DNA from: Oscillospiraceae bacterium | GTDB taxonomy: Bacteria > Bacillota > Clostridia > Oscillospirales > Ruminococcaceae | DNA: 64,000 nt | NCBI GenBank assembly: GCA_015067025.1 | Contig: SVNC01000008.1 | Location: forward strand, 62,001 to 126,000 | Direction of reading: 5' to 3' | Shown here: one piece after another, positions 1 through 64,000 of the stretch | Layout of the letters: every line of letters starts with the position of its first letter | Position numbering within the stretch: position 1 is the first letter of the stretch | The notes under the pieces: model-generated | The model's database searches: none | Told to the model about the DNA's origin: nothing | What the model saw: the letters and a program-made list of their open reading frames with translations, nothing else | Position numbers and translations under genes: made by a program

Positions 1-72
1 CTCGGTCCTTAAATAGTCTGAAAGGCTGTCAAGGATATTTATATCGTCTTCTATTATAACTATTCTTTTCAC
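1..72 (-). CDS. Response regulator, N-terminal 24 codons only (partial)
   Basis: The reverse complement reads from a GTG start at 72 into the window edge and encodes the beginning of a receiver domain: a hydrophobic first strand (KRIVIIED) followed by the acidic DD pair typical of response regulators. A good GGTGGTGAT ribosome binding site lies just upstream of the GTG. It is divergent from the ABC transporter pair at 224-3144, the usual arrangement for a two-component system that controls a neighbouring export system. The output domain is outside the window, so its family cannot be named. Confidence 0.75.
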   Translation of the reverse strand, partial: MKRIVIIEDDINILDSLSDYLRTE

Positions 73-140
73 AAAATCACCACCCGTTTCTATATTAAAT
101 ATAGCACATTGAAATTCTGCGGTCAAGAAAATTTGCCTTT

Positions 141-156
141 GTGACTAAAGAGTCAC
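141..156. promoter_or_regulatory. Inverted repeat upstream of the ABC promoter, candidate operator
   Basis: GTGACT-AAAG-AGTCAC is a perfect 6-bp inverted repeat with a 4-bp spacer. It ends 10 bp upstream of the putative -35 box at 167. Its position between the divergent regulator and the transporter makes it a candidate binding site for that regulator; this is inference. Confidence 0.4.
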
Positions 157-166
157 CGAAAAGTCA

Positions 167-194
167 TTGAAATGAAATAAAAATGTGTTACAAT
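167..194 (+). promoter_or_regulatory. Promoter of the ABC transporter pair
   Basis: TTGAAA (167-172) and TACAAT (189-194) are separated by 16 bp. An overlapping TATAAT at 194-199 is an alternative -10 with less suitable spacing. The first gene starts at 224 behind an AAAGGGG ribosome binding site. Confidence 0.5.
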
Positions 195-223
195 ATAATC
201 AGAAAAAGAAAGGGGTACTTGTT

Positions 224-904
224 ATGGAAATCCTTAAAATTGAAAATCTCACAAAAATATACGGTAGCGGAGAAAATGCCGTTACTGCAATTGACAACGT
301 ATCATTTTCCGTTGATAAGGGACAGATGGTGGCGGTGATAGGTCCCAGTGGTTCGGGAAAATCTACACTGCTCCACGCTATCGGTGGAGTGGAAAAGCCT
401 ACTTCAGGCAGTATACTTGTAAGCGGAGAAGACGTGTATAAGAAGAACGATAAAAATCTTGCGGTATTCCGTCGCCGTCAGGTAGGGCTTATATATCAGT
501 TTTATAATCTTATCCCCGTTCTTACGGCTAAGGAGAATATCACTTTACCCGTCAGTATGGATGGCAGAAAGTCTGACGAAAAGAGACTTACCGAGCTTGC
601 CGCTCTTACAGGAATTGAAGACAAACTGAACTGTCTTCCTTCTCAGCTTTCGGGCGGCCAGCAGCAGAGAGTTTCCGTATGCCGTGCACTTTATTCATCT
701 CCTACGCTTCTGCTTGCCGATGAGCCAACGGGAAATCTTGACTCAAAGAACAGCAGAGAGATAGTTGCTTTACTTTGCAAAATGAATAAGGAATTAAAGC
801 AGACGACTATTCTTATTACCCACGATGAGGATATTGCTCTGCAATGCGACAGGATAATTGCCTTAGAGGATGGCAGGATAGTTCGTGACGAGGTGATAAG
901 ATGA
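224..904 (+). CDS. ABC transporter ATP-binding protein (MacB/LolD type)
   Basis: This 226-residue cytoplasmic ATPase would power the permease encoded immediately downstream. Visible motifs in order are Walker A (GPSGSGKST), a Q-loop region, the signature LSGGQQQR, Walker B followed by the D-loop (LLLADEPTGNLD) and the H-loop histidine in ITHD. The start at 224 is preferred over an in-frame ATG at 185 because AGAAAGGGG precedes it and the extra 13 residues look unlike coding sequence. The stop overlaps the permease start as ATGA, so the pair is translationally coupled. The family includes exporters of peptides, lipoproteins and antibiotics; the substrate cannot be read from sequence. Confidence 0.9.
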   Translation: MEILKIENLTKIYGSGENAVTAIDNVSFSVDKGQMVAVIGPSGSGKSTLLHAIGGVEKPTSGSILVSGEDVYKKNDKNLAVFRRRQVGLIYQFYNLIPVLTAKENITLPVSMDGRKSDEKRLTELAALTGIEDKLNCLPSQLSGGQQQRVSVCRALYSSPTLLLADEPTGNLDSKNSREIVALLCKMNKELKQTTILITHDEDIALQCDRIIALEDGRIVRDEVIR

Positions 905-3144
905 GCTTTGCATCAAAAATGGCACTGAGATACATAAAGGCACAGAAAAAGCACAGTGTTTTTATAACCCTTAGTATAGTGTCGGCGCTTACCTTTGTGA
1001 CGGTTATCTTTACGCTTTTCTCATCCTTTTATTCTTCAATGCTCAGTGCTGTAAAAAGTCAGAATCCCTGGCATATGTCAATTTACGATATAACACAGGA
1101 GGAAGCTGAAAAGGTAGCATCAGGTGATATGATAAGCGAGTATGAGTATTTTCCGGGTATGAATGACGAATACAAGGGAACGCTTGAAGTTCGTTTTTCT
1201 TCTGACGTATACGATCCTGAAACCTATATAAGAGAGCGTCTGAAAGAGCACTGTGACGACAGACATTTTGATGTGGGAATAAACGACGATCTGCTGAACT
1301 ATGAGCTTATCGGCATACACGCAAAGGCAACGCTGGTGAAAATAATAGCAATTGTTTACGTCTTTGTTCTGTTTATCATTTTCTGTGCAAGATTTGTAAT
1401 TGATACCGCCTTTGAGATATCTTCAAAGGAAAGAGAGGTGCAGTTCGGAATATTAGCTTCTCTCGGTGCGTCAAAAAAGCAGATAACACGAATACTTATC
1501 TGGCAGGGTACTTTTCTCTCTGTTATAGGTATACCCTTAGGACTGCTGCTCGGTATCGGTGCGGGTTATCTTATATATTCCCTTACAGCATCAGCAGGAA
1601 TAATTCAGATACTTACAGGAGCAGAAAAGGGAGTCGAGGTATTCTCTGCATCGCCTTTATTTATAGTAATTGCCGCAGTAACGGGCTTTGTATGGGTGTT
1701 ACTTTCTGCTTACGGAACGGGTAAAAGATTTTCAAAAAGATCCCCTATCCAGTCAATTAAGCAAAGCGGAAAAAAGATCTTTAAGGTGAAAAAGTCTCTT
1801 TTCTTCGGTAAAATATTCGGCTTTTCGGGAGATCTTGCGTCAAAAAATATCCGCAGAGAAAAAAAGAGTTTTGCGGTAACTGCTCTTGCACTTTCTATCT
1901 CCTTTACCGTAGTATCGTTGTTCGGAAGTCATATTGAAAGCTATAGCAGACGTCTGGAGCTTATGAAGCAGGAGCTGATGTTATCTCAGAATATTTCGGA
2001 TGACTATTCGGTTATGGGTTACTCAGTATCCGACGAAGGTAGATTTAAAAATATTGATATCAAAGAAGGCTACCGTCAAATCGAAAATTGTACCGATGAC
2101 GTTTATGTAACCGCCGTGCAGACTTGCTACAGTTATTTCGGTAAGAATGAATATCTGCTGAGGTCTGAACTGCCTCTTGATGAAGATTTTCGCCTCAGTG
2201 TAGCAGGTCGGGATATAATATTCAGTTTTGTCTTTATCAACAAACTGTATTATGATGAGATATTTGCCGCATCATCGGGTGTTGATTATGATACTCTTGT
2301 AAAGGAAAAGGGCTTTATCGTATGTGAGACGGAGCATGCCATAAACGGCTTTGAGGGTGTACCCCTGAAAATAGGCGATGACAGCGTTGTTATTGATATT
2401 GAAGCTTATGAGAATAAAGTTTTTGAAAACGCTGAGGTGAATTTTCTCGGTTCGGCAGAAAGTGTCCGTGGTTTCGCAACAAACGAGGTATACGTAACTC
2501 TTATCGGTGCTGAAGATTATTTTTACGAGCTTAACGGCGGTAGTGTTATCAGCTGTGATTCTTATGGTGGCGGTGCTACATATATGATGGGACTTCCGAG
2601 GAATGACGGAAGAACGCTTGAACAGATGGACAGTGAGATAAAATTGAGAAATGACGAACACAGCGAAATTTATATGAGAATAATGCATAATAATATAAAC
2701 AGCATAATACAAAACGAAAAGGAATATGCGTCACTGCTTGTACTTGTTATTTCCGTTATGGTGTTGGTTTCTCTGATAGCGGTAATAAATCAGGTCAATA
2801 TAATTTCAACGGGAGTTATAAATCGTCGAAGAGAATTAGCGTCACTTCGTGCTCTTGGCATGACTAAGGGTCAGCTTTTTAAAATGCTCACGCTTGAAAG
2901 CACAGGCTATGTGGCTGTAGCAACGCTGGTATCCGCTATAATATCCTCTGTGATAATTTTAATCTCTAATATCTCCATGGACAAGTTTTATCCTTACACG
3001 GTACCGATGTCTTTTGCTTTTTCTGTATCAGCTACGCTTATATGTGCTGTCATCGGTTTTGTAATAGGAATTGTGACTATAAGTATATGTACGTCGGATT
3101 TCAGTAAAAATTCCATAGCAGAGGAAATGAAAACCGTAGAATAA
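901..3144 (+). CDS. ABC transporter permease, FtsX/MacB-like
   Basis: A 747-residue membrane protein with the layout of a duplicated FtsX-type permease: an N-terminal helix at about 20-45, an FtsX block of three helices near residues 145-270, a second helix near 325-345, a large extracytoplasmic domain (about 350-600) and a final three-helix FtsX block ending near 740. It overlaps its ATPase by 4 bp. The tandem FtsX organisation and divergent two-component gene resemble antimicrobial-peptide resistance or stress exporters in Firmicutes, but the characteristic BceB layout of ten helices is not clear, so only the superfamily is assigned. Confidence 0.85.
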   Translation: MSFASKMALRYIKAQKKHSVFITLSIVSALTFVTVIFTLFSSFYSSMLSAVKSQNPWHMSIYDITQEEAEKVASGDMISEYEYFPGMNDEYKGTLEVRFSSDVYDPETYIRERLKEHCDDRHFDVGINDDLLNYELIGIHAKATLVKIIAIVYVFVLFIIFCARFVIDTAFEISSKEREVQFGILASLGASKKQITRILIWQGTFLSVIGIPLGLLLGIGAGYLIYSLTASAGIIQILTGAEKGVEVFSASPLFIVIAAVTGFVWVLLSAYGTGKRFSKRSPIQSIKQSGKKIFKVKKSLFFGKIFGFSGDLASKNIRREKKSFAVTALALSISFTVVSLFGSHIESYSRRLELMKQELMLSQNISDDYSVMGYSVSDEGRFKNIDIKEGYRQIENCTDDVYVTAVQTCYSYFGKNEYLLRSELPLDEDFRLSVAGRDIIFSFVFINKLYYDEIFAASSGVDYDTLVKEKGFIVCETEHAINGFEGVPLKIGDDSVVIDIEAYENKVFENAEVNFLGSAESVRGFATNEVYVTLIGAEDYFYELNGGSVISCDSYGGGATYMMGLPRNDGRTLEQMDSEIKLRNDEHSEIYMRIMHNNINSIIQNEKEYASLLVLVISVMVLVSLIAVINQVNIISTGVINRRRELASLRALGMTKGQLFKMLTLESTGYVAVATLVSAIISSVIILISNISMDKFYPYTVPMSFAFSVSATLICAVIGFVIGIVTISICTSDFSKNSIAEEMKTVE

Positions 3145-3204
3145 AGGACTTTCCGCTTTTTTCTCGGTATATGATAACACGCTGAAGAATAAAGGAGTGG
3201 TGTT

Positions 3205-3900
3205 ATGATATACGTAATGAGCGACCTGCACGGAGAATATGAAAAGTATATTAAAATGCTGGAGCTGATAGAGTTTTCGGACCAGGACGAGCTTTTTGTT
3301 CTCGGTGACACGGTCGATAGGGGAGAGAGACCTATTGATATCCTGCTTGATATGATGGAAAGACCCAACGTTTATCATCTTATGGGAAATCACGATTTGT
3401 TGGCTCTTGATATCCTTAAGGTTCTGGCAACGGATATCAGTGATGATAATTTAAACGTTCTTGATGAAAATCTTCTGGAAGAAATAAGCGAATGGATGCA
3501 GGAGGGCGGAGAGACTACCTTAAAGCAGTTTGCATTGCTTTCCAAAACGCAAAGGGCAGACGTTGTTGATTTTATGTCGGATTTCTCTTTGTTTGAAGCT
3601 ATTGACGTAGAGAATAAGACGTATATCCTCGTCCACGCAGGGCTTGGGAATTTCGCAAAGGATAAAAAGCTCAGTGAATATACACCCGACGAGCTTCTTT
3701 TCTGCCGAAGCAGACTTGATATGGAATATTATGATGACAAAAGCATATATATTGTTTCAGGACACACCCATACAATTGTTTTAGCGGGAACAAGCAAAAT
3801 AGTGACCATAGGCAACAACATCAAAATTGATTGCGGCGCGGCTTTTGGCGGCAGACTCGGATGTCTTTGTCTTGACACTATGGAAGAATTTTATATCTGA
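3205..3900 (+). CDS. Metallophosphoesterase (PPP-type serine/threonine phosphatase or ApaH-like)
   Basis: A 231-residue calcineurin-fold enzyme. The metal-binding signatures appear in order: DLHGE near the start (SDLHGEYEKY), GDTVDRG at about residue 35, MGNHD at about 60 and GHTHT at about 184, which together make the dimetal site of PPP phosphatases and diadenosine tetraphosphatases. The length fits the bacterial PrpA/PrpE/ApaH group. An AAAGGAGTGG ribosome binding site precedes the ATG. It stands alone between the ABC operon and the DUF4234 gene. Whether it acts on phosphoproteins or Ap4A is not decidable here. Confidence 0.85.
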   Translation: MIYVMSDLHGEYEKYIKMLELIEFSDQDELFVLGDTVDRGERPIDILLDMMERPNVYHLMGNHDLLALDILKVLATDISDDNLNVLDENLLEEISEWMQEGGETTLKQFALLSKTQRADVVDFMSDFSLFEAIDVENKTYILVHAGLGNFAKDKKLSEYTPDELLFCRSRLDMEYYDDKSIYIVSGHTHTIVLAGTSKIVTIGNNIKIDCGAAFGGRLGCLCLDTMEEFYI

Positions 3901-3926
3901 AATTTTTCATAAATATTCAAAAGCTA

Positions 3927-3955
3927 TTGACAAATACTGTAGATTGGTGTAGAAT
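3927..3955 (+). promoter_or_regulatory. Consensus sigma-A promoter of the DUF4234 gene
   Basis: TTGACA (3927-3932), a 17-bp spacer, then TAGAAT (3950-3955). It lies 33 bp upstream of the ATG at 3989, with TTGGAGG as the ribosome binding site. Confidence 0.75.
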
Positions 3956-3988
3956 AATGGAGAAATATATTTTTGGAGGTTTGCTATT

Positions 3989-4360
3989 ATGCAGAATATG
4001 CCTAACAACACAGCACCCGCTAACAACGGCGGCTACTATGTAGATCTCGTTAAGCTGGTTATTTTATGTATCGTAACTTGCGGTATCTACGAATTTTACT
4101 GGATCTATAAGGTAACAGAATTTACAAACCAGGATGGCGCTGAATATCGTAATCCTACAAATAAGCTTCTTTTATGCTTATTCGTACCTTTCTACTTCCT
4201 TTACTGGATCTATGTAACATGCAAGAAGATCGAAACAATCTCTGCACAGAGAGGCGTTCCCGCGAACGATGTTACAGTTCTCGCACTTGTATTCTATTTT
4301 GTATTCTCACCTGTTACAGTTGTTGTAATGCAGAATTCAATCAACAAGCTCAGCCAGTAA
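3989..4360 (+). CDS. DUF4234 family small membrane protein
   Basis: A 123-residue protein with a short polar N-terminus (MPNNTAPANNGG) and hydrophobic segments at about 17-37, 60-78 and 93-112. The motif of an aromatic-rich first helix (CGIYEFYWIYK) followed by a second (LYWIY) is typical of DUF4234. It is monocistronic, with a near-consensus promoter and a strong terminator. No function is known for this family, and none is suggested by the neighbours. Confidence 0.75.
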   Translation: MQNMPNNTAPANNGGYYVDLVKLVILCIVTCGIYEFYWIYKVTEFTNQDGAEYRNPTNKLLLCLFVPFYFLYWIYVTCKKIETISAQRGVPANDVTVLALVFYFVFSPVTVVVMQNSINKLSQ

Positions 4361-4378
4361 TTTAAAATCTACATAAAG

Positions 4379-4411
4379 ATCGTCGGAGTGAAAGCTCCGA
4401 CGATTTTTTTG
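4379..4411 (+). terminator. Rho-independent terminator
   Basis: A perfect 10-bp stem, ATCGTCGGAG (4379-4388) with CTCCGACGAT (4395-4404), a 6-nt loop and seven T residues. Confidence 0.9.
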
Positions 4412-4431
4412 TAAAATTTTTTAAATTCCAC

Positions 4432-4460
4432 TTGTGTTATCAAATTAAATATGGTATGAT
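4432..4460 (+). promoter_or_regulatory. Promoter of the sugar-sensor GGDEF gene
   Basis: TTGTGT (4432-4437), a 17-bp spacer and TATGAT (4455-4460), 32 bp upstream of the start codon at 4493. Confidence 0.55.
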
Positions 4461-4492
4461 ATACATAGCAATATTAAGAAAGGGAGGTGCTT

Positions 4493-6775
4493 ATGAAGAA
4501 TATTGCTTTATTCGTAGGCTTTCTCGATAACGAGTTTTCAATGGACGTTATGGAGGGGGCACGAATTGCCGCTAAGGAACTTGGTGTAAATCTTTTTATC
4601 ATTCCTGTAAGGCTTCTTATAGAGAATTATTCTGAGGCAGAACTTAACGTATACACATACCAGTATAATACGATGTTTTCCTATGTCGAGAAGGGGAATT
4701 TTGACGGTGTTATCGTGGAGACAGGGGTCGTTTGCAATGGTATGAGCGATGAAGACGTAAAGGAGCTTTTCGATTCCTTTGGTGTTCCTACAGTAAGTAT
4801 TGCCCGTAAGATAGAAGGATATCCAAATATCCGTTTCAATTGTAACGGTCTTCGTGAAGAAATAGAACATCTTATCCATCATCACGGCTGTAAAAGGATA
4901 GGCTTTATAGGCGGACCCAAAAATAATGGAGAAGCTATAGAGAGAATTGAGCTTTACAAGCGTACGCTTTTAGATAATGGTATAGAATTTGATAAAAAGC
5001 TTTGCGGTATGGGCAATTTCTCCGAATTCTGCGAAGACGAGGTAATAAGAGTAGTAGAGCAGAATGAAGGAAATATAGATGCATTATGCTTTGCCAATGA
5101 CAGAATGGTCATCGGCGGCTACTGGGCACTTCAGAAGCTTAATCTTGTACCCGGTAAGGATATAATGATAACCGGTTTTGACGATGCTCCTTCTGCCAGT
5201 GCAATGAATCCCCCTCTTACGACCGTACATTCAAATATACCTATGCTTGGAAGAAATGCGGTAAAGCAGTGCGTTGCACTGATAGACGGCAGGGCAAGTA
5301 ACGATATATTCATAGATACGTCTACAGTTATCCGCAGCTCCTGCGGTTGTCCGTCAAGAGCAAAGATAATCAGCGACAAGATATCTCAGGTAGGTGCACT
5401 TGAACAAATTACGGCTGAGGCACTTTGCAGTGATATACGCTCTTTCTTATTTGAAACGCTTAACCTTAACGATACGTTAAAAATAAGGATAAATGAAGTC
5501 GTTGACTCTTTTTACGGCCTTCTGACCGATATATCCACTCCCCATTTTGACAGCAAGGCTTACATAAACGAAATTTATGGTGCGTTATCCAAAATCGATT
5601 TTGAGACTGTTTCTTATGGTGAGCTGTCTTTTGCACTCACTCTTGTCAGAAAAAAGGCTTGTGCTATTGCTTATGATAAACAACAGGCAGACGATTTCTT
5701 CTATGATCTGCTTGACGTTATTTCTGACGGAGAATTTAACCGTGTGTATGACCTTAAGCAGAACTATCGAGATATGTCGCAGATCACAAGTGCTATAGTT
5801 TATGACGTTCTCGCTAATATAAACAATGAAGCGGCAAGCTATCAGTTTATCATAACCAACGTAAGAAGACATAATACTGACAGCAGTTTTCTTTTCATTC
5901 ACGATCTGCCCGTTGTATGTCAGAATATAAGAAAGTGGAAAAGACCGAGAAAGGAAAGACTCGTTTGCTATCAGGATGGAGATAAGGACGTTATTCCTAC
6001 TCACGAAATGCAGGAATACGATTCTGCAAACCTGTTCCGTTGCCCGTTACTGACGGAAGAGCCTCACGTGTTCGTAGCAAATCCGTTGTTTTATAATGAA
6101 GAGCATTATGGTATTCTTTTTGTTGAAAAGGAACAGTTTGATCACGCCTATTTTGAATGGGTAGTATTCAAGCAGATATGTTATGCTCTTAAAATGAAAC
6201 ATCTTATGGAAGAGCAGATGTCTATCCACGCTCAGCTTTCAAAGAATATGGAGCTTATCGAATCCTACAATGCAATGCTTGAGAAAAAGAGCGTAAGCGA
6301 CGAGCTTACGGGAATATACAACCGCAGAGGCTTTATCGAAAGAGTGACAGAACAGCTTAATGATCCTGCAAATCTTGGTAAGAGAGCAGTGATCGTTTAT
6401 GCGGATATGAATTATCTGAAGCTTGTAAACGACCGCTTTGGTCACGATGAGGGCGACTTTGCGATAAGGGGAGTAGCAAGCATACTTAAAAGCTGCTTCA
6501 GATCCAGCGACGTGGTTGCACGTTTCGGTGGCGATGAGTTTGCTGCCTTCGGCTTTATAAGAGGAAAGAACTTTGAAAATATTCTTCGCTCACGTATGAA
6601 AGAGTCAACCGATGAATTCAACGATACAAGCGGAAAGCCCTATCTTGTAACTGCAAGTATGGGTGTATACGAGTTTGTTTGCGATGAATGTACAAATCTT
6701 ACTGAATGTATGAATAAGGCTGACTCCGAACTTTATGAGGATAAAAAGAATAAACCCAAAACGATAATGAAATAA
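4493..6775 (+). CDS. LacI-type periplasmic-binding-protein domain fused to a GGDEF diguanylate cyclase
   Basis: A 760-residue protein with no signal peptide or membrane helix, so it is probably cytoplasmic. Residues about 3-275 form a type-1 periplasmic-binding-protein (LacI/GalR effector) domain that lacks the N-terminal DNA-binding helix-turn-helix; it ends in the SSCGC motif seen in this architecture. A helical middle region and a GAF-like stretch lead to a C-terminal GGDEF domain (about 598-757). The active-site motif GGDEF is intact, and RSSD five residues before it matches the inhibitory I-site RxxD. The expected reaction is synthesis of cyclic di-GMP from two GTP, controlled by a bound ligand. 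The ATG at 4493 follows AAGGGAGGTG. It is convergent with a cellulase, so a sugar ligand is an attractive inference. Confidence 0.85.
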   Translation: MKNIALFVGFLDNEFSMDVMEGARIAAKELGVNLFIIPVRLLIENYSEAELNVYTYQYNTMFSYVEKGNFDGVIVETGVVCNGMSDEDVKELFDSFGVPTVSIARKIEGYPNIRFNCNGLREEIEHLIHHHGCKRIGFIGGPKNNGEAIERIELYKRTLLDNGIEFDKKLCGMGNFSEFCEDEVIRVVEQNEGNIDALCFANDRMVIGGYWALQKLNLVPGKDIMITGFDDAPSASAMNPPLTTVHSNIPMLGRNAVKQCVALIDGRASNDIFIDTSTVIRSSCGCPSRAKIISDKISQVGALEQITAEALCSDIRSFLFETLNLNDTLKIRINEVVDSFYGLLTDISTPHFDSKAYINEIYGALSKIDFETVSYGELSFALTLVRKKACAIAYDKQQADDFFYDLLDVISDGEFNRVYDLKQNYRDMSQITSAIVYDVLANINNEAASYQFIITNVRRHNTDSSFLFIHDLPVVCQNIRKWKRPRKERLVCYQDGDKDVIPTHEMQEYDSANLFRCPLLTEEPHVFVANPLFYNEEHYGILFVEKEQFDHAYFEWVVFKQICYALKMKHLMEEQMSIHAQLSKNMELIESYNAMLEKKSVSDELTGIYNRRGFIERVTEQLNDPANLGKRAVIVYADMNYLKLVNDRFGHDEGDFAIRGVASILKSCFRSSDVVARFGGDEFAAFGFIRGKNFENILRSRMKESTDEFNDTSGKPYLVTASMGVYEFVCDECTNLTECMNKADSELYEDKKNKPKTIMK

Positions 6776-6781
6776 TAAATT

Positions 6782-6821
6782 AAACAGGACGAACAGCTTT
6801 TTGCAGTTCGTCCTGTTTTTT
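6782..6821. terminator. Bidirectional terminator between convergent genes
   Basis: A 13-bp perfect stem, AAACAGGACGAAC (6782-6794) with its complement at 6806-6818, flanked by T residues downstream and A residues upstream. It can end both the GGDEF gene and the minus-strand cellulase. Confidence 0.85.
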
Positions 6822-6839
6822 ATATGAAGGGTGTGAGGA

Positions 6840-9128
6840 TTACGCTGCTTTAGTGAAAATTATTTTGTCAATGTTGAATCCGCCTGTAGAAGTACCTATG
6901 CCAAGGTTATATTCCGTCCCTTTCACTTCTATTTCAGCAGTTACTGTCTGCCAGTTCTGCCAGCCACCTGTTGCAGGAATATTAACATCCGCAAACTTTA
7001 TATTACCGCTGTCAGCCTCAAGAGAGAGCATACCACCCCTTTCAGAAGCTACTGTAAACTGTACCTTGTACTTACCCTTATCAGGGAAGCTTACGTTATA
7101 GCTCATCCAGTCACCCGCATCTATATATCCTACGTTCTTTCCGCCGTTAACGCAGTTTTCTGTTTCAATGCCACTCATATAAGCATAATTTTCAGCTTCT
7201 AAGGTAAAGCTGATTTTTTTGTTATCTGAGATATCAGTATCATCCTTGTCAGTTTCGTTGTTCTGAGTCATAGGGATGAATGTAAATTTATCAATGTTAA
7301 AGCCACCTGTAGAAGTACCTATACCAAGATTGTATTCCTTTTCTTTCACTTCTATTTCAGCAGTTACTGTCTGCCAGTTCTGCCAGCCACCTGTTGCAGG
7401 AATATTAACATCCGCAAACTTTATATTACCGCTGTCAGCCTCAAGAGAGATCATACCACCCCTTTCGGAAGCTACTGCAAACTGTACCTTGTACTTACCA
7501 TTATCAGGGAAGCTTACGTTATAGCTCATCCAGTCACCCGCATCTATATATCCTACGTTCTTTCCGCCGTTAACGCAGTTTTCTGTTTCGATACCGCTCA
7601 TGTAATCATAATCTTCAGCTTCAACTGTAAATGCACCCTTATCCTGTGAAGGAAGTGTAATGGGTTCGTCCTCGTCGGGAGGAAGCTCTTCATTGTCAGA
7701 GCTTTCGGTATAGGTTATTTCAAGCTTATCAATATTAAAGCCACCCTTTGCTATTGCAAGACCGAGTGAGTATTCGCCGGCTTCAAGCTTTATTTCCGTC
7801 TCAACCGTCTGCCAATTCTGCCAGCCGCCTGTCGCAGGGATATCAATTGTTGAAAGAACGTTCTTACCTTCATTTGTTTCGATTGAAAGTCTGCCGCCGT
7901 TTTCACCTGCAATATATGCCTTTACCTTGTAAGAGCCTGACTTTTCTGCCATTATATTATAGCTTAACCAGTCGCCGTCATCGGTATAGCCAATATTTTT
8001 ACCGCCTGCTGTACAGCTTTCTGTTTCAATTCCGCTCATATATGCATAGTCTTCAGCTTCAATTACACCGGGGAGGGTTATGGTTATATCCTTGCCCGGA
8101 TTTACTTCAGTATCAGGAGCAGATCCACCACCGGATACTGAGCCTTTTCTCCACTCAGCGTATTCGGCACTGCCGTTTAAAATGCTCTTTAAGTATTTGC
8201 CTGCTTCTCTCAGTGAGCCGTCGTTATAGAAGATGCTGGAAGTTTCATCCTTGCTGTTTATTGCCCAGTTGCACCAGGAAAGCTGCTTTTCATTCATCCA
8301 GTTAAGCCATTCTTCGGTTGAGCCATAGTTTATACCACCGTTACCGTCCGCATTTACACTGCCCCATTCACTTACGAAAAGTGACATATTGCGGCTTAAA
8401 GCATAGTTTGCCTTGTCTCTTAAATACTGGAAGTGTGAGCCTGCATAAAAATGGAGTACGTACGCTAAGTTGCTGTCTGATATCGGGTTATCTGCGGCAG
8501 CGTCAACGTCCTGACTCCAGGTGGGAGTGCCGACGATAATAAGGTTGTCTGAATACTGTCTGATGCAGGGAATTACCTGTTCTGCGTACCATTTTACCGT
8601 TGACCAGGAAACTGTTGTAGGTTCGTTGAATACTTCGAAAATTACGTTGTCATAGGAGCCGTAGTCCTTTGCCATTCTTGTGAAAAAGTCTTTTGCGGCA
8701 CCGGGATTTAAATGTGCACCATGAGAATGCCAGTCGATGATTACGTATATATCCTCATCAATGGCAGCCTCTACCACCTGACGAAGTCTTGCTTCATCGG
8801 AATAATCATAGGGAGAACCCCCATCATTTACGCCATAGGCACAACGGACGATCTCACATTTGAATTCGTCTGTCATACGCTCTACAGTCTGTCTGTTCCA
8901 GAACTGAGAAGACCAGTTGCTCCAGAAAAAGCTCATGCCTTTTACCTGCATAGGTCTGTTTGTCTTTGAGCCGTTTATCTTTCCGGCACTTGCCTGCATC
9001 TGACCGTAATAGCTTACAGGGCCGCCCTTGTCGTTGCCTGCCGCAAAGACTGCCGCTGTCTGTGCCATAACCGTAACCGCCATTGCCGTAGCACATACGG
9101 CACTTATAATCTTTTTAAAGATAGTCAT
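6840..9128 (-). CDS. Secreted GH5 endoglucanase with three C-terminal CBM6-like modules
   Basis: A 762-residue exported enzyme. Residues 1 to about 29 are a signal peptide ending AVFAA. The GH5 domain (about 38-325) has the acid/base glutamate in FNEP (about residue 169) and the nucleophile in SEWG (about 253), as in GH5 endo-beta-1,4-glucanases. Three modules follow (about 350-475, 495-620, 640-762), each with IEAEDYxYMSGIE near the start and GYxDxGDWxSYN, the pattern of CBM6. Acidic and Gly/Pro-rich linkers join them; there is no dockerin. AAGGAGGG precedes the ATG at 9128. The catalytic domain closely resembles that of the anchored GH5 at 10313, so the two are paralogues flanking an AraC regulator. 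Confidence 0.93.
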   Translation of the reverse strand: MTIFKKIISAVCATAMAVTVMAQTAAVFAAGNDKGGPVSYYGQMQASAGKINGSKTNRPMQVKGMSFFWSNWSSQFWNRQTVERMTDEFKCEIVRCAYGVNDGGSPYDYSDEARLRQVVEAAIDEDIYVIIDWHSHGAHLNPGAAKDFFTRMAKDYGSYDNVIFEVFNEPTTVSWSTVKWYAEQVIPCIRQYSDNLIIVGTPTWSQDVDAAADNPISDSNLAYVLHFYAGSHFQYLRDKANYALSRNMSLFVSEWGSVNADGNGGINYGSTEEWLNWMNEKQLSWCNWAINSKDETSSIFYNDGSLREAGKYLKSILNGSAEYAEWRKGSVSGGGSAPDTEVNPGKDITITLPGVIEAEDYAYMSGIETESCTAGGKNIGYTDDGDWLSYNIMAEKSGSYKVKAYIAGENGGRLSIETNEGKNVLSTIDIPATGGWQNWQTVETEIKLEAGEYSLGLAIAKGGFNIDKLEITYTESSDNEELPPDEDEPITLPSQDKGAFTVEAEDYDYMSGIETENCVNGGKNVGYIDAGDWMSYNVSFPDNGKYKVQFAVASERGGMISLEADSGNIKFADVNIPATGGWQNWQTVTAEIEVKEKEYNLGIGTSTGGFNIDKFTFIPMTQNNETDKDDTDISDNKKISFTLEAENYAYMSGIETENCVNGGKNVGYIDAGDWMSYNVSFPDKGKYKVQFTVASERGGMLSLEADSGNIKFADVNIPATGGWQNWQTVTAEIEVKGTEYNLGIGTSTGGFNIDKIIFTKAA
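6884..7170. repeat. Near-identical tandem duplication of CBM6 coding sequence (copy 1)
   Basis: This block matches 7307-7593 at a constant offset of 423 bp, with only scattered substitutions by eye. It encodes the last CBM6 module. The much weaker match to the first module shows that the second and third arose by a recent duplication or are kept alike by gene conversion. Confidence 0.85.
7307..7593. repeat. Near-identical tandem duplication of CBM6 coding sequence (copy 2)
   Basis: Partner of 6884-7170; it encodes the middle CBM6 module of the cellulase. Confidence 0.85.
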
Positions 9129-9257
9129 ATTACCCTCCTTTTAAGGTGTCGGTTTTTGTACCGTCTGCTCTGAAAGTAGTGAAGTAAGATGTGAGACTGC
9201 GGTACTCAGTAGCTTTTGTAACATAAACAAATTTTTTACGGCTGCATGCTTGCCTTG

Positions 9258-9286
9258 ATTTTATTTTAGCCTGACAGGATTTGAAA
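9258..9286 (-). promoter_or_regulatory. Possible promoter of the secreted cellulase
   Basis: On the minus strand TTTCAA (9286-9281), a 17-bp spacer and TAAAAT (9263-9258). The -35 is weak, which would fit activator dependence, and the adjacent AraC gene is the obvious candidate. The implied 5' untranslated region is about 120 nt. No other convincing promoter was seen in the divergent region 9129-9412. Confidence 0.35.
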
Positions 9287-9322
9287 TTATATAAAATTTA
9301 TTACCTAAATATCAAATTTGTG

Positions 9323-9351
9323 TTGCAAGCGAAATCAAAATCAGGTATAAT
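9323..9351 (+). promoter_or_regulatory. Promoter of the AraC regulator
   Basis: TTGCAA (9323-9328), a 17-bp spacer and TATAAT (9346-9351), about 60 bp upstream of the ATG at 9413. Confidence 0.65.
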
Positions 9352-9412
9352 GGAAAAAAGACGGACTTTTTTTTGAAAAGGTCTTTACAAAAATAAGAGG
9401 TGATAATTTGTT

Positions 9413-10174
9413 ATGAATGAATCAGAAAAACAGATAACCGCACGACTGTTTCAGCAAAGAGAACAGGGAAGCTCACACTCTCCCTACGAAAGTGAATTTG
9501 ACTATTACGAGCAGGTAAGAGAGGGTAATATAAAGCGTCTTTCCGAGATGATAACCGACCTTGGCGGAGAAGGTGCAGGAAAATTATCTCAGGACCCTGT
9601 GCGTAATATAAGATATCATTTTGTAATATCGGTAGCACTTATAACAAGATACTGCGTTGAAGGTGGACTGGAGATGGAAACTGCCTACACAATGAGTGAC
9701 TATTACATAAATAAAGGGGATACCTGTACGTCTATAAGCGAGATAAACGCCCTTAACAGAGAAATGGTAATGGACTTTGCTACAAAGATGAAGGCGAACA
9801 GAACAAAGACCGTCTATTCAAAACACGCCGTTATGTGTATGGATTACATTATGAACAACCTTCACTCAAGACTTACAGTCGAGGATATAGCACAGAATAT
9901 AGGGATATCCGCAGGCTATCTTTCCCGTATGTTTCATAAAGAGGTGGGGGTGACAGTAAGCGGTTTTGTTATTTCAAAAAGAATAGAAGCGGCAGAAAAT
10001 CTGCTGAAATATTCCGATTATCAGTCGGTGGATATTGCAAATTATCTTTGTTTTGGTTCTCACAGTCATTTTATAAGTGTGTTCAAAAAATATACGGGAC
10101 TTACTCCAAAGCAGTACAGAAATAAATATTATCGCAGCGATTGGACGATATCAGAACACAAATCGGTAAAATAA
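9413..10174 (+). CDS. AraC-family transcriptional regulator of the glucanase cluster
   Basis: A 253-residue regulator. The C-terminal ~100 residues (about 140-245) carry the paired helix-turn-helix DNA-binding domain: LTVEDIAQNIGISAGYLSRMFHK, then the second helix and the AraC signature ending in FKKYTGLTPKQYR. The N-terminal ~130 residues are helical rather than cupin-like, a type seen in many Clostridia. AAGAGGTGAT precedes the ATG. It is divergent from the secreted GH5 and upstream of the anchored GH5 and GH1 genes, so control of cellulase genes is the natural inference. No ligand can be assigned. Confidence 0.88.
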   Translation: MNESEKQITARLFQQREQGSSHSPYESEFDYYEQVREGNIKRLSEMITDLGGEGAGKLSQDPVRNIRYHFVISVALITRYCVEGGLEMETAYTMSDYYINKGDTCTSISEINALNREMVMDFATKMKANRTKTVYSKHAVMCMDYIMNNLHSRLTVEDIAQNIGISAGYLSRMFHKEVGVTVSGFVISKRIEAAENLLKYSDYQSVDIANYLCFGSHSHFISVFKKYTGLTPKQYRNKYYRSDWTISEHKSVK

Positions 10175-10197
10175 TGGCAAAAAAGTAAGTATCGGAT

Positions 10198-10312
10198 TTG
10201 ATATCAAGGTCATAAAAATGATATAAATTTAATTTAAGCTGTGATAAAATCTATGGCAAGGAGAGACGACGTAGCCTGAAAAGGTAATATAATCGTTGTC
10301 ATTATATGTTAT
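10198..10312 (+). promoter_or_regulatory. Promoter and structured leader of the anchored GH5 gene
   Basis: A possible promoter is TTGATA (10198-10203) and TATAAA (10222-10227) with an 18-bp spacer. The only good Shine-Dalgarno, AAGGAG, is at 10258-10263, 49 nt before the ATG. It is followed at once by a stem GACGACG (10265-10271) pairing with CGTTGTC (10294-10300, one G-U). Folding this stem would bring the Shine-Dalgarno to about 13 nt from the start. In-frame sequence upstream of the ATG meets a stop at 10277 and contains no usual start codon, so 10313 is the only reasonable start. Confidence 0.5.
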
Positions 10313-11401
10313 ATGGAAAACAATAAATCGAAAAAGGCGGTAATAATATCAATAATTGCCGCTATAGTAGTAATAGTTGTTGTCGCATTACTCTTTCTCA
10401 TTAAACCATCAGACAACACCCCCGCAGATTCGTCAGAAAACGCATCGTCAGAAACGTCATCTGTGGTAACGGACGATTCTTCAAATGAAGAAGAAAAAGA
10501 TACAACCACTCCCGTAGACTTTTATGGAGAGATGCTTGTAAAGGACGGCATCATAACCGGTTCAAAGACCGAAGAAAAAATGCGTGTTACAGGTATGAGC
10601 TTTTTCTGGAGCAACTGGTCACAGAAATACTACACAAAGGATTACGTAGATCTTATGGTAGATGACTTCAATTGTGAAATCGTAAGATGCTCTTACGGTA
10701 TACAGGATAACGGCGTACCCTATGATGATACCTGCGTACCTCTTATTGAAGACGTTGTAAAGCAGGCGGTCGAAAGAGGCGTATACGTTATTCTTGACTG
10801 GCATTCTCACGGGGCACACAAGAACCCTGACGAAGCTATAGCTTTCTTTACCGATATGGCACAGAAATACGGTCAGTACGACAACGTTATTTTCGAGATC
10901 TTCAACGAGCCTATGAATACGAGCTGGAGAGACGTAAAGGTCTACGCCGAGCTTGTTATCCCCGAAATCAGAAAGTACTCCGACAATCTTATTCTTGTCG
11001 GTACGCCCAATTGGAGCCAGGACGTTTTATCAGCGGCAAAGCTTCCCGTTGAAGGAGATAATATAGCTTATACGCTCCATTTCTATGCAGGCACACATAA
11101 GCAGTGGCTTAGAGATAATGCCGATAAGGCTATGAAGCTTGGTATCCCTCTCTTCGTTTCCGAATGGGGTAGTGTAAATGCTGACGGTAACGGCGGTATA
11201 AACAAGGCTTCTACGGAAGAATGGATGCAGTGGATAGATGAAAATCAGCTTTCAAGCTGTAACTGGGCTATAAACGATAAGGATGAAGGCTCGAGCATAT
11301 TCGTATCAGATAGCAATTTAAGCGAAACGGGTAACTATATAAAGGATCTTATTCAGGCAAGAACGCTTGTTGCACCTTGGAGAGAAGCAAAATCAGAATA
11401 A
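10313..11401 (+). CDS. Membrane-anchored GH5 endoglucanase
   Basis: A 362-residue GH5 enzyme with a short basic N-terminus, an uncleaved-looking transmembrane helix (about residues 9-30), a Ser/Thr/Glu-rich stalk (about 33-66) and a GH5 catalytic domain. Acid/base Glu199 lies in FNEP and nucleophile Glu284 in SEWG; WHSHG and the Asn-Glu pair are as in the secreted paralogue at 6840-9128. No CBM or dockerin is present. The topology would hold the catalytic domain on the outer face of the membrane, suited to trimming oligosaccharides at the cell surface. It is followed 15 bp later by a GH1 gene, probably in one transcript. Confidence 0.92.
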   Translation: MENNKSKKAVIISIIAAIVVIVVVALLFLIKPSDNTPADSSENASSETSSVVTDDSSNEEEKDTTTPVDFYGEMLVKDGIITGSKTEEKMRVTGMSFFWSNWSQKYYTKDYVDLMVDDFNCEIVRCSYGIQDNGVPYDDTCVPLIEDVVKQAVERGVYVILDWHSHGAHKNPDEAIAFFTDMAQKYGQYDNVIFEIFNEPMNTSWRDVKVYAELVIPEIRKYSDNLILVGTPNWSQDVLSAAKLPVEGDNIAYTLHFYAGTHKQWLRDNADKAMKLGIPLFVSEWGSVNADGNGGINKASTEEWMQWIDENQLSSCNWAINDKDEGSSIFVSDSNLSETGNYIKDLIQARTLVAPWREAKSE

Positions 11402-11416
11402 CATGAGGAAAGTATA

Positions 11417-12757
11417 ATGGCATTTGATAAAAACTTTATATGGGGTGCGGCTACCGCCTCCTATCAGATAGAAGGGGCTGCAAACGAGGACGGAAAGAGT
11501 CTTAATATCTGGGATACCTTCTGTGAAATTCCCGGCAAGGTATACAACGGACACAGCGGTGCGGTAGGTTGTGATCATTACCACAGAGTTGATGAAGACG
11601 TGGCACTTATGAAGGAGATAGGTATAAAGGCGTATCGCTTTTCGCTCAGCTGGAGCAGAATAATTCCCGATGGAATCGGAGAAGTAAATGCGGCCGGTGT
11701 AGCTTTTTATAATCATCTCATAAATAAGCTTCTTGAAAACGGTATCACTCCATATATCACTCTCTATCACTGGGATCTGCCTTATTGCTTGTATCTTCGC
11801 GGCGGTTGGATGAATCCTGAGATCAGCGACCGGTACGCAAATTATGCAAAGGTAGTCATAGAGGCGTTTTCAGACAGAGTTAAGAGTTTTATTACCTTTA
11901 ACGAGCCTGAGGTATTCGTTGATTGCGGATATCGTCAGGGCTTCCACGCGCCCGGCTATAAGCTTGGCAAGCGTGATATGATGGTTATCTGTCATAACGT
12001 TCTTACAGCTCACGGTAAAGCGGTAGCAAATATGAGAAAGTACGCAAAGCAGCCTTTAGAAATAGGCTTTGTATCTGCAACAATGCCCCCTATCCCCGTA
12101 AATAAGACCGAAAAGGAAATAGAAGCGGCAAGAAACAGCTATTTTGTAAATGACGAATATGCGTTCCCTGTACAGAATGGTATCTGGGAGGATACGATAT
12201 GCTTTGGTAAATACCCCGATGATATAGATACCTCTCTGCTCCCCGAAGGGTATGAAAAGGATCTTCCGATAATCAGTACGCCTATCGACTTTATCGGACT
12301 CAACATTTATCGCGGACAGAATATCACGGCAGATGAAAATGGCAACAGAGTAAATAAAGAGCCTGCTCTCAATCAGCCTACGACCGCAATGGACTGGGAA
12401 ATAACACCCGAAGCACTTTACTGGGGGCCGAAATTTTTCCACGAAAGATACGGGTTGCCGATATATATCACAGAAAACGGTATATCCGTCCGCTGTGAGC
12501 CTTCTCCCGATGGAAAAGTATATGATATCCCACGCATTGATTATATGAGAGATTATATCGGATGTCTTAAAAAAGCGTCAGAGGATGGTGTAGAAGTGAA
12601 GGGCTACTTCGCCTGGTCATTGCTTGATAATTTTGAATGGGCTTGCGGATATAAAGAACGCTTCGGACTTATTCACGTAAATTACGCAACGGGCGAGCGT
12701 ACTCTTAAGGAATCTGCAAAGTGGTATTCAGAGCTTATAAAGAAGAACGGAAATTGA
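11417..12757 (+). CDS. bglA: GH1 beta-glucosidase, cytoplasmic
   Basis: A 446-residue GH1 enzyme of typical length without a signal peptide. The N-terminal signature FIWGAATASYQIEGA, the acid/base glutamate in TFNEP (about residue 163) and the nucleophile in YITENG (about 353) are intact. The substrate-binding end, NFEWACGY, is the form found in beta-glucosidases; 6-phospho-beta-glucosidases usually have a Ser/Lys/Tyr phosphate-binding motif instead. It would hydrolyse imported cellobiose and cello-oligosaccharides to glucose, completing the work of the upstream GH5 enzymes. The ribosome binding site is GAGGAAAG, 15 bp after the GH5 stop. Confidence 0.92.
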   Translation: MAFDKNFIWGAATASYQIEGAANEDGKSLNIWDTFCEIPGKVYNGHSGAVGCDHYHRVDEDVALMKEIGIKAYRFSLSWSRIIPDGIGEVNAAGVAFYNHLINKLLENGITPYITLYHWDLPYCLYLRGGWMNPEISDRYANYAKVVIEAFSDRVKSFITFNEPEVFVDCGYRQGFHAPGYKLGKRDMMVICHNVLTAHGKAVANMRKYAKQPLEIGFVSATMPPIPVNKTEKEIEAARNSYFVNDEYAFPVQNGIWEDTICFGKYPDDIDTSLLPEGYEKDLPIISTPIDFIGLNIYRGQNITADENGNRVNKEPALNQPTTAMDWEITPEALYWGPKFFHERYGLPIYITENGISVRCEPSPDGKVYDIPRIDYMRDYIGCLKKASEDGVEVKGYFAWSLLDNFEWACGYKERFGLIHVNYATGERTLKESAKWYSELIKKNGN

Positions 12758-12799
12758 AAAACTTATCTAAATTTAATTTACAGATAAAAACCTCCAAAT

Positions 12800-12835
12800 A
12801 AATAAAGCTCACGGTTTTCACCGTGAGCTTTATTT
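12800..12835 (+). terminator. Terminator of the GH5-GH1 transcript
   Basis: A 16-bp perfect stem around a TTTC loop (AAATAAAGCTCACGGT and its complement). The T-rich end lies within the stem, so it would work in either direction. Confidence 0.8.
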
Positions 12836-12920
12836 CAGACTGAAGACAAACTCACGCACCGCAAAAATGCGTAAAGTTTTGTGTTTATCTTGAGAGTATA
12901 TAAAAATATTGATACGGAAG

Positions 12921-12950
12921 TTTGGGAGAGCCGTAAAAGGCTCTCCCAAA
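12921..12950. repeat. 12-bp perfect hairpin
   Basis: TTTGGGAGAGCC (12921-12932), loop GTAAAA, then the exact complement (12939-12950). It is not followed by a T run. Confidence 0.7.
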
Positions 12951-13045
12951 GCATTTTTGCTTACTTCGTCAAAACCCCCTCAACATATTTATATATGCCT
13001 GTCGGGGCTTTTTCCTTGTCTGCGTGCGTTTTTCATCGTCTGACA

Positions 13046-13075
13046 GTGTGTAGACAAAGCAATTTGTCTACACAC
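13046..13075. repeat. 13-bp perfect hairpin
   Basis: GTGTGTAGACAAA (13046-13058), loop GCAA, then the exact complement (13063-13075). It directly abuts the sstT terminator. Confidence 0.7.
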
Positions 13076-13076
13076 T

Positions 13077-13114
13077 AAAATAAAACTCACGGTTTTCACC
13101 GTGAGTTTTATTTT
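13077..13114 (-). terminator. Terminator of sstT
   Basis: A 17-bp perfect stem around a TTTC loop, 14 bp beyond the sstT stop on the minus strand. It shares a 20-bp core with the terminator at 12800, differing mainly at one stem pair. Confidence 0.8.
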
Positions 13115-13127
13115 ACGTTATTTTAAC

Positions 13128-14366
13128 TTATTTCTTTGCCGCTTCTTTTTTGGCTTTTCGTTCAGCCTTAGCTCGTTCTCTGAATTCTGCCGTTGCACAG
13201 AAGATTACGTCGCCTGAGGAGTTTATTGCTGTTTCAAGAGAGTCCTGAACTACTGCAATGATAAAGCCAACGCCTACGACCTGCATTGCCACATCTCCGC
13301 CTACGCCGAGTAATGAGCAAGCCATAGGGATAAGCAGAAGTGATCCGCCTGCAACGCCTGATGCTCCGCAAGCACCGAGAGTAGCAAGGAAACTGAGCAG
13401 TATTGCAATAATAAAGTTTACTTCAATTCCCTGAGAGAAAGCGGCTGAAAGTGACATAACCGTAATTGTGATAGCTGCACCGTCCATATTGATCGTAGCA
13501 CCTAAGGGGATAGCTACCGAGTAGTACTCTTTATCAAGACCTAACTTTTCGCAAAGTCCCATATTGATGGGAATATTTGCGGCTGAGCTTCTTGTAAAGA
13601 AGGCAGTAACACCTGATTCTTTAAAGCACTTGAAAACAAGGGGATAAGGATTTTTGCGAAGGGCAATTGCAACGATAAGCGGATCTATTACAAGTGCAAC
13701 GGTCAGCATACAGCCTACAAGTACAAGCAAGAGCTTTCCGTAATCGGTAAAGATGTTGAGTCCGTATTCCTTAACGGAACCGTACACAAGACCCATAATA
13801 CCAAAGGGAGCAAGCTGGATTATCCAGGATACAGCCTTTGAAACTGCGGTTGAAAAGTCGTTCAGCATTTCCTTGGTTCTGTCGTTTGCCACCATACGAA
13901 GAGCAAGACCGATGATAACGGACCACGTCAGTATACCTACGTAGTTGCCCTGGATGATGGCGCTTACGGGGTTCATTACCATGTTGTTTAAAAGTCCCTT
14001 AAACACTTCGCCAAGGTCGGTGGGAGCAGAGCCTGTTGCCGCATCGGCAAGGGGAATGGTCACTTTGAACGCATAGCTGAATATTACTGCCGCTACAGCC
14101 GCTAAAAGGGTACTGAGCAGGTAAAAGATAATTATTGTCCTGAAGCGACTACCGATTCCCTTTCCTGCACTTGCAAGGGATGCGATTACAAGTACTAATA
14201 CGAGAATAGGCGCTATAGCCTTTAAAAGACCTACGAATATATCGCCAAGTATCGTTATAAAGGATGCTGCGGGCACCCACAGTCCGAGGCATATACCTAT
14301 TACAAGACCGATGGCAATTCTTAAAATAAGGGGTGTTTTGGTGTAAAACTGTAAAATGTTTTTCAT
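13128..14366 (-). CDS. sstT: Serine/threonine:sodium symporter SstT (DAACS family)
   Basis: A 412-residue polytopic membrane protein of the dicarboxylate/amino acid:cation symporter family. Diagnostic stretches are TRSSAANIPINMG in the serine-rich hairpin, GATINMDGAAI with the conserved NMDG substrate/cation site, and GACGASGVAGGSLLLIPMACSL, all matching SstT more closely than glutamate or C4-dicarboxylate carriers. It takes up L-serine and L-threonine with Na+. The start follows CAGGAGGA. The lysine-rich tail is cytoplasmic. It is a single-gene unit with its own promoter and terminator. Confidence 0.92.
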   Translation of the reverse strand: MKNILQFYTKTPLILRIAIGLVIGICLGLWVPAASFITILGDIFVGLLKAIAPILVLVLVIASLASAGKGIGSRFRTIIIFYLLSTLLAAVAAVIFSYAFKVTIPLADAATGSAPTDLGEVFKGLLNNMVMNPVSAIIQGNYVGILTWSVIIGLALRMVANDRTKEMLNDFSTAVSKAVSWIIQLAPFGIMGLVYGSVKEYGLNIFTDYGKLLLVLVGCMLTVALVIDPLIVAIALRKNPYPLVFKCFKESGVTAFFTRSSAANIPINMGLCEKLGLDKEYYSVAIPLGATINMDGAAITITVMSLSAAFSQGIEVNFIIAILLSFLATLGACGASGVAGGSLLLIPMACSLLGVGGDVAMQVVGVGFIIAVVQDSLETAINSSGDVIFCATAEFRERAKAERKAKKEAAKK

Positions 14367-14408
14367 AAATCCTCCTGTGGCTTTTAAGCCGACTTAATAC
14401 ATATTTAA

Positions 14409-14437
14409 AGTATACTATACATCTTGGAAAAAAGCAA
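14409..14437 (-). promoter_or_regulatory. Promoter of sstT
   Basis: On the minus strand TTGCTT (14437-14432), a 17-bp spacer and TATACT (14414-14409), 43 bp before the start. Confidence 0.65.
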
Positions 14438-14586
14438 ATGGTTTTTTAAAAAACGTTGCTTTATCGGTTTAAAAATAAATATTTTTATGTTATTATGAAA
14501 TTCGGGAACTTTTTTGAAATTTAAGCAGTCTTATATTATGAAAAGAAAATTTTCTTTAAAAACACGGGGTGGTGATAAAGCTGAAA

Positions 14587-15129
14587 ATGGAAGATGATGC
14601 AATAATTGAAAAGCTGTTTTGCCGTGATGAAGAAGCTCTGACTGAAACGGAAGACAAGTATGGACCTATGTGCAGAAAAATAGCCTACAGTATACTGGTC
14701 GATTATGAGGATGCAAACGAGTGCGTGAATACGGCTTTTTATAAGCTGTGGAATGCCGTACCGCCTGCAAGACCTCTTTCTCTTAAAGCGTATCTTTGCA
14801 AAGTAGTCCGTAGCGTCGCTTTTTCAATGAGGAAGAAAAACAGCTCAGCGGAGGTCTATCTCACAGAGCTTTCAGACTTTATCCCTGATGATAACGGCGA
14901 TGCACAAAAAATTATTGACAGTGCAATGCTGACAGTATATTTAAACGAGTTTCTGAAAAGTCAGAAGGATGTAAACCGCAGAGTGTTTATACTACGCTAT
15001 TACTATAACCTTTCGATCGATGAAATATCGGCATCGCTCAGGGTAAAGAGTGCTACCGTTAAGACAAAGCTTTTCAGAATGAGAGAAGAACTGAAAAAGC
15101 TTCTCGAAAGTAACGATTATAAAATTTAG
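14587..15129 (+). CDS. RNA polymerase sigma factor, ECF (sigma-70 family)
   Basis: A 180-residue ECF sigma factor with region 2 (about 20-75, the YEDANECVNTAFYKLW segment) and region 4 (about 118-175, RRVFILRYYYNLSIDEISASLRV followed by the recognition helix). It would direct RNA polymerase to a small regulon, normally including its own promoter. The ATG at 14587 is chosen because GGGGTGGTGAT lies at the right distance; GTG codons at 14569 and 14572 are in-frame alternatives. The next gene encodes a membrane protein of anti-sigma layout, 15 bp downstream. Confidence 0.85.
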   Translation: MEDDAIIEKLFCRDEEALTETEDKYGPMCRKIAYSILVDYEDANECVNTAFYKLWNAVPPARPLSLKAYLCKVVRSVAFSMRKKNSSAEVYLTELSDFIPDDNGDAQKIIDSAMLTVYLNEFLKSQKDVNRRVFILRYYYNLSIDEISASLRVKSATVKTKLFRMREELKKLLESNDYKI

Positions 15130-15144
15130 AAAGGACAGGCTATT

Positions 15145-16389
15145 ATGGATAATGAAAAAATCAAGACCGCAGTGGACGGTATAGATGAAAAATATCTGCT
15201 TGATGCGGCAGAGTATATTTCTGAAACAGGTATAAGCAATAAGAGTATTATCAACGCTGACGAACTTGTTGTTTTGAAAACACAGGACAAAAAGTCAATG
15301 AGCAAAATAACGAAGTGGTTTTCTGCTGCTGCGGTATTTGCGCTTGTTGTAGCGATAGTGGCAGTTGTCGCTGTGATCAGTGGTAATCAGATAAAGACTG
15401 ATGATAATGAAGCACAAAGACCTAACATTGACGATATTATAACTGATTTTGATGAGTACAGGGTAAATGAGTGGGAAAAGGCACGAACTGAAACTGATGC
15501 ACTGCATACTACCAATTATAAAGGTAGCTACGAAGTAAATGGAGAATATCAGAAAAATAATATTACTCATATTGATTACAGCGGTGGAGAAATTACAATA
15601 GATATAGATGTTACCACGATACTTTCAACCGTTGAGCTTGAAAGAGGCTCTGTAGGATTTTACGTAGCTATAAACGGTGTAGTACAGGAGCTTACTCTTG
15701 ATGGAGAAAACATAGGACAGACAGTATTACGTTATTATAGCAATGCGGATAAGAAATATAAATATATACAGGATAGCTTCAGCATCAGCTTTACACCTAC
15801 AATATCAGAAGCGGATAAGGATAAAGAGGATATCAGAATTAACCTTGTGCTGATAAGAAATCCTCATTTAAGAGTATCTCCCTTTTACGTAACTTGTGCG
15901 TCAAGCCATGCTAATTCTACAGTAAAGGAATGGAAACTGCATTCTGATAAGCCTATCGAAAATCAGATAAAGGAATCTGAAGGAAGATTCGTAAATTACG
16001 AAAAGGTTCAGAAAGATGTTCACACAGCCGGTGGAGTCAGCTTTACAGGAGCTGATAAAGCCAGCTATATAAAGTTAACTGATGGAGGAGTAAATATATA
16101 TCCAAGTCTTTCCACGTATAATAATGCCGGTAACGCCACTTATCGTATCGTTTTCTTTGTAAACGGTATACCGACTGTATTATCAGACGGAAGTCGTTAT
16201 ATAGAGGTAGCCACAGAAGAAGGATGTACCTATAATTTCGATATGGTGAGAATAAACGGTGTAAAGGATTATGACACAATAGATGCGATCGCATTTTTAT
16301 GTGACGGAAGTGGGTCAGATTGTGTTTCCGCTCACTCATACTTTGCTGATACCATTTTCCCGTCCGATTACGTTCCTAAAATGCCATAA
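15145..16389 (+). CDS. Putative membrane-bound anti-sigma factor / sensor
   Basis: A 414-residue single-pass protein. A cytoplasmic N-terminus (about 1-52) opens with a helix, IKTAVDGIDEKYLLDAAEYI, of the kind found in Clostridial anti-sigma proteins. One transmembrane helix follows (about 55-76, ITKWFSAAAVFALVVAIVAV), then a ~330-residue extracytoplasmic, beta-rich domain of no recognised family. Directly following an ECF sigma gene, it probably holds the sigma factor at the membrane until a signal releases it. Sequence alone gives no clue to that signal. Confidence 0.65.
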   Translation: MDNEKIKTAVDGIDEKYLLDAAEYISETGISNKSIINADELVVLKTQDKKSMSKITKWFSAAAVFALVVAIVAVVAVISGNQIKTDDNEAQRPNIDDIITDFDEYRVNEWEKARTETDALHTTNYKGSYEVNGEYQKNNITHIDYSGGEITIDIDVTTILSTVELERGSVGFYVAINGVVQELTLDGENIGQTVLRYYSNADKKYKYIQDSFSISFTPTISEADKDKEDIRINLVLIRNPHLRVSPFYVTCASSHANSTVKEWKLHSDKPIENQIKESEGRFVNYEKVQKDVHTAGGVSFTGADKASYIKLTDGGVNIYPSLSTYNNAGNATYRIVFFVNGIPTVLSDGSRYIEVATEEGCTYNFDMVRINGVKDYDTIDAIAFLCDGSGSDCVSAHSYFADTIFPSDYVPKMP

Positions 16390-16578
16390 AAATTTTTTAA
16401 ATTTCCTGTGACGTTTTACCTTCCTCAATTGTATTATATATGAGGAGATAAATAAAGCAAAACTATAGAATAAGAGATAACAGGATAACTCTCCTTAAAA
16501 GCGGTGACGGAAACAGCTTTATATCAACGTATAAATTAAATGAAGGACAAAAATGCATGATATGATCCGTCGTTGCTT

Positions 16579-16625
16579 AACCCCCTTATGCTGTAAAGTG
16601 TAAGGGGGTTAGTTCTTTTAATTTT
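16579..16625 (+). terminator. Terminator of the sigma/anti-sigma operon
   Basis: A 10-bp perfect stem, AACCCCCTTA (16579-16588) with TAAGGGGGTT (16601-16610), 12-nt loop, followed by a broken T-rich stretch. It lies 190 bp past the last stop; the intervening sequence has no supported gene. Confidence 0.65.
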
Positions 16626-16636
16626 GTAATACGTTT

Positions 16637-17377
16637 TTATCTGCAATAAATCTTTATGGCGTCACACATAAACTGTGCCGTGCCGCTACCGTGTTTATCG
16701 ATATTTGCTTTAAAGCGTTCATCGGCTATATACATCTCGCCAAGTCCTGAGAGAATTTCCTTCGTGCATTTGTAGTGGTTTTCTGTGATAAAATCCTGCC
16801 ACTTCTTAACAAGCGTTTGTGCCTCTTTGCTATCGGGAGTAAATCCGTCGTTCCTGCACTTTGCAAACTCTGCTATAATATCGTTCATAGCGGAATTTAC
16901 ATCACTCCATTTTTGCACATCATAACTCTTGGTTTTTTCTTCACTTTCCTTGTAGGCATTTGTATTGCCCCATTTTTCCTTTGCTTCTTTTGCGTATTCA
17001 TTACGCTTTGCTAAAAATTCGCTGTTGTCAAACACGTTCATAGTAATTTTTTCTCCTTTCATTGCACTATCAAGAGCGGTGATAAGTCTTTCAAGACGCT
17101 TCTTTTTAAGCGTCAGCAGGTTTTTCTGTTCTTTAAGTGCTGTTTTCTTATCATGATCGGGAGAGGATAAAATAAGCCTTATTTCCTTTAAGGGAAAATC
17201 AAGCTCACGATAAAATAAAATCTCCTGCATTTTTATAATAGAATCGTCATTATAATAACGGTAACCATTCTGCTTATCAACAAAGGACGGCTTTAGTAGT
17301 CCTACCTCATCGTAATAGTGGAGTGTACGTACGCTGACTCCTGTAAGCTCTGCAAATTCTTTTATATGCATATTCAT
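16637..17377 (-). CDS. MerR-family regulator with TipAS effector domain
   Basis: A 246-residue regulator. The N-terminal MerR helix-turn-helix (EFAELTGVSVRTLHYYDEVGLLKPS) and wing (GYRYYNDDSI) are followed by a long dimerisation helix (about 75-115) and a C-terminal TipAS-type domain (about 125-246). TipAS proteins bind cyclic thiopeptide antibiotics or related amphipathic compounds and activate efflux or stress genes. The start at 17377 follows GGAGGCGATAAA; ten in-frame upstream codons have no ribosome binding site. Its promoter has the 19-bp spacer typical of MerR control, so autoregulation is likely. Confidence 0.9.
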   Translation of the reverse strand: MNMHIKEFAELTGVSVRTLHYYDEVGLLKPSFVDKQNGYRYYNDDSIIKMQEILFYRELDFPLKEIRLILSSPDHDKKTALKEQKNLLTLKKKRLERLITALDSAMKGEKITMNVFDNSEFLAKRNEYAKEAKEKWGNTNAYKESEEKTKSYDVQKWSDVNSAMNDIIAEFAKCRNDGFTPDSKEAQTLVKKWQDFITENHYKCTKEILSGLGEMYIADERFKANIDKHGSGTAQFMCDAIKIYCR

Positions 17378-17398
17378 TTTATCGCCTCCCGTGTTTTC

Positions 17399-17429
17399 AG
17401 TATACACTATGACGTAACGTTAAGGTCAA
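17399..17429 (-). promoter_or_regulatory. MerR-type autoregulated promoter with a 19-bp spacer
   Basis: On the minus strand TTGACC (17429-17424), a 19-bp spacer and TATACT (17404-17399). The spacer holds an imperfect dyad (TGAC...GTCA around AACGTT). MerR proteins untwist such over-long spacers to activate transcription, so this site is probably bound by the 16637-17377 product. Confidence 0.75.
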
Positions 17430-17485
17430 TAGGTTTTTGAAAAATTATATCATATTTTTTAAAACCTTTCAAGATACCTGTTATA

Positions 17486-17514
17486 TTGCTTTTGATGTGC
17501 TTTTGTGATAAAAT
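17486..17514 (+). promoter_or_regulatory. Promoter of the GNAT gene
   Basis: TTGCTT (17486-17491), a 17-bp spacer and TAAAAT (17509-17514), 35 bp before the start codon. Confidence 0.6.
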
Positions 17515-17548
17515 AAATCTTATGAGAACTAATGTCAGAGGTGGAATT

Positions 17549-18313
17549 ATGATTAAAGCAGATATCGAAAACTACAGCGACTTTATAGATTTTGCAAGAA
17601 ACTGCAACTGTGGAAACGTCTATCCGTTATCAATCGCTCTCAATAATCAGAGTGGTGATATTTATGCTCTATCAAAGGAATACAAAACAGTATTATTTTG
17701 GCACTGCTGCGGATTTGCTCATATATCAGGTGAATATAACGAAGATTTTTTAGCGTTAGTCTATGATATGATTATAGATAAAGATAGAAAAAACGACAGG
17801 CGTTTTATTTTGTTTTCCGATAATGAACAGATAAAGAAATTTTTAGCTTATAAAGATAATATAGAAATAGAAAAGCGTTACTTTTATGAGTATAAAGAGT
17901 GTGATGAAGCGGATATTCTTCCGCAAGGATGCGAATTAAAGGTGATTGACAGTAAGCTTCTTTCAGAAATAAAGGGAAGAATTACTCCTTATTTCTCCTG
18001 GGAAAATGGAGAAGAATTTTTGCAAAAAGGCAAAGGCTACTGTATGGTAACCGACGGTGAGGTTTCCGCCTGGGCGTTTTCATCCGCTGTAAGTGATGAA
18101 GAAATAGATATCGGTGTGGAAACAGCCGAAAAATACCAGCACAGAGGTTATGCAAGGATAGTTTCAAGGGCTATGGTAAAGTATATTTTATCGCAGAATA
18201 AAACTCCTGTCTGGGCGTGCCACTATAAAAATACGATATCTGCAAAATTAGCTGAAAAAATCGGCTTTTACAAAGTAGCCGAGTGCTACGTTATAAAGAG
18301 AAAAGAAAACTAA
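17549..18313 (+). CDS. GNAT family N-acetyltransferase
   Basis: A 254-residue protein. The last ~90 residues form a GNAT fold with the acetyl-CoA binding signature YQHRGYARIVSRAMV, where Q/R-x-x-G-Y/A marks the pyrophosphate loop, then NTISAKLAEKIGFYKVAE, the usual terminal strand. The first ~150 residues are a less conserved domain, as in the GNAT_acetyltran group. The start at 17549 follows AGAGGTGG; an ATG at 17522 lacks a ribosome binding site. It is divergent from the TipAS regulator and 19 bp before a GH2 gene. The acceptor substrate is unknown. Confidence 0.82.
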   Translation: MIKADIENYSDFIDFARNCNCGNVYPLSIALNNQSGDIYALSKEYKTVLFWHCCGFAHISGEYNEDFLALVYDMIIDKDRKNDRRFILFSDNEQIKKFLAYKDNIEIEKRYFYEYKECDEADILPQGCELKVIDSKLLSEIKGRITPYFSWENGEEFLQKGKGYCMVTDGEVSAWAFSSAVSDEEIDIGVETAEKYQHRGYARIVSRAMVKYILSQNKTPVWACHYKNTISAKLAEKIGFYKVAECYVIKRKEN

Positions 18314-18332
18314 AAAGAAAAGCGGTGATAAA

Positions 18333-20051
18333 ATGTCAAAGAAAATCCGTACTTGCGAGCTTAAAACTCCCTTTGAGAAAAGTGATACAGGGTGGGATGA
18401 ATATCCCCGTCCGCAGATGAAAAGAAACTCCTACCTTTCCCTTTGCGGTCAGTGGGAATTATCAGTAATAAAAAATGACAAAGAAGCCCTCTTAGGTGAG
18501 ATAACCGTACCATATCCTCCCGAATCGAGAATTTCAGGAATACAAAGACCTCTTGAAAAGGGCGAACAGTATATTTATCGTAAAAATTTTACACTGCCCG
18601 AAGACTTTAACAAAGGTAACGTTATTCTCAATTTCGGTGCGGTGGATCAGTTCTGCGAAGTGAGGATAAACGAAATTCCCGTAGGTGGGCATAACGGCGG
18701 ATATCTGCCCTTTTACTTTGATATTACATCTGTTTTAAAAACAGGCGGAAACTGTATTGAAGTAAAAGTAACAGATACTCTAAATACCGATTACCCTTAT
18801 GGCAAACAGCGATTTAAGCGTGGCGGTATGTGGTATACTCCAATAAGCGGAATATGGCAGGCAGTATGGCTTGAAAGTATGGCGGATAACTATTTTACCA
18901 CTCTTAAGCTTACCTCCACTCTTGATAGCATTACTATTGAAACGTCAGGCGGTAAAGAAGAAAAAGCTGTAATTATTCATACTGAAGGGGAAGATATCAT
19001 CCATAACTGGAAAGGGAATATTACCACGATAAAAATTCCTTCGCCAAGGTTGTGGAGTCCTGCTGATCCTTATTTATATACTTTTACTCTTACTGATGGC
19101 ACAGACAAAATAGAATCTTATTTTGCTTTAAGAACAATAGATATAAGGAAAGTAAACGGAAAAAGCTATATCTGTCTTAACGAAAAGCCTTATTTTTTTC
19201 ACGGGCTTTTGGATCAGGGTTATTTCAGTGATGGAATATACACACCCTCATCTCCCGAAGGGTATAAATATGATATTCTTACTATGAAAAAGCTTGGTTT
19301 CAATATGCTCAGAAAACATATAAAGACAGAGCCGGATTTATTTTACTATTATTGTGACAAATACGGAATGATAGTCTTTCAGGATATGGTAAACAGTGGG
19401 AAATATAATTTTCTTATAGATACCGCTTTACCTACCGTGGGACTTCGCAAGGGCATAAAGCATCACGCATTAAAGCGTCGCAGACGCCTTTTTGAACAGT
19501 CTGCAAAGGAAACGGTAAATCTGCTTTATAATCACCCCTCGGTCTGCTATTATACCATTTTTAACGAAGGCTGGGGACAGTACGATGCGGACCGCATTTT
19601 TACTGAAATGAAAAAGCTCGACTCTACAAGAATATGGGACGCTACATCAGGCTGGTTTAAAGAACGTTTAAGCGACGTAGACAGCGAGCATATATATTTC
19701 AAGAAAATAAAACTGAAAGCATTGGAGGACAGACCCCTTGTGTTATCGGAATTCGGCGGTTATTCCTGCAAGATAGATGGGCATAGCTTTAACCTTGACA
19801 ATAATTATGGTTATAAGCTTTTCGACTCAAAAGAAAAACTAACAGAGGGTATAAAAAAGCTCTATATGGAAGAAATACTCCCTGCAATAAAGGATGGGCT
19901 TTGTGCCACAGTACTTACTCAGGTAAGCGACGTGGAGGATGAAACTAACGGACTTGTGACCTATGACAGGCAAGTCATCAAGGTTGATAAAGATGTGATG
20001 ACTGAGATATCCCAGAAGTTGAATGAGACTTTTGATGAAACGGTTTTGTAA
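18333..20051 (+). CDS. GH2-family beta-glycosidase, cytoplasmic
   Basis: A 572-residue GH2 protein with sugar-binding (about 30-180), immunoglobulin-like (about 185-270) and TIM-barrel (about 275-560) domains. The likely acid/base glutamate is in FNEGWGQ and the nucleophile in VLSEFGG, both intact. There is no signal peptide. It lacks the large C-terminal domains of LacZ and is shorter than typical beta-glucuronidases, so beta-galactosidase, beta-glucuronidase or beta-mannosidase activity all remain possible. It probably shares a transcript with the upstream GNAT gene and ends at a hairpin terminator. Confidence 0.85.
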   Translation: MSKKIRTCELKTPFEKSDTGWDEYPRPQMKRNSYLSLCGQWELSVIKNDKEALLGEITVPYPPESRISGIQRPLEKGEQYIYRKNFTLPEDFNKGNVILNFGAVDQFCEVRINEIPVGGHNGGYLPFYFDITSVLKTGGNCIEVKVTDTLNTDYPYGKQRFKRGGMWYTPISGIWQAVWLESMADNYFTTLKLTSTLDSITIETSGGKEEKAVIIHTEGEDIIHNWKGNITTIKIPSPRLWSPADPYLYTFTLTDGTDKIESYFALRTIDIRKVNGKSYICLNEKPYFFHGLLDQGYFSDGIYTPSSPEGYKYDILTMKKLGFNMLRKHIKTEPDLFYYYCDKYGMIVFQDMVNSGKYNFLIDTALPTVGLRKGIKHHALKRRRRLFEQSAKETVNLLYNHPSVCYYTIFNEGWGQYDADRIFTEMKKLDSTRIWDATSGWFKERLSDVDSEHIYFKKIKLKALEDRPLVLSEFGGYSCKIDGHSFNLDNNYGYKLFDSKEKLTEGIKKLYMEEILPAIKDGLCATVLTQVSDVEDETNGLVTYDRQVIKVDKDVMTEISQKLNETFDETVL

Positions 20052-20060
20052 ACAGATATG

Positions 20061-20106
20061 AAAATGTCACCCTGATGTAATCAAATCGGGGTGATATTTT
20101 GGTTTT
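20061..20106 (+). terminator. Terminator of the GNAT-GH2 unit
   Basis: AAAATGTCACCCTGAT pairs imperfectly with ATCGGGGTGATATTTT around a short loop, followed by a T-rich tail. Confidence 0.65.
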
Positions 20107-20621
20107 TAAAAAAATTCTTTTTATTTATAAGATTGCATTTTTAAAATGTTTTAAAAAGCAACTGCCGTAAGAACTCTCGCTCAACATCATAAAATGTGAT
20201 GGTAGCCTTGCATAAGAAACTATAACCTGACCATACCCAAAGCTGATAAGAGGAGAGAAAACTGACAAGGTTTGATTTTCTTTGAATTTTTTTGTCAATA
20301 ATCCTTAATTTTTAAAGAATTGTGTCGATATAAATTAATATAGGGGTGTGTATCTTTCAGCCTGTTCAGATATACTGTAATATTAACGCCTGCAGATATA
20401 TTCTGAACTGTATAAAAGACAGCGGAAGACCGAAAACATAGTAACTCAGCACCCTGTCACTCAGGTGATTTTTCAGAACAGGTTGTCGGAATACAGCGAT
20501 AGCCTGTTTTGTGGTGTTATATATATACCACTGCATTAAGAATATTTCTGTATAGGTATACAATAAAACTTCAACAGGCTATGAAAATCCTGCAGTAGAT
20601 TGTCAAAGTTTACATATGCAC
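20107..20621. other. Gene-free AT-rich region before the surface-protein promoter
   Basis: No supported gene. The 65-codon minus-strand frame at 20366-20563 has no ribosome binding site and unconvincing composition. Short repeats around AGCCTGTT (20354, 20510) and its complement AACAGGCT (20573) could fold long-range. A weak minor hairpin (CATCA...TGTGATG) is near 20185. A small RNA cannot be excluded. Confidence 0.4.
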
Positions 20622-20650
20622 TTGACAACTGCACCGATTTTTTATATAAT
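20622..20650 (+). promoter_or_regulatory. Perfect-consensus promoter of the surface protein
   Basis: TTGACA (20622-20627), a 17-bp spacer and TATAAT (20645-20650). It is the only exact -35/-10 consensus noticed in the window and predicts strong expression from about 20657. Confidence 0.85.
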
Positions 20651-20656
20651 ATAAAC

Positions 20657-20871
20657 AAATAGGGTTTGCAACGGTAGCTTATGACAAGCCGGGGGTTCAT
20701 TCGAACGAAAGTATATTTAAAGGATGACCTGAAAAATACCGGTACACAAACTGAAGATAGTGTAAACCGACGCTTTACTTTGTGTGTCAGGTGCAGTCAT
20801 CATTCCTTGGTGATATGCTTTCCGAAGACATAAGCAAAACCCCTGTAAAAACCGGATGAGAGGTATGTAAT
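20657..20871 (+). promoter_or_regulatory. 215-nt structured 5' leader of the surface protein
   Basis: The leader can form several hairpins: AGCTT-ATGAC-AAGC near 20676, GTTC-ATTC-GAAC (20695-20706), a larger arm in which GATGACCTG (20723-20731) pairs with CAGG...CATC (20788-20802) around nested ACACAAA/TTTGTGT and GTAAA/TTTAC helices, and TGCTT/AAGCA (20816-20835). The ribosome binding site, GAGAGG, is just before the ATG. It did not match the cyclic di-GMP, TPP, glycine, fluoride or S-box consensus I tried by eye. Confidence 0.5.
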
Positions 20872-23800
20872 ATGAAAAAGAAAAGCTTTGATGGAATCGT
20901 AAAATTTGTGACTCCATGCTTTAAGACGATAGGTAGCGGCTTTAAAAAGCTCAGCGGTCTGTCAGGAAGAGCGATAGTAGCGTCACTTACTGTAATGCTG
21001 CTTGTATCGGTTATGTCCGTAATAGCTTTAGCGGCACCTGTTACCAATAACATTCATTGGTCGGTTGTACGTTCAGGCGGAGACGTAATTTTATATCTTG
21101 GTAATATTGAACACACAGTACAGACAGGTGAAGCTATGTATCCCGACGGAAATCAGTCTTCATCAAACAAAGGCTCAGACGGTCTTAACTATTCGAGCGT
21201 TTCTGATGCTCCTTACTTTGCACATAAGGAATACATCACAAAGGTGGTTATCGAATCCGAGATATCTCCCGCCAACTGCTTCGGCTGGTTTAACGGTTTC
21301 AGCTCATGTGTAAGCGTTGAAGGATTAGGCTACCTTGATACAACCAACGTTACAAATATGTCAGGTATGTTCAGCGGTTGTTCATCCTTAGAATCTATTG
21401 ATCTATCAAGCTTTGTTACAACCAACGTTACAACTATGGCTGATATGTTCCTTGGTTGCTCATCCTTAGAATCAGTTACCTTTGGTGCAGGCTTTACTAC
21501 GAATAACGTTATTTATATGGGCAATATGTTCAATGGTTGCTCAAAATTATCTGCTCTTGATCTTTCAGGCTTCAACACAGCAAACGTTACAGATATGGCA
21601 GGTATGTTCAACAAGTGCTTAAATCTGTCATCCCTTACGTTCGGTGCAGATTTTGATACTGCAAAGGTTCAGTATATGAAGAATATGTTCAAGAACTGTT
21701 CTTCTCTTGCTTCTGTTGATCTTTCAGGCTTTGATACAGCAAACGTTACTGATATGTCAAGTATGTTTGAAGGTTGCAAATCTCTCAGCTCCCTTGATAT
21801 TTCAGGCTTTGACACAGGCAAGGTTACGTATATGCCCAATATGTTCAACGGTTGTATATCTCTGACTTCGCTTGATTTCTCAAGCTTTAATACAGCGAAC
21901 GTTACAGATATGAAGTATATGTTCAATAATTGTTCAGCTCTTACATCGCTTGATCTTTCAAACTTTTCAACAGGTAAAGTTACGGATATGCAGAATATGT
22001 TCAACGGTTGTTCTGCTCTGACATCCCTTAACGTTTCCGGCTTTGATACAGCAAAGGTTCAGGATATGTCAGCTATGTTCAAGGACTGTGCTAAGCTTAC
22101 TTCTCTTGATCTTTCAAGCTTTAACACAAATATTGCAAGATACGTTGAAGATATGTTCACCTCTTGCAATAAGATCAAATTAATCAAATCACCTGCTACA
22201 AACAACAAAACAACGATCGTTTTACCTGATTTTGCTACATATTATGATAATAACGGAACTTCTTATACAAATCTTCCTGTAACAACAGGAACAAGCATTG
22301 ACCTTATCGCAAAGCATAACGTTACTATCAACTACAGCGGTATCTTCAGCAATGACTCACAGCAGATTGCAGACGGCGAAAAGGTTCAGCTTAAAGACCC
22401 TGTTGCAGATGGCTACATCTTTATGGGCTGGTTCTTGGATTCGTCTTTTGAAAACGAATTTGACGTCGAAGCAGCTATCTTAAAGGATACGGTAATCTAC
22501 GCAAAGTTTGTTAATTACACAAGTGATATGAAGGAAGTCGCTGATGCTATCGGCGATCTCGAATCAGCAATTGACGACGTTAACGAAGCACTCGACACCA
22601 AGGCAGACGAAACAGAGCTTGCTGCGGTAATCACAGATCTTGAAAATGCAAAGAATAACATCCAGTCTCTGCTTAGTCAGATCGATGATTATGAAAATGC
22701 AGATGCGGGTCTTGAAAATAGACTTGAATCAAAGATCGACTCAGCGAACGATCTCATTAATAAGGCTGTCAAGGAACTTGCAGACAGAGTAGCCTACCTT
22801 GAATCAGAAATCAATATTGCTAAGACAAATATCTCTACAAACGTAGGTAATATCGCAACACTTACAACAAACCTTGTAGCTCTTAACTCAGCACTCACCG
22901 ATCTTAACGATAAGGTAATAGATGATTACGCTACAAAGAAGGAACTGTCAGATGCGATAAAGTCTGCAACAGACACTATCAATAAAACTATCGAAACACT
23001 TGCAGGCAGAGTAACAACTCTTGAAAAGGAAATTGCTTCTGCCAAGACAGATATCAAGTCAAATGCGGACAAGATTGCAAAGCTTACAACTGATCTTGCA
23101 ACTACGAACAAGACGCTTACAGCTCTCAGCGACAAGATAACAAGCGATTACGCTACAAAGAAAGAGCTTACAGAAGCAATCAAATCAGCAACAGACACTA
23201 TCAATGAAACGATCGATGCTCTCGTAGCAAGAATTGAAACACTTAAGGCAGGCCTTGCTGATGCAAACGGAAACATAAGCACCAACAGAGATGATATTGA
23301 CACTCTTAAGGCTGACGTTGAAGCAGTCAAGACCTGGAAGGATGAGGCTCAGACCATAATCACAGCTCTTCAGGAGCTTACTGCAATACAGGGAACAGAT
23401 ATCGCAGATCTCAAGTCAGCAGTAAAGACGCTTCAGGAAGAAATTACAGCTGCAAATATAAATATAAGTGCAGTTGAACTGAAGATCGCCGCATTAGAGG
23501 GCAAAGTAGACGTTCTTGAACTTGCACAGCAGAATTTAGAGGCAGCTATTGACGCTCTTGAAAAGGCTAAGGCTGATAAGACGGATATCGCAACACTCAA
23601 TGACAAGATTGCAGAGCTTAATGCCGCAATTGCAGCCGCAGAAGCTATTGCGAAGACTTATACAGATGAAAAGGCGGCTGAGCTTACAGGTGCTATCGCA
23701 ACAGCGAAAAACCAGGCGATCAACGCGGCTGAAACCTTAGTAAACAAGGCACAGGCAGAGCTTCAGTCTGCAATTGATAAGAAGGCAGATATCACAACCC

Positions 23801-24726
23801 TTAATGAAAAGGTAAATACACTTAACGATGCTATTGCAACTGCGGAAGCAACTGCAAAGGCGTATACAGATCAGAAGGTAACAAACCTTACTTCAGCTAT
23901 TGCAACCGCAAAGAAGGATGCAGTCAATGCGGCAAAGGATCTTGTAAACAATGCAAAGACAGAGCTTAAGCAGGCCATTGATAAGAAGGCTGATACCACA
24001 AAGGTAAACAGCTCTATTGCTAATCTGCAGAATGCAGTAACAGCACTTCAGAAGGCGAGCGATGATTATATTGACGCCGACGCTCAGCTTAAGGCAGAGC
24101 TTGAAGCTGCTATTGCACAGGCAAAGCAGGAGGCTCTAGACGCTGCAAAGGGATATGCTCCATACATCGGTATGAATGGCAACTGGTGGGTTGGCGACAG
24201 CGATACAGGTGTAAATGCCAGCGGTATAAAGGGCGATACAGGTAACGGAATTGAAAGCGTTACTACTACAAAGGAAAACGGTATAACAACAGTAACCATT
24301 ACATTCACAGATACCACAAAGGATCCCGTAGTTTTCACTATCGCAGATGGTGAAAAGGGTGAAAAGGGTGATCAGGGTGTAGGTATTGCAAAAATCGAAA
24401 AGACCTCAAGCGAAGGCAATATTGACACGTACACTATCCTCTTTACAAATGATAAGACCTTTACTTTTACCGTAACCAACGGTAAGGATGGTAAGGATGG
24501 TCTTACACCTTATATCGGTGATAACGGCAACTGGTGGATCGGCGATAATGATACAGGTGCAAAGGCGGCTGCAGGCGGTATCTTCGGTTCAGCAGGAATG
24601 GATATATTTGTAATTATTGCAATAGTAATTGCTGCACTCGCACTTATCGGAAATATCGTACTTGTTATCTGGCAGCTTAAAAAGAAAAAGCCGGCTACTG
24701 TAGTAAATACTACTACTGAAGAATAA
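20872..24726 (+). CDS. BspA-like leucine-rich repeat and coiled-coil surface protein, membrane-anchored
   Basis: A 1284-residue exported protein. An N-terminal signal/anchor (about 33-57, cleavage near ALAA) is followed by about eleven BspA-type (DUF285) 24-25-residue repeats with the core NVTDMSxMFxGCSSLxSLDLSxF (about 150-430), then one InlB B-type repeat (GYIFMGWF..., about 485-548). A long Ala/Lys/Asp-rich coiled coil (about 550-1095) contains repeated DYATKKEL units. The C-terminus has two copies of GxNGNWWxGDxDTG around a collagen-like GEKGEKGDQG stretch, and a final transmembrane helix (about 1245-1270) with a basic tail. No LPXTG motif is present, so anchoring is by the helix. A role in adhesion or in reaching through the cell wall is inferred. 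Confidence 0.88.
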   Translation: MKKKSFDGIVKFVTPCFKTIGSGFKKLSGLSGRAIVASLTVMLLVSVMSVIALAAPVTNNIHWSVVRSGGDVILYLGNIEHTVQTGEAMYPDGNQSSSNKGSDGLNYSSVSDAPYFAHKEYITKVVIESEISPANCFGWFNGFSSCVSVEGLGYLDTTNVTNMSGMFSGCSSLESIDLSSFVTTNVTTMADMFLGCSSLESVTFGAGFTTNNVIYMGNMFNGCSKLSALDLSGFNTANVTDMAGMFNKCLNLSSLTFGADFDTAKVQYMKNMFKNCSSLASVDLSGFDTANVTDMSSMFEGCKSLSSLDISGFDTGKVTYMPNMFNGCISLTSLDFSSFNTANVTDMKYMFNNCSALTSLDLSNFSTGKVTDMQNMFNGCSALTSLNVSGFDTAKVQDMSAMFKDCAKLTSLDLSSFNTNIARYVEDMFTSCNKIKLIKSPATNNKTTIVLPDFATYYDNNGTSYTNLPVTTGTSIDLIAKHNVTINYSGIFSNDSQQIADGEKVQLKDPVADGYIFMGWFLDSSFENEFDVEAAILKDTVIYAKFVNYTSDMKEVADAIGDLESAIDDVNEALDTKADETELAAVITDLENAKNNIQSLLSQIDDYENADAGLENRLESKIDSANDLINKAVKELADRVAYLESEINIAKTNISTNVGNIATLTTNLVALNSALTDLNDKVIDDYATKKELSDAIKSATDTINKTIETLAGRVTTLEKEIASAKTDIKSNADKIAKLTTDLATTNKTLTALSDKITSDYATKKELTEAIKSATDTINETIDALVARIETLKAGLADANGNISTNRDDIDTLKADVEAVKTWKDEAQTIITALQELTAIQGTDIADLKSAVKTLQEEITAANINISAVELKIAALEGKVDVLELAQQNLEAAIDALEKAKADKTDIATLNDKIAELNAAIAAAEAIAKTYTDEKAAELTGAIATAKNQAINAAETLVNKAQAELQSAIDKKADITTLNEKVNTLNDAIATAEATAKAYTDQKVTNLTSAIATAKKDAVNAAKDLVNNAKTELKQAIDKKADTTKVNSSIANLQNAVTALQKASDDYIDADAQLKAELEAAIAQAKQEALDAAKGYAPYIGMNGNWWVGDSDTGVNASGIKGDTGNGIESVTTTKENGITTVTITFTDTTKDPVVFTIADGEKGEKGDQGVGIAKIEKTSSEGNIDTYTILFTNDKTFTFTVTNGKDGKDGLTPYIGDNGNWWIGDNDTGAKAAAGGIFGSAGMDIFVIIAIVIAALALIGNIVLVIWQLKKKKPATVVNTTTEE

Positions 24727-24733
24727 TACAGAC

Positions 24734-24761
24734 GGGAGAGCTGCTATAGCTCTCCCTTTTT
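24734..24761 (+). terminator. Terminator of the surface-protein gene
   Basis: A 9-bp perfect stem, GGGAGAGCT (24734-24742) with AGCTCTCCC (24748-24756), and five T residues. Confidence 0.9.
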
Positions 24762-24833
24762 GTTATACAGAGTCTCTTGTTCTTTACTTTCGTGATTTAA
24801 TGTAATTTGTACTTTGGATAAAGGGGAAAGCAA

Positions 24834-25460
24834 ATGCAACTAAATATAAAAAACGGATTTTCAATAACTCAGGACGGATACATTAAATGTAAGTCATCTC
24901 GTTATACTTGCTACACAACTATAAATAATGAAGAATTTCATTTTTCGCCGGGACTTAATATTCTGAAGGGCGATATAGATGAAAGCTGGGGAATAAGTTA
25001 TCTTTTATCCATGTACAGCGAAAGACCAAAGGATTTCACGCTGGATTTCCCACCGGAAATTGTGGTAGAAGATAATAGGATTCCCTTAGGAGATATTTCC
25101 GAGTCTGTATGCTATGTTGATGGATGCTGTTACAGCCTGTTTAAAAGCAAAAAAACTGTGTTAAAGCTTATAAAAAAGGGTATAGCTTCAAGCAACAATA
25201 AAATGACTGCAGATGAAATTGTACAAACTTTTTCACTGGAACGGCTTGACAGACGGATACAATATTGCGGCAATGAAAAATGGCGTTCTATGTGTGCAGT
25301 AGGCTGTGCGTATGGGAAGGATATATTCTGCTTTCCATGGATAAGCAAGAAAATGGGAAAGTACTATCAGGGACACTTAAAGAAAGTGATAAGCGAGCTT
25401 TGTAAATTGGGAAAAATAATAATATTACCCACAAATTGCGATGAATCAGATTTTTTGTAA
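24834..25460 (+). CDS. Degenerate ABC-ATPase-like protein
   Basis: A 208-residue soluble protein laid out like an ABC ATPase but without its catalytic motifs. GLNILKGDIDESWGISYLLSM sits where GLNxxxGxNGxGKSTL is expected, without the Walker A lysine-serine. FSLERLDRRIQYCGNEKWRSMCAVGCAY replaces LSGGQxQRxxLARAL, and the sequence continues FCFPWISKKM...HLKKVISELCKLGKIIILPTN, where Walker B, D-loop and H-loop would lie. It may be a nucleotide-dead partner or a relic. AAAGGGGAAAG precedes the ATG. Two membrane proteins follow. The ABC relationship is my reading of motif order and needs profile comparison. Confidence 0.6.
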   Translation: MQLNIKNGFSITQDGYIKCKSSRYTCYTTINNEEFHFSPGLNILKGDIDESWGISYLLSMYSERPKDFTLDFPPEIVVEDNRIPLGDISESVCYVDGCCYSLFKSKKTVLKLIKKGIASSNNKMTADEIVQTFSLERLDRRIQYCGNEKWRSMCAVGCAYGKDIFCFPWISKKMGKYYQGHLKKVISELCKLGKIIILPTNCDESDFL

Positions 25461-25531
25461 ACTATATTAAGAAATTTTATTGCAACATTTTGATATACAA
25501 GTCACAAAGAATTACAAAAGGAGAACTATAT

Positions 25532-26104
25532 ATGGACTTTAGATTTTTGATATTTCTTGTTGTCCCGGCAGGTCTGATAGCTTATATGTATCTTGAAACA
25601 AAGGGAGGCAAAGTTATCCCTAAACGAAATAAGACGATATATATAGCGATAGCTGTTATCGTACCTATAGTTGTTGCGTGGTTAGTACTGCAGGAAACGG
25701 TTATAAATAATGTGATGTACGGCTTTAAAACTGAAGTTCTCGACGAGGTTTCCACTGTCGACTGGAGCAATGCCGAGCAACTTAAAAACTGGGGCTTTAA
25801 CGACGGTGACGGGGATGGCAGTTATACCATTATAGAAAAAAGCGGAAATAATTACGGATCGCATACTTATTTATACATTAAGGTATCAAAGGATGAAAAT
25901 ACAGCAGATTTAGAAAGCAAATATAAGGATATTCAGTACACCTCAAAGGGATATGCAACGTATGCAATAATGCCTGTAGAGGTGAGTCGGTTATATTTTA
26001 TCAGTATAGACGGAATGCTTATTGAAGCACACGAAAAATACAGTGTAGGTGTCGTTGATGGACCTTTTGAGAATTTCGTAAAAAAGCTGAAATACAAAAA
26101 ATAA
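25532..26104 (+). CDS. Membrane protein of unknown function, paralogue of the next gene
   Basis: A 190-residue protein with two N-terminal hydrophobic segments (about 3-20 and 32-52) and a soluble C-terminal domain of about 130 residues. The start at 25532 follows AAAAGGAGA; an upstream in-frame ATG at 25490 lacks a ribosome binding site. VDWSNAEQLKNWGF near residue 75 matches IDWNDGEMLRSNNF in the next protein, and both end with a IExxExY...FxKxxK pattern, so they are paralogues. No known family was recognised. Confidence 0.7.
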   Translation: MDFRFLIFLVVPAGLIAYMYLETKGGKVIPKRNKTIYIAIAVIVPIVVAWLVLQETVINNVMYGFKTEVLDEVSTVDWSNAEQLKNWGFNDGDGDGSYTIIEKSGNNYGSHTYLYIKVSKDENTADLESKYKDIQYTSKGYATYAIMPVEVSRLYFISIDGMLIEAHEKYSVGVVDGPFENFVKKLKYKK

Positions 26105-26129
26105 AGAGAATTTACAGAGGTGATAATTT

Positions 26130-26705
26130 ATGCCGACTTTTGTTATCTATATTATAATCATCCTTTTTATAATTGGTATGGTAATAGCTATTGTTAAAAA
26201 CAATAAAAAGGCTGTTTTCGGTGTGGCTATGGCGTTTTGTGTTGCTAATTTAGTATTCACTCCTATCTGGAAGTTTACGTCTCCTGATTCGCTTTACACC
26301 AAAGCACGATTTGACGAAGAGCTTATTCCCTGCGTTAAAGCGATTGACTGGAATGATGGCGAAATGCTAAGGTCAAATAACTTTATTTGTGCTGAAAATA
26401 CTGATACGTATACGTATTATTCGGATATGGAATATAGCTTTGTAAGAGACGCCAATTTATCTATAGACGTGTACCCTGATAAAGGCGAACAGAAATTTAT
26501 TTTTTCCAAGGATGACGTTTACTATGTGCATTATTATCAGGTTTCGGAAGAAAGCGGTCAGAAACGCATAAGATCCGACTATGTTTTTAAGGTGGAGGAT
26601 ACTATCATAGAGGTCAGCGAATCCTATGATATCAGAATGGAAACAGACGTCTTAAAGAATTTCCTGAAGAATATGAAAGGTACAGAGATCGGAGAAAACA
26701 GTTGA
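26130..26705 (+). CDS. Membrane protein of unknown function, paralogue of the preceding gene
   Basis: A 191-residue protein with two N-terminal transmembrane segments (about 3-22 and 28-47) and an extracytoplasmic-like C-terminal domain, aligned with the 25532-26104 product by the IDW...LRSNNF motif and the terminal VSESY...LKNFLKNMK stretch. CAGAGGTGATAA precedes the ATG, 25 bp after the previous stop, so the two are co-transcribed with the ABC-like protein. Confidence 0.7.
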   Translation: MPTFVIYIIIILFIIGMVIAIVKNNKKAVFGVAMAFCVANLVFTPIWKFTSPDSLYTKARFDEELIPCVKAIDWNDGEMLRSNNFICAENTDTYTYYSDMEYSFVRDANLSIDVYPDKGEQKFIFSKDDVYYVHYYQVSEESGQKRIRSDYVFKVEDTIIEVSESYDIRMETDVLKNFLKNMKGTEIGENS

Positions 26706-27035
26706 TACAGGCAAAACGGCGATCGTGTCAGAATACAGACCGCATAAACTAAATAACGTAGGTGCTTGAATTTTAACTGTTATGTCGGTAATTAGTCCGG
26801 TTCTTTTTGGATATTTGTTGCACGATTTTAATATCGCAGATGTTTTGTTGCTGATTGTTGCGGTGATCTGCAATGTTTTGCGATAATATGATCATACTGC
26901 CCGAAAAATTTACCGATAAGGAGAATGTCGTAAAAGCACAGATCGTAAATCACATACCAAATGCGATAGATAAGTATATGTGATTTTTGTTTTACAGCAC
27001 AATAGAATTTTATTGAACTACCGAAAGGACAAAGA
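26706..27035. pseudogene. 330-bp region with probable gene remnants
   Basis: No intact gene of normal size. Two short protein-like frames remain: 26782-26886 (34 residues, SVISPVLFGYLLHDFN..., one hydrophobic helix, with open frame before it interrupted by a stop at about 26767) and 26888-26983 (31 residues, MIILPEKFTDKENVVKAQIV...). They begin and end without convincing ribosome binding sites and look like C-terminal leftovers of decayed genes. The GH44 ribosome binding site, GAAAGGAC, is at the right end. Confidence 0.35.
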
Positions 27036-28808
27036 ATGAAAAAATCAAGGATAGCCGCTGTATTGATGGCGGTGATAACAGGTGTAACTATGACTAATAC
27101 AGCCTATGCTGAAACACAAGCAGTAGATATTACAGTCTCTCCGTCACAGGAGCATAAGTCGATATCTCCCTATATTTACGGGGTGAATACAGGCGTTGAT
27201 CTGAATAAGGTTTCTGCAGAGTCAATACGTCTTGGCGGCAACAGACTTTCTGCGTACAACTGGGAAAATAACGTTTCAAATGCAGGTTCTGACTGGCATC
27301 ATAATTCTGATATGTATCTTGTAAACGACGTGGACGAGGATATAAAGAATTTGCCCGGTTCTCCTGCATTGCAGTTATCCCGTGATGCGGATGATCACGA
27401 TATCCCGTATACCTTGCTCACGTTACAGATGCTTGGCTATACCTCTTCAGATAAAAAGGGAACTGTAAAGGAAGATAAAGCAGCTCCCTCTGAATTCTGG
27501 GATAAGGTAGTAAACCGCAAGGGCAGTGAATTTACTTTGACACCCGATACAAAAGACGGATACGTTTATATGGATGAATACATAAATTACCTTATAAACA
27601 CTCTTGGTGATTCCTCAAGCGAAACGGGTATAAAAGCCTATGCTCTTGATAACGAGCCTGCTTTATGGCATCATACCCATAGCCGTGTTCAGAGTCAGCA
27701 GTTGACCTGTGCCGAACTTATAGAGAAATCCGTCGACCTTGCAAAAACGATAAAGGAAATGGATAGCGGTGCAGAGGTGTTCGGTCCATCACTTTTCGGA
27801 TATTCTGCGTTCGATAATTTTGCAGGAGCATCTGACTGGATGGAGCTTCGAAGACAAAATCTCTACCGTAGCTTCATGGATTATTATCTTGATGAGATGA
27901 GTAAGGCGGAAAAGGAATGCGGAACTCGTCTGCTTGACGTGTTTGATATCCATTTTTATACTGAACAGAAGGGTGCTTGCGGTGAGCGTTCCTGCAACCA
28001 CTATGATAATGACGAATGCATTCAGGCAAGACTTGACAGCGTGCGTTCCCTTTACGAAAAGGGATATCGGGAAAATAGCTGGATAGCCGATATGGGGGCA
28101 AGATTATTCCCACTTCTGCCGACCATTGAAAAGTCGATAAATACCTATTATCCGGGCACAAAGCTTGCTTTTTCAGAATATAACTTCGGTGGTGGCGACC
28201 ACATTTCAGGAGCGGTTGTACAGGCGGATATGCTGGGTGTATTTGCTGAATACGGAGTTTATTTTGCAAGTATATGGTCCTTTGATAAAAACGAATATCA
28301 GCTTTCAGCCATCAATATGTTCACAAATTACGATGGTGCAGGAAACGGCTTTGGAGATACACTTGTAAAGAGTGAATACGAAAGCGAGAATATTTCAGTA
28401 TATTCCTCAATTGATAAAGATGACGAAAACAAGGTAAAGGTGATGGTGATAAATCGCTCAATTCACGATGAAACACCCGTCAACATTACCCTTTCCTCTG
28501 ATAAGAAATATATTGGTGCAGATGTTTATTCTCTGTATGGCGATAGTCCCGAAATAAAGCAGCTACAGAAGGTCGATGCGATTACAGACAATGCCTTTGC
28601 CTATACACTTCCTGCACTTTCGGTAACGGAATTTATCATAAATACCGCAGAAGCTACCAATGTGACCGTGCAGGAAAGTAATACAGACCTACAAAGCGGC
28701 AACGTGAATATTCCTCTTATAGCAGGAATAGGAGCAGGAGCTTTAGCTCTTATCGGAGGAGCTGTTGCATTACTTTGCTATTTAAGAAAAAGAAAAAATA
28801 CAAAATAA
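27036..28808 (+). CDS. GH44 endoglucanase/xyloglucanase, membrane-anchored
   Basis: A 590-residue secreted enzyme with a signal peptide (about 1-26, ending AYAE), a GH44 catalytic domain (SPYIYGVN at about 45, RLGGNRLSAYNWENN at about 67, to about 455), a beta-sandwich tail, and a C-terminal transmembrane helix (about 558-582) with a basic RKRKNTK end. The acid/base Glu207 is in DNEPALWHHTH and the nucleophile Glu381 in SEYNFGG. GH44 enzymes cut beta-1,4-glucan and often xyloglucan. No CBM or dockerin is visible. The anchoring matches that of the surface protein at 20872 and suggests hydrolysis at the cell surface. Confidence 0.93.
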   Translation: MKKSRIAAVLMAVITGVTMTNTAYAETQAVDITVSPSQEHKSISPYIYGVNTGVDLNKVSAESIRLGGNRLSAYNWENNVSNAGSDWHHNSDMYLVNDVDEDIKNLPGSPALQLSRDADDHDIPYTLLTLQMLGYTSSDKKGTVKEDKAAPSEFWDKVVNRKGSEFTLTPDTKDGYVYMDEYINYLINTLGDSSSETGIKAYALDNEPALWHHTHSRVQSQQLTCAELIEKSVDLAKTIKEMDSGAEVFGPSLFGYSAFDNFAGASDWMELRRQNLYRSFMDYYLDEMSKAEKECGTRLLDVFDIHFYTEQKGACGERSCNHYDNDECIQARLDSVRSLYEKGYRENSWIADMGARLFPLLPTIEKSINTYYPGTKLAFSEYNFGGGDHISGAVVQADMLGVFAEYGVYFASIWSFDKNEYQLSAINMFTNYDGAGNGFGDTLVKSEYESENISVYSSIDKDDENKVKVMVINRSIHDETPVNITLSSDKKYIGADVYSLYGDSPEIKQLQKVDAITDNAFAYTLPALSVTEFIINTAEATNVTVQESNTDLQSGNVNIPLIAGIGAGALALIGGAVALLCYLRKRKNTK

Positions 28809-28833
28809 GCAAATTTGATTATGCAAATAAAAT

Positions 28834-28866
28834 AAGCCGTACGTGTCAGGTACGGCTTTTATTCTG
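28834..28866. terminator. Bidirectional terminator between convergent genes
   Basis: AAGCCGTAC (28834-28842) pairs with GTACGGCTT (28850-28858), followed by TTATT and preceded by an A-rich stretch. It serves the GH44 gene and the minus-strand esterase. Confidence 0.8.
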
Positions 28867-28872
28867 TTCAAT

Positions 28873-29763
28873 TCAGATATACTTTTTGAAAAATTCACAT
28901 TCTTCATCATTGCAGATCTTCGCTTCTTCAAGCTTACAATCCACGTGGAAAACGTGTCCGATCTCAGGACGGTTCTTGTCACCGTAAATCTTTATTTCTG
29001 ACGGAACTCCCAGCTTTGTCAGATACTTATGCATAGGTTCTGCACAGTCGTGCAGAAAATCACATTCGGTAGTCATAATAAACGCAGGAGGGAACTTGCC
29101 GTTCATATACTTGATGGTATCTATTCTTTCGAGAAGCTCCTCATCTGGCGTCTTATCGGTACAGTCTATATATTCGAGGAATACTTCGTCCTCTCTTTTA
29201 AGTGCCATCGCACGTCCGTCGTAAGTGCCGCAGTTAAGTCCTACAGCTTTAACTTTAACTTTTGCAACTTCAAAATCAAAAAGCTTCGCGAAATCAGGAT
29301 TTGTGAGAATGGTTGCAAAATGGCTTACAAGCTGACCGCCTGCGGAGTCTCCCACAAGGATAAGTCTGTTCTTGTCGGCGAAGTATTCTTCTCCGTGATC
29401 TTCTATAAACTTAAGAGCGTTATTGATATCGTAAACAGCACCGGGAAAACGTGTTTCAGGTGCAAGGCGATAGTTGATATTTACTACGGTAAAGCCTCTC
29501 TCAGCAAGTCGCATACAGTAGAACTGATACACTTCTTTGTTGCCGTAAACCCAGCCGCCGCCGTGAATATTCACAATGGTCGGTCTTATGCCTTTTGTGT
29601 TCTTTAAAACGTATATATCGAGCAGGTTATCCTTCCCGTAAGACCCGTAGGAAATATCGTCAAACCGCATGATATCGTCGGGCGTAGTAAGACCTGCGTC
29701 ACGTTTTGCGTCACCGATAGCCCAGTTTGTTCGTAAGTCTTGTACAAGCTTGCTGATTTTCAT
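28873..29763 (-). CDS. Alpha/beta-hydrolase, hormone-sensitive-lipase type esterase
   Basis: A 296-residue cytoplasmic hydrolase. HGGGWVYG near residue 80 is the oxyanion-hole motif of the HSL (fold-3) family, GDSAGG holds the nucleophilic serine (about 147), ECDFLHD the acid and GHVFHVD the histidine near the C-terminus. It would cleave short acyl esters; in this genomic setting acetylated sugars are possible but not shown. The start at 29763 follows ACGGAGGTAAT; a longer in-frame reading overlaps the upstream gene and lacks a ribosome binding site. It is last in an operon with 29808-30958. Confidence 0.85.
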   Translation of the reverse strand: MKISKLVQDLRTNWAIGDAKRDAGLTTPDDIMRFDDISYGSYGKDNLLDIYVLKNTKGIRPTIVNIHGGGWVYGNKEVYQFYCMRLAERGFTVVNINYRLAPETRFPGAVYDINNALKFIEDHGEEYFADKNRLILVGDSAGGQLVSHFATILTNPDFAKLFDFEVAKVKVKAVGLNCGTYDGRAMALKREDEVFLEYIDCTDKTPDEELLERIDTIKYMNGKFPPAFIMTTECDFLHDCAEPMHKYLTKLGVPSEIKIYGDKNRPEIGHVFHVDCKLEEAKICNDEECEFFKKYI

Positions 29764-29807
29764 ATTATTACCTCCGTATTGGTGAAAAAACGGGGACGAG
29801 TGATAGT

Positions 29808-30350
29808 TCAGCCCGAATAAGTATCTGATGACCAGGAATACCAATTGTCACAGAATGGATTCTTTTGCTTTTTGTCGATGTGAAGTTCTGAGCTTACGCT
29901 ATAGCTTTCATCAATATACACAAGATAATAGCATCTTATATCAGGACTGTCAATGCCGTCTTTCTTTTTAAGCTTTTCCTTCTTCGCCTGAAGATATAGT
30001 AAAACGTTGCCGTTTTCATCATAGTCTGCATTAACAGAGGTAAACACCGGATAATCGCTGTCCTTCTGATATTGCTTCTGCAGACTTTCGAGAATAGCTT
30101 TTGCTTCCTTTTGCAAGGCTTCGGGCAAATCATTTTCATCAGCTTTTTCTGATACGATTCCATCGCCCTGAAGCTCCTTGAAATAACCCACTAACATCTC
30201 AAAGTCTTCCTTATTTGAATAAAAACAATTTTCAACGTATCTGTACGGAGCATAATAATATGCTGTTAAAAATAAGGCTGATGATATAATGATAAGTAAC
30301 GGCACTATAATTATGATGGCGATTGTGATTCTTTTTTGTTTTATACTCAT
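29808..30350 (-). CDS. Single-pass membrane protein of unknown function
   Basis: A 180-residue protein with a basic N-terminus, one transmembrane helix (about 9-31, ITIAIIIIVPLLIIISSALF) and an extracytoplasmic domain rich in Tyr, Asp and Lys, including a helical stretch (about 75-95) and probable beta strands after it. A GAGGGATG ribosome binding site overlaps the stop of the preceding cyclase gene, so the two are coupled. I do not recognise the family. Confidence 0.65.
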   Translation of the reverse strand: MSIKQKRITIAIIIIVPLLIIISSALFLTAYYYAPYRYVENCFYSNKEDFEMLVGYFKELQGDGIVSEKADENDLPEALQKEAKAILESLQKQYQKDSDYPVFTSVNADYDENGNVLLYLQAKKEKLKKKDGIDSPDIRCYYLVYIDESYSVSSELHIDKKQKNPFCDNWYSWSSDTYSG

Positions 30351-30358
30351 TTATTAAT

Positions 30359-30958
30359 TCATCCCTCACTATCTATCAGTACAGCCCTGCAGGGCGAACC
30401 ATCCGAGCTTGATAAATTAAGCGGTGCGGCATTTAAAAAGTAAACGCCTTCGGATACTTTTGATAAACGAATTCCTTCCAGTAAGACAACGTCGGCACCT
30501 AAAAGTATAAGATGTACTTCCATCGGTGCGTTTTGCGGTCCGACTGTCTGAGGCTCATTTCCTATCAGCAGAATATCACAAGCCGCAAATACCCTTGCCG
30601 CCTCTGCCGATACCTCTATATCGCCCTTTATCAGAATTCTCCTTGCAGCTTCAGAATTCTGTGCTTTGGCTTTTCTGATTATTTCTTCGGCATCGCTTGA
30701 TGTGACAACACCGTTATGCTCCGCCACGTAAGCCATTCCTACAAACGCCTCTAAAGATATCTTATCCACGGTTTTTCCGTCTTTTATAAAATGAAAGGGA
30801 GCGTCTATATGGGTGCCGTTATGCGCACACATACTGAAGGTTGTCAGGTTATATAATGCACCTTCTTCTATTGAGCTGACCAGCTTTTTTTCAGGGACAG
30901 GATCTCCCGAAAACACCTGACAACTGAAAACTTCCTGGGAAATATCGTATATTTTCAT
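30359..30958 (-). CDS. Cyclase/kynurenine formamidase family protein
   Basis: A 199-residue metal-dependent hydrolase of the cyclase family (KynB-like). YDISQEVF at the N-terminus, FSGDP and the metal-binding HNGTHIDAPFHF at about residues 46-57 are diagnostic. The family includes arylformamidases acting on N-formylkynurenine and related amide hydrolases; the actual substrate cannot be deduced. GGAGAATCAGG precedes the ATG. It is the first gene of a three-gene minus-strand operon. Confidence 0.85.
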   Translation of the reverse strand: MKIYDISQEVFSCQVFSGDPVPEKKLVSSIEEGALYNLTTFSMCAHNGTHIDAPFHFIKDGKTVDKISLEAFVGMAYVAEHNGVVTSSDAEEIIRKAKAQNSEAARRILIKGDIEVSAEAARVFAACDILLIGNEPQTVGPQNAPMEVHLILLGADVVLLEGIRLSKVSEGVYFLNAAPLNLSSSDGSPCRAVLIDSEG

Positions 30959-30993
30959 AGCCTGATTCTCCGTTCCGGAATTTTATTAAGCTT

Positions 30994-31022
30994 ATCATAT
31001 CATAAAATCATACGTATTTCAA
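30994..31022 (-). promoter_or_regulatory. Promoter of the cyclase operon
   Basis: On the minus strand TTGAAA (31022-31017), a 17-bp spacer and TATGAT (30999-30994), 36 bp before the start. Confidence 0.65.
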
Positions 31023-31053
31023 GTATAAATCCAATTTGAAGAATTGAAATTTG

Positions 31054-31650
31054 TTATATAAGACACCAAATGAACAATGGTATGTAGCAACTTAATAAAA
31101 CAAGTCTTTGCCAAAGCCCACCATATCTCAAAACACTATTTGCGAACTTTTCTTTCTCCCCCATAATGAAAAAGCAGAAGAATACAAAGGCAAATACGAA
31201 GAAGACAATCGATACTGTTCCTAAAAGCATTTGTGAGCTTTGATATTGGTGTATTGCCATAAGCAACGGTACTACGAGCAATGTTATAAATCCAATTGCC
31301 GATGTACTACCATGGATTTTGGTCAATACATCTTCATCATACCTGTTCTCATTCAACGGACATAGCCCCGATATGATTTCACAGCCGATGCCGTATATTG
31401 CAAGCAATACCCACGTTGCTATCATCAAGCCATTGCTATTTTCCTTATATATCTCAAAGGGTGCGATGCAAAAAACAATTCCGGATATGATACACCACAC
31501 ATTATATATCCATTTTACAGGACTTTGCCTTGATCCAAGTACCGAAAGTGCCATTTCTTTATGCTTATAGTTTGGATAAAAACGTGCAAGTATCAATGGC
31601 AGCAGATGATCTGCCACCAAAATAATGATCCATAATTTCATGTATTTCAC
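31054..31650 (-). CDS. DUF998-like integral membrane protein
   Basis: A 198-residue protein with about six transmembrane segments and short loops. The spacing of the helices, the CPLNENRYDEDVLTKIHGSTSAIGF loop and the final Trp-rich segment suggest DUF998, a family without known function. GAGGTGAAATAC precedes the ATG. It lies 34 bp after the 31685-32815 gene and is probably co-transcribed. Confidence 0.65.
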   Translation of the reverse strand: MKYMKLWIIILVADHLLPLILARFYPNYKHKEMALSVLGSRQSPVKWIYNVWCIISGIVFCIAPFEIYKENSNGLMIATWVLLAIYGIGCEIISGLCPLNENRYDEDVLTKIHGSTSAIGFITLLVVPLLMAIHQYQSSQMLLGTVSIVFFVFAFVFFCFFIMGEKEKFANSVLRYGGLWQRLVLLSCYIPLFIWCLI

Positions 31651-31684
31651 CTCGTCAAATTCTTACTTCCCGTTACGATTACAA

Positions 31685-32815
31685 TCATTCCTCTTGCTCT
31701 GCCGCACGCTTCCAGTAGTCAGATATCATTTTAATTATGCTTAAAGCCTGCTCCTTGTAATTATCGCCTATCGGCTCGAAATCTGAAAAGGTGTGACCTG
31801 TTTCATTATCCGAAATCATATCCTTGTTATATCCGCCTGCAACACCTATCATAAACCCACGATCCTGAAGCTTTGGGGCTGTGGAGGTGTACTTGAATAT
31901 GTAATACAGATACTCATTGTGAATAAGCGTATCTACAAATTCTAATTTGTCTAAAGTATCTCCGCATTCGCTCGGATGAGAAAGCCAGTTTCTCATTTCC
32001 GAATAAGCAATTTTTTCCTGCGTAATGCCGCTTCCGTTTAATAAATCCATTCTGCCGATAGAAGAAAGAATTCTTAAAAGTCTGCTTGCGTCAAAATCTA
32101 CTAATCTGTTTACAGCTTCTGCCGATACGGGCATATTATTAAGAGCCATAGCTTTAACAAGGAATAATTCGCTTTCCGCATCTAACTGAAGCTGGGATAT
32201 TTTTCTTAAAATTTCTAAAATTTCATCGTTATTAAGACGTGCCGCCATATCCAATGTAATTGAAAGAGCAGATATTACTTCATCGTTATCGCAACCGTTT
32301 CCTGAAACGTAGTTATGTAAAAGCTCCAGTCGTTTCTGTACACCACTGATAATTCGCTGTTTTTCTTCAGGTCGTGCAAGAGTCAGCTCAGGATCGTGAT
32401 TAAGAATAATAAGAGCCACACAGTCGCCTATACCGTTATAGCATGAGGAGAAGACCTCCGCTAAAGTATGATATATGTATTCAAGCTTTGCCTTGAATAA
32501 CGGCAGGCTTTCAAGACCTGTCACGTAAGGAATATCCATACAGGTGAATTCAAAAAGCATACAAAAGATCATAGTTTTGATTTTCTGTTCGCTCTTGTAT
32601 AAGCTTTCGATAGCAAGCGGTACGTTATCCATACAAAGTTCACTATAGCCTTCTGAAAGCTCATCTATAAAGCTGTCAATTTTATCAGTATCGACCTGCC
32701 AGTTTTTTATAGCCTCATCCATAGCCGACTGATTGTCATTGCTAAGGATAATATCCTTTAACGTCTGAAAATCGGATTTTTGTGTCTGCTTCCCATTCTT
32801 TTTGTTGAATAACAT
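31685..32815 (-). CDS. Helical protein of unknown function (376 aa)
   Basis: A soluble, almost entirely helical protein with no signal peptide, acidic overall. Repeated helix pairs in the middle (about 160-260) give it a HEAT-like look, although no clear repeat unit could be aligned. The C-terminal ~80 residues contain a Gly-rich turn (GFMIGVAGGYNKDM). TAAGGAGGATGATATACT gives an excellent ribosome binding site. Its neighbour is a DUF998-like membrane protein. I recognise no family. Confidence 0.6.
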   Translation of the reverse strand: MLFNKKNGKQTQKSDFQTLKDIILSNDNQSAMDEAIKNWQVDTDKIDSFIDELSEGYSELCMDNVPLAIESLYKSEQKIKTMIFCMLFEFTCMDIPYVTGLESLPLFKAKLEYIYHTLAEVFSSCYNGIGDCVALIILNHDPELTLARPEEKQRIISGVQKRLELLHNYVSGNGCDNDEVISALSITLDMAARLNNDEILEILRKISQLQLDAESELFLVKAMALNNMPVSAEAVNRLVDFDASRLLRILSSIGRMDLLNGSGITQEKIAYSEMRNWLSHPSECGDTLDKLEFVDTLIHNEYLYYIFKYTSTAPKLQDRGFMIGVAGGYNKDMISDNETGHTFSDFEPIGDNYKEQALSIIKMISDYWKRAAEQEE

Positions 32816-32879
32816 AGTATATCATCCTCCTTAAGTACTATTTCTGAAAATTGAAATTTTTCCGATAATTCATAACAAT

Positions 32880-32908
32880 ATTTTACACCTTTTCTATTGT
32901 ATCGTCAA
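32880..32908 (-). promoter_or_regulatory. Promoter of the 376-aa gene and DUF998 gene
   Basis: On the minus strand TTGACG (32908-32903), a 17-bp spacer and TAAAAT (32885-32880). Confidence 0.7.
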
Positions 32909-32948
32909 CAGATTTCGATTAATTTGTAATCTGCACTTATATGATAAA

Positions 32949-32976
32949 AGCAGGGCTAACCAACGGTCAGCCCTGT
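32949..32976 (-). terminator. Terminator of the TetR operon
   Basis: Read on the minus strand, CAGGGCT and AGCCCTG form a stem around a short loop, followed by CTTTTATC; it lies about 50 bp beyond the stop at 33024. Confidence 0.65.
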
Positions 32977-33023
32977 GTTTCAGTTATTGATTTTGTTTAG
33001 TGAACCTGAATTGCCACTTTGTA

Positions 33024-33611
33024 TCATTTATCCAAAGTTTTAAATAAGAACTTTTTCTTTTTTACAAGGTTTAGTCCAAGTAAGAATACGATAATGCAAA
33101 CGCCTGCACCGGTGAGTGCGTTCATTATAAGGATGCCATCTTGAGTCATTCCCTCGAATGAAACAAGCATAGAACGCTGTAGTGAGAAGATTGAAACAAA
33201 GGCGTCCGCAAAAGATATATTCCGCAGAGTTACTGTTTTTGGTGACTTGCTATGTCTTGATTTTATCAGCTTGATAGTTGCCAGTGTGATTTTTGTAAAG
33301 GCGTAGGTTGCAATCGCTATCATTACAATCATATGGAACTTCTGCCCTCTGTCACGAACAAGCGACAGAATTACTGTTCCGACAAGAGGCAATGACAATG
33401 CTATCAGCATCCATCCTGTGATTCGGGTGAGAATATGTTCTCTCTTCTTAACACATATAACCACAAAGCGTACAGTACCTAAAATGAAGTAATATATCCC
33501 CAGAGTAAACAGCCACCACGAAAATGTTATCACGCCCATAACTATGTGATATGCACTGAATATGAGGTTGAATGCCAAACTAGCGAAAGCTATTTTAGGT
33601 ATTTTGTTCAT
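33024..33611 (-). CDS. Integral membrane protein of unknown function
   Basis: A 195-residue protein with about five or six transmembrane helices and a basic C-terminus (KKKKFLFK). It overlaps the end of the TetR gene by 17 bp. The ATG at 33611 has AGGTGA upstream inside the TetR coding sequence; an in-frame GTG at 33626 is an alternative. The family is not recognised. As last gene of a TetR-controlled operon it may be a transporter-like or resistance function, but this is only context. Confidence 0.65.
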   Translation of the reverse strand: MNKIPKIAFASLAFNLIFSAYHIVMGVITFSWWLFTLGIYYFILGTVRFVVICVKKREHILTRITGWMLIALSLPLVGTVILSLVRDRGQKFHMIVMIAIATYAFTKITLATIKLIKSRHSKSPKTVTLRNISFADAFVSIFSLQRSMLVSFEGMTQDGILIMNALTGAGVCIIVFLLGLNLVKKKKFLFKTLDK

Positions 33612-34200
33612 TGACACTTTTTTCACCTATCACACAATCCATGATGATTTTAATAATCTCATTTATATCGTCTCTACAATCTTTTTTAAGCCACTCCATT
33701 ACTATTGCGAAGATGCCTGAAAGATAGAATTTTATAATATAGGCACGTTTCTTTTCGATAACGTTAAAGCGAGCAAGTATTGGATCGAAGATATGAGTAA
33801 ACATTTTTTCATACACTTCGTTAAAGTTCATTAAATCAAACCACTTTACCGCAATCTTGAAAATTCTATGATTTTCTTTAACAAATGTGAGATAGGGAGT
33901 GAGATATTCGGTCGTTACGAATATAAGCTCTTTTTTATCACAGGTTTCATAGCGAAGAGAAATACTTGCAGTTTCGGCAGAATAATAAGCCTGGTGCTTA
34001 TCAATAATGTATCGTGTGGTTTCCTTTAATAAATCCGAGATGTTTTCGTAGTGCAGATAAAAGGTTGAACGGTTTACTCCAGCCTTCTCGCAAATCTCTT
34101 TAATTGTGATATACTCAAAATCCTTCTTTTCAAGTAATGCAAGGAGTGCCTCATCCATTCTGATTGCCGTGTTGAAATATTTGCTTTCGTTCTTATTCAT
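33595..34200 (-). CDS. TetR/AcrR family regulator
   Basis: A 201-residue regulator. The N-terminal helix-turn-helix contains ITIKEICEKAGVNRSTFYLHYENISDLL, typical of TetR; the C-terminal ~130 residues are the TetR_C_7/C_8-like ligand domain common in Firmicutes. AAAAGGTGACG precedes the ATG. It lies between two membrane-protein genes in one minus-strand operon, and a perfect inverted repeat overlaps the operon promoter, so it probably represses its own operon. Confidence 0.88.
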   Translation of the reverse strand: MNKNESKYFNTAIRMDEALLALLEKKDFEYITIKEICEKAGVNRSTFYLHYENISDLLKETTRYIIDKHQAYYSAETASISLRYETCDKKELIFVTTEYLTPYLTFVKENHRIFKIAVKWFDLMNFNEVYEKMFTHIFDPILARFNVIEKKRAYIIKFYLSGIFAIVMEWLKKDCRDDINEIIKIIMDCVIGEKSVNEQNT

Positions 34201-34221
34201 AAAACGTCACCTTTTGAAAGA

Positions 34222-34566
34222 TTACTGTTCTTCGCTGATCTCTTTTGCCAATTCCACAATCTCAAAGGCGTATTTTTTCTTGCCGTTTTCAAGTATTTTC
34301 TTGTATATGGGATAGTTTACGCCGCAACCTATCATGCCGATAATACCGATGATGATACCAAGCACGATACCGCCGCTGATCTGCTCCATTGCCATACACA
34401 TTCCTGTGCCGAACACAAGGGTGGCTATGATGCCCCACGTATAAGTGAAGATAGTCGCAGGACGTTTTGCCTTTGCATCAAGCTTTTTGAGGGCAACGAT
34501 TTTTGAGCTTTTTTTGGGTGCATAATCCTTTGCAATTGCTTCCGCTAAAATTTTGTCTGTGTTCAT
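34222..34566 (-). CDS. Two-helix membrane protein of the TetR operon
   Basis: A 114-residue protein: a basic amphipathic N-terminus (KILAEAIAKDYAPKKSSKIVALKKLDAKAK), two transmembrane helices (about 40-60 and 64-85) joined by a tight Gly-rich turn, and a charged C-terminal helix (KKKYAFEIVELAKEI). Similar proteins are common in Clostridia next to TetR genes, sometimes labelled 'dihydropteridine reductase' without support. AAGGAGATTTT precedes the ATG. The function is unknown; regulation by the TetR protein is likely. Confidence 0.75.
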   Translation of the reverse strand: MNTDKILAEAIAKDYAPKKSSKIVALKKLDAKAKRPATIFTYTWGIIATLVFGTGMCMAMEQISGGIVLGIIIGIIGMIGCGVNYPIYKKILENGKKKYAFEIVELAKEISEEQ

Positions 34567-34601
34567 TTTTAAAATCTCCTTTTTGGTTTATTGTGTCTTT
34601 A

Positions 34602-34630
34602 ATTATACCAACCTTATGAGATTATCTGAA
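34602..34630 (-). promoter_or_regulatory. Promoter of the TetR operon
   Basis: On the minus strand TTCAGA (34630-34625), a 17-bp spacer and TATAAT (34607-34602). The operator at 34629-34656 touches its -35 box. Confidence 0.6.
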
Positions 34631-34656
34631 CAACATGTTTTATAAAAAATGTTGTT
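34629..34656. promoter_or_regulatory. Palindromic TetR-type operator
   Basis: AACAACAT (34629-34636) and ATGTTGTT (34649-34656) are perfect inverted 8-bp arms with a 12-bp spacer, abutting the -35 box of the TetR operon. The arrangement is what a dimeric TetR repressor needs for autoregulation. Confidence 0.65.
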
Positions 34657-34731
34657 TTAAAACAGCAAATTTATTTTTTAGCTGATTATACCACAAAAAA
34701 TAAAAAACCACAATACATACGAATAAAAAAG

Positions 34732-34774
34732 CAGGGCTGCCCAAGGCGAGCCGCCTTGGGCAGTTCCTGCCTTT
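34732..34774. repeat. Short structured repeat, copy C
   Basis: An 11-bp perfect stem, CTGCCCAAGGC / GCCTTGGGCAG, around GAGCC, nested inside GCAGG/CCTGC and followed by CCTTTT. The string GAGCC...GGGCAGTTCC...GCCTTTT recurs at 34846-34877, and its core in the pst operon repeats. Confidence 0.7.
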
Positions 34775-34845
34775 TGAAATATTCTGCTTTATCGGAACAG
34801 GAAAAACGGCAGGGATATACAATACTGCTGTACCGCACCCGTACT

Positions 34846-34877
34846 AAAGGGAGCCCCTTTGGGCAGTTCCCGCCTTT
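34846..34877. repeat. Short structured repeat, copy D
   Basis: AAAGGG-AGC-CCCTTT followed by GGGCAGTTCCCGCCTTTT. It aligns base for base with the right half of copy C, although its stem sequence differs with compensating changes, which suggests conservation of an RNA or DNA hairpin. Confidence 0.65.
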
Positions 34878-35198
34878 TATAAGAAATGATTAATCCCGCA
34901 GTTGAGAAACGGCGGGATTAAAAACTTCTATATGGCGGACACCCTAATGTACGTCCTGTTTATGCACTTAATTGTATATAGATACACAGTGATTTTGCAC
35001 AAATTGCGTTTTTAAATTTGTCTATATATACAAAAAACCAAAAAAGAACAAAAAATCAAAAAATACTTGTCACAAAACAGGGATAGAAAATGTTATTATA
35101 TATAGAGGGGTAAATAGCACTTTTCCGAATTTTAAGCAGTTCAAAAATCGTGGGAAAGAAAAAAGCACTCCCTAATTAAGAGCAGGAAGGAAATTGTT

Positions 35199-38100
35199 AT
35201 GAAAAAGCTTGCAAAAAAAATTATCAGCGTTTTTCTTGCGGCGTCGATTGCATTGCAGATAGCTGTGTCTGCTTATGCTGAAGCTGGTGTTGATCTTTCC
35301 GATGTGTTTTCTTCTGATAGCGATTTGCTGCCACCCGAAGAATATAGCGAAGAAGAATACACCGAAGAGCCAAAGGTGCTTATCGGCGAACTTACGGACA
35401 AGCGTACAGAAACCACAAAGCACTTTCTGTACAGTAATGGGACTATAGAAGTTGCACAATATGGCGTAGCTGTGCATTATCTTGATGAAAACGGCGAATG
35501 GCAGGATATAGACAATAGTCTTATTTCAGAAGCCGCAACCGATGATGAAGACGATTTTGCAGGCTACGTAAACAAGGAAAATAACGTAAAGATCAAATTT
35601 TCTAACGGGAATTCGTCGGGTAAGTTTTTTAAATACGAAAAAGATGGATGTAAACTGACCTGGGGACTTAATAAGGCTGATCTGAACGGAAAGTTCAGTA
35701 TTGCTCCTAAGGTGCTTTCTGATACTGAAAATGAATATGCACTCCATAACGTTAAATCTTCCGTAAAATACAGCTCCGTTATGGAAAACGTAGATATTTC
35801 CTATGAGATTAGCGGTAGTGATATAAAGGAAAATATCATAGTAAACGACAAGCTGTCATCTTACAACTTTACTTTTGATATAAAGGCAAAAAAGCTCGAC
35901 CTTGAACTGGGCGAGGATGGAAGTATTTCTATTACAAAAGAGGACGGCACACCCTTTGCATATATTCCCGCTCCTTTTATGTACGACAGTAATAATGAAT
36001 ACAGCTCTGACGTCAGCTTTTCGCTTGAAGAATATAAGAATGACAGATATTATCTGACAGTGACCGCAAGCGAAGAATGGATGAATGAAGAGGGCAGAGA
36101 ATTTCCCGTAGTTATCGACCCTGCGATAGTGCAGAGCGGTTCAGACGTTTCAGGTTCTTTTATCTCCTCTGCATTTCCGAATGCAAATTACAGCACGTGG
36201 GATAATCTTCTTGTCGGTAATCACGAGTCATCCGGGAATACAAGAGCATATATTAAGCTTACACTCCCTGAGCTTGAAAAAAGCGACGTAGTAGTAGACG
36301 CTCAGTTCAGCATTTATCAGGGCTCTTCCGTGCCGACTTCTTTCACGGCAGGAAAAATGTACGTTTACAGGATAAATGAAGACTGGGATCCTGCTACTTT
36401 AACCTGGAATAACAGACCTGCGTTTCAGATTACCATTTCCGATTATACCGAATTTAATGCTACAGCAGAAAGAAAAGAAGTAAATATAACCGGAATGGTA
36501 CGAGAGTGGTATAGCGGTGTACCTAACTACGGCTTAGTTCTGAAGGCTGATAATGAAGACGGCAGTCTTGGCTCAGTCTCCTTTGCAAAGTCGGTTTCCT
36601 CAAGCTATGATTCAACTATGCTCCCCTATCTTATGGTCTCCTACAGAAGCAATAAGGGACTTGAAGGCTACTGGGGATATCACGCGGTGGGTGCAAGTGC
36701 GGCAGGTACGGCGTATATAAACGATTTTTCGGGCAATCTGGTATTTACAAATACTATAGTTGCCGACAGCGGAAACCGTATGCCCTTATCTATGGGACTT
36801 GTATACGACGGATTTAGGGCGAAGGAACAGTTCCGCCCTGCTACAAGCTCTTCAAATACAAAATTCAGCAGTATGAATTTCGGTCTTGGCTGGAAGCTCA
36901 GCTTAGAAGAATGTATACTGCCTGTAACAGATGCGAATATGATCTCCACTTACAAGTATATGTATGTGGATTCTGACGGAACGGAACACTATTTCTACCA
37001 GTCTACAGCAGATGACGGCAGTACGGTATATCTTGACGAGGACGGACTTTCGCTTACTCTCACCGTTTTATCAGGCGGTGGTTATAAGCTTACTGATAAG
37101 GACGATAATTATAAGCAATTCAATTCCTCAGGACTTCTTACTGTTATATCAGATGCTAACGGCAATAAAAACACTCTTACGTACACAAACGGCCGTATAA
37201 CCTCTGTAACTGACGGAGCAGGCAGGGCGACCACTCTTGCCTATAGCGATTCGGGTTATCTGACAAGCGTAACTAACACTGCGGGAAAAACTACTACCTT
37301 TACGTATAGTTCAGGCTATCTTACAAAGGTCACTTATCCCGACAGCACCTATGCTTCTTATGCATACGATACCGCTAACAGCGGTGTAATGCTAAGCACT
37401 CATTCAAGTGAGGACGCATATAAGCTCTATTTTACATATTCCTCATTAAATAATATCAATCGAGTTACAGCTTATGAAGAGAAGGTACAGACAGGCTCTG
37501 CCTACGTTGCAGGGCAGTCAGCAAAAATAGAATACGGCGGAAGTGACCTTTACACAGTCTACACCTTTATGGGCGGCGATAATACTATAGATACTGATGA
37601 CGATATCAGAACTGTTTATATTTTTGACGATCTTGGCAGAACTGTGTCCTCTTACTCCACCGATAAGAATGGAAAAACCATTCACGGTGCAGGAGCAAAC
37701 ACCTATGAGAGTGCAGAGAAAAGCGGCAAGACAAATAAGATATCCACTCAGTCTGTTATCGGCGGTGTAAACCCTAACCTTCTTACAGGGCATCAATGCG
37801 AGAGTGCGACAGGCTGGACGTCGGCGTACGTTGGCACAAACAATTCGTCTTTAACAAGGACGGTCGACAGCACGACGAAATATCTTGGTGCAGGCTCTAT
37901 AAAGCTTTTATCTAATTCTAAGATATCAGGTTCTCTCGCAGGCTATAAGCAGACGGTAACTCTTGAAGCTGATACAAAGTATTATTTAAGTGGATACATT
38001 CTTACAGAAAACATTTCAGGTACGGGTGCTTGTCTTGCGGTATCAAACCCGGGAACGACCGCCGTTGCCTTTACCTCTGAATATGTAAACGGCACGACGG

Positions 38101-41100
38101 ATAAAGCTATCAATGACGGCTGGCAGAGAGTAAGCTTCTCCTTTACGTCAGCCACAGCAGGAACGTATACTATCTATTTCGGCCTTGAAAATTGTACGGG
38201 TACGGCATATTTTGACTGCCTACAGCTTGAAAAGAGCGAATATCTCAGCAACGCAAACTTGCTTGAAAATGCCAAAATGGAAAGTACGTCAAAATGGTCT
38301 GCCACAAACGGCTACAGCGTAGCTACAGGTCTTGACGGAAACGGACTTGCACTGACAGGTAATCCCAGCGGAAACCGTGCTATTTATCAGGATGTATATC
38401 TCTATACCCCTGCAAATACTACCTATGTGCTTTCAGGTTGGGTTAAGGCAAGCTCTGTAGATATAAGGGAAAGCCGTAAATTAAGGCTCAGAGCAAAGAT
38501 ATATTATACCGATAACACTACTGAGACCCACTTTGCAAGCTTCCTCAGCAGTACGGATGAGTGGCAGTTTGCAAGCGTAAATATCGTCCCTAAAAAGACT
38601 TTAGACGTTAAGGCGATAAGAGTATGCTGCGACTATGACTATAACTGCAATACAGCCATATTCGACAACCTCTCTCTTATCAAGGATACCGTAAAAAGCT
38701 ATACCTATGACGATGACGGAAACACAGTATCTGCTGTAGATAATGCACAGGATAAATTTACCTTTGAGTATCAGGATAACGACCTCGTAAAGCAGAATAA
38801 CCCCACAGGCTATAGCTATAACTATACCTATGACAGTAAGCATAATCTGCTGACAGCAAAGAGCGAGAATGACGTAACGTACACCTTTACTTATGATGCT
38901 TACGGCAATCCGCTGACTATGAAGCAGGCAAATTCTGCAGGTGATCTGTATATCAACAGCTCTGCGACGTATACCACAAACGGCAATTATCTTGCTACTC
39001 TTACAGACGCAAGAGGCTATACTTCAAATTATACCTACAACGCCAATTCAGGTCTTTTAACAAAATTTACTGACGCACTTGACAACAGCACGATTTATGC
39101 ATATAATTTAAATAATAATAGAATTACATCGGTAGCCTATGACGCAAATAAAAACGGTGTAGGTGACGGTACTGAGTCGATAGTAAATTACGCTTATTCA
39201 AAGGGCAGACTCAGCACGATAACCCATAACGGCTTTAATTACGGCTTTACCTATGATAATTTCGGTAATATGGTAACCACCACCGTTGGCGGCAATGCCC
39301 TTGTAACTAACACCTACGGCAGTAATAACGGTATGCTTACAAAATCTGCCTACGGCAACGGCTACAATCTGCTGTATACCTACGATAAATTCAACCGTGT
39401 GATAGCCGAAAAGCAGGGCAGTAATGCATTAAACCGTTTCTACTACGATAACAACGGCAACCTTGCCACTGTTACTGATGGTGAAAACGGCATAGAATAC
39501 AACTACGAATATGACTTTATCGGCAGACTTGTCCGTAGCTTTGCAACTAAAAACTCCGCAGATTATCTGACATCGCAGATAACTTATGATGAGTTTAATC
39601 GTATTTCTGCACAGAATTATATTCTTGCAAATGGTACAAACCATAATTATAAGTACGAATACAGCGAAAAAGACAACCTTATAGAAACTGTAACTCTGCC
39701 CTACAGCAGAGGTATAATCTATAACTATGACAGCCTGAACCGCCCGACCACAAAGACTATTGCAGGCGGTACGGCAGGTATTTCTGAAAGCTATACATAT
39801 TTTGAAGACACAGACACAAATGCAACCTCGTCGCTGGTATCAAGGATAACCTACAACAATGGGAAATATCTGCAATATACCTATAATGAAGTAAATAATA
39901 TAACCGCTGTTTTGGACACCAACGGCGGGAAGCGTACCGGTTACAGCTATGACGGATTAGGTCAGCTTATAAGGGAAGACAACCCTTATACAAGCAAAAC
40001 TTACGTTTACGCTTACGACAAGGGCGGAAATATAACTTCCGTTAAAACTTACGCTTATACAACTTCCTCTACCTTAGGTACACCTACAAGTACAATAACT
40101 TACACCTACGGCGACAGTGCTTGGAAGGATAAGCTGACAAGCTATAACGGCACGGCTATAACCTATGATAGCATAGGCAATCCTTTAAGCTATCGCAATG
40201 GCACGCTTGCCTGGACCGGTCGTCAGCTTAAATCTCACACAAGTACAAACGGTACAACGACAATATACACCTACAACTCTGATGGCGTTCGTATCGGTAA
40301 AAAGAGTGTATATCAGGGTAATACGTCTGAGACCTCTTACGTTGTATCGGGTACTACAATACTGAGTGAAACAAAAGGCTCAACAACAAATTACTATATT
40401 TACGATGAAAAGGGTTTACCTATCGGCTTAGTATATAACGGTACTACTTATACATATCGCAAGAATATTCAGGGTGATATCATTGCTATCCTTGATAGCA
40501 CAGGTGCTGAGGTTGTTACTTATACCTACAATGCGTGGGGTGCGGTAGAAGATATAAGTGGTTCGCTTGAAACAACGTTAGGTGTTAAAAACCCATTCAG
40601 ATACCGTGGATATTATTACGATACCGAGACGGGATATTACTACTTAAACAGCAGATACTATGACCCTATTACGGGTAGGTTTTTGAATGAGGACGGCTTT
40701 GTATCCACAGGTCAGGGCTTGCTTGGCTACAATATGTTTGCGTATTGTGGAAATAATCCTGTTATGCGTGTTGATCCGAATGGTGATATCTTTTTTCTTG
40801 CTCTAATTTACGCTGGACTCACCTCGGGTGGTATTTTTGGAGCAGGTGCAACTTCTGTAATATCAGCCAGTGGACCTGAAACAGAATATGCTGATCCTAT
40901 TACAAGAGCCTTTATAACAGTAAAATCAGGATCATCTGTAAATGAAACAATAGCAAGTGTAGGCGATTCAAGTAAACCAATTTCTGTATATGCAGAGGGA
41001 AGAGTAGATTCCCCATTAGAGTCGTCTGCAGGGTTAAAATTTAATTTGTTTGGATGTTCGCTTAATATAAGTTTAGGCTTAGGACGAACAGGTGTAGGTT

Positions 41101-41333
41101 TGACGGTGCCAAACGGAGAACAAACACAAACACATTTTATAGGTGCTGACCTTGCGGAATTAAAGTTGGGTTATGAAGTTTCGGTAACTAAACCGATTGA
41201 TTCTAATAAAATTAACGTAGAAAAATTAGATTTTACGAGCGTGGGAATCACTGGAAGAAGCATAGCCGCTCTTATAATGGCGTATTATACAGGAACATCG
41301 GGTCCGTTTTTACAACCGATACCAATGAGGTGA
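35199..41333 (+). CDS. RHS/YD-repeat secreted toxin protein with variable C-terminal domain
   Basis: A 2044-residue exported protein of the RHS/WapA type. A signal peptide (1 to about 28, ending AYAE) is followed by an N-terminal domain, a DNRLRE-like beta domain (about 316-480, SGSFISSAFPNANYSTWDN...), then YD repeats interrupted by two jelly-roll, carbohydrate-binding-like segments (about 860-1165). YD repeats resume to about 1780. The RHS core NPFRYRGYYYDTETGYYYLNSRYYDPITGRFLNEDG starts near 1797 and ends in MRVDPNGD (about 1862). The remaining ~180 residues are the variable tip, rich in Gly/Ser with hydrophobic stretches; I do not recognise its activity. YD repeats normally form a shell around the toxin tip. 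The candidate immunity gene overlaps the 3' end signals. Confidence 0.9.
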   Translation: MKKLAKKIISVFLAASIALQIAVSAYAEAGVDLSDVFSSDSDLLPPEEYSEEEYTEEPKVLIGELTDKRTETTKHFLYSNGTIEVAQYGVAVHYLDENGEWQDIDNSLISEAATDDEDDFAGYVNKENNVKIKFSNGNSSGKFFKYEKDGCKLTWGLNKADLNGKFSIAPKVLSDTENEYALHNVKSSVKYSSVMENVDISYEISGSDIKENIIVNDKLSSYNFTFDIKAKKLDLELGEDGSISITKEDGTPFAYIPAPFMYDSNNEYSSDVSFSLEEYKNDRYYLTVTASEEWMNEEGREFPVVIDPAIVQSGSDVSGSFISSAFPNANYSTWDNLLVGNHESSGNTRAYIKLTLPELEKSDVVVDAQFSIYQGSSVPTSFTAGKMYVYRINEDWDPATLTWNNRPAFQITISDYTEFNATAERKEVNITGMVREWYSGVPNYGLVLKADNEDGSLGSVSFAKSVSSSYDSTMLPYLMVSYRSNKGLEGYWGYHAVGASAAGTAYINDFSGNLVFTNTIVADSGNRMPLSMGLVYDGFRAKEQFRPATSSSNTKFSSMNFGLGWKLSLEECILPVTDANMISTYKYMYVDSDGTEHYFYQSTADDGSTVYLDEDGLSLTLTVLSGGGYKLTDKDDNYKQFNSSGLLTVISDANGNKNTLTYTNGRITSVTDGAGRATTLAYSDSGYLTSVTNTAGKTTTFTYSSGYLTKVTYPDSTYASYAYDTANSGVMLSTHSSEDAYKLYFTYSSLNNINRVTAYEEKVQTGSAYVAGQSAKIEYGGSDLYTVYTFMGGDNTIDTDDDIRTVYIFDDLGRTVSSYSTDKNGKTIHGAGANTYESAEKSGKTNKISTQSVIGGVNPNLLTGHQCESATGWTSAYVGTNNSSLTRTVDSTTKYLGAGSIKLLSNSKISGSLAGYKQTVTLEADTKYYLSGYILTENISGTGACLAVSNPGTTAVAFTSEYVNGTTDKAINDGWQRVSFSFTSATAGTYTIYFGLENCTGTAYFDCLQLEKSEYLSNANLLENAKMESTSKWSATNGYSVATGLDGNGLALTGNPSGNRAIYQDVYLYTPANTTYVLSGWVKASSVDIRESRKLRLRAKIYYTDNTTETHFASFLSSTDEWQFASVNIVPKKTLDVKAIRVCCDYDYNCNTAIFDNLSLIKDTVKSYTYDDDGNTVSAVDNAQDKFTFEYQDNDLVKQNNPTGYSYNYTYDSKHNLLTAKSENDVTYTFTYDAYGNPLTMKQANSAGDLYINSSATYTTNGNYLATLTDARGYTSNYTYNANSGLLTKFTDALDNSTIYAYNLNNNRITSVAYDANKNGVGDGTESIVNYAYSKGRLSTITHNGFNYGFTYDNFGNMVTTTVGGNALVTNTYGSNNGMLTKSAYGNGYNLLYTYDKFNRVIAEKQGSNALNRFYYDNNGNLATVTDGENGIEYNYEYDFIGRLVRSFATKNSADYLTSQITYDEFNRISAQNYILANGTNHNYKYEYSEKDNLIETVTLPYSRGIIYNYDSLNRPTTKTIAGGTAGISESYTYFEDTDTNATSSLVSRITYNNGKYLQYTYNEVNNITAVLDTNGGKRTGYSYDGLGQLIREDNPYTSKTYVYAYDKGGNITSVKTYAYTTSSTLGTPTSTITYTYGDSAWKDKLTSYNGTAITYDSIGNPLSYRNGTLAWTGRQLKSHTSTNGTTTIYTYNSDGVRIGKKSVYQGNTSETSYVVSGTTILSETKGSTTNYYIYDEKGLPIGLVYNGTTYTYRKNIQGDIIAILDSTGAEVVTYTYNAWGAVEDISGSLETTLGVKNPFRYRGYYYDTETGYYYLNSRYYDPITGRFLNEDGFVSTGQGLLGYNMFAYCGNNPVMRVDPNGDIFFLALIYAGLTSGGIFGAGATSVISASGPETEYADPITRAFITVKSGSSVNETIASVGDSSKPISVYAEGRVDSPLESSAGLKFNLFGCSLNISLGLGRTGVGLTVPNGEQTQTHFIGADLAELKLGYEVSVTKPIDSNKINVEKLDFTSVGITGRSIAALIMAYYTGTSGPFLQPIPMR
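39298..40600 (+). repeat. RHS homology block, master copy
   Basis: This part of the large RHS gene recurs at 42120-43400, its 3' part at 44598-45040 and again at 46154-46480. Long stretches are identical and silent changes are scattered, so the copies are related by duplication with ongoing gene conversion. They provide homology for exchanging C-terminal tips. Confidence 0.85.
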
Positions 41334-41339
41334 TTGACA

Positions 41340-41939
41340 ATGTTATTTATGCTTACCAGATATATAATTTCAGCTGTAATTTTTGTACCGCTGATAATCA
41401 TTTTAAATAAAAAGAAAATTCTGAAAAAGAAATACGCTGCACCGATAATTATAGTTGCGTTTCTTCTGTTCAGTTCAGCCATATCGTCATTTCCTGTGGA
41501 AAATGCGTTTTTGCGTTTTGATACGCCTGAACAGGCTTTTTACTACGTTGAAACGGGTAAATATGATTACGTTGTAGAAGGCGAAAATTCATCTATGGTG
41601 GTGTATAAGAAGGACAGCAATACGTATTCGCAGATTTTTCTTTTAAAGGATGAAAAAGGATATATGCTAAATTCGTTTTACGGATATGCCCTCATCGATA
41701 GAATTTTTGATGGAAACCATGCACTGGATATTTTCAAGGTAAAAAACACAGACGATTATTATATAACAGGTGTTTTGGTTTCTGATGCTAGCAACATAGA
41801 ACTTAAAAGCGATACGAGAGATGTTGTGTGCAACGTTTTTTATAAAGAAAATAGCGTAATTTTTTATGCTTATGTAAAAGAGTATGCAGATGATATTTAT
41901 CTGGTTTGTGACGGAGAAAAGGTAGAGCTTCAAAATTAA
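41340..41939 (+). CDS. Candidate immunity protein for the first RHS toxin
   Basis: A 199-residue protein with two N-terminal transmembrane helices (about 2-22 and 32-50) and a ~145-residue soluble domain. Its ribosome binding site, GAGGTGAT, overlaps the RHS stop codon, so it is translated directly after the toxin. Position and size are those of an immunity gene; membrane location would fit a toxin acting at the membrane. No family is recognised, so the pairing is inferred from context. Confidence 0.65.
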   Translation: MLFMLTRYIISAVIFVPLIIILNKKKILKKKYAAPIIIVAFLLFSSAISSFPVENAFLRFDTPEQAFYYVETGKYDYVVEGENSSMVVYKKDSNTYSQIFLLKDEKGYMLNSFYGYALIDRIFDGNHALDIFKVKNTDDYYITGVLVSDASNIELKSDTRDVVCNVFYKENSVIFYAYVKEYADDIYLVCDGEKVELQN

Positions 41940-42024
41940 AAAGATTCCAATGAACTAAACTTATTCTAAAAAGAGAAGGATTGCAAAACAAATCCAACAC
42001 ACAAACCACGAAAAGAGATATCTT

Positions 42025-44169
42025 ATGAAAAAACTAATAGAGAAATTCATAAGCCTATTCCTTGCGTTGTCCTTTGCGTTTCAGCTTGCTGTTACGGGCT
42101 ATGCTGAAATGCAGAGCGGCACCACCCTTGTAACCAACACCTACGGCAGTAATAACGGTATGCTTACAAAATCTGCCTACGGTAATGGCTATAATGTGCT
42201 GTATACTTACGATAAATTCAACCGTGTGATTGCCGAAAAGCAGGGCAGTAATGCGTTAAACCGTTTCTACTACGATAACAACGGCAACCTTGCCACTGTT
42301 ACTGACGGTGAAAACGGCATAGAATACAACTACGAATATGACTTTATCGGTAGACTTGTCCGTAGCTTTGCAACTAAAAACTCCGCAGATTATCTGACAT
42401 CGCAGATAACTTATGATGAGTTTAATCGTATTTCTGCACAGAATTATATTCTTGCAAATGGTACAAACCATAATTATAAGTACGAATACAGCGAAAAAGA
42501 CAACCTTATAAAAACAGTAACTCTGCCCTACAGCAGAGGTATAATCTATAACTATGACAGCCTGAACCGCCCGACCACAAAGACTATTGCAGGCGGTACG
42601 GCAGGTATTTCTGAAAGCTATACATATCTTTCAGCAGGCACAAATAAAACTACCCAGCTGATATCAACGATAACCTACAACAATGGAAAATATCTGCAAT
42701 ATACCTATAATGAAGTAAATAATATAACCGCTGTTTTGGACACCAACGGCGGAAAGCGTACCGGTTACAGCTATGACGGATTAGGTCAGCTTATAAGAGA
42801 AGACAACCCTTATACAAGTAAGACTTACGTTTACGCCTACGACAAGGGCGGAAATATAACTTCCGTTAAAACTTACGCTTATACAACAGGTACACTCGGC
42901 ACAGCTACAAGTACAATAACTTACACCTACGGCGACAGTGCTTGGAAGGATAAGCTGACAAGCTATAACGGTACGGCTATAACCTACGACAGCATAGGCA
43001 ATCCGCTTTCTTATCGTAACGGCACACTTGCTTGGACCGGTCGTCAGCTTAAATCTCACACAAGCACAAGTGGTACAACAACGATATATACCTATAATTC
43101 CGATGGCGTTCGTATAGGTAAAAAGAGCGTATATCAGGGTAATACTTCTGATACTTCTTACGTTGTATCGGGTACTACAATACTGAGTGAAACTAAAGGC
43201 TCAACAACAAACTACTATATCTATGACGAAAAGGGTTTACCTATAGGCATAGTTTACAACGGTACAACTTATACATATCGCAAGAATATTCAGGGCGATA
43301 TCATTGCTATCCTTGATAGCACAGGTGCAGAGGTTGTTACTTACACCTACAATGCGTGGGGCGTTGCCACGGTTGGCGGCACTATGGCATCAACTCTTGG
43401 TGCTAAAAATCCCTTTAGGTATAGAGGTTACTATTACGATACTGAGACGGGATATTACTACTTAAACAGCAGATACTATGACCCGACTACGGGTAGGTTT
43501 TTGAATGCGGACGGCTATGTATCCACAGGTCAGGGCGTACTTAGCTGTAATATGTTTGTATATTGCGGTAATAATCCGGTTAATAGGGTTGATAGGAATG
43601 GTGAATTTTTCAGTTTTATTGAAAATCTTATCAATAACATTGGCAATTCAATTCAGTCAATGTTTGGTGTATATGCAGGATGCGGCGGAGCAGCTATAGC
43701 AGATGGACCGTTGCCATTTGGTGATATAGCCGCTGGTATAGTTGCTGTAGGCACTACAATTTTTGCTGTTGGAGTTGGTGTATATAATACAGTCACCTAC
43801 TCTGACAGTATTCCACAGGATGATGTAGATGAGAAGGTTAAGGATAAATATCGTCCACCAAAATTACCAACAACGATATATAGATATAATGGAGGGACAC
43901 CAGATAATCTAACACCAAGCCAGCGGGATGTCGATTTTTACCCAAAGACAGGAAAAGGTTTATCTTTTTCACTAATTCCAAAACCAGGTTGTGTAGAAAC
44001 AACAATAGAGGAAGTAAATGCAACAGGTGTTCTGTATGCTAAACCAGACGGTGGTAATCATGTTAGCGTATTCCCTGTTGGTGCTACATTAAAACAATGG
44101 CATGATGCTGGTTCATCTTCTGTTTGGACTCAATCTCTGATGTCAGTTGTGAGAGTGTGGGGTGGATAA
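42025..44169 (+). CDS. Miniature RHS protein with its own signal peptide and a different toxin tip
   Basis: A 714-residue protein. Its first ~28 residues are a signal peptide closely resembling that of the 35199 protein (MKKLxxKxISxFLAxS...YAE), but it jumps at once into the last YD repeats (LVTNTYGSNNGMLTKSAYGNGYN, equal to residue ~1368 onward of the large protein). The core (FRYRGYYYDTETGYYYLNSRYYDPTTGRFLNADG) starts near 462. After NRVDRNGEF come a hydrophobic linker and a tip (about 610-714) with IYRYNGG, GLSFS and ETTIEEVNATG, a spacing reminiscent of ADP-ribosyltransferase R-S-E motifs; that is tentative. About 1340 residues of the shell are missing, so it may not be deliverable alone. 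The immunity gene overlaps its stop region. Confidence 0.8.
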   Translation: MKKLIEKFISLFLALSFAFQLAVTGYAEMQSGTTLVTNTYGSNNGMLTKSAYGNGYNVLYTYDKFNRVIAEKQGSNALNRFYYDNNGNLATVTDGENGIEYNYEYDFIGRLVRSFATKNSADYLTSQITYDEFNRISAQNYILANGTNHNYKYEYSEKDNLIKTVTLPYSRGIIYNYDSLNRPTTKTIAGGTAGISESYTYLSAGTNKTTQLISTITYNNGKYLQYTYNEVNNITAVLDTNGGKRTGYSYDGLGQLIREDNPYTSKTYVYAYDKGGNITSVKTYAYTTGTLGTATSTITYTYGDSAWKDKLTSYNGTAITYDSIGNPLSYRNGTLAWTGRQLKSHTSTSGTTTIYTYNSDGVRIGKKSVYQGNTSDTSYVVSGTTILSETKGSTTNYYIYDEKGLPIGIVYNGTTYTYRKNIQGDIIAILDSTGAEVVTYTYNAWGVATVGGTMASTLGAKNPFRYRGYYYDTETGYYYLNSRYYDPTTGRFLNADGYVSTGQGVLSCNMFVYCGNNPVNRVDRNGEFFSFIENLINNIGNSIQSMFGVYAGCGGAAIADGPLPFGDIAAGIVAVGTTIFAVGVGVYNTVTYSDSIPQDDVDEKVKDKYRPPKLPTTIYRYNGGTPDNLTPSQRDVDFYPKTGKGLSFSLIPKPGCVETTIEEVNATGVLYAKPDGGNHVSVFPVGATLKQWHDAGSSSVWTQSLMSVVRVWGG

Positions 44170-44170
44170 T

Positions 44171-44584
44171 ATGAGTTTTGATTCGTGTATTAGTGATATA
44201 TATTTGATGTTAGATTTTAGAAATTCGTACTCTACACGGATAGCTGGTATTGAAATGGCAAAGAAGGTAACGGATTTGTCTTTGCTAATTATGCCGCCTG
44301 CCAGCCCATCTGTGTGGGAAGAGTGTGCGAAAATATTATCTTCTAAAACAGATGAGACGTTATGTTTATATTTGCCTAAATTGTTAGAATGGTTACAGGA
44401 TATAGATTGGCCAGGTGCTTTTGATATATATAACAGGCTAATGAAATTTAGTGGCGAGTATTTCGATACTGTTTTGGATAATGTGATGAAAAAATCACAA
44501 TTTTTAAAAGATGATATGTGGACGGAGATATTGTGTAAACTAAAATCTGATAGGAGTAGTGGTACAAATTCCTTTCTACTATAG
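44171..44584 (+). CDS. DUF5071-like immunity protein for the second RHS toxin
   Basis: A 137-residue soluble protein immediately after the mini-RHS stop (one base between), with GGGGTGG as ribosome binding site inside the toxin gene. The core LPKLLEWLQDIDWPGAFDIYNRLMKF matches the DUF5071 pattern, a family often found as immunity or toxin-neighbour proteins. The start at 44171 is preferred to the GTG at 44162. Base composition is more AT-rich than the RHS core, as usual for exchanged tip modules. Confidence 0.75.
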   Translation: MSFDSCISDIYLMLDFRNSYSTRIAGIEMAKKVTDLSLLIMPPASPSVWEECAKILSSKTDETLCLYLPKLLEWLQDIDWPGAFDIYNRLMKFSGEYFDTVLDNVMKKSQFLKDDMWTEILCKLKSDRSSGTNSFLL

Positions 44585-44591
44585 ATGATAA

Positions 44592-45710
44592 TTCCCATTA
44601 AGCTATCGCAATGGTACACTTGCTTGGACCGGTCGTCAGCTTAAATCTCACACAAGCACGTCAGGTACAACGACCATATACACCTATAATTCTGATGGCG
44701 TTCGTATAGGCAAAAAGAGTGTATATCAGGGTAATACTTCTGAGACCTCTTACGTTGTATCGGGTACTACAATACTGAGTGAAACAAAAGGCTCAACAAC
44801 AAATTACTATATTTACGATGAAAAGGGCTTACCCATTGGCATAGTTTATAACGGTACGACTTATACATATCGTAAAAACTTACAGGGTGATATCATTGCT
44901 ATCCTTAACAGTGCAGGTACTGAGGTTGTAACATATACGTACAATGCGTGGGGTGTTGCCACAGTCGGCGGCACTATGGCTTCAACTCTTGGTACTAAAA
45001 ACCCCTTTAGGTATAGAGGTTACTATTACGATACTGAGACGGGATATTATTACCTTAATTCAAGATACTATGACCCTGTTACGGGTAGGTTTTTGAATGC
45101 GGACGGCTATGTATCCACAGGTCAGGGCTTGCTTGGCTACAATATGTTTGCATATTGCGGAAATAATCCTGTTAATAGGGTTGATAGGAATGGTGAATTT
45201 TTCAGTTTTATTGAAAATCTTATCAATAACATTGGCAATTCAATTCAGTCAATGTTTGGTGTATATGCAGGATGCGGCGGAGCAGCTATAGCAGATGGAC
45301 CGTTGCCATTTGGTGATATAGCCGCTGGTATAGTTGCTGTAGGCACTACAATTTTTGCTGTTGGAGTTGGTGTATATAATACAGTCACCTACTCTGACAG
45401 TATTCCACAGGATGATGTAGATGAGAAGGTTAAGGATAAATATCGTCCACCAAAATTACCAACAACGATATATAGATATAATGGAGGGACACCAGATAAT
45501 CTAACACCAAGCCAGCGGGATGTCGATTTTTACCCAAAGACAGGAAAAGGTTTATCTTTTTCACTAATTCCAAAACCAGGTTGTGTAGAAACAACAATAG
45601 AGGAAGTAAATGAATTAGGTGGGGCTACGCTATCACAATATTGGAAATCGCCATTGCCGCAAGGAGCATACAATTCATATTGGGATTTAATTCCATTGTT
45701 CTTTAAGTAA
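44592..45710 (+). pseudogene. Silent RHS tip cassette (start-less) with chimeric toxin end
   Basis: An open frame begins right after a stop at 44589 and joins RHS sequence in mid-repeat at about 44598 (LSYRNGTLAWTGRQLKSH...). It contains the last YD repeats, the core FRYRGYYYDTETGYYYLNSRYYDPVTGRF and a toxin region, but no signal peptide, promoter or well-placed start; the first in-frame ATG is at 44976 without a ribosome binding site. The part 45170-45612 equals 43578-44020 of the mini-RHS gene by eye, after which the end differs (ELGGATLSQYWKSPL...FFK instead of ATGVLYAKPDGG...). It probably acts as a donor for tip switching by recombination. Confidence 0.8.
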
Positions 45711-45722
45711 GGGGGAGATAAT

Positions 45723-46157
45723 ATGAAAAAGATTATAATGTTGTTTCCCGCACTGTGTGTTACACTAATGCTTTTATGTTGTGGTTGTGGATTGCTTGGT
45801 GAGCAAAAATTTAAATGCAATGTGGACGAGGTAAAATCAATTCAGATTGTTACTTTGGATGAATATATCAAGGATGAATATAGATACGATTATACAGTTC
45901 TTGCTGAGGTTACAGATCACATCCGTTTTGCTAATCGTCTTATGGCGATTGAAACCTCTGTTAATTGGGGAGAACCTAATGTACTCGCAACAGGATATAC
46001 CGTAATCAAAATTGAATATTTAAATGGGGATTATGATATGATTTACTATGATGCACAGTCAAAAAAAAGAGGAGAAAAAAAGAATGCAGGATTTTTAGTT
46101 TTTGACAGAAAACAGTTCAATGATCTGATTTCCGAATATGTAACGGAAGAGCAATAA
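45723..46157 (+). CDS. Lipoprotein, candidate immunity protein for the third RHS tip
   Basis: A 144-residue protein with a lipoprotein signal peptide (MKKIIMLFPALCVTLMLLCCGC, lipid-attachment cysteine at about 20-22) and a ~120-residue extracytoplasmic domain. GGGGGAGAT precedes the ATG, 12 bp after the cassette stop. Although its toxin cassette is silent, the gene has its own ribosome binding site and could protect against the tip when received from other cells. No family is recognised. RHS homology resumes within its own stop codon. Confidence 0.65.
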   Translation: MKKIIMLFPALCVTLMLLCCGCGLLGEQKFKCNVDEVKSIQIVTLDEYIKDEYRYDYTVLAEVTDHIRFANRLMAIETSVNWGEPNVLATGYTVIKIEYLNGDYDMIYYDAQSKKRGEKKNAGFLVFDRKQFNDLISEYVTEEQ

Positions 46158-46588
46158 CATACGACAGTATAGGCAATCCGCTTTCTTACCGCAATGGCAC
46201 GCTTGCTTGGACCGGCAGACAGTTAAAGAGCCATACGAGTACAAGCGGTACAACGACCATATACACCTACAATTCCGATGGTGTTCGTATAGGCAAAAAG
46301 AGCGTATATCAGGGTAATACGTCTGAGACCTCTTACGTTGTATCGGGTACTACAATACTGAGCGAAACAAAAGGCTCAACAACAAATTACTATATTTACG
46401 ATGAAAAGGGTTTACCTATCGGCTTAGTATATAACGGTACTACTTATACATATCGCAAGAATATTCAAGGCGATATAATCGCAAAGAAATGGCTGATTGA
46501 TTTTTACGAAGGGTACGGAGTTGGTATCATAAAAAAATCGGATATGCGTATAATGCTGATGAAAAATTTCTTCGAGCGAAATAACTAA
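46154..46588 (+). pseudogene. Second silent RHS tip cassette, truncated
   Basis: RHS sequence resumes at ATAACATACGAC, overlapping the immunity stop, and stays open for 144 codons (ITYDSIGNPLSYRNG... to YRKNIQGDIIA) before switching to a 35-residue unrelated end (KKWLIDFYEGYG...FFERNN) and a stop. It lacks the conserved core FRYRGYYY...GRF altogether, so the switch lies upstream of the normal toxin junction; it is probably a deletion remnant. No start codon or promoter is evident. A strong terminator follows. Confidence 0.75.
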
Positions 46589-46594
46589 AATATT

Positions 46595-46632
46595 AAAAAG
46601 GTTGCACATAAAATGTATGTGCAACCTTTTTT
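46595..46632 (+). terminator. Terminator at the end of the RHS array
   Basis: A 16-bp perfect stem (AAAAAGGTTGCACATA and its complement, 46595-46610/46616-46631) around AAATG, with a T run. It probably ends the whole locus. Confidence 0.9.
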
Positions 46633-46780
46633 CGTTTATCGGATATTGTTTTGTATTTACTTATTCGTAGCATGATCTCAACAAGATATAAAGCATAAAA
46701 GGAGTGCCTGTAATATTTCCTGAATCCCCCTTTGTTACGTATTTCGAAGCAGAGGGGAATTTTTATATTCCAATGAAAAT

Positions 46781-46835
46781 TTGACATAGATTTTACAAAA
46801 CTCCTCTTTCTGACTTTACATAAGAGCTGTATAAT
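46781..46835 (+). promoter_or_regulatory. Pho-box promoter of the pst operon
   Basis: TTGACA (46781) and TTTACA (46792) are direct repeats with an 11-bp period, the layout of PhoB/PhoP boxes (TTxACA-N5); a third TTTACA is at 46815. TATAAT is at 46830-46835 and the -35 (TTTCTG) is poor, as expected for an activator-dependent promoter. PhoB encoded at 51044 is the likely activator under phosphate limitation. Confidence 0.7.
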
Positions 46836-46875
46836 TCAGATGTAAACAAAAAACACAAACAAATTTACATCTGAA
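46835..46875 (+). promoter_or_regulatory. 12-bp inverted repeat in the pstS leader
   Basis: TTCAGATGTAAA (46835-46846) and TTTACATCTGAA (46864-46875) are perfect complements with a 17-nt A/C-rich loop. The 3' arm touches the AAAGGAC ribosome binding site, so the hairpin could affect initiation or protect the 5' end; each arm also contains a TGTAAA/TTTACA half site. Confidence 0.65.
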
Positions 46876-46888
46876 AGGACTTGTAATT

Positions 46889-47689
46889 ATGAAAAAGATT
46901 ATCAGTATTTTAACAGCGGCATTTATTATGTGCGGCACATTCGCAGGCTGTTCCTCTGAAAAGGAAGCAGTAGCAACAGACGGCTCAACTTCAATGGAAA
47001 AGGTTATCGGTGTTTTAGGTGAAACCTTTGAAAATGACACGGGAATTACAGTTACCTATAACCCCACGGGTTCAGGCTCAGGTATCAAGGCGGTAGCCGC
47101 AGGAACCTGCGATATCGGACTTTCAAGCCGTGACCTCAAGGACGAGGAAAAGGCACAGGGACTCACCGCAACAGTTCTCGCTTATGACGGAATTGCAATC
47201 ATCGTAAACCCCGAAAACCCCGTTTCTGACCTTGACGTTGAAACTATCGCTAAAATCTATACAGGCGAAATCACAAACTGGAGTGAGATCGGCGGCAATG
47301 ACGGTGAGATCGTACTTATCGGACGTGAAGCAGGAAGCGGTACCCGTGACGGTTTTGAGTCCATCACAGGCACAGAAGACAACTGCAAGTACCGTCAGGA
47401 GCTTACCTCCACAGGCGACGTTATCACAACCGTTGCAGGCAACCCTGCCGCTATCGGTTATGCATCAGTAGCATCTGTAAAGGACAGCGTAAAAATGGTT
47501 ACAGTGGGCGGCGTTGCTCCTACAGAAGAAACAATCAAGAATGGCAGTTACGTAGTTCAGCGTCCCTTCGTTCTTGTAACAAAGACTGATATAGAGCTTT
47601 CAGCAAGTGCACAGAAATTCTTCGATTACATCACCTCCCCTAATGCAAGAGAAGCAATTTCCTCCGCAGGTGTGGTAGCGGCAAATTAA
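46889..47689 (+). CDS. pstS: Phosphate-binding lipoprotein PstS
   Basis: A 266-residue substrate-binding protein. The lipoprotein signal peptide ends at the lipobox FAGC (Cys21). GSTSMEKVIG and YNPTGSGSGIKAV near the N-terminus and REAGSGTRDGFE (about 150-161) are the phosphate-binding loops of PstS. It captures phosphate outside the membrane for PstCAB. It leads the operon behind a Pho-box promoter, and a structured repeat begins immediately after its stop. Confidence 0.95.
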   Translation: MKKIISILTAAFIMCGTFAGCSSEKEAVATDGSTSMEKVIGVLGETFENDTGITVTYNPTGSGSGIKAVAAGTCDIGLSSRDLKDEEKAQGLTATVLAYDGIAIIVNPENPVSDLDVETIAKIYTGEITNWSEIGGNDGEIVLIGREAGSGTRDGFESITGTEDNCKYRQELTSTGDVITTVAGNPAAIGYASVASVKDSVKMVTVGGVAPTEETIKNGSYVVQRPFVLVTKTDIELSASAQKFFDYITSPNAREAISSAGVVAAN

Positions 47690-47760
47690 GAAGCGTGCCG
47701 CTTCGGGCATTTCCGCCGCAGGATAAACAAGCGATATTTACAGCTTGTGTCGTGCGGCGG
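47690..47760 (+). repeat. Structured intergenic repeat, copy A (pstS-pstC)
   Basis: It begins at the first base after the pstS stop. GAAGCG-TGC-CGCTTC forms a hairpin, then GGGCATTTCC, then CCGCCGCA (47713-47720) pairs with TGCGGCGG (47753-47760) around an inner ACAAGC/GCTTGT helix. Copy B at 50933-51003 has the same order and spacing. It could set the ratio of pstS to pstCAB mRNA. Confidence 0.75.
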
Positions 47761-47801
47761 TTTGCAAGCTTATAAATTGGTTTCAAAAACGGAGCAAACT
47801 T

Positions 47802-48665
47802 ATGAAGAAAAACAAAACGATAGAAAGAGCCATCCACGGCGTATTTCTGATACTCGGACTGCTGACAGTCGGCTGTGTATTGCTTATCACGATATATCTC
47901 GTAATTTCGGGCATACCTGCAATAGCGGAGATAGGACTTTTCGACTTCCTTTTCGGTACAGAGTGGGCGTCAACTGCCGCTGAGCCAAGCTACGGAATAC
48001 TCCCCTTTATCTTAACAAGCGTTTACGGAACGGCAGGAGCAATTCTTATCGGCGTTCCGATAGGATTTTTTGCGGCGGTGTATCTGTCGAAGATGGCAAA
48101 CCAAAAGGTAAAAGCCTTTATGGAGGGAGCAGTCAGCCTGCTTGCAGGAATTCCGTCTGTTGTGTACGGTCTTGTAGGTATGCTGGTGCTTGTACCTGCT
48201 GTGCGTGAAATATTTGATATTCCCGATGGAGCAAGTTTATTTTCAGCGATAATCGTTCTTGCGATTATGATACTTCCTTCCATTATAAAAGTGTCGATGA
48301 CCGCCCTTGAAGCTGTTCCAAAGGAATATGAGGACGCATCACTTGCCCTCGGCGCAACTCCTGTCGAAACATATTTCAGAGTTTCCGCACCTGCGGCAAA
48401 AAGCGGTATTGCGGCGGCTGTCGTACTCGGTGTAGGACGTGCGATAGGCGAGGCTATGGCGGTTATGATGGTATCTGGAAATGTGCCGAATATGCCGTCG
48501 CTTTTCCAGAGTGTGCGCTTCCTCACAACTGCTGTTGCGAGCGAGATGTCCTATTCCAGCGGACTTCAGCAGCAGGCGTTATTCTCAATAGCACTTGTGC
48601 TGTTCCTCTTTATAATGCTTATAAATGCAACGCTTAACTTTTTCTTGAAGAAGGAGAAAGACTGA
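47802..48665 (+). CDS. pstC: Phosphate ABC transporter permease PstC
   Basis: A 287-residue permease with six transmembrane segments and the binding-protein-dependent permease signature (EAVPKEYEDASLALGATPVETYFRV). The PstC-specific stretches GTEWAS in the first loop and GIPSVVYGLVGM are present. With PstA it forms the phosphate channel. The start at 47802 follows ACGGAGC; upstream codons run through the structured repeat. Its stop overlaps pstA as TGATG. Confidence 0.95.
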   Translation: MKKNKTIERAIHGVFLILGLLTVGCVLLITIYLVISGIPAIAEIGLFDFLFGTEWASTAAEPSYGILPFILTSVYGTAGAILIGVPIGFFAAVYLSKMANQKVKAFMEGAVSLLAGIPSVVYGLVGMLVLVPAVREIFDIPDGASLFSAIIVLAIMILPSIIKVSMTALEAVPKEYEDASLALGATPVETYFRVSAPAAKSGIAAAVVLGVGRAIGEAMAVMMVSGNVPNMPSLFQSVRFLTTAVASEMSYSSGLQQQALFSIALVLFLFIMLINATLNFFLKKEKD

Positions 48666-49516
48666 TGCTTAACAAAAAAAGAAAAGCCTATACGATTGCT
48701 ATGAAGACCGCTATGTATATTTCCACGGGACTTACTGCGGCACTTGTCATATTTCTTGTGGCATACGTTTTTGTGAAGGGAATTCCCCATATTTCCTGGG
48801 AGCTTTTGTCCACAAAACCAAGCTACATAAGTGGAAGAATAGGAATCCTCCCCGACATTCTGAACACTCTCTATATCGTCCTTGCAACACTTATCTTCGT
48901 TATCCCTCTTGGTGTAGGTGCGGCTATCTATCTTACTGAATATGCAAAAAACAAGAAGCTTGTGGGAATCATCGAATATGCGGCGGAAACGCTTTCGGGT
49001 ATTCCGTCTATCATTTACGGACTTGTGGGAATGCTGTTCTTCTGTCAGTTTTTAGGCTTCAAGACCTCGCTTTTAGCAGGCTCTTTGACCCTCGTAATCA
49101 TGAATCTGCCAACCGTAATGCGCACAACTCAGGAGAGCCTTAAAACAGTACCCCAAAGCTACCGTGACGGTGCCTTCGGACTTGGTGCAGGAAAATGGAG
49201 AGTAATAAGAACTGTGGTACTCCCCGGCTGTGTTGACGGGGTTATCACAGGCTGTATTCTGTCCATAGGACGAATTTTAGGCGAGTCTGCGGCACTGCTT
49301 TTTACGGCAGGCTTTGCCCACGCTCTGAACGGAATTTTTGAGGGACTTACTTCCCCCGGTGCTTCTCTTACCGTTGCACTTTATGTCTACGCAAAGGAGC
49401 AGGGCGAATTCGGAGTTGCCTTTGCGATAGCGGCAATACTTATGATATTAACGCTACTGATAAACTTTTCTGCAACCCTTGTCAGCAGATATTTTGCAAA
49501 AAAGCGTGAGCTTTAA
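48665..49516 (+). CDS. pstA: Phosphate ABC transporter permease PstA
   Basis: A 283-residue permease with six helices, [12 protein letters not shown] and the EAA-like loop [23 protein letters not shown] that contacts PstB. The ATG overlaps the pstC stop by one base, indicating translational coupling. Length and motifs are as usual for Firmicutes PstA. Confidence 0.95.
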
Positions 49517-49533
49517 CCGAAAGGAATGATACA

Positions 49534-50289
49534 ATGAGCGATATAATGACAGCGAAAGACCTTAATCTATGGTATGACCAGACGCAGGCACTAAAAAACG
49601 TGAACATTACGATACCCGAAAAAAGCATAACCGCATTTATCGGTCCGTCGGGTTGCGGAAAGTCAACTTTTCTGAAAACCCTAAACCGTATGAATGACCT
49701 TATCCCCTCAGTTAAAATAACGGGTGAGGTGTGCTACAACGGACAGAATATCTATGATAGCAGCGTTGACGTAAACGAGCTTCGCCGTGAGATAGGAATG
49801 GTATTCCAGAAGCCTAATCCCTTCCCTATGAGTATTTACGACAACATTGCCTACGGACCTCGTACCCACGGCATAAAATCAAAGGTAAAGCTTGATGAGA
49901 TCGTAGAGCAGTCCCTCAGAGATGCGGCAATATGGGACGAGGTAAAGGATAGACTGAAGAAAAACGCCCTCGGAATGTCGGGCGGTCAGCAACAGAGATT
50001 ATGTATAGCAAGGGCGCTTGCGGTAAAGCCGAAAATTCTCCTTATGGACGAGCCGACATCTGCCCTTGATCCTATCTCAACATCGAGAATTGAAGAACTT
50101 GCAATTGAGCTTAAAAAGAGTTATACTATTGTCATAGTGACTCACAATATGCAGCAGGCAGTCCGAATTTCCGACAATACGGCATTCTTTCTACTGGGTG
50201 AGCTTATCGAATACGGCGAAACAGAAAAGCTGTTTTCACAGCCCGTCGATAAGCGTACAGAAGACTATATTACAGGAAGGTTTGGATAA
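49534..50289 (+). CDS. pstB: Phosphate ABC transporter ATPase PstB
   Basis: A 251-residue ATPase with Walker [10 protein letters not shown], a Q-loop in [16 protein letters not shown] (the PNPFPMSIY stretch is specific to PstB), signature [17 protein letters not shown], Walker [13 protein letters not shown] and H-loop VTHN. It powers PstCA. CGAAAGGAATG precedes the ATG. The stop overlaps phoU as TAATG. Confidence 0.96.
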
Positions 50290-50933
50290 TGAGAAGCAGA
50301 TTTGATGAGCAGTTAAATATACTTAACACAGAAATGATAGAAATGGGCGCACTCTGTGAGGAGGCTATCGCCCTTGCTTCAAAAGCGCTTACTACGGGAG
50401 ACGTTTCCCTTGCCGAAAACGTTTCGGCAATTTCATCGGACATCGACCACAAGGAGCGTGACATCGAAGCACGTTGTATGAAATTACTTTTACAGCAACA
50501 GCCTGTTGCAAGAGATTTAAGACAGATCTCCGCCGCTCTTAAAATGATAACCGATATGGAGCGTATCGGTGACCAAGCAGAAGATATTGCAGAGATAATC
50601 ACCTATCTTGAGGGCAGAACAGCCGAGGAAACGGTGCATATCCGTGATATGGCGGCTGAAACTATCTTGATGGTGACAGACAGCGTTGACGCCTACGTAA
50701 AAAAAGATACCGAGCTTGCAAAAGCAGTTATTGTCCACGATGATAAGGTTGACGAGTATTTCGACAGAATAAAGGGCAGTCTTATAAAGATGATTTCGGA
50801 AAATCCCGAAAACGGCGAATATGCTCTTGACCTTTTGATGATAGCAAAGTATTTTGAGCGTATCGGCGACCACGCAACGAATATTGCCGAGTGGGTGATA
50901 TTCTCAGTAACAGGCGAACACAAAAACTCATAA
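50289..50933 (+). CDS. phoU: Phosphate signalling protein PhoU
   Basis: A 214-residue helical protein with two PhoU repeats: the first begins FDEQLNILNTEMIEMGALCEEAI and the second repeats the E/DxxxD-rich metal-binding pattern (DITDMERIGDQAEDIAEII and YFERIGDHATNIAEW). PhoU connects the transporter with PhoR and dampens phosphate starvation signalling. It overlaps pstB by one base. Repeat copy B starts at its stop codon. Confidence 0.95.
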   Translation: MRSRFDEQLNILNTEMIEMGALCEEAIALASKALTTGDVSLAENVSAISSDIDHKERDIEARCMKLLLQQQPVARDLRQISAALKMITDMERIGDQAEDIAEIITYLEGRTAEETVHIRDMAAETILMVTDSVDAYVKKDTELAKAVIVHDDKVDEYFDRIKGSLIKMISENPENGEYALDLLMIAKYFERIGDHATNIAEWVIFSVTGEHKNS

Positions 50934-51003
50934 CAGGCGAGCCGCCTGTGGCAATTCCGCCGCACCAAACTGAGCAATATTCAGACCTTGATTTGTGCGG
51001 CGG
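50933..51003 (+). repeat. Structured intergenic repeat, copy B (phoU-phoB)
   Basis: ACAGGCG-AGC-CGCCTGT, then GGCAATTCC, then CCGCCGCAC (50957-50965) pairing with GTGCGGCGG (50995-51003), with an inner CTGA/TCAG helix. Spacing between the long-range arms differs from copy A by one base. The stem bases differ but remain complementary. Confidence 0.75.
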
Positions 51004-51043
51004 TACAAAACTCTTACAGATTTTCTCAAAGGGGTTGATTTAT

Positions 51044-51724
51044 ATGATATGGTGCGTTGAAGACGATGCAAGTATCCGTGATATAGAGGTTTATGCCCTG
51101 CAGTCAACGGGGTTTGAAGCGAAAGGCTTTGAGGACGGGGACAGCTTTTTGTCTGCACTGAAAAATGAGCTCCCCAACCTTGTAATTCTTGATGTAATGC
51201 TCCCCGGTACAGATGGTATCGAGGTGCTTAAAATTCTCAAAAGCACGGCAGAATATGTGGATATTCCCGTTATTATGGCAACTGCAAAGGGTGCGGAATT
51301 TGATAAGGTGCAGGGACTTGATCTGGGTGCCGACGATTATCTTGTAAAGCCTTTCGGAATGATGGAAATGATTTCAAGAGTAAAGGCGGTAATGCGCCGA
51401 TGCACACCTAAAACGGTAAACCGCATTTTACAATCAGGCGGACTTTCCGTTAATCTTGATGAACGTACCGTGACGATAAATGGCGAGAAGATTTCTCTTA
51501 CATACAAGGAATTTGAACTACTCTCGCTTTTTATGAAAAACGTGGGGCGTGTCTTTTCAAGGGATACTCTCTATAACGAGATATGGGGAGAGGACTATAT
51601 CGGCGAAACAAGAACAGTTGATATGCACATAAGAACGCTTCGTCAGAAGCTTCTTCAGTACGGCGAAATGATTGAAACTGTACGCCACGTGGGTTACAAG
51701 TTCGGAGGCACCTATGACAAGTAA
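51044..51724 (+). CDS. phoB: Response regulator PhoB/PhoP (OmpR family)
   Basis: A 226-residue regulator with a receiver domain (acidic EDD near the start, phosphoacceptor Asp in NLVILDVMLPG, Lys in VKPFG) and an OmpR-type winged-helix DNA-binding domain (LTYKEFELLSLFMKNVGRVFSRDTLYNEIWG...RTVDMHIRTLR). MIWCVEDD at 51044 is the start, with CAAAGGGGTTG upstream; the longer open frame passes through repeat B. It probably binds the Pho boxes before pstS. Its end overlaps phoR by 11 bp. Confidence 0.93.
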   Translation: MIWCVEDDASIRDIEVYALQSTGFEAKGFEDGDSFLSALKNELPNLVILDVMLPGTDGIEVLKILKSTAEYVDIPVIMATAKGAEFDKVQGLDLGADDYLVKPFGMMEMISRVKAVMRRCTPKTVNRILQSGGLSVNLDERTVTINGEKISLTYKEFELLSLFMKNVGRVFSRDTLYNEIWGEDYIGETRTVDMHIRTLRQKLLQYGEMIETVRHVGYKFGGTYDK

Positions 51725-53438
51725 GATATTTCGTTCTATTTTCGCCACCTCTCTTATTGTGCTTCTGGCAACTCTTGCGATAATAACAACGTTTCTGTAC
51801 AGTTACTTCACAAATATTCAGATAGATCAGCTTAAAGACGAGCTTTCCATTGCTTCTGTGGGTACGGAAAAATCGGGTAAGGAATATCTTGAAGGACTGA
51901 GATCCGATAACTTCCGACTCACCTGGGTAGCAAATGACGGAACGGTGCTTTTCGATTCGCAGGCTGACAAAGCGACAATGGACAATCACCTTGACCGTGA
52001 GGAAATAAAAGAAGCCTTTGAAACAGGAAAAGGCAGTAGCTCACGCCGTTCCGCAACGCTTACAGAAAAAACGCTTTATGAAGCGGTGCTTCTTTCTGAT
52101 GGAACGGTGCTTCGTATTTCGGTAAACCGTGCAAGCGGATTTGTACTGCTTTTGGGAATGGCGTATCCCGTCGTTATCGTGATCATAATCGCAGTTGTTG
52201 TTTCGGCTGTGCTTGCACATAAGATGTCAAAAAGGATAATCGAACCGCTGAATAAGCTTGACCTTGATAATCCTACCGAGAATGACGCTTATGAGGAGAT
52301 CGCTCCGTTACTTAGCCGTATTCATAAGCAGAATATGAAGATCGAGCGTAAGGCGGCAGAGCTTAACCGCAGAAAAGAGGAGTTTGAGCTTATTACAAAG
52401 AATATGCGTGAGGGACTTATTCTGCTTGACAAAAACAGAAGCATTCTCACCATAAATTCGGCGGCAATGACAATTTTCGGTACAGATGAAAATTGTGTTG
52501 GCAATGAATTTCTGACGATAAACCGCAGACACGAAATAACCTCTGCAATCGAAAAGGCTCTTACAGACGGACACGCTGAAATCCGTGCAAGTCTTAACGA
52601 AAAGGAATATCAGTTTGACATAAGCCGTATTGAAACTAACGGAGAAACAGTCGGTGCGGTAATCCTTGCATTTGATATAACAGAGCAGGCTGACGCTGAA
52701 AGACTGCGCAGAGAGTTCACGGCGAACGTTTCTCACGAGCTTAAAACTCCGCTTCAGACTATTACAGGCAGTGCGGAGCTTATAGAAAACGGCCTTGTAA
52801 AGCAAGAGGATATGCCACGCTTTGTAGGTCATATCAGAGAGGAAGCAACACGCCTTGTAATGCTTGTTGAAGATATTATCAGACTCTCACAGCTTGATGA
52901 ACAGACGGAGCTTCCGAAAGAAACTGTTTCACTTTACGACATTGCAAACGAAGCCTGCAAAGTTCTTTCTGACAGCGCAGATAAAAAGGGTATTACGCTT
53001 TCAGTATCAGGCGACGGCGGAAGTGTCTGCGGCGTAAAGCATCTGCTTTTCGAGGTCATCTACAATCTTTGCGATAATAGTATCAAATATACTCCCGACG
53101 GCGGCAAGGTCAAGGTCGATATTTCAGAAACGGGAAAAGAGGTAACACTCACAGTTTCCGATAACGGAATAGGCATCGCTCCCGAACACCTGCCGAGAAT
53201 TTTTGAACGCTTTTACCGTGTGGATAAGAGCCATTCAAAGAAGTCAGGTGCAGACACGACGTCTGCTCGGTTGCACCAAAAGGGCGGCACGGACGCCGTC
53301 CGACACAGCGCAACCGGTGGAACAGGTCTCGGGCTTTCTATCGTTAAACACTCTGTTCAGTACCACGGCGGAAAGATTTCAATTCAGAGCGAGGAGAATA
53401 AGGGGACTGTCATTACGGTGGTATTGCCGAAAAAATGA
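51714..53438 (+). CDS. phoR: Sensor histidine kinase PhoR with an in-frame insertion
   Basis: A 574-residue membrane kinase: two transmembrane helices (about 9-31 and 146-170) flanking an extracytoplasmic sensor loop, a PAS-like domain (about 222-325), HisKA with phosphoacceptor His341 in VSHELKTP, and HATPase_c with N box (NLCDNSIKYTPDGG), G1 (DNGIGI), F box (FERFYRVDKSHSKK) and G2 (TGGTGLGLSIVKH). Between the F and G2 boxes, residues 511-533 are an extra 23-residue segment coded by a 69-bp GC-rich palindromic insert (53244-53312). The start at 51714 follows TCGGAGGC within phoB. The kinase should phosphorylate PhoB when phosphate is scarce, if the insert is tolerated. Confidence 0.92.
   Translation: MTSKIFRSIFATSLIVLLATLAIITTFLYSYFTNIQIDQLKDELSIASVGTEKSGKEYLEGLRSDNFRLTWVANDGTVLFDSQADKATMDNHLDREEIKEAFETGKGSSSRRSATLTEKTLYEAVLLSDGTVLRISVNRASGFVLLLGMAYPVVIVIIIAVVVSAVLAHKMSKRIIEPLNKLDLDNPTENDAYEEIAPLLSRIHKQNMKIERKAAELNRRKEEFELITKNMREGLILLDKNRSILTINSAAMTIFGTDENCVGNEFLTINRRHEITSAIEKALTDGHAEIRASLNEKEYQFDISRIETNGETVGAVILAFDITEQADAERLRREFTANVSHELKTPLQTITGSAELIENGLVKQEDMPRFVGHIREEATRLVMLVEDIIRLSQLDEQTELPKETVSLYDIANEACKVLSDSADKKGITLSVSGDGGSVCGVKHLLFEVIYNLCDNSIKYTPDGGKVKVDISETGKEVTLTVSDNGIGIAPEHLPRIFERFYRVDKSHSKKSGADTTSARLHQKGGTDAVRHSATGGTGLGLSIVKHSVQYHGGKISIQSEENKGTVITVVLPKK
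53244..53312 (+). repeat. Palindromic in-frame insertion in phoR
   Basis: 69 bp with 45 G/C (65 %), well above its surroundings. It can form GCAGAC-ACGAC-GTCTGC (53250-53266), CGGAC-GCC-GTCCG (53290-53302) and a long-range CGGTTGC (53268-53274) / GCAACCG (53310-53316). Removing it leaves ...SHSKK-TGGTGLGLS..., the normal kinase sequence. Confidence 0.75.
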
Positions 53439-53492
53439 ATAACAAAAGCAGCAAGGGATTTTGATATGTACCCCAAAGTTTAGACAGAATTA

Positions 53493-53567
53493 TTAAATAA
53501 TATGAAAATGAGTTCGGTATTGCACCGGGCTCATTTTTAGTCTAGAAGAAATTCTTTCGTTATCAGT
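53493..53567 (-). pseudogene. IS3-type transposase OrfB C-terminal remnant
   Basis: In another minus-strand frame: TDNERISSRLKMSPVQYRTH followed by FHII and a stop. NERxxxxLKxMSPVQYRxH is the invariant C-terminal end of IS3-family OrfB. The DDE catalytic core is absent. Confidence 0.85.
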
Positions 53568-53689
53568 CAATCATCCCAATATTTGCGGATTGTTTCATTG
53601 TATCCTAATTTGTGTTCTCGCATATCCATTATAACAGATATTTTAAATTCTAGCGAGTAGCTTTTGTTTTTTCTTCCTGTTTTGCCCAT
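53567..53689 (-). pseudogene. IS3-type transposase OrfA remnant
   Basis: From the ATG at 53689: MGKTGRKNKSYSLEFKISVI, then MDMREHKLGYNETIRKYWDD and a stop. SLEFKxxVIxDM...GYxExxRKYW is the beginning of the OrfA helix-turn-helix. The rest of OrfA is deleted. Confidence 0.8.
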
Positions 53690-53822
53690 AAAAATATGCG
53701 CCTCCAAAAGTGTCTAACTTTTGGGGTGCATATCATTTTCCTTGCTGATTTTTCTCTTCTGTAAATGACGTTTCTTCGTGAAATACAGTAACTTTGTAAT
53801 GGTAGGTTTGCGTAACTGTATG

Positions 53823-53984
53823 CTATTTGTAGACCTTCTTGTTATTATCAACTCTTCTTAATCCGTCTGTACTCCAGTATGTTTCATATCCTCTACGTCT
53901 GCACTCTTCACGATGTGCCTGGTTTTCAATTTCTTCTTTGATTAAGGGTATTCCGATAAATAAAATGAATAAAATGATAAACAT
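53823..53984 (-). CDS. 53-residue small membrane-associated protein
   Basis: On the minus strand, MFIILFILFIGIPLIKEEIE begins a 53-residue protein: one N-terminal transmembrane helix and a basic, Arg-rich tail (HREECRRRGYETYWSTDG, then LRRVDNNKKVYK). GAAAGGAAAGGAAG lies at a suitable distance before the ATG at 53984, and TATAAT is at 54021-54016 on the same strand. The regular amino acid mix and good initiation signals argue for a real gene. Function unknown. Confidence 0.6.
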   Translation of the reverse strand: MFIILFILFIGIPLIKEEIENQAHREECRRRGYETYWSTDGLRRVDNNKKVYK

Positions 53985-54351
53985 AATTTTTAACTTCCTT
54001 TCCTTTCGTTTGATTTAATTATACTACGGTATGTGTCCAATAAAAAGGACTGAGCGATTTTTGTAACACTCTGCCTTTGAAAAGGTAATGTAAACTTAAA
54101 ATAGCAACCTCTTTTTGTTTGAATTAAATAAAAGTGTAGATTTGTTAAAATCCTGATGAGATCAATAAAAGCATTATCAGGCACAACAACGCTTTAATTT
54201 TGTGTTGCATAATCAACAAAAACTGATTGCGAAATTTGTCGAAAAGAGAGAATTTTCGGAAATTAACAAATTTCGGCTAACAAAAGTGGTCGTTTTTGTA
54301 ATGTATTTATAGCATACTATACTGAACAAACAACAATAAATAAACTGCTCT
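53985..54351. other. 367-bp AT-rich region without a supported gene
   Basis: It holds the promoter region of the 53-residue protein at its left end. The 64-codon minus-strand frame at 53990-54184 has no ribosome binding site. GCATTATCAGG/CCTGATGAG-like short repeats (54152-54182) give a weak hairpin. Nothing else stands out. Confidence 0.4.
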
Positions 54352-54693
54352 TTATTCCTCTTTGCTTATTATAACCACCCTCACCTCAACTCCCATCTTC
54401 CTGCAATTATCAATCACAAACTTTGTTCCTCTGGATTTTCCGTCCCAGAATGCAAGCACAAGATCGGCGTTTTCGATGATGGTTATGTTTCTCTTTAACG
54501 GAGCTCCTCTACCGTATTTTTCGTACTCGGGCAGGAACTCCGTTAATTCTATTCCGTGTGCTATCGCATACTCTCTTGCACAGGTGTCAACGCCTTTTGC
54601 TCCTCCGGAAATAATTACGGTAGTGTTTTCAGGGAGATGATCTCCGATATTGGATATGCTGATACCTCGTGAACCTATTACTGCAACTTTCAT
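54352..54693 (-). CDS. SLOG/DUF2493-like nucleotide-binding protein
   Basis: A 113-residue Rossmann-like protein: MKVAVIGSRGIS at the N-terminus, TVIISGGAKGVDTCAREYAIAHGI (the SGGAxGxD motif of the SLOG superfamily, related to DprA and LOG) and a C-terminal NADLVLAFWDGKSRGTKFVIDN. Such proteins bind nucleotides or nucleotide-derived signals; a precise role is unknown. AGGTTAAAA precedes the ATG at 54693; seven upstream in-frame codons are ignored. Confidence 0.8.
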   Translation of the reverse strand: MKVAVIGSRGISISNIGDHLPENTTVIISGGAKGVDTCAREYAIAHGIELTEFLPEYEKYGRGAPLKRNITIIENADLVLAFWDGKSRGTKFVIDNCRKMGVEVRVVIISKEE

Positions 54694-54803
54694 TTTTAAC
54701 CTCACTATAAACATAATTTAAACACAAAATGCGTTTATATTGCAATTATAACATAAAATGATGCTAAAATAAAGCCATAATAGACGTACAAAGGAGCGTT
54801 TTT

Positions 54804-54986
54804 ATGGCTATAAAAAGTTTATCTATAAGAATTGATGAAGAAATGCTGGATAAACTGCATTATGTTGCAGATTACGAAGCCCGTTCAGCAAACGGTCAGA
54901 TACTTGTGCTTATCCGTGAGTGCATAGAGCAGTTCGAAGAAAAGCACGGCAAGATAGAACTTGGTGGTTCTTCTGATAAAAAGTAA
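54804..54986 (+). CDS. Ribbon-helix-helix (Arc/MetJ-type) DNA-binding protein
   Basis: A 60-residue protein with an RHH fold: the strand KSLSIRID, helix 1 EEMLDKLHYVADYEAR and helix 2 SANGQILVLIRECIEQFEEKHG. CAAAGGAGCG precedes the ATG. It may be a small repressor, for example an antitoxin or plasmid-type regulator, but no toxin-like partner lies beside it. It is divergent from the SLOG gene (110 bp between starts). Confidence 0.8.
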   Translation: MAIKSLSIRIDEEMLDKLHYVADYEARSANGQILVLIRECIEQFEEKHGKIELGGSSDKK

Positions 54987-55010
54987 TGAAAAAATTAACA
55001 TATTCCTATG

Positions 55011-55046
55011 CAAATCACCCCATTCCGAAAGGAGTGGGGTGATTTG
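55011..55046 (+). terminator. Terminator after the RHH gene
   Basis: CAAATCACCCCATTCC pairs with GGAGTGGGGTGATTTG across a GAAA loop. The T run is short (TTGTTG). Confidence 0.6.
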
Positions 55047-55115
55047 TTGCACTATATAGAAATATGAATTCTAAGATTATGAAAATAGAAATTAACAATT
55101 TACCAGAACTTAAAT

Positions 55116-55970
55116 CTACTTGCTTGTTCTCTTTTTTCGATACTCCGATGGCGAAACACCTATATGTTTGTGAAATAGCCTGCTGAAATAAAGGGCGTTG
55201 TCGTATCCTACCGCTTCGGCTATTTCGGAAATGTTATATTCGGTTGTTTCAAGCAGGCTTTGTGCATTGGCCATTCGCAGTGAAAGAATATATTGCATAG
55301 GTGTAACTTTCAGGATTTGTTTAAAACTTCGTATAAACCAACAGGTGCTCATGTGTCGTGATTCTGCATATTCGTCAATGTTAAGAGGTTTGTTGTAATT
55401 TTCGTTAAAATAGTGAGTAGCGCGTTCGATTTCATTTTGGATATCGCTTCCGGCTCTCCGACCTTCCTTAATATGTCGATTTATCATAATAAAAATATGA
55501 CGAAGCATAATGGAGATCAGTTCTTCATAGTTTGGTCTGCATAGTTGCAGTTCTTGGATTATTTGTCTGTATAGCCATGCATAATCAGGTGAATTGCCTG
55601 TATAGAATACGTTTTCGTTATTTGGCATCTCGTAGTTGTCAAGAATTCCTTCTACCATTCTACCGGTGAAATGAACCCAGTAAACTTCTGTTTTATCAGG
55701 CGCATAGTAATAATACATTTGGACTTCATCGGGACGGTATAAAATCATATTGCCTTCTGTTATGATTCGTTCTTTTCCGTCAAATAAAAAATGTCCTTTA
55801 CCTTTGGCTATATATAAAAGTTGATAGTCCTTTCTCCCTTTTGGTCGTTCCGTAGTAACGACCGGTCTGCTGTGAACTCGATAGTACCCGCAGCTTGTAA
55901 CAACAAGTGATTTTGTATTATCTACCATGTCTGACAGTGAATTGTGTAAATATGCAACATTTGTAAACAT
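55116..55970 (-). CDS. AraC-family regulator of the lac-gal operon
   Basis: A 284-residue regulator. The N-terminal half (about 20-150) is a cupin-like sugar-binding domain (KGKGHFLFDGKERIITEGNMILYRPDE), the C-terminal ~100 residues the double helix-turn-helix (LNIDEYAESRHMSTCWFIRSFKQILKVTPMQYI and NISEIAEAVGYDNALYFSRLFHKHIGVSPSEYRKK). AAAGGAGATA precedes the ATG. It is divergent from the lactose permease, so activation of the operon by a galactoside is the natural inference. Confidence 0.92.
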   Translation of the reverse strand: MFTNVAYLHNSLSDMVDNTKSLVVTSCGYYRVHSRPVVTTERPKGRKDYQLLYIAKGKGHFLFDGKERIITEGNMILYRPDEVQMYYYYAPDKTEVYWVHFTGRMVEGILDNYEMPNNENVFYTGNSPDYAWLYRQIIQELQLCRPNYEELISIMLRHIFIMINRHIKEGRRAGSDIQNEIERATHYFNENYNKPLNIDEYAESRHMSTCWFIRSFKQILKVTPMQYILSLRMANAQSLLETTEYNISEIAEAVGYDNALYFSRLFHKHIGVSPSEYRKKRTSK

Positions 55971-56005
55971 GTGAATATCTCCTTTGATAAGTTGTCTTTA
56001 TTTTA

Positions 56006-56034
56006 ATTATAGCCTATCTTACATCGGAAATCAA
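56006..56034 (-). promoter_or_regulatory. Promoter of the lac regulator
   Basis: On the minus strand TTGATT (56034-56029), a 17-bp spacer and TATAAT (56011-56006), 36 bp before the start. Confidence 0.7.
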
Positions 56035-56046
56035 GTAAATTGTATC

Positions 56047-56106
56047 ATTTTGTGCATATTTTGTACTATTGTGTTTATAGTTTGATGACAAATGGTGTGT
56101 TACAAT
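56047..56106 (+). promoter_or_regulatory. Activator sites and promoter of the lac-gal operon
   Basis: Two direct repeats, ATTTTGTGCAT (56047) and ATTTTGTACTA (56058), have an 11-bp period, in phase with one helical turn as expected for the two halves of an AraC-type protein's site. TACAAT at 56101-56106 is the probable -10, with only a poor -35 (TAGTTT, 56078). The transcript would start near 56113. Confidence 0.5.
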
Positions 56107-56141
56107 TTAATCAAGAAATAAAGGTACCTTTAATTGAAATC

Positions 56142-56201
56142 GGCATTTGCCCGTTTTGCAGATGCTATTTTGACGCAAAACTCGAGACTTGTGTCAATGC
56201 C
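56142..56201 (+). promoter_or_regulatory. Hairpin in the lac-gal leader
   Basis: TTGACGCAA (56170-56178) and TTGTGTCAA (56189-56197) are complementary with one G-U pair, enclosed by GGCATT (56142-56147) and AATGCC (56196-56201), which overlaps by two bases and is an alternative pairing. It could be a leader structure or a palindromic operator; no T run follows. Confidence 0.4.
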
Positions 56202-56239
56202 CATAAACAATAAGTTATTTCATTTAAAGGAGAATTACA

Positions 56240-57676
56240 ATGACTGAAAGAAAATATCTTAAATGGTATAACAAGGTCGGATACGGATCGGGCGATGTAG
56301 CCGGAAATGTGGTTTACGCCTTCCTCTCAACCTTCGTAATGATCTATCTTACCGATACGGCAGGACTGAATGCAGGAATAGTCGGAACACTTATGATGGT
56401 ATCAAAGATTTTTGACGGATTTACAGATATCATATTCGGCTCCCTTATTGATAAGACAAAATCAAAACTCGGTAAAGCTCGACCCTGGATGCTTTATCCT
56501 TACATAGGTTGCAGTCTTATGTTGATTGCAATATTTGCCGTTCCGTTAGAATGGGGAGATGTAGCAAAATATGCATATTTCTTTATTGCATACACTTTAC
56601 TTAACGGTGTATTTTTTACAGCAAACAATATTGCGTATTCCGCTCTTACAGCACTCATTACCAGAAATGGTAATGAAAGAGTGCAGATGGGTTCAATTCG
56701 ATTTATCTTCGCTTTTGGAACAAGTTTACTTATCCAGTCGATAACAGTGAAGGCTGTTGAGTGGTGCGGCGGCGGAGCTGAAGGCTGGAAAGCTGTTGCA
56801 ATAATCTACGCTATTATAGGTCTCATCGTAAATACAATCTCTGTATTCTCTGTAAAGGAACTGCCTGAAAAAGAACTTAAAAAAGAAAATCCCGCAGATG
56901 AAGAAGCGGCAAAGTTTTCAAGTGATGCTTATCCCGATTTTGAGCTTGCAGACAAGGAAAACCGCGTTAAAGACGAAAGTAAGAAATATTCGCTTATTGA
57001 TTCTGCAAAAATTCTTGTTTCCAATAAATACTACATTCTGATATGCGGTATCTACATTCTTACCCAGCTTTTCTCTTCAACACTCAGTATGGGAATCTAC
57101 TATATGACCTACATCCTCGGTGATGCGGATTTGCTTGGTACGTTCTCTCTTGCAATCAACATACCGATGATCTGTGGTCTGCTGATAACTCCCTTCCTCG
57201 TAAAGAAATGCAAGGGAATGTACAAACTGAATCTGTCAGGCTATCTCATCTCCACTATTGCGAGAACATTGGTAATGGTGGGAGGATATATTCAGAATGT
57301 ACCGATGATGCTGATATTCACAGGCGTTGCGGCAATAGCAATGAGTCCTATGCAGGGTGATCTTAACGCACTTATCGCCGCTTGCTCCGATTACACCTAC
57401 CGTACTACAGGCAAGCGAATTGACGGAACGATGTATTCCTGCTCTTCACTTGGTGTAAAAATCGGCGGCGGCATCGGAACAGCACTGACAGGATGGCTCC
57501 TTGCGGCAGGTGGATATGTGGCAAATGCCGCAGTTCAGCCTGAATCCTGCATTAATATGTTACACTTTATGTATCTTTGGTTACCAATGATATTAAATCT
57601 CCTAATCACGATTCTGCTTTCACGCCTTACAGTTGAAAAGGCAAACGAAGATTGGGATAAAACTCACAGCAATTAA
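56240..57676 (+). CDS. GPH-family sugar:cation symporter (lactose/galactoside permease)
   Basis: A 478-residue, twelve-helix transporter of the glycoside-pentoside-hexuronide family (MFS superfamily). KVGYGSGDVAGNVVYAFLSTFVMIYLTDTAG at the N-terminus and FDGFTDIIFGSLIDKTKSKLGKARPW after helix 2 are family signatures. A charged cytoplasmic loop (about 210-250) separates the halves. There is no C-terminal EIIA domain as in LacS of streptococci. AAAGGAGAA precedes the ATG, and lacZ follows 12 bp later, so a beta-galactoside is the probable cargo. Confidence 0.9.
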   Translation: MTERKYLKWYNKVGYGSGDVAGNVVYAFLSTFVMIYLTDTAGLNAGIVGTLMMVSKIFDGFTDIIFGSLIDKTKSKLGKARPWMLYPYIGCSLMLIAIFAVPLEWGDVAKYAYFFIAYTLLNGVFFTANNIAYSALTALITRNGNERVQMGSIRFIFAFGTSLLIQSITVKAVEWCGGGAEGWKAVAIIYAIIGLIVNTISVFSVKELPEKELKKENPADEEAAKFSSDAYPDFELADKENRVKDESKKYSLIDSAKILVSNKYYILICGIYILTQLFSSTLSMGIYYMTYILGDADLLGTFSLAINIPMICGLLITPFLVKKCKGMYKLNLSGYLISTIARTLVMVGGYIQNVPMMLIFTGVAAIAMSPMQGDLNALIAACSDYTYRTTGKRIDGTMYSCSSLGVKIGGGIGTALTGWLLAAGGYVANAAVQPESCINMLHFMYLWLPMILNLLITILLSRLTVEKANEDWDKTHSN

Positions 57677-60643
<2,967 letters not shown>

Positions 60644-60663
60644 TTCTGAAAGGAGCAAATATT

Positions 60664-61950
60664 ATGAACATTCGTGAAGCATTACAGGGTATCGAAAACA
60701 ATGAATTTTTAACTGCATTCCAAAAAATATACGGCACAGACGAAACCGAATTAAACCGTCAGAAGCAGCGTTATACTGATGCGGTAAACAACTTTGCAGA
60801 GCAGTATCCCGACAGAGAAGAAATCCGTTTCTTCTCTGCTCCCGGAAGAACGGAAATAGGTGGTAACCACACAGACCATCAGAATGGCTGTGTAATTGCG
60901 GCGGCAGTAAACCTTGATATTATCGCTGTTGCTTCTTTCCATCAGGATGGTATAATTCGTATCAAATCGGAGGGTTACGAATCTTTTGAGGTTGAACTCA
61001 GCAATGTATCAGCACAATCGGGTGAATCAGGAACGGCAGCTATCGTTTGTGGAATCGCCGCAAAATTTATGGATATGGGTACTAAAATCGGAGGATTTGA
61101 TCTTTATTGTACATCGGATGTACTCAGCGGAAGCGGAATTTCTTCCTCTGCTGCTTTTGAAACGCTCATAGGAACGATTATTGACTCTTACTATAATGAT
61201 AACAAGGTTGGTGCGGTTGAAATTGCAAAAATCGGACAGTATGCCGAGAATGTATATTTCGGCAAGAACAGCGGTCTTATGGATCAGATGGTGTCCTCTG
61301 TGGGTGGTCTGGTGTTCATTGACTTCTATGACACCGAAAAGCCCGAAATTGATAGCTTTAGTTTTGATTTTGAGAAATACGGTTACTGCTTATGTATAAC
61401 AGATACAAAGAGCAGTCACGCAGACCTTACCGATGACTATGTCGCCATCAGAAGTGAAATGGAAAAGGTGGCAGCACATTTTGGTAAGCCACACCTGAGA
61501 TTTGTAAGCGAAGTTGCATTTTATGACGCTATTCCGAAGCTTCGTGAAACATGTTCAGACAGAGCGATAATACGTGCGGCACATTTCTTTGAGGAAAATA
61601 CCCGTGCAAAATCTGAAGCACAGGCTCTTAAAGAAGGCAATGTAGAACGTTTCCTCGAGCTTGTGAGAAAATCAGGTCATTCTTCAGCAACACTTCTTCA
61701 GAATCAGTTTTCGTGTTCTGACCCCGAAAATCAGGCAATCACCCTTGCAATTATGATAAGTAGAAAGTTCCTCGGCGACAGAGGTGCGGTAAGAGTACAT
61801 GGCGGCGGTTTTGCAGGCACTATTCAGGCTTTTGTACCTGTTAATCTTGCAGATGAGTACATAGCTGAAATGAATAAATTGTTTGGTGAAAATTCCTGTA
61901 AGAAGCTTCGTATCCGTTCTGTAGGCGGTATTGAAATTACAAAGGAGTGA
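60664..61950 (+). CDS. galK: Galactokinase
   Basis: A 428-residue GHMP kinase. APGRTEIGGNHTDHQNG is the galactokinase signature (the usual APGRVNLIGEHTDYN is varied), LSGSGISSSAAFE is the ATP-binding GHMP loop and VHGGGFAGTIQAF the third motif. It converts galactose and ATP to galactose-1-phosphate, the first Leloir step after LacZ. GAAAGGAGC precedes the ATG. It is slightly longer than the common ~390 residues because of an N-terminal extension, as in other Clostridial forms with the TEIGGNHTDH motif. Confidence 0.93.
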   Translation: MNIREALQGIENNEFLTAFQKIYGTDETELNRQKQRYTDAVNNFAEQYPDREEIRFFSAPGRTEIGGNHTDHQNGCVIAAAVNLDIIAVASFHQDGIIRIKSEGYESFEVELSNVSAQSGESGTAAIVCGIAAKFMDMGTKIGGFDLYCTSDVLSGSGISSSAAFETLIGTIIDSYYNDNKVGAVEIAKIGQYAENVYFGKNSGLMDQMVSSVGGLVFIDFYDTEKPEIDSFSFDFEKYGYCLCITDTKSSHADLTDDYVAIRSEMEKVAAHFGKPHLRFVSEVAFYDAIPKLRETCSDRAIIRAAHFFEENTRAKSEAQALKEGNVERFLELVRKSGHSSATLLQNQFSCSDPENQAITLAIMISRKFLGDRGAVRVHGGGFAGTIQAFVPVNLADEYIAEMNKLFGENSCKKLRIRSVGGIEITKE

Positions 61951-61954
61951 TTTT

Positions 61955-62947
61955 ATGAAGATTCTGGTGCTTGGCGGTGCGGGTTATATCGGCTCACATA
62001 CCGCACTTGAGCTTGTAAGGGCGGGCAAAGATGTTGTGATTGCAGATAACCTTGTTACAGGATATCGCAAAGCAATCCCCGAAGGTGCAAAATTCTATGA
62101 GGGAGATCTTCGCGATTTTGATTTTCTTGATAACCTTTTACAGCGGGAAAAGATTGATGCTGTAATTCACTTTGCAGCATACTCTCTTGTTGGTGAAAGC
62201 GTCACAAATCCTCTCAAATATTACGACAATAACCTTTATGGTACTAAGGTGTTGCTTGAAGCGATGGTGAAGAATAACGTAGATAAAATAGTCTTTTCAT
62301 CAACAGCTGCAACATACGGAGAGCCTGAAAACATTCCTATCCTTGAAAGTGACCGTGCCTGTCCTACAAATCCCTACGGTGAAACAAAGCTTGCTATGGA
62401 GAAGATGTTCAAGTGGACTGCTAAGGCTCACAATATGAGATACGTTTCACTCCGTTATTTTAATGCCTGCGGTGCTGACGAAAGCGGTACAATCGGAGAG
62501 GCTCACAATCCTGAAAGCCATCTTATTCCTCTGATTTTACAAGTTCCGAACGGGAAAAGAGAAACGATCTCTATTTACGGAACGGATTACGGCACTCCCG
62601 ATGGAACCTGCATTCGTGACTATATCCACGTTACCGATCTTGCTCAGGCTCATATTCTTGCAGTAAAGTACTTGACGAATGGCGGCAAGAGTGATATATT
62701 TAATCTTGGAAATGGTATAGGTTATTCGGTTCGTGAGGTAATCGAAACAGCAAGAAAGGTTACAGGGCATCCTATTCCTGTGACAGAAACTCCACGACGT
62801 GCAGGAGATACTGCAAGATTGGTTGCGTCAAGCGAAAAAGCGAAGACAATCCTCGGCTGGAATCCTGTTCACAACAGCCTTGAAGAAATAATAGCAAGTG
62901 CGTGGAAATGGCATAAAAACCATCCCGATGGATATAACGAAAAGTAA
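61955..62947 (+). CDS. galE: UDP-glucose 4-epimerase
   Basis: A 330-residue short-chain dehydrogenase-type epimerase. GGAGYIGSH is the NAD-binding loop, FSSTAATYGEP carries the catalytic serine/threonine region and NPYGETKLAME the catalytic Tyr and Lys (YxxxK). It interconverts UDP-galactose and UDP-glucose. The ATG at 61955 follows AAAGGAGTGA and lies 4 bp past the galK stop; an upstream in-frame start inside galK is not needed. Confidence 0.95.
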   Translation: MKILVLGGAGYIGSHTALELVRAGKDVVIADNLVTGYRKAIPEGAKFYEGDLRDFDFLDNLLQREKIDAVIHFAAYSLVGESVTNPLKYYDNNLYGTKVLLEAMVKNNVDKIVFSSTAATYGEPENIPILESDRACPTNPYGETKLAMEKMFKWTAKAHNMRYVSLRYFNACGADESGTIGEAHNPESHLIPLILQVPNGKRETISIYGTDYGTPDGTCIRDYIHVTDLAQAHILAVKYLTNGGKSDIFNLGNGIGYSVREVIETARKVTGHPIPVTETPRRAGDTARLVASSEKAKTILGWNPVHNSLEEIIASAWKWHKNHPDGYNEK

Positions 62948-62958
62948 GAGGTAATAGT

Positions 62959-64000
62959 ATGATTTGCAATGCCGTACAGAAGCTTATTGACTATGCAGTA
63001 AAAAAGGAACTTATTACAAACGACGATATTTACGTTGTGCGTAATCAGCTTATGGAAGCGTTAAAGCTTACCGAATGGAAGGAAACAATATCGGAATATT
63101 CCGATGAAACTATTGATGAAATTCTTGCTCCGATAGTAAACTATGCCTGCGAAAACGGAATCATAGGCGACACAGCAAATTCCCGTGACCTTTTTGACAC
63201 AAAACTTATGGGAATTCTGACTCCTATGCCTAGAGAAGTTTTTGCTGAGTTCAGTAAGTGCTATGCATTAAATCCCAGAGAAGCGACAGATTGGTATTTT
63301 GATTTCAGTAAAAAGCTGAATTATGTTCGTGCAGGAAGAATAGCAAAGGATTTAAAATGGACATATGACTGTGAGTACGGTACGCTTGATATTACTATAA
63401 ACTGCTCAAAGCCTGAAAAGGATCCTCGTGATATTGCTGCGGCAAAAACACAGAAAGCAATGTCTTATCCCAAGTGTCAGCTTTGTCCTGAAAATGCAGG
63501 CTTTGCAGGACACTTGGCACATCCCGCAAGACAGAATCTTCGTCCTGTTCCTTTAACTGCGAACAATGAAAAATGGCAGTTGCAGTATTCGCCCTATGGT
63601 TACTACAACGAACATTGCATAGTGTTCAACGAGAAACACATTCCTATGAAAATAGATGATGCGGTGTTTGATAAGCTTTTTGATATCGTGGACTATCTGC
63701 CTCATTATTTTGTAGGGTCGAATGCAGACCTGCCGATAGTCGGCGGATCTATTTTAAGTCACGAACATTTTCAGGGCGGCAATTACACCTTTGCAATGGC
63801 GAAAGCTCCTATTGAAACCGAGTTTGAAATAAAGGCTTACCCGGATGTGAAAGCAGGGATTGTAAAATGGCCGATGTCGGTTATCCGTGTTGCATCGGAG
63901 AACAGAAATCAGCTGTCCAAATGCTGTGCTGATATACTTAAAAAGTGGAGAGGGTACTCTGATGAAAGCGTGTTTATTTTCGCCGAAACAAATGGAGAGC
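62959..64000 (+). CDS. galT: UDP-glucose--hexose-1-phosphate uridylyltransferase, family 2 (3' end outside the window)
   Basis: The ATG at 62959 (after AAGAGGTAATAG) opens a frame of 347 codons that runs off the window. MICNAVQKLIDYAVKK at the N-terminus, YCPxCxL-like QLCPENAGFAGH, YYNEHCIVFNEKHIPM and SHEHFQGGNYTFAMAKAPIE are typical of the GalT2 form of Gram-positive bacteria, unrelated in length to E. coli GalT. It exchanges galactose-1-phosphate with UDP-glucose, completing the Leloir pathway with GalK and GalE. About 150 residues are missing at the C-terminus, judged from family length. Confidence 0.92.
   Translation, partial: MICNAVQKLIDYAVKKELITNDDIYVVRNQLMEALKLTEWKETISEYSDETIDEILAPIVNYACENGIIGDTANSRDLFDTKLMGILTPMPREVFAEFSKCYALNPREATDWYFDFSKKLNYVRAGRIAKDLKWTYDCEYGTLDITINCSKPEKDPRDIAAAKTQKAMSYPKCQLCPENAGFAGHLAHPARQNLRPVPLTANNEKWQLQYSPYGYYNEHCIVFNEKHIPMKIDDAVFDKLFDIVDYLPHYFVGSNADLPIVGGSILSHEHFQGGNYTFAMAKAPIETEFEIKAYPDVKAGIVKWPMSVIRVASENRNQLSKCCADILKKWRGYSDESVFIFAETNGE

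Follow-up and report, generated by a model that had tools for sequence, protein, structure and literature searches.

A palindromic insert in the ATP lid of PhoR

A phoR-type histidine kinase gene (51714..53438, + strand) in the window, the whole 64,000-nucleotide stretch of Oscillospiraceae DNA analysed here, carries 23 codons in its ATP lid that call for an explanation: where did they come from, and do they matter to the kinase? In the list of open reading frames the gene lies directly 3′ of a phoP-type response regulator; the names phoP and phoR are our own assignment, made from sequence and gene order. The start codon is probably the ATG at 51714, and the product contains HisKA (PF00512, E 1.1e-15) and HATPase_c (PF02518, E 3.2e-31) domains according to Pfam. 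In the lid, SHSKK-SG is followed by 23 residues and then by GTGLGLS, so that the extra residues separate the F box (SHSKK) from the G2 box (GTGLGLS).

The original prediction read these codons as a GC-rich palindromic element inserted in frame at 53244..53312. The GC content it gave (65 %) agrees with the 65.2% measured over that interval, vs 45% over phoR as a whole and 40% over the window, and the interval is in the right codon register. As the bounds of the element, however, these positions do not hold: the real core is 67 nt long and lies at 53250..53316 (+), starting six bases further downstream. A covariance-model search of the window returned this core as its single match (66.5 bits), with an E-value of 4.3e-14 that arises partly by construction because one of the model's 15 rows was built on the phoR copy. 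The palindromic fold is strong at 53250-53316 (-34.3 kcal/mol, z = -4.5, 0/500 shuffles as good), with only 3 of 2780 67-mers sampled from the window folding as well, and is unremarkable at 53244-53312 (z = -1.6, 12/200 shuffles as good).

The fold comprises two hairpins and a stem enclosing the second, all on the + strand. Hairpin A (53250..53266, helix 1 of the family structure) has a 6-bp stem, GCAGAC/GTCTGC, and the loop ACGAC. One base after it begins the 9-bp outer stem (helix 2), whose 5′ arm CGGTTGCAC at 53268..53276 pairs, but for one A:C mismatch, with the 3′ arm GCGCAACCG at 53308..53316, the latter assigned from sequence as well as fold. Enclosed by it, between the internal loops CAAAA and GACACA, is hairpin B (53282..53301, helix 3, assigned from the fold and the loop tables), with a 7-bp stem GGGCGGC/GCCGTCC and the loop ACGGAC. 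The terminal CGGTTGC/GCAACCG pairing noted previously is therefore real, with its 3′ arm (53310-53316) extending past the end at 53312 that had been proposed for the element.

The insertion site and its empty allele

Of the 71 genomes searched, 30 contributed their best PhoR-like match to a comparison of thirty loci (L004-L033). The insert is present in two of them, that of the window's genome and that of G033, whose PhoR shares 96% protein identity with it. The other 28 lack it, which confirms the 23 codons as extra, and no alignable segment was seen in these orthologues. The nearest insert-free PhoR is that of G026 (89% identical over residues 1-510), where the empty site reads SHSKKSGGTGLGLS. 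Comparison of PhoR with and without the insert, as had been proposed, gives a net difference of 69 bp between the filled gene and that of G026. It also indicates a possible target duplication of 2-3 bp (GT or GGT), with its left copy at 53248..53249 (+, GT) and its right copy at 53317-53318, the exact ends being ambiguous.

Other features of these loci were observed. The insert-free phoR of G026 (L006) contains a TAG codon in frame, 5′ of the part encoding the lid. In the window, just 3′ of phoR and inside an apparent terminator hairpin, 53464-53733 is occupied by a short element with inverted ends (ATATGTACCCC... / ATATGCACCCC...). With a 40-codon frame that has no Pfam match, it is probably what remains of an insertion sequence. 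Neither end is present at the G033 locus, for which 1.5 kb of sequence downstream of phoR was available.

A dispersed family in related gut and rumen bacteria

When the 69-base query was searched by BLAST against its own genome no second full copy was found, the two matches being of 17 and 22 bases (E 0.94). Counting the one in phoR, a covariance model recovered 5 copies there at E <= 0.01, and 6 when the threshold was relaxed to E <= 1. Thus there are four to five further copies, and BLAST alone would have led to the wrong conclusion that the sequence is unique. The family is missed by BLAST because the stems have been rewritten while the fold was kept, a warning that sequence searches can overlook such a family even in the window's own genome, where a structure-aware model finds its copies.

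Related genomes, sampled as one per species and mostly drafts, contain hundreds of copies. BLAST matched 10 of 199 of them at E <= 0.01, several of these being chance matches in unrelated genes, and a 101-base query recovered a distant relative in G037 whose loops are of the same kind but whose stems differ. A 15-base core pattern gave 44 matches in 12 of the 71 genomes of the genus, and 2 when reversed; at three of the 44 places (in G025, G030 and G069) the remainder of the fold is missing. With a descriptor written by hand, 21 matches with both hairpins were obtained, vs none in a threefold length of shuffled sequence, although at least one of the 21 (L052) is a simple repeat and no copy. 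A stricter descriptor recovered 108 copies vs none in shuffled and none in reversed sequence.

The covariance model, with at most the best 72 candidates per genome scored, found at least 1056 matches at E <= 0.01 in 35 of the 71 genus genomes, with 5-71 matches per carrier. The other 36 genomes gave no match and act as a negative control. The model's E-values are rough, and its first version held one composite row. With a refined model, 67 matches were found at E <= 0.001 in G001, which is a single contig. The distinct cores are 64-69 nt long in 157 of 168 cases.

The element seems to be rare beyond the genus, as judged from the best 13 candidates scored per genome. In this search 8 of 394 genomes of the order had matches at the threshold of E <= 1e-4, and 6 of these 8 belong to the genus. 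G407, from another genus of the same family, carries 7 matches; a weak 42-nt match in G284 is probably due to chance. A wider scan of contigs with one pattern gave 10 stretches, all in two MAGs, and the one-pattern scan of viral contigs gave none. Plasmids gave four weak partial matches, from other lineages.

Conservation of the fold

Pairing in the family was assessed on two alignments, both of which lean towards the model because they were fitted to it. In the first (56 distinct rows) standard pairs fill 97.3% of pair cells, double changes occur at 20 of 21 pairs and the covariation score is 0.761, vs 0.153 when shuffled and at most 0.118 with the partners slid. In the second (83 distinct rows, drawn mainly from G001, G002, G060 and G031) 97.8% of pairs are formed, 19 of 21 pairs have changed on both sides and the score is 0.837 vs 0.199 shuffled; two of its five measures are weaker, its number of double-change pairs and its number of pair types being reached in 28 of 500 shuffles. 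G-U pairs make up 37 of 3443 cells (1.07%).

Rfam was searched with 26 loci containing copies, and at gathering score one pemK RNA and one tRNA were found, neither on the element. At phoR there was no match up to E 5, and permissive scans gave sub-threshold matches only. The pemK RNA motif (RF02913, 67.5 bits; L036:1637-1717) lies in G037, 73 bases after an element copy.

Genomic context

The surroundings of 212 copies were classified, with genes called as long ORFs only; 56 copies near contig or locus edges were left unclassified and 7 were counted as genic. Copies lie between convergent genes more often than between divergent ones (55 vs 16, p 4e-6). Between tandem genes 45 are in sense and 33 in antisense orientation (p 0.21), and thus there is no significant strand bias. 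The lack of such a bias, the scarcity of G-U pairs and stems that have been rewritten as whole perfect palindromes together point to a DNA element that is recognised as a fold.

In-frame insertion in other genes

Reading frames were screened in 210 unique copies, and 45 frames passed a loose filter. Most of these look like spurious frames over intergenic copies, and in L070 and L040, which we take to be linked to secA and deoA respectively, the copy lies upstream of the likely start and not inside the gene. By inspection and Pfam, four genic sites were recognised among the 210 copies, in PhoR, a methionyl-tRNA synthetase, a TraG/VirB4-like ATPase and a CHC2 protein. Most copies are outside genes, and in-frame insertion is therefore rare.

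The methionyl-tRNA synthetase of G060 carries the element in frame, and a 69-bp gap is found in 7/7 other genomes aligned at the DNA level (15 others had a match). In the TraG/VirB4-like ATPase of G407 and G510 the element is again in frame, opposite a 69-bp gap in 6/6 other aligned homologues; this alignment leaves out L306, which was unalignable, and the loci of G506, G511 and G496. Moreover, G407 contains both a filled and an empty ATPase paralogue (L297 and L308, C4 and C10) that are 97% identical. What looks like a fourth case is the CHC2 zinc-finger gene of G002, which has the element in the opposite orientation and a gap in 5/5 homologues of 36-45% identity. Flanking duplicates are GT or GGT at phoR and GG or GGY at the ATPase, and the ends are blurred at the methionyl-tRNA synthetase. 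Distinct cores have on average 4.3 of 6 frames open vs 2.96 in shuffles, and in-frame survival will therefore have been helped.

The suggestion that an in-frame palindromic element comparable to those of Rickettsia exists in Clostridia is thus borne out by the empty site, the family and the further in-frame cases in unrelated genes. The natural filled and empty alleles of PhoR, the methionyl-tRNA synthetase and a conjugation-type ATPase make tolerance in essential and signalling proteins, as well as movement of the element, directly testable, and the two ATPase paralogues of G407 form a natural pair for a test of tolerance.

Origin of the insert and alternative explanations

We consider it probable (roughly 0.82) that the 69-bp insert arose from a non-autonomous palindromic element of ~66-67 nt that is dispersed in many copies, one of which inserted in phoR with the frame kept and gave rise to a 23-residue loop in the lid. 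The element folds as hairpin A followed by the 9-bp outer stem enclosing hairpin B, and would have entered phoR before the two sister species that carry it diverged. The reading frame probably survived because the element and the probable 2-3 bp target duplication add exactly 69 bp and because the element has few stop codons. Copies may move as folded single-stranded DNA, or as cruciforms, with the conserved loops recognised by an enzyme supplied in trans, and the loop in the lid would simply be tolerated. The copy differences seen are between species, one genome having been sampled per species.

No mobilising enzyme was found in the carriers. The Y1 transposase domain PF01797 occurs in 13/35 carriers vs 7/36 non-carriers (p 0.12). 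A Y1 (RAYT) transposase was rejected as the driver, PF01797 being undetected in the copy-rich genomes G002, G024 and G037 (99% complete) and in others.

Two readings turn on the loops, which were compared with the CsrA/RsmE consensus. Among 172 distinct copies, CA(N)GGANG (the first N being optional) is found in hairpin A of 136 and in hairpin B of 117, and the GGA sits in a CANGGANG context, as in CsrA-binding RNA. The element could then be a CsrA/RsmE-binding RNA module, its dispersed copies being CsrA sponges or CsrA sites in mRNAs, with the phoR mRNA having gained such sites. This would fit with the presence of csrA (PF02599) in 30/35 carrier genomes, with a sub-threshold PrrB/RsmZ match (18.9 bits vs a gathering score of 44) and with G070, a carrier with no detected csrA in which hairpin A is without GGA in 5/5 distinct copies, although hairpin B keeps it in 5/5, so that the fit is to one hairpin only and the copies are too few to decide. 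However, csrA is also present in 25/36 non-carriers (association p 0.16), and PF02599 is missing from 5/35 carriers, three of which (G023, G047 and G070) are 90-98% complete. Moreover, GGA is absent from hairpin A in 34/172 and from hairpin B in 51/172 distinct copies, most non-fitting loops lacking one G, and hairpin A of the phoR copy is among those that do not fit. Almost no G-U pairs, no significant strand bias and the decay of the phoR copy (see below) also count against an RNA module, which we regard as improbable. Unlikely too, if somewhat less remote, is a selfish element read through its fold. Here a host protein that binds RNA or DNA, be it a regulator of the CsrA type or a recombinase not yet described, would read the loops, and this would hold the CA(N)GGAYG loops and CAAA linkers constant while the stems could be rewritten as complete perfect palindromes. 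If CsrA were that reader, each insertion, that in phoR included, would put Csr-type sites into a transcript, and the family would rewire or buffer a global regulator.

The remaining alternatives concern PhoR itself. It had been suggested that the insert could tune the kinase, in which case it would be kept for a changed PhoR activity brought about by a longer ATP lid. Its position in the lid, the frame held open in both species and the strong purifying selection on the rest of PhoR would agree with this. Nevertheless, between the window's genome and G033 the 23 inserted codons differ by 4 nonsynonymous changes and 1 synonymous change (pN 0.080, pS 0.053), vs 19.5 nonsynonymous and 75.5 synonymous in the other 548 codons (pN 0.016, pS 0.194; Fisher p 0.0099, with counts truncated to whole numbers and only five changes on the side of the insert). 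On these few changes, nonsynonymous change in the inserted codons is at least as fast as synonymous change and selection on them is relaxed, with no sign of the purifying selection seen elsewhere in the gene. Furthermore, the palindrome is decaying: the A:C mismatch in the outer stem of the window's copy is absent in G033, whose copy has two other mismatches. The same kind of element also occurs in unrelated proteins. Tuning therefore finds no support and we hold it to be decidedly improbable; the insert looks like a tolerated, fossil insertion that has not been selected. Ordinary variation in lid length, or a local duplication with no repeat family involved, would sit well with the failure of BLAST to find another full copy in the genome. 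This very improbable reading is refuted by the family search, given the covariance match at E 4.3e-14 (partly by construction) and the other copies found by structure in the same genome. That the insert is an assembly artefact might be entertained for draft genomes, yet the insert occupies the same codon position in both of the separate genomes that have it, the two copies showing 5 differences, and the second genome refutes this reading, leaving a negligible probability.

Comparison with known repeats

REP elements are short, intergenic, hairpin-forming, biased towards 3′ ends and sometimes tandem, and the dispersed element favoured here resembles REP/REPIN sequences with their RAYT transposases in all of these respects. 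It differs in its longer, two-hairpin core and in that PF01797 is undetected in the copy-rich G037, G002 and G024. With CsrB/RsmZ-type RNAs and CsrA sites it shares the CA(N)GGA(N)G hairpin loops, but unlike those RNAs it is dispersed in many copies, has no significant strand bias and has no Rfam match at gathering score in the 26 loci searched.

Bacterial MITEs (ERIC, RUP, Correia, BOX) are likewise dispersed and encode no gene, and some of them give in-frame fusions (PMC10969869); here the target duplication is at most 2-3 bp and ambiguous. The closest parallel is offered by the RPE. The accessible portions of two reports describe these as short hairpin-forming repeats of 105-146 bp, both intergenic and fused in frame inside conserved protein genes, with one RPE-bearing enzyme staying active (PMC10969869, PMC2229807). 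Judging by their titles, related reports concern Wolbachia and Methanocaldococcus. The present element is similarly palindromic, present in many copies per genome, both genic and intergenic, found in frame in unrelated conserved protein genes, and tolerated. In contrast, at 66-67 nt it is about half as long as an RPE, it consists of two hairpins and an outer stem, in which the loops are conserved and the stems covary freely, it is found in Clostridia, and its in-gene copies are a small minority. Judged by these descriptions of RPE, it would work like RPE but is best viewed as a shorter and different family, set apart by length, architecture and host lineage, and we would not class it as an RPE itself. 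No such family in Clostridia was among the literature matches listed, in a search outside which most subscription papers fell. According to the available text of a 2024 review, MITEs give in-frame fusions, RPE do so unusually often, and a similar change of proteins is conceivable in other prokaryotes (PMC10969869); the family described here provides a case of this in Clostridia.

Arrays and larger repeats

Copies are also found in tandem arrays, with four cores ~160 bp apart in G031 (L275) and three cores 67 bp apart in G022 (L107). The same core can occur inside different larger repeats within one genome, as it does in G037. Other copies in the window's genome (G000) and G033 (L118-L143, core 1501-1566) lie inside a larger repeat of ~311-341 bp at transcription terminators. 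In 11 of the 17 copies examined, each flank of this repeat carries a copy of the terminator hairpin (21-27 bp, ungapped test). In four further copies the ends were missed by the ungapped test or the match is split by an indel, and alignment suggests that some of them fit. Two copies, L138 and L143, have unlike flanks, as would be seen after recombination between copies.
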